From a virus, in the IMG/VR virus record IMGVR_UViG_3300017967_000292, positions 1-20,307 of that record: DNA of 20,307 nt. One strand, given 5' to 3'. Positions 1 to 20,307 of this stretch are shown one piece after another. The notes beneath the pieces were generated by a model. It had not been told where the DNA came from and ran no database searches. It saw only the letters and a list, made by a program, of their open reading frames with translations. Numbering within the stretch: the stretch's first letter is position 1; each line of letters begins with the position of its first letter. A program made the translations under genes and the position numbers.

Positions 1-138
1 TCTGCCACCATTGATATGTCAGGCTATTCTGCCACGCTGGATCTGGATCAAACAGGCTCCACTGATCAAACATATTCTCTCAATCAGATCTGTACCAATG
101 CCAACGGTTGCGGTACCACCACAGTGAATCAGAATTAA
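1..138 (+). CDS. C-terminal end of a curlin-like repeat protein (partial)
   Basis: The reading frame is open from the first base and ends with TAA at 136-138; the N-terminus lies outside the window. The 45 visible residues are rich in S, T, N, Q, G and D, with alternating polar and hydrophobic positions. One stretch, SATLDLDQTGSTDQTYSLNQ, has the S...Q.G....Q spacing typical of curlin/CsgA beta-strand repeats. A cysteine pair follows (ICTNANGCG), and the protein ends in TTTVNQN. Curlin repeats stack into extracellular amyloid fibres in bacteria. A curli-related cluster has been reported in pelagimyophages with unknown function, and this fits. The call rests on repeat spacing in a short fragment. 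Another repetitive beta-structured fibre or adhesin remains possible. Confidence 0.55.
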   Translation, partial: SATIDMSGYSATLDLDQTGSTDQTYSLNQICTNANGCGTTTVNQN

Positions 139-152
139 GCACTCATTTAAAA

Positions 153-158
153 TAAATA
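153..158 (+). promoter_or_regulatory. T4-type late promoter box (AATAAATA)
   Basis: TAAATA core eight bases before the ATG at 167. If transcription starts where T4 late promoters do, about six bases after the box, the leader would be only about 3 nt. No Shine-Dalgarno sequence is visible. Confidence 0.5.
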
Positions 159-166
159 CACACATA

Positions 167-370
167 ATGATTAAACAGTTTTTCATCATACTGCTCTTCA
201 CCACAGGCGTTTGGGCCAACGATATCTATATGCAACAAACTCCAGAAAATCCTCAAGCAGACAAGCCAGCATTTATAGAAGAAAAACCTGTAACTTCTGA
301 AAAAGAATTGATATCGCCTCCACAAAAAGAATTTTGTTCTGTAATAGCAGGGTGTTATGAAGCTCAGTAA
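167..370 (+). CDS. Small secreted protein, curlin-cluster associated
   Basis: A 67-aa protein with a clear signal peptide. Lysine at position 3 is followed by a hydrophobic stretch (about residues 4-16) and a probable cleavage site after VWA (about residue 17). The mature part begins NDIYMQQ, which resembles the strand motif at the start of curlin-repeat proteins. The rest is Pro/Glu/Lys-rich, probably disordered, with two cysteines near the end (C57 and C63). It lies just downstream of a curlin-like C-terminus and overlaps the cyclase gene start by 14 bases (ATG at 357, stop at 368-370), so the two are probably translationally coupled. It could be a minor curli subunit, an accessory factor or a decayed curlin gene. 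No enzymatic motif is seen. Confidence 0.6.
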   Translation: MIKQFFIILLFTTGVWANDIYMQQTPENPQADKPAFIEEKPVTSEKELISPPQKEFCSVIAGCYEAQ

Positions 371-2408
371 ATTTTTCACACATTGGATATTCAGCATTGT
401 TATATTAGCAGTCATAATGTTATGGGGTTATTCTGATCCTTTTGTAAAACAAACAGCCAGACTGAAATCTTTTGATCTTGTGCAAAAATATGACGTACCC
501 ACACTGTCGCAAGACATAGCCATTGTGGAGATAGATGAGAAGTCTATATCACAATACGGACAGTGGCCTTGGAAGCGAGATGTGATAGCAGACATCATAT
601 GGAGACTGCGTGAAGCAGGTGCAGGAGTTATTGTGTTGCCCATACTGTTTTCAGAAGAAGACAGATTGGGTGGAGATGATGCTTTGGTTCAAGCAATCAA
701 AGACAACGGTGTGGTCATAGCACAGGTAGGAACCACACAAACAAATAAAAATGCTGTGCCGAGAGGTGTTGCTAAAATAGGTGATCCTATGCCTTGGCTG
801 TTTGAATGGCCAGGTATGTTGGGACCAATAGAAACACTAGGTAACACAGCCGCAGGAGTGGGAGTGTTGAACACAGCACCTGAGATTGATGGTGTTGTGA
901 GAAGACTGCCACTGTTGATGCGAGTGGACACAGAAACATATCCCAGCATAGCCATAGAAACAATTCGTGTGGCAGTGGGAGATCCAAGTTACCAGGTTAA
1001 AACAGGTGAAGGTGGAATCATAGCACTGCGAGTTCCTCAATACAAAACTATTCAAACAGATGCCAATGCTCGTATATGGTTGCGTTGGAACAAAGAATTC
1101 ATAACAGTCAGTGCCGTAGACAATTTCAAATCACTGCAAGGTAAAACAGTGATTATAGGAATCACAGCAGAAGGATTAGGCAGTGTGATTGCCACACCCA
1201 ACGGAGAGAAGTATGCTCATATGTTGCCAGCCACAGCATTACAAACCATCATCAATGGTGACAACATTGTGCGTTTTGATTATGCAACATTTGTTGAGTA
1301 TGTGGGCACAGCATTAATTGCCTTGATATTAATTTTTGCGGCGGCTTATGCACCTTATTGGTTGATTGGTGGCTTGTTGGTTTTGTTGTACACCAGTTCT
1401 GCTTATGGCAGTTACTTTGCTTTCACAAGACATCTTCAACTGTGGGACGTCAGTTGGTTATGGTTGGTCACAATCATAGTGAGTTTCCATGCTGTGTTCA
1501 ATAGGTTTGTGATAGAGTTCTTTCAAAAGCAACAGATTAAGAAACAGTTTGGAGGATATGCTTCACCAACTGTGGTTGAGATGTTACAGAAAAATCCTGC
1601 TCTAATCAAACAAGGTGTTAAAAAAGAAGTTTCAATATGCTTCTCGGATCTCAGAGGATTCACTCCATTGGGAGAATCATTTGGTGATGATGTAAAAGGT
1701 TTGACCGAAATAATGAATGGTTACATGGATGCTATCACACAACCTGTATTGGATGCTAATGGTATGATCATAAAGTATATCGGTGATGCTTCCATGCACA
1801 TTCACAATGCTCCTATTGATGATGAAAATCATCCACGCACAGCAGTTCAAACAGGTTTGAATATGTTAAAAGCAGTGAAAGAATTTAATAAAAAAATAAC
1901 ATCACAAGGAAGACCTCCAATTGGCATGGGTGCTGGTATCAATACAGGCTTGGGATATATCGGAGAGATGGGTAGCACACAACGACATTCATATGATGTG
2001 TTGGGTGATGCTGTGTCCACCACAGCCAGACTGGAGTCACAGTGTAAGAATTATGGAGTGCTGTTGATAGTTGGACCTGAAACAGTGCGAAGAACTGAAA
2101 ATGATTTCTTATATTTAAAACTGGATGATTTGGCTGTGAAAGGTAAAACAGTGGGATTAGAAATTTACACAGTGTTGGATCTTAACAAAAACAATTACTC
2201 AGCAGAAATTAAAAAACACAATCAGATGCATGAGCTGTATAGAAAACAAGAATTTAAAAAAGCCATTTCTAAATGTAAACTGTTGAAAGAAGACTTTAAA
2301 GGTCAAATGAAAGGTTATTATGATATGTGGATTGAAAGATGTGAATTCATGATGACCCAACAACTTCCGAAAGATTGGGATGGCATTTTTAGAGCTACCA
2401 CAAAATAG
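357..2408 (+). CDS. CHASE2-domain class III adenylyl/guanylyl cyclase, membrane protein
   Basis: A 683-aa membrane-bound nucleotide cyclase, expected to make cAMP from ATP in the inner membrane. One TM helix (about 10-24) precedes a periplasmic CHASE2 sensor domain (about 35-305, with IVEIDEKSI and a W-PW-R segment). Three TM helices follow (about 313-331, 334-350, 365-385), then a cytoplasmic class III catalytic domain (about 420-610). Metal-binding aspartates are D431 (CFSDLRGFT) and D477 (KYIGDA). The substrate-specifying pair is K473 and D547 (HSYDVLGDAV), which indicates ATP. The transition-state Arg is R558, but the usual Asn is Ser554 (GDAVSTTARLE), a variant I recall from alphaproteobacterial cyclases. 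The C-terminal 70 residues are Lys-rich and helical. Length and domain order match bacterial CHASE2 cyclases, with no sign of decay. It overlaps the preceding secreted-protein gene. The catalytic call is strong; activity is inferred. Confidence 0.93.
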   Translation: MKLSKFFTHWIFSIVILAVIMLWGYSDPFVKQTARLKSFDLVQKYDVPTLSQDIAIVEIDEKSISQYGQWPWKRDVIADIIWRLREAGAGVIVLPILFSEEDRLGGDDALVQAIKDNGVVIAQVGTTQTNKNAVPRGVAKIGDPMPWLFEWPGMLGPIETLGNTAAGVGVLNTAPEIDGVVRRLPLLMRVDTETYPSIAIETIRVAVGDPSYQVKTGEGGIIALRVPQYKTIQTDANARIWLRWNKEFITVSAVDNFKSLQGKTVIIGITAEGLGSVIATPNGEKYAHMLPATALQTIINGDNIVRFDYATFVEYVGTALIALILIFAAAYAPYWLIGGLLVLLYTSSAYGSYFAFTRHLQLWDVSWLWLVTIIVSFHAVFNRFVIEFFQKQQIKKQFGGYASPTVVEMLQKNPALIKQGVKKEVSICFSDLRGFTPLGESFGDDVKGLTEIMNGYMDAITQPVLDANGMIIKYIGDASMHIHNAPIDDENHPRTAVQTGLNMLKAVKEFNKKITSQGRPPIGMGAGINTGLGYIGEMGSTQRHSYDVLGDAVSTTARLESQCKNYGVLLIVGPETVRRTENDFLYLKLDDLAVKGKTVGLEIYTVLDLNKNNYSAEIKKHNQMHELYRKQEFKKAISKCKLLKEDFKGQMKGYYDMWIERCEFMMTQQLPKDWDGIFRATTK

Positions 2409-2663
2409 TTATTTTTTCTTTTTATTCGATTTTTCTTTTTGTTCAAGAATCATGTTTAACTTTTGAGTTAAACGTATCATGTCATTGTCCAACATTCTCA
2501 CCCTGTCTATCAGTGCAATCAGTGTTTTGTTGGCTTCACCCAGCACAGGTTTGATTTCTTTGGTTACCCATGTCCACACATAGTAAACAAAGTATCCTAA
2601 ACCAAATGCGGCAATGATTGGAAATCCAAATTCTTTAATTGCTGTTGCCAGTTCTACTGTCAT
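2409..2663 (-). CDS. Small membrane protein with C-terminal coiled coil, holin-like (paralogue 1)
   Basis: An 84-aa protein with a short amphipathic N-terminus, one TM helix (about residues 14-32, IIAAFGLGYFVYYVWTWV), then a heptad-like helix (about 40-74) and a Lys-rich tail (KSNKKKK). This resembles the UviB/BhlA-type holin-like families, where a TM helix is followed by a charged coiled coil. It shares a pattern with the next gene upstream: FP-I near the N-terminus, then an ID/LD-R-V..M.ND.I segment after the TM helix. The two are therefore probably tandem duplicates. Its ATG (2661-2663) overlaps the TAA of that gene in a TAATG arrangement. Its stop abuts the cyclase stop with no gap (convergent). 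Function is inferred; a lysis role is a possibility only. Confidence 0.72.
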   Translation of the reverse strand: MTVELATAIKEFGFPIIAAFGLGYFVYYVWTWVTKEIKPVLGEANKTLIALIDRVRMLDNDMIRLTQKLNMILEQKEKSNKKKK

Positions 2664-2941
2664 TAGTCTTTCCTTGCGTCTTCTTTGCCTTCGTTAGCGG
2701 CAATGCGATCCACATTGGGTTTGACACCTGTCACGTGTGACAACAACGCATCTATTTTGATCAAGTCGTTGTTCATGGTCTGAACTCTGTTGTCCAGTGC
2801 TTGAATGATATTCTTAAGACCATTCACTGATCCTGTCACAGTTGCCAATATGAATTTTAAGATGATGAATATGAATATACCAGATGCCACAGCACCTGCT
2901 ATTGGAAAACCTACATCTGCTACAAATTGTAAAAAGTTCAT
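2663..2941 (-). CDS. Small membrane protein with C-terminal coiled coil, holin-like (paralogue 2)
   Basis: A 92-aa protein with one N-terminal TM segment (about residues 10-35, rich in G, A, I and F). A helical segment with heptad pattern follows (ALDNRVQTMNNDLIKIDALL, about 48-67), then a charged tail. It aligns by eye with the 84-aa neighbour. The start codon has no Shine-Dalgarno sequence. A late-promoter box lies only eight bases upstream, so the transcript may be nearly leaderless. The gene is translationally coupled to paralogue 1 downstream. A holin-like or membrane-anchoring role fits the architecture, but the sequence cannot prove it. Confidence 0.72.
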   Translation of the reverse strand: MNFLQFVADVGFPIAGAVASGIFIFIILKFILATVTGSVNGLKNIIQALDNRVQTMNNDLIKIDALLSHVTGVKPNVDRIAANEGKEDARKD

Positions 2942-2949
2942 TATGTAGG

Positions 2950-2957
2950 TATTTATC
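2950..2957 (-). promoter_or_regulatory. T4-type late promoter box (GATAAATA)
   Basis: Read on the minus strand, the box is followed by eight bases and then the ATG at 2941-2939. The arrangement is almost the same as at 153-169 on the plus strand. Confidence 0.5.
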
Positions 2958-2962
2958 TACTA

Positions 2963-3124
2963 TTAGAATACTAAAGACAGCATCCAAACTAATGTGAGAG
3001 TGGGTACTGTACACATCAGTATCAAAGTCTTGTTCTTCTTCCATTTTGATTTGATGGTAGATTTAGACTTTTTGGTAATACCGTATGTGATTGTTTTCCA
3101 TTCACAATGATTATAAGGCCACAT
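2963..3124 (-). CDS. Small basic membrane protein, unknown
   Basis: A 53-aa protein starting MWPYNHCEW, with a Lys-rich middle (KKSKSTIKSKWKKNK) and a C-terminal hydrophobic helix (about residues 33-52, LILMCTVPTLTLVWMLSLVF). This is the layout of a tail-anchored membrane peptide. I chose the ATG at 3124. A longer version from the GTG at 3145 would begin inside the strong hairpin at 3145-3179. Short proteins beginning MWPY occur, to my recollection, in marine T4-like phages. The gene lies in the minus-strand cluster between the holin-like pair and the 128-aa protein. No function can be assigned. Confidence 0.5.
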   Translation of the reverse strand: MWPYNHCEWKTITYGITKKSKSTIKSKWKKNKTLILMCTVPTLTLVWMLSLVF

Positions 3125-3144
3125 ATTTTTCTTTCTTTTGTACA

Positions 3145-3179
3145 CTTTGGGCCCATAGTCGAAACTATTAGGCCCAAAG
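3145..3179 (-). terminator. Strong hairpin after the 128-aa gene, possible terminator or 3' end stabiliser
   Basis: CTTTGGGCC (3145-3153) pairs perfectly with GGCCCAAAG (3171-3179). An inner ATAGT/ACTAT stem closes a CGAA loop, with a small bulge between the two stems. The hairpin lies 15 bases past the stop of the gene at 3195-3581. Neither side has a T-run, so it is not a classic intrinsic terminator. It may cause partial termination or protect the upstream mRNA. Confidence 0.5.
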
Positions 3180-3194
3180 GTTGTGTGTTGCTGA

Positions 3195-3581
3195 TTACTT
3201 CTTGCTTACGCCGTTGAAGAATGCTTCAGTAAATTTCTGTACATTCTGTTGGTATGCTTTGAAGTTTTCTTGAATTGATTCAGGTTTAATTGATTCCTGA
3301 ACTTTTTCATTGAACTTCTTCACATTTTCCATAAGCATCTGAGTGTTTTCACCAATTGAAGCACCGTTCGTTACGAACTCATTGAACTTTTGTGCAGTTG
3401 CAATGATGTCTTCTGGTGTGATTGAAGGATACTTAAATTCAGTAACCACTTGATCACCTTCTTTTCTTACAGATTGTTCGTACTCGTTGTACTTGATTGA
3501 GTAATTGAACTCGGCGATTGATTTCGCTAGTCCTAATAGATCGGCTCTTATTTCGTAGCCATTTCTTGTGTTGTTTGCCAT
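3195..3581 (-). CDS. Conserved marine T4-like phage protein, helical, unknown function
   Basis: A 128-aa soluble protein starting MANNTRNGYEIRADLLGLAK. I recognise this N-terminus as resembling a widely conserved, uncharacterised cyanomyovirus protein; this is recall, not a search. The sequence is mostly helical, with repeated F-N/E-K-V spacing (KKFNEKVQES, QKFTEAFFNG) suggesting a phasin-like or coiled-coil fold in the C-terminal half (about 60-125). A strong Shine-Dalgarno sequence (AAGGAG on the minus strand, about 3590) supports the ATG at 3581. Both a sigma70-like and a late promoter lie upstream, so it is probably well expressed through infection. No catalytic motif and no TM segment is visible. 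Confidence 0.8.
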   Translation of the reverse strand: MANNTRNGYEIRADLLGLAKSIAEFNYSIKYNEYEQSVRKEGDQVVTEFKYPSITPEDIIATAQKFNEFVTNGASIGENTQMLMENVKKFNEKVQESIKPESIQENFKAYQQNVQKFTEAFFNGVSKK

Positions 3582-3636
3582 TGTCTTTCTCCTTTGTTTG
3601 TGTGTTTGTGTGTCGTTATATTAACAATGTGCTAGT

Positions 3637-3665
3637 AATATAACATGATTATTTATGTTTGTCAA
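3637..3665 (-). promoter_or_regulatory. Sigma70-like (early) promoter, TTGACA-17-TATATT
   Basis: On the minus strand, TTGACA (3665-3660) is followed by a 17-nt spacer and TATATT (3642-3637), about 55 bases before the gene at 3581. The match is close to the consensus for a host-type early promoter. Confidence 0.7.
3650..3657 (-). promoter_or_regulatory. T4-type late promoter box (CATAAATA)
   Basis: The box lies inside the spacer of the sigma70-like promoter at 3637-3665 on the same strand, so early and late transcription of the 128-aa gene would start within a few tens of bases of each other. Confidence 0.55.
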
Positions 3666-3702
3666 CCAGCAAAATGTATATTATAGGGTTCAATAATAAC
3701 GA

Positions 3703-3731
3703 TTGACAACCAAAAACAAGTGTGTTAAACT
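3703..3731 (+). promoter_or_regulatory. Sigma70-like promoter, TTGACA-17-TAAACT
   Basis: Perfect -35 hexamer (3703-3708), 17-nt spacer, and a weaker -10 (3726-3731, four of six matches). It faces the gene at 3793 and is divergent from the minus-strand promoter at 3637-3665. Confidence 0.5.
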
Positions 3732-3765
3732 ATGAACACTTACTTTATATTCGTGGACATAACGG

Positions 3766-3771
3766 TAAATA
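3766..3771 (+). promoter_or_regulatory. T4-type late promoter box (GGTAAATA)
   Basis: Core TAAATA 21 bases before the ATG at 3793. The predicted leader of about 16 nt contains a weak CAGGG-type ribosome site. Confidence 0.5.
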
Positions 3772-3792
3772 GTTAAAAGCAGGGTAGTACAT

Positions 3793-4059
3793 ATGAAAAA
3801 ACGTACCAGAAGTATATTAGATGAGTTGAGAAACATTGGTAGAATCAATGATACCGAAGCCTTTATCGAAACAACAGGCTCCAATATTATTGAAAGTGCT
3901 GTCAACTTGCTCAACACCATTAGAGAGAATTATCCTGAAGAACAGGCAGTGGAGTTAGAAAGACGTTTTTTAAATTCTATCCGTAACAAAGAAGCAAAAA
4001 AGTTTCAAGTTGGTGTCAAAAAAATAATTGAAAGTAAAAAGTCAAATGATGATTCTTAA
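3793..4059 (+). CDS. Conserved marine T4-like phage protein, unknown
   Basis: An 88-aa charged, helical protein starting MKKRTRSILDEL. Its central segment (ESAVNLLNTIRENYPEEQ, then ELERRFLNSIR) resembles a small protein that I recall as conserved in cyanomyoviruses without known function. It has no TM helix, no signal peptide and no cysteines. It is the first gene of the rightward block and overlaps the nucleotidyltransferase-like gene by 14 bases, implying coupled translation. Both a sigma70-like and a late promoter lie upstream. The spacing of its basic residues would allow nucleic-acid or protein binding, but nothing decides between them. Confidence 0.75.
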   Translation: MKKRTRSILDELRNIGRINDTEAFIETTGSNIIESAVNLLNTIRENYPEEQAVELERRFLNSIRNKEAKKFQVGVKKIIESKKSNDDS

Positions 4060-4795
4060 AGAAGGTGGCAATGTTTTTAAAGATCCTAATGGACAATTAG
4101 CCACTCAAAGAATCAATCAAGCAGATGTGGCTCCCACACTAGCCTGGTTGGAAAAAATTGTTGGTTTAGACCTACAAGGCAACACACTGGGCACAACAGG
4201 CAAGGCTCCCACATCAGGAGATTTAGATGTTGCCATAGATCAATCAAAAACTTCAAAAGATCAATTGGCAGACAAATTGAGTCAGTGGGCGATACAGAAC
4301 AAACAAGATCCTAAACAATGGGTGGCAAAGAGCGGTATATCTGTACACTTCAAAACTCCTATCAGAGGCAGTGCTAAGAATGGCTTTGTACAAACTGATT
4401 TGATGTTTGGCGATCCAGACTGGATGCGTTGGAGTTTGCAAGGTGGTGAAGTAGGTTCAGACTACAAAGGTGCAGACAGACACGTGATGATTGCTTCTAT
4501 AGCCAAACCTCAAGGTTATAAATGGAGTCATAAATCAGGATTGTTGAATAGAGAGACCAACGAACCTATCACAAAAGATCCTAACAAAATTGCTGAATTA
4601 CTTTTAGGCAAAGGAGCAACTGCCAATGATTTAAACAGCGTGGAAACTATTCATAAAAAAATTAAAAGCAGAAGCGACTATGATAAGTTAGTGGCAGATG
4701 TGAAAGACTCATTTGCCAAAGTAGGTAAAACATTACCTGAGAGTGCTGGACCAATTGCTTGGTTTAGAGCCATGGCAAATAACATTAAAATATGA
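4046..4795 (+). CDS. Nucleotidyltransferase-like protein (pol-beta superfamily signature)
   Basis: A 249-aa protein from the ATG at 4046; the ATG at 4049 is equally possible, and a TTG at 4028 is in frame but less likely. It carries the pol-beta type active-site pattern: TSGDLDVAID with aspartates D59 and D61, followed by a strand with a third carboxylate, VQTDLMF (D118). Such enzymes transfer a nucleotide to RNA, protein or small molecules. The G-S motif usually found before D-x-D is reduced to SG here. The C-terminal half is helical. Related proteins occur, to my recollection, in cyanomyoviruses as unknowns. It overlaps the ligase-like gene at 4792 by four bases (ATGA), so the two are probably made together. 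The substrate is unknown. Confidence 0.72.
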   Translation: MMILKEGGNVFKDPNGQLATQRINQADVAPTLAWLEKIVGLDLQGNTLGTTGKAPTSGDLDVAIDQSKTSKDQLADKLSQWAIQNKQDPKQWVAKSGISVHFKTPIRGSAKNGFVQTDLMFGDPDWMRWSLQGGEVGSDYKGADRHVMIASIAKPQGYKWSHKSGLLNRETNEPITKDPNKIAELLLGKGATANDLNSVETIHKKIKSRSDYDKLVADVKDSFAKVGKTLPESAGPIAWFRAMANNIKI

Positions 4796-5925
4796 GATTA
4801 GTTGAATTTAAAGAAATAGACAAGAAAAATCTAGCACTGAAAGAATCTAGAATACAACACGCAGAAGATTTAATTTTCTGGGAAGGTTCTAAAGGTGTTG
4901 CTAGAGCAATTCAACAACTGGAACAATTAAGCAAAAGCACACAATCACTCACAATCAAATGGGACGGATCACCTGCTGTGGTGTTTGGTAGAAATCCTAA
5001 TGGTGAATTTATTTTTACAGACAAAGCAGGCTTTGTGGCAAAAAGTTATGATGGTAGAGCAACCAATCCAGAAGACTTGAAAGGTGCTATCATGCAGAGA
5101 GGTAAAGATCCTACCAAACGAAAAGCACAGGCTCAATATGCTTCTAAGATGGCTTCTGTGTTTGACACCGTGGCTAAGGCAGTGCCAGAAAACTTTCAAG
5201 GATACTTTGTGGGAGATATGTTGTATTTTTCAACTCCTAAGAAAGCAGGCAATCAATTTGTTTTTAAACCCAATGTGGTTGAATACAGAGTGGATGGTAA
5301 CAGTGAACTGGGACAAAAGATTTCGCAGAGCAAAGTGGGTGTAGTAATACATCACACCATGAGTGAAGCAGGCAAAGTGTTGCCTATAAAAGATTTAGAA
5401 ATGATACAGGGAGATGTGTTGGCAATACCTCCAACCACTGTGAACAAAAAACAACCAATTCAAGTCAAAGGATTGGATCAACTCAAATCGTTGGTCAGCA
5501 ATAGTGGAGCAGAAATAGATGTACTATTGAATAAAAATAAATTAGCACAAATGAAATTAACAGATTTACCCAACATACTCTACACTTATACCAACAGCAA
5601 AGTGGATACAGGATTAACTAGACTGGGAGAAGACTTTATCAAGTGGCTTCAAAGCAGTTCAGTGTCTGCTCCTAAAAAAGCAAAGATCACAGAATATGTG
5701 AAAGGTAATATAAAAGCATTCAGCAAACTTTGGATTTTAGTTGGCGGGATAATGAAAGTAAAAGACAGCATAATCAATCAGTTGGATCGATCACAAGGAG
5801 ATATTAGTGCTACAATAAATGGAAAACCTGGCGGAGAAGGCTATGTGTTGGGTTCACCAGAAGGCAATATCAAATTGGTCAACAGATCCGGCTTCACCAA
5901 AGCCAACAGAGCGATAAATAGATAA
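4792..5925 (+). CDS. Ligase-like protein with KxDG motif, conserved T4-like phage family (resembles DUF6267)
   Basis: A 377-aa protein. IKWDGSPAVVFG holds K56-W-D-G59, the motif I pattern of covalent nucleotidyltransferases (DNA/RNA ligases, capping enzymes), where the lysine takes AMP or GMP. Later, YFVGDMLYF (138-146) sits where motif III would be, GEGYVL (348-353) resembles motif IV (EG-x-V), and KLVNR (361-365) motif V. The spacing between motifs III and IV is much longer than in classical ligases. The region from 220 to 335 is helical. By recall it resembles a cyanomyovirus family of unknown function (DUF6267). The N-terminus MRLVEFKE is similar to the capsid-targeting type leader seen in several neighbours. 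Start ATG overlaps the upstream gene by four bases. Ligase activity is inferred from motifs only. Confidence 0.72.
   Translation: MRLVEFKEIDKKNLALKESRIQHAEDLIFWEGSKGVARAIQQLEQLSKSTQSLTIKWDGSPAVVFGRNPNGEFIFTDKAGFVAKSYDGRATNPEDLKGAIMQRGKDPTKRKAQAQYASKMASVFDTVAKAVPENFQGYFVGDMLYFSTPKKAGNQFVFKPNVVEYRVDGNSELGQKISQSKVGVVIHHTMSEAGKVLPIKDLEMIQGDVLAIPPTTVNKKQPIQVKGLDQLKSLVSNSGAEIDVLLNKNKLAQMKLTDLPNILYTYTNSKVDTGLTRLGEDFIKWLQSSSVSAPKKAKITEYVKGNIKAFSKLWILVGGIMKVKDSIINQLDRSQGDISATINGKPGGEGYVLGSPEGNIKLVNRSGFTKANRAINR
5915..5920 (+). promoter_or_regulatory. T4-type late promoter box (GATAAATA)
   Basis: The core lies just before the stop of the ligase-like gene. It is followed by an AAGGAG ribosome site and the ATG at 5936, giving a leader of about 10 nt. 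Confidence 0.6.
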
Positions 5926-5935
5926 GGAGAACACA

Positions 5936-6325
5936 ATGAAAGCAAAAGAATTTATTAAAGAGTTTAGAGACATAGATCCAGCAGATGATCCAAATTTTGG
6001 TATGGACAAAGAATTCAAGCAGGATTCTGTGTTCAATCAATTGGGCAAGATATTAGACAGCAGAGGAAATCCAAATCCGTTAGACACAGTTGTGACTGAT
6101 GATGGTAAAAAGTTCAAAGTGAATTTTCAACAAGCCACAGTGTTAAGAAGATTGTTGACTGCACCAAGTGTAAAACCTCAAATTAAGTCACAGTTCACAA
6201 AAGACTTACAACAGAGTGCTACTCTTGAAAAATATTTACAAGCAGATGACATGGTAGAGCTGTTTCTTTCTACGTATAATCCAGAAAAAACAGAACCTAG
6301 TCCATACACCAAATACGACGACTAA
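5936..6325 (+). CDS. Conserved phage protein with capsid-targeting-like N-terminus, unknown
   Basis: A 129-aa acidic protein. The first ten residues, MKAKEFIKEF, closely resemble the T4 internal-protein leader (IPIII begins MKTYQEFIAEA), including an I-x-E that could be cut by a gp21-type prohead protease. The remainder is soluble and mostly helical (QQATVLRRLLTAP, MVELFLSTY) with a disordered C-terminus. It has a strong AAGGAG site and its own late promoter overlapping the previous gene. The family is unknown to me beyond a general resemblance to cyanomyovirus proteins. A role as a head-internal or head-assembly protein is inferred from the leader only. Confidence 0.72.
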   Translation: MKAKEFIKEFRDIDPADDPNFGMDKEFKQDSVFNQLGKILDSRGNPNPLDTVVTDDGKKFKVNFQQATVLRRLLTAPSVKPQIKSQFTKDLQQSATLEKYLQADDMVELFLSTYNPEKTEPSPYTKYDD

Positions 6326-6349
6326 CCATAGGATTTGTCAGATTTAGAT

Positions 6350-7249
6350 ATGACAAAACAAACTCAAGATACAGAAGCAACAATGGACTTTGTCAGTTCA
6401 CTTTTTGAAGCACGTATGACTCGTGATTCAAGCGATCAGAAAGTGTTAACTTACACAGACTGTTCTGAAAGATTGTATCTAACACTTTTGATTTTACAAC
6501 TGTTGAATCAATATCCTACATACAGACAGTTGGCTTCCAAATATGCTAGAGACACCAAACACAGCAATTACGATAGATTTAGAATGTATTCTACTGATCT
6601 ATACAACTTTGTGTATTTTGTAACAGGCAACGAAGAAGCATTGAACAAATTGAAAGATCCTGAAAGTGCCAAAGCGATGCGTAAGAAAAGTTCTTTTCCT
6701 ACAATGGCTTTCAATAGATATTTGATGGCTTTACAACAAGGATTAATTGCTCCCAGTATCATGCAGGTGTTTCTTAACATTGAAAATGGTTTAAGAATCA
6801 GTAACACAGACTACAAAAATATTAGACGAAATGTGTTTTTGTTTAACTCAATCACAGAACGTGAGAAACAAAATTTAGTCACAAGATTATTACACGCGGC
6901 AAGAGCCAAATTGAGAAGTTCAGACATTATAGAATATCTTGAAAAATTAGCCTCTGATAGGAATCTTGAAACTGGTAGAGTTGATGATAGAGAACCAACA
7001 ATCAGTATTCCTGATATTAGTACACAAGGTAGAGATTTAGCCATGTATAGATATATTGTGGGAGGGTCTAATCTTGTAGCAACCAAACGTTTTATTGACC
7101 TAGCATTGAACGGTAAATCCATTCCAGGTAGTTTGGTACAAGCATACCTACCAGCAATTAAGTTGATAGATGATATTGTGAAAGCAGGGCCATCTTTTGT
7201 TAGTGTGCTCAAGGCATTACAATCTAGAGCTCAAAAGAGCCGAAAATAA
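6350..7249 (+). CDS. Conserved phage protein, largely helical, unknown
   Basis: A 299-aa protein from the ATG at 6350; an in-frame TTG at 6335 would add five residues, but AGGA lies too close to it. The sequence is soluble and rich in helices (ERLYLTLLILQLLNQYP, EYLEKLASDR), with many Arg/Lys and no TM segment or known catalytic motif. The C-terminus is basic (RAQKSRK). It sits between likely virion genes and a small protein with its own promoter. By its place in the conserved block it may be a head or neck component, or a host-interaction protein. I cannot name a family. Confidence 0.72.
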   Translation: MTKQTQDTEATMDFVSSLFEARMTRDSSDQKVLTYTDCSERLYLTLLILQLLNQYPTYRQLASKYARDTKHSNYDRFRMYSTDLYNFVYFVTGNEEALNKLKDPESAKAMRKKSSFPTMAFNRYLMALQQGLIAPSIMQVFLNIENGLRISNTDYKNIRRNVFLFNSITEREKQNLVTRLLHAARAKLRSSDIIEYLEKLASDRNLETGRVDDREPTISIPDISTQGRDLAMYRYIVGGSNLVATKRFIDLALNGKSIPGSLVQAYLPAIKLIDDIVKAGPSFVSVLKALQSRAQKSRK

Positions 7250-7281
7250 TATAGTAGCACAAAAATTCTACCAAAAATCAC

Positions 7282-7287
7282 TAAATA
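7282..7287 (+). promoter_or_regulatory. T4-type late promoter box (ACTAAATA)
   Basis: The core lies 60 bases before the ATG at 7348. The predicted leader contains the hairpin at 7298-7314 and a strong AAGGAG site. Confidence 0.6.
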
Positions 7288-7297
7288 ATAGTAACCA

Positions 7298-7314
7298 ATC
7301 CACTGAGCGTGGAT
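7298..7314 (+). other. 5' leader hairpin before the 100-aa protein
   Basis: ATCCAC (7298-7303) pairs with GTGGAT (7309-7314) around a TGAGC loop, a few bases after the predicted late start. Stable 5' hairpins often protect highly expressed phage mRNAs. This is an inference from position. Confidence 0.4.
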
Positions 7315-7347
7315 GGCCATTAAAAAAGAGAAAAAAGGAGAAAAACA

Positions 7348-7650
7348 ATGGCAAGTAGATCAAACCCAGCAACTACTAAAGCAGGTAACGGATTAGGTCC
7401 AGTTACTAGAATCGTAACAGTAGTTAACACTGGTCAAACTCAAGAAGAGTTAGACACAGCAATCAGAAACCTACAAAACGGTGTTACAATATCTAGCGTA
7501 TTTTACCCAGGCGCAACAGTAGCCGGTATGACTGCGTTAGCAGACACTGTACACGTTGCATTACAAGGTGGAGTTGCTCCAGAAGGAACAGCATCATCTT
7601 ACGCTACAGACACAACTGTAACAGTAATAGCAACTTTTGACCAAGCGTAA
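7348..7650 (+). CDS. Small abundant-type protein, candidate virion decoration protein
   Basis: A 100-aa protein with no cysteine, rich in T, V, A, G and S, and predicted mainly beta (VTRIVTVVNTGQTQEELD, TVTVIATFDQA). It has all the hallmarks of a heavily expressed single gene: its own late-promoter box, a leader hairpin, a run of AAAAAAGGAG ending eight bases before the ATG, codon choice that differs visibly from its neighbours, and an intrinsic terminator right after it. Small beta-rich proteins with this setup in T4-like phages are often capsid or tail decoration proteins, but I do not recognise a family. The virion assignment is inferred. Confidence 0.78.
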   Translation: MASRSNPATTKAGNGLGPVTRIVTVVNTGQTQEELDTAIRNLQNGVTISSVFYPGATVAGMTALADTVHVALQGGVAPEGTASSYATDTTVTVIATFDQA

Positions 7651-7676
7651 TCGTTAGGTTAGAACGAACACGAAAA

Positions 7677-7707
7677 GAGCGTTCAGGAAACTGGACGCTC
7701 TTTTTTT
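7677..7707 (+). terminator. Intrinsic terminator
   Basis: GAGCGTTCAG (7677-7686) pairs with CTGGACGCTC (7691-7700), one G-T pair, around a GAAA tetraloop, followed by seven T. This is a textbook rho-independent terminator ending the transcript of the 100-aa gene. Confidence 0.92.
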
Positions 7708-7722
7708 ATGACATATAAGTAA

Positions 7723-7745
7723 ATGTGCTAGGAACAACAGCACAT
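7723..7745 (+). promoter_or_regulatory. Start-site hairpin with ribosome site in the loop
   Basis: ATGTGCT (7723-7729) pairs perfectly with AGCACAT (7739-7745) around the loop AGGAACAAC. The Shine-Dalgarno AGGA lies in the loop, and the first two bases of the start codon (7744-7745) are in the stem. This could serve as a translational operator for the gene at 7744. Confidence 0.5.
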
Positions 7746-8148
7746 GAGATACAAAATATTATCACTACTGGACATCACAAAGACAATGGCAAGGCGTAAT
7801 CGTTCAGAAGACGATAAGTCTATCGATCAATATGCCAACTACATGACATTTGAAAACTCATTACAATTGAGATCCAACGTTAGTATCATAGCAGGACCCA
7901 CAGTAGAAAAAATAGACATCAGCAACTTGAAGTTTGGTGACAATTACAAAGGAGAACACAATGTCTGGACTGTGTTGATAGAACCAGATTTTCCTGATGC
8001 TGTGAAGCAAGAATATTTTGAAGAGGACTTGGATTTAATTCCCATGCTGACTGGTCTGGATGAAACCATCAACATCAAAACTGGTGTGTATAGAACCACA
8101 GATAGCGATTACACCAACTTGATATTCATTAAACAGACAGATAATTAG
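7744..8148 (+). CDS. Conserved marine T4-like phage protein, unknown
   Basis: A 134-aa protein. It starts MRYKILSLLDITKTMARR and contains KFGDNYKG--NVWT and LIPMLTGLDETI. By recall these match a small protein conserved in cyanomyoviruses with no assigned function. The composition is soluble and mixed alpha/beta. The start lies at the base of a 7-bp hairpin whose loop displays the ribosome site, suggesting controlled translation. No promoter box lies between the terminator at 7677-7707 and this gene, so its transcript probably comes from read-through of that terminator. No enzymatic motif is visible. Confidence 0.75.
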   Translation: MRYKILSLLDITKTMARRNRSEDDKSIDQYANYMTFENSLQLRSNVSIIAGPTVEKIDISNLKFGDNYKGEHNVWTVLIEPDFPDAVKQEYFEEDLDLIPMLTGLDETINIKTGVYRTTDSDYTNLIFIKQTDN

Positions 8149-8159
8149 TTCACAGCAGA

Positions 8160-8167
8160 TATAAATA
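8160..8167 (+). promoter_or_regulatory. T4-type late promoter, exact TATAAATA
   Basis: Exact match to the T4 late consensus, 83 bases before the ATG at 8251. Confidence 0.65.
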
Positions 8168-8250
8168 ATAGTGTTAGGCGCAAATAGGCATAATACAAGG
8201 CATCTTCCAAGAGAAATACAACTGATAAACTAAACGGAAGAAAGAGAAAA

Positions 8251-8484
8251 ATGGCGACCGACTTAGAAAAAACAAATCTAGAAGCACACGTTGATTTGTG
8301 CGAACAGAGATATAAGAACCTTGAAACTCGTTTGACAAAAATTGAGTCCAAGGTAGAAGACATCCACGAAGACATTCAAAACGGCAATAAGAGTATGGTC
8401 AAAGTGATCATTGGTGCAACAGGAACTATTGTTGCTGGTCTATTATCCACTATTGTTGTGTTGCTATTAAAATTCCCAGGTTAA
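8251..8484 (+). CDS. Coiled-coil plus C-terminal TM protein, XhlA/holin-like
   Basis: A 77-aa protein. An N-terminal amphipathic coiled coil (about residues 8-46, YKNLETRLTKIESKVEDIHE) is followed by one hydrophobic helix (about 52-73, VIIGATGTIVAGLLSTIVVLLL). This layout matches the haemolysin XhlA-type phage proteins that work with holins at the membrane. It is preceded by a GA-rich ribosome site and, 83 bases upstream, the exact T4 late consensus, which fits a late lysis function. It is the third small TM/coiled-coil protein in this window, but its order of domains is opposite to that of the two on the minus strand. Membrane location is likely; a lysis role is inferred. Confidence 0.72.
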   Translation: MATDLEKTNLEAHVDLCEQRYKNLETRLTKIESKVEDIHEDIQNGNKSMVKVIIGATGTIVAGLLSTIVVLLLKFPG

Positions 8485-8506
8485 TACAAACACCCCCCAC
8501 AACTGC

Positions 8507-8512
8507 TAAATA
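8507..8512 (+). promoter_or_regulatory. T4-type late promoter box (GCTAAATA)
   Basis: The core lies 22 bases before the ATG at 8535, giving a predicted leader of about 17 nt. It serves the overlapping run of genes 8535-9883. Confidence 0.55.
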
Positions 8513-8534
8513 TCAATACAGATTAGGTATAGGT

Positions 8535-8888
8535 ATGAAAATTACAGAAATTGTTGCAGAATCAGTAGTTCAAGTTTGGTCACGTACCAAAGGCGGACAA
8601 ATGGTGCGTAAGTACAGATGCACAGCAGGTCCACGTAAAGGGCGTATTGTGAGTGCACCAGGAGTGTGTACTCAACCAAAAAGATTGAGTTCTGTGATGG
8701 CAATTAAAAAAGCCAAAGCACGTCGTGGTTCAACAATGAAAATCAAACGTGCCTTTACAAAGAAAACTTCTGCTCCTAGTGTTAGACTAGGCAGATTGAA
8801 TAAACAAAGAGCAGGCAGAAATGCACCACCTAGAAGATCAAGCATGAGACACAGAGGTGCTTACAACAGAAAACCGATAAGAGCATGA
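8535..8888 (+). CDS. Very basic protein with capsid-targeting-like N-terminus, candidate DNA-binding head protein
   Basis: A 117-aa, strongly basic protein (about one third Lys/Arg by eye). The leader MKITEIVAES resembles the T4 internal-protein targeting sequence with a possible V-A-E cleavage site. A conserved core follows (KYRCTAGPRKGRIVSAPGVC, two cysteines), and then a long Arg/Lys/Ser-rich tail. By recall, proteins with the same C-T-x-GP-KGRIV core occur in cyanomyoviruses and have been likened to prohead core proteins. The charge and leader suggest a protein packed with the DNA inside the capsid. It has a late promoter and overlaps the next gene by four bases (ATGA). A ribosomal-protein-like origin was considered, but no ribosomal family fits. 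Confidence 0.75.
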   Translation: MKITEIVAESVVQVWSRTKGGQMVRKYRCTAGPRKGRIVSAPGVCTQPKRLSSVMAIKKAKARRGSTMKIKRAFTKKTSAPSVRLGRLNKQRAGRNAPPRRSSMRHRGAYNRKPIRA

Positions 8889-9268
8889 AGATAAGAGAAA
8901 TTACAGAAACACCGTACCTACAAAAAACATTGAGTCAGATATCTCAACAGGTAAAAACAGGTGCACCAGTACCTCCAAACAAACTGCCTAGAGGTCCAGT
9001 AAAGTCGGCACAGATCAAAGCACCCATAAATCAAATGAACAAACAAGCAGATCAAAAACTGATGAAACCTGGAACCACATTGCCAATGCCAACAGGTCCA
9101 AACAAAGAAACAGATTATCAAGTGGATCAAGTGAAAGGTGATCAAGTAACAATGAAAACCAAAAGACCCACTCAACAAGCACCACAATCAATCACAGTGA
9201 ATAAAAAAGATTTAAATCCTGTGATCACTAATCTACAACGTAGACAAAAAGCACAAACATCACAATGA
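8885..9268 (+). CDS. Disordered basic phage protein with capsid-targeting-like N-terminus
   Basis: A 127-aa low-complexity protein rich in Q, K, P and T, probably unfolded over most of its length (for example VPPNKLPRGPVKSAQIKAP). The leader MKIREITETP again fits the MKIxE pattern with an I-T-E site. The start overlaps the stop of the basic protein by four bases, and its own stop overlaps the next start by four bases, so three genes form a coupled chain. No fold or enzyme motif is seen. It may be a head-internal protein or an assembly scaffold fragment. Confidence 0.7.
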   Translation: MKIREITETPYLQKTLSQISQQVKTGAPVPPNKLPRGPVKSAQIKAPINQMNKQADQKLMKPGTTLPMPTGPNKETDYQVDQVKGDQVTMKTKRPTQQAPQSITVNKKDLNPVITNLQRRQKAQTSQ

Positions 9269-9480
9269 AGATAAACGAACTTGTACAAGATTTTGTTATT
9301 CAAACCTCTAACGAAGAGAAAGCATTGTTAGGGAAACTAAAAGAAATAAAAAGACTAGACTCTTTTCTTGAAAGAGAACAAGAAGTGATAAGAAATCTAG
9401 TTCATAAAAGTCTAGTGCGTCGTATTGAACAAGACGGCAAAACATTGGTGGTGTTAAATGGATCTGCAAAAATTATCTGA
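9265..9480 (+). CDS. Small charged helical protein, unknown
   Basis: A 71-aa protein starting MKINELVQDF, the same N-terminal pattern as its two upstream neighbours but with Q-D in place of x-E. The rest is helical (EKALLGKLKEIKRLDSFL) and charged. ATG overlaps the previous stop by four bases. Its last 23 bases overlap the following gene in another frame. No known family. Confidence 0.68.
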   Translation: MKINELVQDFVIQTSNEEKALLGKLKEIKRLDSFLEREQEVIRNLVHKSLVRRIEQDGKTLVVLNGSAKII

Positions 9481-9883
9481 TCAACTTAAAAAATTCATAG
9501 ACGAACAAGCAGAACGTATGTGTATGCCTATTCAACACGGCAACAGTGTGCGTATTAAAAACTATGTGGTTCGTAAAAACAATCATGGATTCTTGCTGTA
9601 TGATATTAAACAGCACAAACAGGTAGCAACCACATTTACCAAAACTGCGGCATTGGCTATGGCACGTCAAATGTCCCAAAACAATAAAAGTAGTTTACGC
9701 ATTATAGGTACAACAGACGATGAAATACAGCACAAATACAATGAATGCGTATTCTACAAGCACACAATAGCCAGAACTGAGGACGACACTAGACGTGAAA
9801 CGGCTAAAATACGTTACGATATAGTTTGGGAGGACTTGTTAAGGTTAAGAGACTCCTTGGACAACTACATATTTGATAAATAA
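9458..9883 (+). CDS. Conserved marine T4-like phage protein, unknown
   Basis: A 141-aa protein. Segments MCMPIQHGNSVRIKNYVVRK and TKTAALAMARQM, plus a charged C-terminal helix (RLRDSLDNYIF), resemble by recall a conserved small cyanomyovirus protein. The middle looks like a short beta-domain (NHGFLLYDIKQHKQVATTF). It has no TM segment and no catalytic motif. The start lies inside the preceding gene. The late-promoter box for the next gene overlaps its stop codon. Confidence 0.74.
   Translation: MDLQKLSDQLKKFIDEQAERMCMPIQHGNSVRIKNYVVRKNNHGFLLYDIKQHKQVATTFTKTAALAMARQMSQNNKSSLRIIGTTDDEIQHKYNECVFYKHTIARTEDDTRRETAKIRYDIVWEDLLRLRDSLDNYIFDK
9877..9882 (+). promoter_or_regulatory. T4-type late promoter box (GATAAATA)
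   Basis: The core overlaps the preceding stop and lies 21 bases before the ATG at 9904, with an AAGGA ribosome site between. Confidence 0.6.
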
Positions 9884-9903
9884 ATTAGCGAAGGAACATA
9901 TAG

Positions 9904-11106
9904 ATGAAAATAGAGCAATTTAGACACCAAACAACCACAGAACAGTTAAACGATAGACTGGCTAAAGTGTTTGGATCAGCAATTAAACTGGATCAATTCA
10001 CTGATGAGCAATTAAAAAGTGCTCAGCAAACTGTGGTTCATAAGATTGCTAACATAGAACAAAATGAGTCCTTTGATGGTTTAAGCCATAACGAAGATTA
10101 TCACAAACAAAAAATGTTTTTAGATGTAATTAATTCTGCTCTTGAAGACAGAGCCCATGAATCAAAATTACAAAATACTATAATGGTTCAAGCAGACGAA
10201 TTAGTAGGCGATTATTTTGACCAGGACAAAGAAGCATTAAAAATGAATAAAAGTGCCGTAATTGCTGACATGAAGAAAAGACAGCAAACAGCAAAAGGTG
10301 ACGAAGCCAATGCTATACATTATGCTATTCAAAAAGTTGAACATGATTTCGAAGATGATGGTTCAATGAAAGACAATCCATACGAAGGCAACGAATTTGC
10401 TCTAGCAGTAAACAAAGCCAAAGCGGCAGGTATGAAAAAAGGCGACAAATTTAAAGTTGGTGATAAAGAATACACATTGAAAGATTGTGAAGATATGTTA
10501 GAAACAATGAAAAAGAAAAAAATGAAAGAAGCAAAACCAGATTTCCTAGACATGGACAAAGATGGCGACAAAAAAGAACCAATGAAAAAAGCAATCAAAG
10601 ATAAAGAAAAGAAAAAAATTAAAGAAGGCGCAGAAGAAAATGCCCAATTAGTAATGGCGGCTAAAGACATGGTTGACAAAGTTACAGGATGGATGGAAGA
10701 CACAGCATCTATGCAAACAGAGTCAATGTTGGAATTAGCAGATGCTGTTAGAGATGAAATGGGTGCAGAACAATCAGAACAGTTTGTAAACACAGTTAAG
10801 CCAAGTTTAGAATCTTTATATACTTCATTAGAAGCAACAAGAGAAGCACTAACAGGTGGCGTAGCCGTCCTGACAGGCGAACAAGCACCAGATACAATTG
10901 GTGCGGATGCTGAAGAACCTGCTATGGAACCTTCAACTGATGACGATGCGGATACAGATATGCCAGATGTGGCAGATGACTTTGCCGCAAGCGAACCAGC
11001 ATCAGGTGGTGAAGAACCAGCAGACAGAGGCAAAAGAGAATCATTCATAAGATTGTCTAGAAGACTTGCTGAAACACTTTCTACAAGATCAAAAAAAAAG
11101 GCTTAA
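9904..11106 (+). CDS. Large acidic/lysine-rich phage protein with EF-hand-like loop, likely virion or scaffold
   Basis: A 400-aa protein. N-terminus MKIEQFRHQT. The first 140 residues are helical and charged. Next comes a Lys-rich region with KPDFLDMDKDGDKKEPMKKA, whose D-x-D-x-D-G pattern resembles a calcium-binding EF-hand/Excalibur loop and which I recall as a signature repeated in cyanomyovirus structural proteins. A helical domain follows (about 240-320), then a very acidic, Glu/Asp/Pro-rich linker (about 330-375). The basic end (KRESFIRLSRRLAETLSTRS) finishes in KKKA. The stop comes two codons after a dnaX-type slippery site (11094-11100), so a longer -1 product is possible. An acidic scaffold-like or head-internal role is inferred. 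The antisense 239-aa frame is a shadow. Confidence 0.82.
   Translation: MKIEQFRHQTTTEQLNDRLAKVFGSAIKLDQFTDEQLKSAQQTVVHKIANIEQNESFDGLSHNEDYHKQKMFLDVINSALEDRAHESKLQNTIMVQADELVGDYFDQDKEALKMNKSAVIADMKKRQQTAKGDEANAIHYAIQKVEHDFEDDGSMKDNPYEGNEFALAVNKAKAAGMKKGDKFKVGDKEYTLKDCEDMLETMKKKKMKEAKPDFLDMDKDGDKKEPMKKAIKDKEKKKIKEGAEENAQLVMAAKDMVDKVTGWMEDTASMQTESMLELADAVRDEMGAEQSEQFVNTVKPSLESLYTSLEATREALTGGVAVLTGEQAPDTIGADAEEPAMEPSTDDDADTDMPDVADDFAASEPASGGEEPADRGKRESFIRLSRRLAETLSTRSKKKA
11094..11100 (+). promoter_or_regulatory. Putative -1 programmed frameshift site (A AAA AAG)
   Basis: In the frame of the 400-aa gene the heptamer reads A-AAA-AAG, the E. coli dnaX slippery sequence, inside a run of nine A. The zero-frame stop TAA is at 11104-11106. 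A -1 slip enters a frame open to 11429. A small GATCAGCAGTGCTGAC hairpin lies about 55 bases downstream, and no nearer structure is obvious. Confidence 0.55.
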
Positions 11107-11150
11107 TTTCTGAGGCCTCTAACATCGATTTAATTCGTGTTCTGAGAAAT

Positions 11151-11429
11151 TTGATCAGCAGTGCTGACTCACAAAATCAAAAAGCGTATTTGACTTTTGA
11201 TGCTCTTAACAAAATTTTAACCAATGTTGGAGGCGTCAGTGTCAATCATGATGCTTTCAAATCTGCATACGATTCAAACCCAGCAATAAAAAAAATGATT
11301 AAGAACTTTGATAAGTCTGGTATCACACTGGACACAGATGCAGAATCACCTGATCTGCCTACCAAAAAAGGTGCTCGTGGATCCAGTCTATCCACCATGG
11401 CAAAGAGAGCAACCAAAAAACGCCAATAA
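11151..11429 (+). CDS. -1 frame extension or separate gene, conserved T4-like phage C-terminal module
   Basis: The frame is open from 11073 to 11429 without ATG or GTG near its start. The first usual start is TTG at 11151, with no ribosome site. Read by -1 frameshift from the 400-aa gene, it would continue from 11100 (GLISEASNIDLI...) for 109 residues, giving a 508-aa protein. The encoded segment (LRNLISSADS, YDSNPAIKKMIKNFDKSGI, ending STMAKRATKKRQ) resembles, by recall, a separate small protein in cyanomyoviruses, so the reading is conserved coding sequence whichever way it is expressed. I give the minimal span; the true start is uncertain. An undercounted A in the run would also fuse the frames. 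Confidence 0.62.
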   Translation: MISSADSQNQKAYLTFDALNKILTNVGGVSVNHDAFKSAYDSNPAIKKMIKNFDKSGITLDTDAESPDLPTKKGARGSSLSTMAKRATKKRQ

Positions 11430-11432
11430 CAC

Positions 11433-11461
11433 TTGACATTTCCGCTAACATACTATACAAT
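11433..11461 (+). promoter_or_regulatory. Sigma70-like promoter, TTGACA-17-TACAAT
   Basis: Perfect -35 (11433-11438) and five of six matches at -10 (11456-11461). Predicted start is about 11468, only about eight bases before the exonuclease ATG. Confidence 0.75.
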
Positions 11462-11475
11462 TAGTATTTTGCTCA

Positions 11476-12159
11476 ATGACATTAATAACAAACAAAATCG
11501 ATTACAAAAAACTTTCACGCAGTTCTCAAAACGGAAAAAGAGTTTATCAGTGTCCGGATGGAAATGCTGTGGCAAGTGTTACCACAATATTAGATTCAAC
11601 CAAAGACAAAACACATCTTATTGAATGGCGTAAAAGAGTGGGCGAACAAACTGCCACTCGTATCACAACAGAAGCGGCAGGCATAGGAACTCGTATGCAC
11701 AAATACATTGAAGATTATATCGTCAAAGGTGCGTGGACATCACCAGGATCCAATCCGTATGCTCAACAGGCATTTGACATGGCTCAAATAGTTTACAAAA
11801 ATGCACTGGTCGATGTGAATGAAATATGGGGATCAGAAGTCAGTTTGTACTTTCCTAAAATATATGCAGGCACCACAGACTGTGTGGGAGAATACAAAGG
11901 AGCACCGTGCATCATCGACTTCAAACAAACCAACAAACCCAAAAAGAAAGAATGGATTGAAGATTATTTTTTACAATTGGTTGCTTATGCTGAAGCACAC
12001 AATGAAGTGTATGGTACAGATATTAAAGAAGGACACGTGTTTATGTGTGCTAGAGATTTGACATACCAACAATTTGACATCACACCAGCAAATTATAGCA
12101 AATACAAAGACGAATGGTGGCGTAGAGTAGAAGAATACTACATTAAACACGCAGTTTAA
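11476..12159 (+). CDS. PD-(D/E)XK exonuclease, RecB/MGME1-like phage exonuclease
   Basis: A 227-aa nuclease of the PD-(D/E)XK (RecB-like) fold, as in the cyanomyovirus exonucleases. Motifs in order: G71-T-R-M-H75, EVSLYFP (E121), AGTTDCVGEY (D135), the catalytic IIDFKQ (D148-x-K150), and the RecB-type QLVAYA (Q167..Y171). These residues bind Mg2+ and cut DNA ends. The enzyme probably degrades host DNA or processes phage ends for recombination. It is driven by a strong sigma70-like promoter, so it is early, and has almost no leader and no Shine-Dalgarno sequence. The overlapping 11433-11624 frame is rejected. The family call is strong; exact polarity and role are not known. Confidence 0.9.
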   Translation: MTLITNKIDYKKLSRSSQNGKRVYQCPDGNAVASVTTILDSTKDKTHLIEWRKRVGEQTATRITTEAAGIGTRMHKYIEDYIVKGAWTSPGSNPYAQQAFDMAQIVYKNALVDVNEIWGSEVSLYFPKIYAGTTDCVGEYKGAPCIIDFKQTNKPKKKEWIEDYFLQLVAYAEAHNEVYGTDIKEGHVFMCARDLTYQQFDITPANYSKYKDEWWRRVEEYYIKHAV

Positions 12160-12191
12160 ATATCAATATCAATTTACATCATATACAACGA

Positions 12192-12197
12192 TAAATA
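12192..12197 (+). promoter_or_regulatory. T4-type late promoter box (GATAAATA)
   Basis: The core lies 20 bases before the TTG start at 12218, followed by an AGGAG ribosome site. It fits a late structural gene. Confidence 0.65.
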
Positions 12198-12217
12198 CTC
12201 ACAGCAGGAGAAAAACA

Positions 12218-13831
12218 TTGGCTATTGTATCGATATCAAGAATTCAAATACGCAGAGGTAGAAAGAACGCAGGTTCTGGATTACCACAACTTGCAGGTGG
12301 AGAACTGGGTTGGGCAGTAGATACACAAGAACTATACATAGGAAATGGTGCTGTATCAGAAGGTGCACCAGCAGTAGGCAATTCAAAAGTTTTAACTGAA
12401 CACGACAACCTATTTGAACTGAGTGATCAATACACTTATCGTAATGGATCCAATGTTCAAACAGGAGCCACATCAGCAACACCTATCAGACGAAGTTTAC
12501 AAGCAAGATTAGATGATGAAGTTAGTGTGCGTTCATTTGGAGCATCAGGTGACGGCACTGATCAAACAGCGGCATTACAAAGAGCAGTGGATCAATTATT
12601 TTTACCATGGAGCAGTTCAACAGATGCTGACAATTATAAAAAAAGAATTACATTAAAATTACACGCAGGTGTGTATTCAATTTCAAACAGTATCAAACTT
12701 CCACCTTATGCAAGTTTAATTGGTGATGGTAGTGAAAAAACTGTTATTAGACAAACAGGAGCGTTTCCTGTTTTTGAAACAGTAAATGGCGAGGGCATTG
12801 CGGCACAAACAACATCTATCAATCAAGCAACCAACATAAGATTATCTGGAATGACATTACAAAGTAATACAACTCATCCTGGATTAAAATTAGCAAGTTG
12901 TAAAAGAAGCAGTTTCACAGATATTCATGTGAAAGGTCCTTGGACACAATCAGGTGTAGGTTCTACTATTGTGGCAACTCAAGTGGGTATTTTATTACAA
13001 GCAACATCAACACCAGTTACATCACAAGACAATAATTTTGATCAAGTTTCTGTGACAGGATTTTCATATGCTGTATTAAGTGATCATGATGTTCAACACA
13101 ATGTTTTTGAAAACAGTGTATTTGAAGGTTGTGGTTATGGTGTAGTATTTGGATTGAATACAGTATTAGGTCAGGTTGCTCAAGCCACAGGTCCAATTAA
13201 TAACACAATCAGTGGTTCAAAATTTATAGATATTAATAGAAATGGTTTTTGGATTAAAGAAGGAAAAGGAAATATTAGTAAGAATAATAATTTTTCTAAA
13301 GTGGGTAATGATGCTGGATTGGAAACAGCACCAGTTTCAAGTGTAATTAAATTTGATAAGCCGAGCAACGTTTCTCATCATGACTTCTTTGCTAGAACAA
13401 GTCAATTGATTAGATCATTTGTTGGAAACGTTCCTTATGTAGCAGAAATAGAAGGAGAGTTTGCAGGAGAGTTTGCTTTCACTACAAATTTCACTATTGG
13501 ACAATTAAATGCTTATTCTAATTTTATCAAGTTACCAGCAGACTCAAGTAAAACATTTCAAGTAGATTATCAATACAAAGCAACAGTAGATACAGGTATG
13601 AGAAAAGGCACACTCACAATTTTAATTGACAAAACAAATAACACCAGCCACATCAGTGACAGTTATGATCATCAAGGCACCAATGCTGATTTGTTAACAT
13701 TCAACGCACAACTAACAGATCAAAACGCAGATGCTAACTTTGAGACTCTTGTTATTACAGCAATTAATCCTGCTCCTGTTCAAGCAAGTGAATTAGCAGA
13801 TGTCACACTCCAACTTAGAAATATCTCTTAA
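12218..13831 (+). CDS. Tail fibre / receptor-binding protein with pectate-lyase-like beta-helix (TTG start)
   Basis: A 537-aa structural protein. The start is TTG, preceded by a near-perfect AGGAG site (CAGGAGAAAAACATTG); no ATG fits. Residues 1-50 (VSISRIQIRRGR, then LAGGELGWAVDTQELYIGNG) match the small N-terminal attachment domain found in many phage fibres (Mtd-N like). The segment from about residue 103 (VSVRSFGASGDGTDQTAALQRAV) begins a pectate_lyase_3 right-handed beta-helix, typical of trimeric tailspikes and fibres that bind or cut surface polysaccharide. The C-terminal 130 residues are a beta-rich head likely to contact the receptor. Catalytic residues cannot be assigned. A late promoter precedes it. 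Confidence 0.88.
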   Translation: MAIVSISRIQIRRGRKNAGSGLPQLAGGELGWAVDTQELYIGNGAVSEGAPAVGNSKVLTEHDNLFELSDQYTYRNGSNVQTGATSATPIRRSLQARLDDEVSVRSFGASGDGTDQTAALQRAVDQLFLPWSSSTDADNYKKRITLKLHAGVYSISNSIKLPPYASLIGDGSEKTVIRQTGAFPVFETVNGEGIAAQTTSINQATNIRLSGMTLQSNTTHPGLKLASCKRSSFTDIHVKGPWTQSGVGSTIVATQVGILLQATSTPVTSQDNNFDQVSVTGFSYAVLSDHDVQHNVFENSVFEGCGYGVVFGLNTVLGQVAQATGPINNTISGSKFIDINRNGFWIKEGKGNISKNNNFSKVGNDAGLETAPVSSVIKFDKPSNVSHHDFFARTSQLIRSFVGNVPYVAEIEGEFAGEFAFTTNFTIGQLNAYSNFIKLPADSSKTFQVDYQYKATVDTGMRKGTLTILIDKTNNTSHISDSYDHQGTNADLLTFNAQLTDQNADANFETLVITAINPAPVQASELADVTLQLRNIS

Positions 13832-14288
13832 ACCAAATATATTTTACGGAAATTATCAAGAACGTCTCAAGGACTGGCAACAAATTCGAAATATCATCAA
13901 TGAGTTATCTGATCCTACAGATTATCTTGTAGAAGTTTTTAAATTGTGTCCAAGAACCAAAACTACAACTGATCCATATAAATCCGAAACTTGGTTAACA
14001 GGTTGGCAACTGATCGAAAGAAATGAGTATGATTTATTTGACATTTGTTTGTTATTAAGTTATACTATTATATTAACTGATAATTTTAAGAAAGAAAATG
14101 TTAAGATACATACAGTTTATAAAAAGGAATGTGATTCCAACAACCTTAAGTTTAGTTATATTATTGAAATGAAAAACAGTTTGATAGACGCATATAGTAT
14201 GGCAAAATTAAACAATTTAGAGTTTGACAATAATTACATTCTGCATTATACTACCGACATACACAAAACGATAAATATTAAGAACTAA
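13800..14288 (+). CDS. Conserved T4-like phage protein downstream of the tail fibre, unknown
   Basis: A 162-aa protein. Its core, DPYKSETWLTGWQLIERNEYD, followed by a LLLSYTIILTD segment, resembles by recall an uncharacterised cyanomyovirus protein with a DPY...W-P/T-x-W-L/E-I motif. The sequence is helical at first and then beta, soluble and low in GC. The start overlaps the fibre gene by 32 bases with no clear ribosome site. The gene's 3' end contains the sigma70-like promoter for nrdA. An accessory role such as fibre assembly is possible from position only. Confidence 0.72.
   Translation: MSHSNLEISLKPNIFYGNYQERLKDWQQIRNIINELSDPTDYLVEVFKLCPRTKTTTDPYKSETWLTGWQLIERNEYDLFDICLLLSYTIILTDNFKKENVKIHTVYKKECDSNNLKFSYIIEMKNSLIDAYSMAKLNNLEFDNNYILHYTTDIHKTINIKN
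14224..14252 (+). promoter_or_regulatory. Sigma70-like promoter for nrdA, TTGACA-17-TATACT
   Basis: Perfect -35 (14224-14229) and five of six at -10 (14247-14252), placed inside the end of the preceding gene about 60 bases before nrdA. Confidence 0.75.
14272..14277 (+). promoter_or_regulatory. T4-type late promoter box (GATAAATA) before nrdA
   Basis: The core lies 34 bases before the nrdA ATG, immediately downstream of the sigma70-like promoter. Confidence 0.55.
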
Positions 14289-14311
14289 TAGGGAATAAGA
14301 ATAGGAATACA

Positions 14312-16732
14312 ATGGAATTGACTGCGTCTAAGGAACAAATCACAAATACTTCCACAATAAAAATTAAAAAAAGAGATGGTAGATTAGAGCCATTAGATAT
14401 CGATAAAATTCATTTTGTCGTAGAAGAGGCTTGCGAAGGTTTAGCAGGCGTGTCTAGTTCACAAATAGAGATTAATGCCAACATTCAATTCTATGACGGC
14501 ATGACAACAAAAGAAGTTCAACAAATTTTAGTAAGATCGGCGAATGATCTTATTTCATTGGATGCACCCAACTATCAGTTTGCCGCGGCAAGATTACTTT
14601 CGTATGATGTAAGAAAAGAAGCACATGGGCAATATGAATATTTGCCGTTGTTAAAGTTAATACTAAGAAATATTAAAGCCGGTGTATATGACAGAGGCAT
14701 TGTAGAAAAATACAATAAGACTGAAATTAAAAAAATGAACACTTGGATCAAACGTGAAAGAGATTTAGATTTTACATACGCAGGATTGAGACAGGTGGTA
14801 GACAAGTATCTTGTTCAAGATAGATCATCAGGAGATTTATTTGAAACTCCTCAAGATATGTACATGATGATAGCGGCAACATTGTTTGCTGAATATCCTG
14901 CCAAAACAAGAATGAGTTATGTTAAAAAATATTACGATGCGATATCAACATTCAAAATTAATATTCCTACGCCGGTAATGGCAGGAGTAAGAACACCTAT
15001 TAGACAATTTGCGTCATGTGTTTTAATAGATTCAGATGATACACTACCTTCAATTTTTTCAAGCGACATGGCAATTGGTTTATACGTTGCCAGACGTGCT
15101 GGTATAGGAATCAATGCAGGACGTATCAGAGGTATCAATGCTAAAATAAGAGGAGGAGAGGTTCAGCACACAGGAGTCATTCCGTTCCTTAAAAAATTCG
15201 AATCCACTGTGAGATGTTGTACACAGAATGGTGTGCGTGGTGGATCAGCAACTGTACACTTTCCAATATGGCACCAAGAGATTGAAGACATACTGGTATT
15301 AAAAAACAACAAAGGCACAGAAGACAACAGAGTGCGTAAGTTGGATTATTCTATTCAGATAACAAAACTGTTCTATGAAAGATTTATGAACGATGAAGAC
15401 ATCACACTGTTTTCTCCACATGATGCACCTGGATTGTATGAGTCATTTGGCACAGACAAGTTTGATGCTTTATATAAAAAATATGAAAAAGATTCATCAA
15501 TCAAAAAGAAAACAATTCCAGCACAGGAACTGTTCAGCGACCTTTTAAAAGAAAGAGCAGAAACAGGACGTATCTACATAATGAATTTGGATCATTGTAA
15601 CTCACACTCATCATTCAAAGATAAAGTTAATATGTCAAATCTTTGTCAAGAGATCACACTGCCTACAACACCTATCAGTTCAATAGATGACTCACAAGGC
15701 GAAATAGCATTGTGTATATTGAGTGCTATCAATGTGGGACAATTAAACAATCTAGATGACTTGGAAAATTTATGTGACTTGGCTGTTAGAGCATTGGAAG
15801 AAATTATAGAGTATCAAGATTATCCAGTCAAAGCGGCAGAAATCAGCACTAAAAAACGTAGAAGTTTAGGTATTGGTTATATTGGATTGGCGCACTATCT
15901 TGCCAAACAGGGTTTCAAGTATTCAGACAAAGGTGCTTGGGACAGTGTAGATAGATTATCCGAAGCATTTCAATTCTATCTTTTAAGAGCAAGTAACAAC
16001 ATCGCAAAAGAAAAAGGTGCGTGTGAAGGATTTTCTAGCACAAAATATGCAGATGGCTTGTTACCCATAGACCACTACAAAAAAGATGTGGACGAAATTG
16101 TGCCACACAAACAGAGAATGGCATGGGAAACTTTAAGAAAAGATATTGCCAAACACGGATTAAGACACAGCACACTGTCAGCACAGATGCCATCGGAATC
16201 AAGTTCAGTGGTCTCAAACGAGACAAATGGCATTGAACCACCAAGAGCATTGTTATCCATTAAGAAAAGTAAAAAAGGACCACTCAAACAGATAGTGCCA
16301 GGCTTTCCTAAATTAAAAAATGCCTACACACTGCTTTGGGAAATGCCCAGCAATGAAGGATACATTAATGTTGTGGCAATGATGCAGAAGTATTTCGACC
16401 AAGCCATATCAGGCAACTGGAGTTACAATCCATTACAATTTGATAACAATGAAGTACCAATTTCAGTGATGGCTCAAGATATGCTGACAGCATACAAATA
16501 TGGTTGGAAAACTTCTTATTATCAAAACACTTACGACTTCAAAGGTGAAGAAGAAGATGTGCAACCAGCAGGCATTGATATCGAACAAGCAGTTGAATCT
16601 AAACGATTAAATGGACACATGAATGGTGAACATACCAACGGAGCAAATGGCGAACACATAAATGGTGACGCCACTGTAGAAGAACAATTAGCAGAGTTGG
16701 AAGATGGCGAATGCGACGCCTGTACAATATAG
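14312..16732 (+). CDS. nrdA: Ribonucleoside-diphosphate reductase class Ia, alpha subunit
   Basis: An 806-aa catalytic subunit that reduces ribonucleoside diphosphates to deoxy forms, working with NrdB and reduced by glutaredoxin or thioredoxin. Residues 14-100 form an ATP-cone (KIKKRDGRLEPLDIDKI). Active-site residues are all present: C236 (FASCVL), the N443-x-C445-x-E447 triad (SNLCQEI), C468 (IALCIL) and the radical-relay tyrosines Y736-Y737 (SYYQNT). The C-terminal redox pair is C801-x2-C804 (GECDACTI). An NG-rich linker (LNGHMNGEHTNGANG, about 766-780) separates the core from the redox tail. Start ATG follows an AGGAA site. Both early and late promoters lie upstream, and nrdB follows after 48 bases. 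Length is normal; nothing suggests inactivity. Confidence 0.97.
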   Translation: MELTASKEQITNTSTIKIKKRDGRLEPLDIDKIHFVVEEACEGLAGVSSSQIEINANIQFYDGMTTKEVQQILVRSANDLISLDAPNYQFAAARLLSYDVRKEAHGQYEYLPLLKLILRNIKAGVYDRGIVEKYNKTEIKKMNTWIKRERDLDFTYAGLRQVVDKYLVQDRSSGDLFETPQDMYMMIAATLFAEYPAKTRMSYVKKYYDAISTFKINIPTPVMAGVRTPIRQFASCVLIDSDDTLPSIFSSDMAIGLYVARRAGIGINAGRIRGINAKIRGGEVQHTGVIPFLKKFESTVRCCTQNGVRGGSATVHFPIWHQEIEDILVLKNNKGTEDNRVRKLDYSIQITKLFYERFMNDEDITLFSPHDAPGLYESFGTDKFDALYKKYEKDSSIKKKTIPAQELFSDLLKERAETGRIYIMNLDHCNSHSSFKDKVNMSNLCQEITLPTTPISSIDDSQGEIALCILSAINVGQLNNLDDLENLCDLAVRALEEIIEYQDYPVKAAEISTKKRRSLGIGYIGLAHYLAKQGFKYSDKGAWDSVDRLSEAFQFYLLRASNNIAKEKGACEGFSSTKYADGLLPIDHYKKDVDEIVPHKQRMAWETLRKDIAKHGLRHSTLSAQMPSESSSVVSNETNGIEPPRALLSIKKSKKGPLKQIVPGFPKLKNAYTLLWEMPSNEGYINVVAMMQKYFDQAISGNWSYNPLQFDNNEVPISVMAQDMLTAYKYGWKTSYYQNTYDFKGEEEDVQPAGIDIEQAVESKRLNGHMNGEHTNGANGEHINGDATVEEQLAELEDGECDACTI

Positions 16733-16734
16733 AG

Positions 16735-16762
16735 TTGACAAAATCAAAAAAAGAAATAGTAT
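16735..16762 (+). promoter_or_regulatory. Possible sigma70-like promoter for nrdB, TTGACA-16-TAGTAT
   Basis: Perfect -35 (16735-16740) but a weak -10 (four of six) at 16-nt spacing, in the AT-rich gap between nrdA and nrdB. Confidence 0.45.
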
Positions 16763-16780
16763 TAGATAATTAATTTAGAT

Positions 16781-17881
16781 ATGACAAAAACTGTTTTTAA
16801 CAAAAATAATATAGATTTTACCAAACAGCCCATGTTCTTTGGTGAGGATGGTGGCGTACAAAGATACGACGATTTTAAATATCCTCAGTTTGACAAGTTG
16901 AATCAAACTATGATTGGTTACTTTTGGAGACCAGAAGAAGTTTCATTACAAAAAGACAGAGCAGATTATCAAGGATTCAGACCAGAACAAAAACACATAT
17001 TCACAAGCAATCTAAAATATCAAACACTGTTGGATTCAGTGCAAGGCAGAGGACCAAGTCTTATGTTCCTACCGTATGTTTCAAATCCAGAGTTGGAAGG
17101 CTGTATTGTGACTTGGGATTTCTTTGAAACCATACACTCTAGATCATACACACACATAATGAAAAACGTTTACAGTGATCCTGCAGAAGTTTTTGATACT
17201 ATTTTAGATGATAAAGAAATTTTAAAAAGAGCACAGTCAGTTACCGGAGAGTATGATAAGTTTGGTAAAATGGCATTAGATTATGCTGTTGGTAAAAAAG
17301 TGGATATGGTTGATCTTAAAAGACAACTGTATCTAGCAATGAACACTGTGAACTTGTTAGAAGGTTTAAGATTTTATATTTCATTTGCTTGTACATTTGC
17401 GTTTGGTGAACTAAAACTTATGGAAGGTTCAGCAAAAATACTTTCATTGATTGCTAGAGATGAAGCAACACACTTGAATCTATCCACACACATTATCAAA
17501 GCATGGCACAAAGGAGATGATTCTGAAATGACCAAAGCAATCAAAGGCACAGAAAAAACTGTGATTCAAATGTTTAAAGATTGTGTAGATGAAGAAAAAG
17601 CCTGGGCAAAGCATTTATTCAAGGATGGTTCTTTAATTGGATTAAACGAAAAATTGTTGGGACAGTATGTGGAATGGATTGCTAACAAAAGATTGAGAGC
17701 ATTAGGTTACGATCCAATATATGATGTGTCAGCATCACAAAATCCTCTGCCTTGGACACAGCATTGGTTATCATCAAAAGGTATGCAGGTGGCTCCTCAA
17801 GAAACTGAAGTCGAATCTTATATCGTTGGTGGTATCAAACAAGACGTTCAAAAAGATCAATTTAAAAAATTTAAATTATAA
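16781..17881 (+). CDS. nrdB: Ribonucleoside-diphosphate reductase class Ia, beta subunit
   Basis: A 366-aa radical-generating subunit. Di-iron ligands are present by comparison with the E. coli enzyme: D85 (YQTLLDSVQGR), E116 and H119 (FFETIHSRSYTH), E194 (LEGLRF), E228 and H231 (DEATHL). The radical tyrosine is Y123. The C-terminus FKKFKL is the short tail that docks on NrdA. The arrangement nrdA-nrdB is standard. The start has no Shine-Dalgarno sequence but sits just after an AT-rich promoter-like region. A small membrane-protein gene starts on its stop codon (TAATG). The function is secure. Confidence 0.97.
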   Translation: MTKTVFNKNNIDFTKQPMFFGEDGGVQRYDDFKYPQFDKLNQTMIGYFWRPEEVSLQKDRADYQGFRPEQKHIFTSNLKYQTLLDSVQGRGPSLMFLPYVSNPELEGCIVTWDFFETIHSRSYTHIMKNVYSDPAEVFDTILDDKEILKRAQSVTGEYDKFGKMALDYAVGKKVDMVDLKRQLYLAMNTVNLLEGLRFYISFACTFAFGELKLMEGSAKILSLIARDEATHLNLSTHIIKAWHKGDDSEMTKAIKGTEKTVIQMFKDCVDEEKAWAKHLFKDGSLIGLNEKLLGQYVEWIANKRLRALGYDPIYDVSASQNPLPWTQHWLSSKGMQVAPQETEVESYIVGGIKQDVQKDQFKKFKL

Positions 17882-18060
17882 TGATAGATTATTCTTCCAT
17901 GAATGGACTAGAAGTGTTACTGCTGTTGCTGACTAGCAGAGAAGGATATTTTCTTTGGGGCATAATGGGAGTCGCTATCATAATTTGGATAGCAAGTCTT
18001 GTATCAGATAATTCTGAAGAATATTCCAAGCACATCAAAAACGACGAACACCCTTATTAA
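17881..18060 (+). CDS. Small membrane protein coupled to nrdB
   Basis: A 59-aa protein whose ATG overlaps the nrdB stop (TAATG), so it is probably translated by re-initiation. It has a leucine-rich N-terminal stretch (EVLLLLLTS, about 11-19), one clear TM helix (about 24-41, FLWGIMGVAIIIWIASLV) and a polar, acidic tail (SDNSEEYSKHIKNDEHPY). No homologue comes to mind. The gene fills the gap before the next promoter exactly. Its function is unknown; membrane location is likely. Confidence 0.6.
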   Translation: MIDYSSMNGLEVLLLLLTSREGYFLWGIMGVAIIIWIASLVSDNSEEYSKHIKNDEHPY

Positions 18061-18063
18061 ATA
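18058..18063 (+). promoter_or_regulatory. Weak late-promoter-like box (ATTAAATA)
   Basis: A TAAATA core overlapping the stop of the small membrane protein and lying 37 bases before the ATG at 18101. The preceding bases are not the preferred G-A or G-C, so it may be chance. Confidence 0.3.
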
Positions 18064-18066
18064 CTA

Positions 18067-18095
18067 TTGACTTTGATCAATATATAAGTTATAAT
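18067..18095 (+). promoter_or_regulatory. Strong sigma70-like promoter, TTGACT-17-TATAAT
   Basis: Near-perfect -35 (18067-18072) and a perfect -10 (18090-18095). The predicted start point falls at the ATG at 18101, so the transcript would be leaderless. Confidence 0.8.
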
Positions 18096-18100
18096 AAAGA

Positions 18101-18514
18101 ATGCCTAAATACAATTTACTATGTTCTCGGGATCACGAATTTGAAGGTTGGTTCGATTCTGAAAAATCATATATAAATCAAAAACAAAAAAAGTTAATCG
18201 GATGTCCGATATGCGATGATACATTGATACGTAGGGCAGTCATGTCACCTAACATAAGTCCAAAAACTAAAAAAATCACAAGTAAAAAAAGCAATACTGC
18301 TTTTTATAATAGCAGATCTACTCTTCAACATTTGAAGACCTGGGTCGAAAAAAATTGTGAAAATGTAGGTGATCGATTTGCCAAGGAGGCTCGTAAAGCG
18401 TCTTTGGGAGAACGTGATGATCATATATACGGTACAGCATCAGATAAAGAAATAAAAGAACTTCATGAAGAAGGAATAGGAGCAATAAGAATACCAAATG
18501 TCAAAGATAACTGA
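18101..18514 (+). CDS. DUF1178 family zinc-ribbon-like protein
   Basis: A 137-aa protein matching, by recognition, the DUF1178 (COG5319) family common in alphaproteobacteria. It has an N-terminal LLCSRDHEFEGWFDS segment with C8-x3-H12, and a CPIC pair (C35, C38) that would complete a zinc site. The conserved C-terminal part includes VGDRFAKEARKASLGE, IYG-AS and a final EEGI segment. The cellular family has no known function. The middle is Lys-rich and longer than usual. It leads an early transcription unit continuing into glutaredoxin, whose start overlaps its end by 17 bases. This is probably a host-derived auxiliary gene. Confidence 0.85.
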   Translation: MPKYNLLCSRDHEFEGWFDSEKSYINQKQKKLIGCPICDDTLIRRAVMSPNISPKTKKITSKKSNTAFYNSRSTLQHLKTWVEKNCENVGDRFAKEARKASLGERDDHIYGTASDKEIKELHEEGIGAIRIPNVKDN

Positions 18515-18749
18515 AGTAATAGTTTGGAGTAAGCCAATGTGTCCATATTGTGATATGGCAAAAGCCTTGCTTAAACAAAAAGAAATACAATACGAAGAAA
18601 GAAAAATTGGTGAAGGTTGGACCAAAGAACAACTGCTTGAAGCATTACCCAATGTTAGAAGTGTACCACAAATCATAATCAACGGAAACTCTATTGGAGG
18701 ATTTCAGGAATTGAAAGCCTTCTTTGAAAAAGGAGAACATAATGGCTAG
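18498..18749 (+). CDS. Glutaredoxin
   Basis: An 83-aa dithiol glutaredoxin. It has the active site C15-P-Y-C18 (PMCPYCDMAK), the cis-proline loop VRSVPQIIING and the GG glutathione-binding turn (IGGFQEL). It can reduce the NrdA tail using glutathione, completing the RNR system encoded just upstream. The start overlaps the DUF1178 gene by 17 bases, and its end overlaps the Sm-like gene by eight, so the three are coupled. Length is typical for phage glutaredoxins. Confidence 0.95.
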   Translation: MSKITEVIVWSKPMCPYCDMAKALLKQKEIQYEERKIGEGWTKEQLLEALPNVRSVPQIIINGNSIGGFQELKAFFEKGEHNG

Positions 18750-19029
18750 ACCACAAGCAGGAGACACAATAACTATCAAACTGATGAGCGGTGAGGAAGT
18801 AATAGCACGTTTAGAAGAAGATCAAGAAGAGAAGTTAGTAGTAGCAAAACCAAGAGCTATTGTTAATATTCCTAACAAAGGAATAGGTCTTGGACCATTT
18901 GTGTTTACCATACCACAAAATGCTTCAATTGAAATCTACAAAAAGAATGTGGTGTGTTATACTGAAACTGAAGATGGCATGGCTAGACAATACACACAAG
19001 GTACAACAGGTTTAACACTGCCTAAATAA
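18742..19029 (+). CDS. Small Sm-like beta-barrel phage protein
   Basis: A 95-aa protein from the ATG at 18742, supported by a perfect AAGGAG site; an in-frame TTG at 18724 is rejected. ITIKLMSGEEVIARLEED resembles the first strands of Sm/LSm folds, and the rest is beta-rich (KLVVAKPRAIVNIP, ASIEIYKKNVVCYTE). Similar small proteins are, by recall, conserved in cyanomyoviruses. It overlaps glutaredoxin upstream and shares TAATG with the HAD gene downstream. RNA binding is a reasonable guess from the fold, but no binding residues can be confirmed. Confidence 0.72.
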   Translation: MARPQAGDTITIKLMSGEEVIARLEEDQEEKLVVAKPRAIVNIPNKGIGLGPFVFTIPQNASIEIYKKNVVCYTETEDGMARQYTQGTTGLTLPK

Positions 19030-19616
19030 TGTCAAAAATTATAGCCACAGACTGCGATGGTGTACTGCTCAAATGGGAGCAAAGTTTCGATGCTTGGATG
19101 AAGTTTCAAGGCTTTCCCAAATTGGCCAATGATCACTATGAAATGCACATGAACTATCATATGAATAAAGGTCAATGTGAAGTGTTGATTAAAATATTCA
19201 ACGAGAGTGCTTGGATGAAAGATCTAGAACCTATAGATGGTGCTGTGGAAAATGTTAAAAAAATCGCTGATTTAGGATACAAGTTTCATGTGATCACTAG
19301 TCAGACGTTGGACATCAAAGCAAATCAATTGAGAGAACAGAATCTTAAGGAAGTGTTCGGTGATGTGTTTGAAACAATAGAGTGTTTGGACACAGGAGCG
19401 GACAAAGATGAAGCACTATCCAAAATACCAGAAGGTACCGTTTGGATAGAAGACAAACCGGTTAATGCCGAATTAGGTGCTGACATGGGTTTGGTAGCAT
19501 TACTACTTGACCATGCACACAATTCAGTGTATAATACAGTTAATTCAGTCCGAAGAGTAAAAGATTGGACTGAAATTTATAACGTTATAAAGGAGAAACA
19601 TCATGGCAACACATGA
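19029..19616 (+). CDS. HAD-superfamily phosphatase, possibly 5'(3')-deoxyribonucleotidase-like
   Basis: A 195-aa HAD hydrolase. Motif I is TDCDGVLLKW with nucleophile D8 and D10, motif II is FHVITSQ (T90/S91), K126 is a candidate motif III lysine, and motif IV is VWIEDKP (E141, D142) for Mg2+. The helical cap between motifs I and II (about 17-70) is of the C1 type seen in deoxyribonucleotidases. A role in nucleotide recycling fits its neighbours (RNR, glutaredoxin), but substrate is not fixed by sequence. It is translationally coupled on both sides: TAATG upstream, and a 14-base overlap with the histone-like gene downstream. Confidence 0.87.
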   Translation: MSKIIATDCDGVLLKWEQSFDAWMKFQGFPKLANDHYEMHMNYHMNKGQCEVLIKIFNESAWMKDLEPIDGAVENVKKIADLGYKFHVITSQTLDIKANQLREQNLKEVFGDVFETIECLDTGADKDEALSKIPEGTVWIEDKPVNAELGADMGLVALLLDHAHNSVYNTVNSVRRVKDWTEIYNVIKEKHHGNT

Positions 19617-19779
19617 AGAAATAAAAACTGCTTTTGAATCTTACATCGCTGAGTCAGAAGCCTTTGAAACAAAAGGTGTAAAAGCGGCGGCGGCTAGAGC
19701 TAGAAAGGCTTTAGGCATTTTAGGTAAAGCGGTAAAATTAAGAAGAAAAGAAATACAAGAGAAGAAAAACTCTATGTAA
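19603..19779 (+). CDS. Small histone-H1-like (Hc1-type) basic protein
   Basis: A 58-aa protein, ATG preceded by a perfect AAGGAG site inside the HAD gene's end. The first half is acidic and helical (EEIKTAFESYIAESEAFE), the second basic: KAAAARARKALGILGKAVK, then RRKEIQEKK. This arrangement matches bacterial Hc1/histone-H1-like proteins, which share an ARARKAL-x-x-L pattern and bind DNA. In a phage it might compact or coat DNA or affect the host nucleoid. It is followed by a strong hairpin. The family call is by recognition of a short motif. Confidence 0.72.
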   Translation: MATHEEIKTAFESYIAESEAFETKGVKAAAARARKALGILGKAVKLRRKEIQEKKNSM

Positions 19780-19786
19780 TTATTCA

Positions 19787-19816
19787 AGTGTCGCGGATGT
19801 AATAATCCGCGGCACT
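19787..19816 (+). terminator. Strong 12-bp hairpin, possible terminator or mRNA 3' end
   Basis: AGTGTCGCGGAT (19787-19798) pairs with ATCCGCGGCACT (19805-19816), one G-T pair, around a GTAATA loop. It sits eight bases after the histone-like stop. It lacks a T-run, so it may end transcription inefficiently or stabilise the transcript. Confidence 0.55.
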
Positions 19817-19840
19817 ACACACAAAATTTCATTAAATCGC

Positions 19841-19846
19841 TAAATA
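19841..19846 (+). promoter_or_regulatory. T4-type late promoter box (GCTAAATA)
   Basis: The core lies 28 bases before the cold-shock gene ATG, just after the strong hairpin, so the cold-shock gene has its own late transcript. Confidence 0.55.
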
Positions 19847-19874
19847 AGAGTATTAAAGAACAACAAGAAAAAGT

Positions 19875-20084
19875 ATGGCAAAAGGTAAAATTAAATGGTT
19901 CAACTCTGCTAAAGGATTTGGATTCATTACACCAGACAACGAAGGTAAAGACGTGTTCTTACATATCTCTGCTCTTAAAGCCGCTAACATCAAAGAAGTG
20001 ATGGATGGCGAAGTGGTTGAATATGAACTACAAGAATTCAGAGGTAGAGAAGTTGCTACCGATATCAAAATCATCAAAGAATAA
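19875..20084 (+). CDS. Cold-shock domain protein (CspA family)
   Basis: A 69-aa cold-shock protein with both RNA-binding motifs: RNP1 KGFGFI (residues 13-18) and RNP2 VFLHIS (about 27-32), plus the KWFN start of strand 1. It binds single-stranded nucleic acid and acts as an RNA chaperone. The length is the family norm. It has its own late-promoter box but only a weak, A-rich ribosome site. The sequence is complete and looks functional. In phages such genes are thought to help translation or mRNA stability, which here is inference. Confidence 0.96.
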   Translation: MAKGKIKWFNSAKGFGFITPDNEGKDVFLHISALKAANIKEVMDGEVVEYELQEFRGREVATDIKIIKE

Positions 20085-20088
20085 TCAC

Positions 20089-20117
20089 TTGACACTGTTG
20101 TAATAATATGCTATGTT
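20089..20117 (+). promoter_or_regulatory. Sigma70-like promoter, TTGACA-17-TATGTT
   Basis: Perfect -35 (20089-20094), 17-nt spacer and a moderate -10 (20112-20117). The predicted start point coincides with the ATG at 20124. Confidence 0.65.
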
Positions 20118-20123
20118 TATGAC

Positions 20124-20307
20124 ATGGCAATAAAATTTTACAAGACTAAAATAGTGATAGAAGACTTCCAGAATCATTGGAAGGAAGACAGCAAACACGG
20201 ACACATATTCAAATTTGCTCACGGTAAAACATTCAAGGACACAAAACCATTCATCATAGAAGTGAAGCATCCAGACAAAGTGCGTAGTTCTGATGGTAGA
20301 TGGCGCA
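20124..20307 (+). CDS. Unknown protein, cut by the window edge
   Basis: The frame runs from ATG 20124 to the last base without a stop; 61 codons are visible. The product is basic and mixed alpha/beta (MAIKFYKTKIVIEDF, then a HGHIFKFAHGKTF segment). I recognise no family. The position right after a TTGACA promoter with no leader and no Shine-Dalgarno sequence suggests an early gene. Confidence 0.65.
   Translation, partial: MAIKFYKTKIVIEDFQNHWKEDSKHGHIFKFAHGKTFKDTKPFIIEVKHPDKVRSSDGRWR

Follow-up and report, generated by a model that had tools for sequence, protein, structure and literature searches.

A 20,307-nucleotide stretch of viral DNA (the window) raises the question of how two adjoining reading frames are expressed when the second has no start codon. 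The upstream gene, ORF1, ends over a run of nine A, and the frame that follows it, ORF2, lies in -1 relative to it. A first-pass annotation had proposed a programmed -1 frameshift here, and comparison with relatives supports that proposal: most of them keep both the -1 relation and the missing start, and ORF2 shows the mark of purifying selection. We put the probability of a programmed -1 frameshift, most likely ribosomal, at about two in three, in the absence of peptide, transcript or reporter data. The junction has the following elements.

9904–11106, + strand: ORF1, the 0-frame product of 400 amino acids, starting MKIEQF and ending SKKKA before the stop codon
11091–11099, + strand: slippery run of nine A, read from the sequence; at least nine A in 70 of 75 non-redundant relatives
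11094–11100, + strand: A-AAA-AAG heptamer in the ORF1 register, from the sequence and the junction comparison
11104–11106, + strand: 0-frame stop codon TAA, one sense codon past the slip site
11100–11429, + strand: ORF2 in the -1 frame, 109 amino acids, from GLISEASN to MAKRATKKRQ, without a start codon
11106–11117, + strand: codons for I-S-E/A, a motif like that cut by the T4 prohead protease, just past the junction

The 3' end of ORF1 reads TCA AAA AAA AAG GCT TAA, and both the position of the run and the register of the heptamer are as first described. Inspection of the frames also bears out the rest of that description: the -1 frame remains open until a TAA at 11427–11429, a slip would join 399 residues of ORF1 to the 109 of ORF2 in a 508-residue product, and there is no ATG or GTG in the ORF2 start region, where the sole candidate is a TTG at 11151. 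One record, L001, has a junction identical to that of the window and differs from the window outside positions 10303–11278.

Conservation of the run and the -1 frame

Relatives were gathered by using ORF1 and ORF2 as queries against viral contigs, and by scanning bacterial assemblies, and were reduced to a non-redundant set of 75 junctions that are less than 90% identical. The 70 with at least nine A comprise 61 A9G, 4 A9C, 4 A10 and 1 A11 junctions, and ORF2 is in -1 in every one of them. This recurrence takes the junction beyond chance. In a wider tally of all distinct rows, ORF2 is in -1 in 101 of 101 A9 rows, and 96 of these lack an ATG or GTG in the ORF2 start region. Conservation of A-AAA-AAG, which had been put forward as a check, holds in part: the heptamer is present in 61 of the 70 junctions and is replaced by AAC or AAA variants in 9, but the conserved unit is the run of nine or more A and not the heptamer alone. 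The 0-frame stop varies in position by clade, following the run at once, after one sense codon, or after up to seven codons.

The same run and frame occur in two contigs from bacterial MAGs, a 335-kb contig in a Neomarinimicrobiota MAG (L268) and a 29.9-kb contig in a Rickettsiales MAG (L267), which are possibly phage contigs binned into bacterial genomes. Some junctions carry additional repeats. In L259, near 1455–1501, the A9 run appears twice in tandem ahead of the 0-frame stop, and L079, L081 and L101 have an extra short A-AAA-AAG abutting that stop, several codons past the A9 site.

The ratio dN/dS for ORF2 in the -1 frame is 0.05–0.26 among close relatives, with a control frame at about 1; by this measure ORF2 is under purifying selection. 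Codon use within the run is also unusual. The two full lysine codons are AAA without exception (140 of 140 cases), whereas the AAA share is 72% for lysine codons elsewhere in ORF1 and 57–78% at other conserved lysine columns. The slip-site codons were counted directly because the extreme C terminus aligns poorly in the conserved-column analysis, and the nominal odds overstate the case because the rows share ancestry. However, dS is often near 1 even inside the window clade, so there has been enough time for synonymous changes to arise. The run keeps its first A even where the serine to which this base belongs has become proline (L216) or glycine (L067). Judged by these comparisons, a conserved and selected -1 fusion at the A9 site is close to certain.

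In the five non-redundant relatives that lack the run, ORF2 stands apart as a gene that starts at an ATG of its own; two of the five are distant cultured phages, in which it is the gene following the ORF1 type that does so. The wider tally contains 12 run-less rows, and in all 12 ORF2, or else the gene that follows, has an ATG. GGAG or GGA lies upstream of the ATG in most of the run-less rows inspected, for example just 5' of it in L030, L154–L156 and L249–L252. The separate ORF2 homologues begin MRLFELAG, MRFSEFAN or MRVSEVII, and the next genes in the phages Atu_ph07 and Phosso begin MRLIDLLE and MRLSEIIN, with insignificant matches to the ORF2 profile. The best ORF1 tree implies four changes between run and separate gene. 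Repeated switching is likely but not proven, because well-supported branches of this sequence tree force only one change and the tree-based pair test is too small.

RNA structure downstream of the run

The first-pass annotation saw no strong stimulatory structure close by. Energy and covariation tests instead point to a conserved structure that begins 11–14 nt downstream, with these predicted elements in the window.

11115–11125, + strand: 5' arm of helix P1, GCCTCTAACAT, 14 nt past the heptamer; the helix may reach upstream to 11110–11112
11224–11234, + strand: 3' arm of helix P1, ATGTTGGAGGC, closing a branched fold
11099–11118, + strand: alternative small hairpin AGGCTT/AGGCCT at the end of the A run, which excludes P1 and for which there are no covariation data

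The regional energy in the window clade is -36.4, compared with -31.5 (s.d. 0.57) when codons are permuted within columns and -17.0 (s.d. 0.7) with random synonymous codons. The covariation score of P1 was matched by none of 500 shuffles, with changes on both sides in two pairs only. The freshwater clade has a hairpin of about 13 pairs that starts 11 nt past run-plus-one in 29 of 51 sequences and 14 nt past it in 13 of 51. Its mean energy is -14.9 kcal/mol, compared with -9.3 (s.d. 0.33) when codons are permuted between sequences that share the amino acid and -5.0 when synonymous codons are drawn. Here too no shuffle out of 500 matched the covariation score, with roughly one in four pair cells unpaired. 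RNAalifold, a method that requires a single fold across all rows, returned no consensus for the freshwater alignment.

No RNA structure beyond coding constraint was found upstream of the site, and a comparable energy excess elsewhere in ORF1 or ORF2 was confined to the +60 window of the marine clade, where there is an additional hairpin. The -30 nt window was left out because it spans the frame change. As far as alignments can tell, RNA structure 3' of the site is conserved beyond coding constraint in both main clades; stimulation of slippage by it is not shown. That the structures differ while lying at about the same place suggests a function tied to the slip site. A third clade (L079–L101) has a different fold by prediction only, with one hairpin near the run and another far downstream. 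Sequences of this clade contain a very stable hairpin, ATAGGTAG-GCTGAT/ATCAG-CCTGCCTAT, within ORF2 about 75–90 nt past the A9 run.

Ribosome, polymerase or separate gene

If the ribosome makes the shift, most ribosomes would terminate at the ORF1 stop and yield the 400-residue protein. A fraction would slip back by one base on A-AAA-AAA-AAG, aided by the structured RNA 11–14 nt downstream, and read on into ORF2 to give the 508-residue protein. Two readings would dispense with slippage altogether. Homopolymers are error-prone, and a one-base error in the A run of a single continuous gene had been raised at the outset as an alternative. Yet independent assemblies retain the A count, with the same run and frame in more than 100 distinct rows drawn from numerous metagenomes and in the two bacterial MAG contigs, and the distance from the run to the 0-frame stop ranges from 0 to 7 codons depending on the clade. 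The recurrence of one device in so many related virus sequences marks it as a real gene-expression switch; a sequencing or assembly error is refuted in practice, and we give it essentially no credence. ORF2 might otherwise be an ordinary gene that starts itself, from a non-standard codon or by re-initiation past the ORF1 stop. Five of the 101 A9 rows do have an ATG or GTG near the ORF2 start, three of them as TAATG, and a normal start in relatives had been named as evidence that would count against frameshifting. Some relatives indeed have one, but they are exactly those without the A run; the run and the ORF2 start replace each other. An independent start is rejected for nearly all A9 rows, and as a general account of the locus it is very improbable.

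The fusion could also be made in transcription, if RNA polymerase stutters on A9 and produces mixed mRNAs, among which those with one A more or two fewer would encode it; such slippage may also join that of the ribosome. The run is longer than A-AAA-AAG requires and has a sharp lower limit of nine in all 70 run-bearing junctions, which suits polymerase slippage, and so do the retention of its first A through changes of residue and the tolerance of A9C, A10 and A11 variants. Nine A or T are enough for efficient slippage by bacterial polymerases, a property used by Thermus dnaX (PMC5009743). The ribosomal reading meets three difficulties. Nine of the 70 sites have AAC or AAA without the G, which favours the polymerase, as A-AAA-AAG is far more slippery than these forms in E. 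coli (PMC5009743). The helix is 11–14 nt away, whereas spacers between slip site and structure are usually 5–9 nt, although 11–14 nt occurs in some viruses (PMC5009743). Finally, the upstream sequences read in the window and at the junctions of relatives contain no Shine–Dalgarno-like element about 10 nt before the heptamer. However, A9 holds two overlapping heptamers, so its length is also explicable by the ribosome, and the conserved 3' structure favours the ribosome because it would not yet have formed while the polymerase occupied the run. We therefore favour the ribosome over the polymerase and regard transcriptional slippage as unlikely, though still the foremost competing account; the two could act jointly. 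That slippage occurs, that it is ribosomal and at what rate it proceeds are all inferred.

Possible head targeting and comparison with known systems

The ORF1 N terminus MKIEQF resembles a capsid-targeting leader, and several neighbouring genes start with MK-x-x-E-[FIL] or similar; no targeting data are available.

4792, + strand: MRLVEF
5936, + strand: MKAKEF
8535, + strand: MKITEIVAES
8885, + strand: MKIREITET
9265, + strand: MKINEL
9904, + strand: MKIEQF (ORF1)

Genes sharing this putative leader probably form a set of capsid-targeted proteins. Other genes of the window include one for a 683-residue protein with CHASE2 and nucleotide cyclase catalytic domains (357–2408, + strand), which is unusual for a phage record. 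Genes for DUF1178 (18101–18514), glutaredoxin (18498–18749) and HAD/NT5C nucleotidase-like (19029–19616) proteins adjoin apparent ribonucleotide reductase genes, the latter judged by eye.

The I-S-E/A motif that the first-pass annotation had picked out past the junction recurs as a motif, without cleavage data: [ILVM]xE is found within the first ten residues past the slip in all 70 fused forms, and the strict form, [ILV]xE[AGST], in 79%. The frequency of [ILVM]xE is 46% in shuffled peptides and 0–6% in the blocks of 14 residues that come next in ORF2, and the strict form is absent from the five such blocks. The protease may cut at this motif, the motif may survive from a leader that was lost, or both may hold. 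Two related contigs of 372 kb (L118 and L121) carry a T4-type gp23 and an S77 prohead protease, so that the group probably consists of very large, T4-like phages. No match to the S77 protease was found in 11 other records; these are possibly fragments, and the window, at 20 kb, is one too.

Similarity searches say little about either protein. A cyanomyovirus-like module had been suggested in ORF2, but neither the window ORF2 nor two diverged relatives used as queries found an ORF2 relative among 50,697 phage records, and named phages, cyanomyoviruses included, gave no DNA or protein match to the window ORF1 or ORF2; the suggested link to cyanomyoviruses and pelagimyophages was thus not found. 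Pfam and PHROGs gave no match for the window ORF2, a single weak and unnamed PHROG for ORF1, no match of ORF1 to capsid families and no similarity to tail chaperones. ORF1-type proteins have weak matches among named phages only in Atu_ph07 and Phosso. The Agrobacterium phage Atu_ph07 protein gp044, matched at 35% over 24% of the L030 query, is annotated "virion structural protein", and mass spectrometry identified 131 virion proteins in the isolate (PMC6102473). The description of the product as a virion protein accordingly has the support of this distant homologue and of the leader and protease motifs, but no data for the phage itself. The ORF1 structure model is poor (pTM 0.32). That of ORF2 has good confidence for most of residues 10–80, with the helix–strand–helix–helix–hairpin order of a winged helix, and the protein ends in a basic tail (MAKRATKKR). 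Searches of the PDB with the ORF2 fold gave many weak winged-helix matches and no significant one, so that a role of this modelled domain in DNA binding is only a guess; its best viral matches are unnamed phage proteins.

Tentatively, the frameshift may be a capsid-targeting device. The leader of ORF1 would probably carry the ORF2 domain into the prohead as part of the fusion, at a fixed minor ratio, and a T4-type prohead protease would probably then cleave at the conserved [ILV]xE just past the junction and free ORF2. Lineages would switch between this arrangement and a separate, leader-bearing ORF2, and the RNA structure that evolved at this position would differ from clade to clade. Entry into the prohead, cleavage and the role of ORF2 are inferences.

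Parts of this scheme have known counterparts. The site shares its heptamer and downstream RNA structure with E. coli dnaX but has A9, lacks the upstream Shine–Dalgarno stimulator and has its helix 11–14 nt away; the shift gives the longer product here and the shorter one in dnaX. Frameshifting in IS911 and the IS3 family uses a site of the A-AAA-AAG type. The stimulatory RNA of IS911 is a branched three-way junction (PMC5009743), resembling the branched fold of the window clade, but the window gene is a virion-type phage gene, with no similarity seen to these transposases. In Thermus thermophilus dnaX, transcriptional slippage likewise acts on a nine-base homopolymer (nine T), but it truncates the product instead of opening a second frame. 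Gene 10 of phages T7 and T3, the source of the minor coat protein by -1 frameshifting, similarly encodes a structural protein in two forms, one short and one extended at its C terminus. However, the protein extended here is not the major capsid protein, for which L118 and L121 have a distinct gene (gp23), and the ORF2 extension bears a protease-like site. The lambda G/GT tail assembly chaperone is also a low-copy fusion made by slippage in a tailed phage, but the window proteins do not resemble tail chaperones, and T4 lacks this frameshift (PMC5009743). T4 internal proteins and Alt have MK-x-x-E leaders and a [LI]xE cut motif, which the leader-like start and the motif here resemble, gp21 cleaving Alt at ITE and LTE (PMC5694885), and the separate-gene ORF2 homologues have such a putative leader of their own. 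Each T4 internal protein has its own gene and leader, whereas ORF2 rides on ORF1 by frameshifting. Thus heptamer frameshifting, extended phage structural proteins and the T4 leader and protease were already known; the open-licence papers searched did not contain their combination in this phage group.

In tailed phages, frameshifting is best known from tail chaperones and T7-type coat proteins. If correct, the present reading would explain why ORF2 may be split or missed by gene callers. The A9 run with its conserved RNA would offer a clean test of the way in which polymerase and ribosome slippage share one site, and relatives with the run, set beside those with a separate ORF2, would provide a natural comparison for the purpose of a fixed fusion ratio. 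It would also add a widespread case of frameshifting in large T4-like phages from marine and lake waters, linked to head assembly and maturation by the prohead protease.
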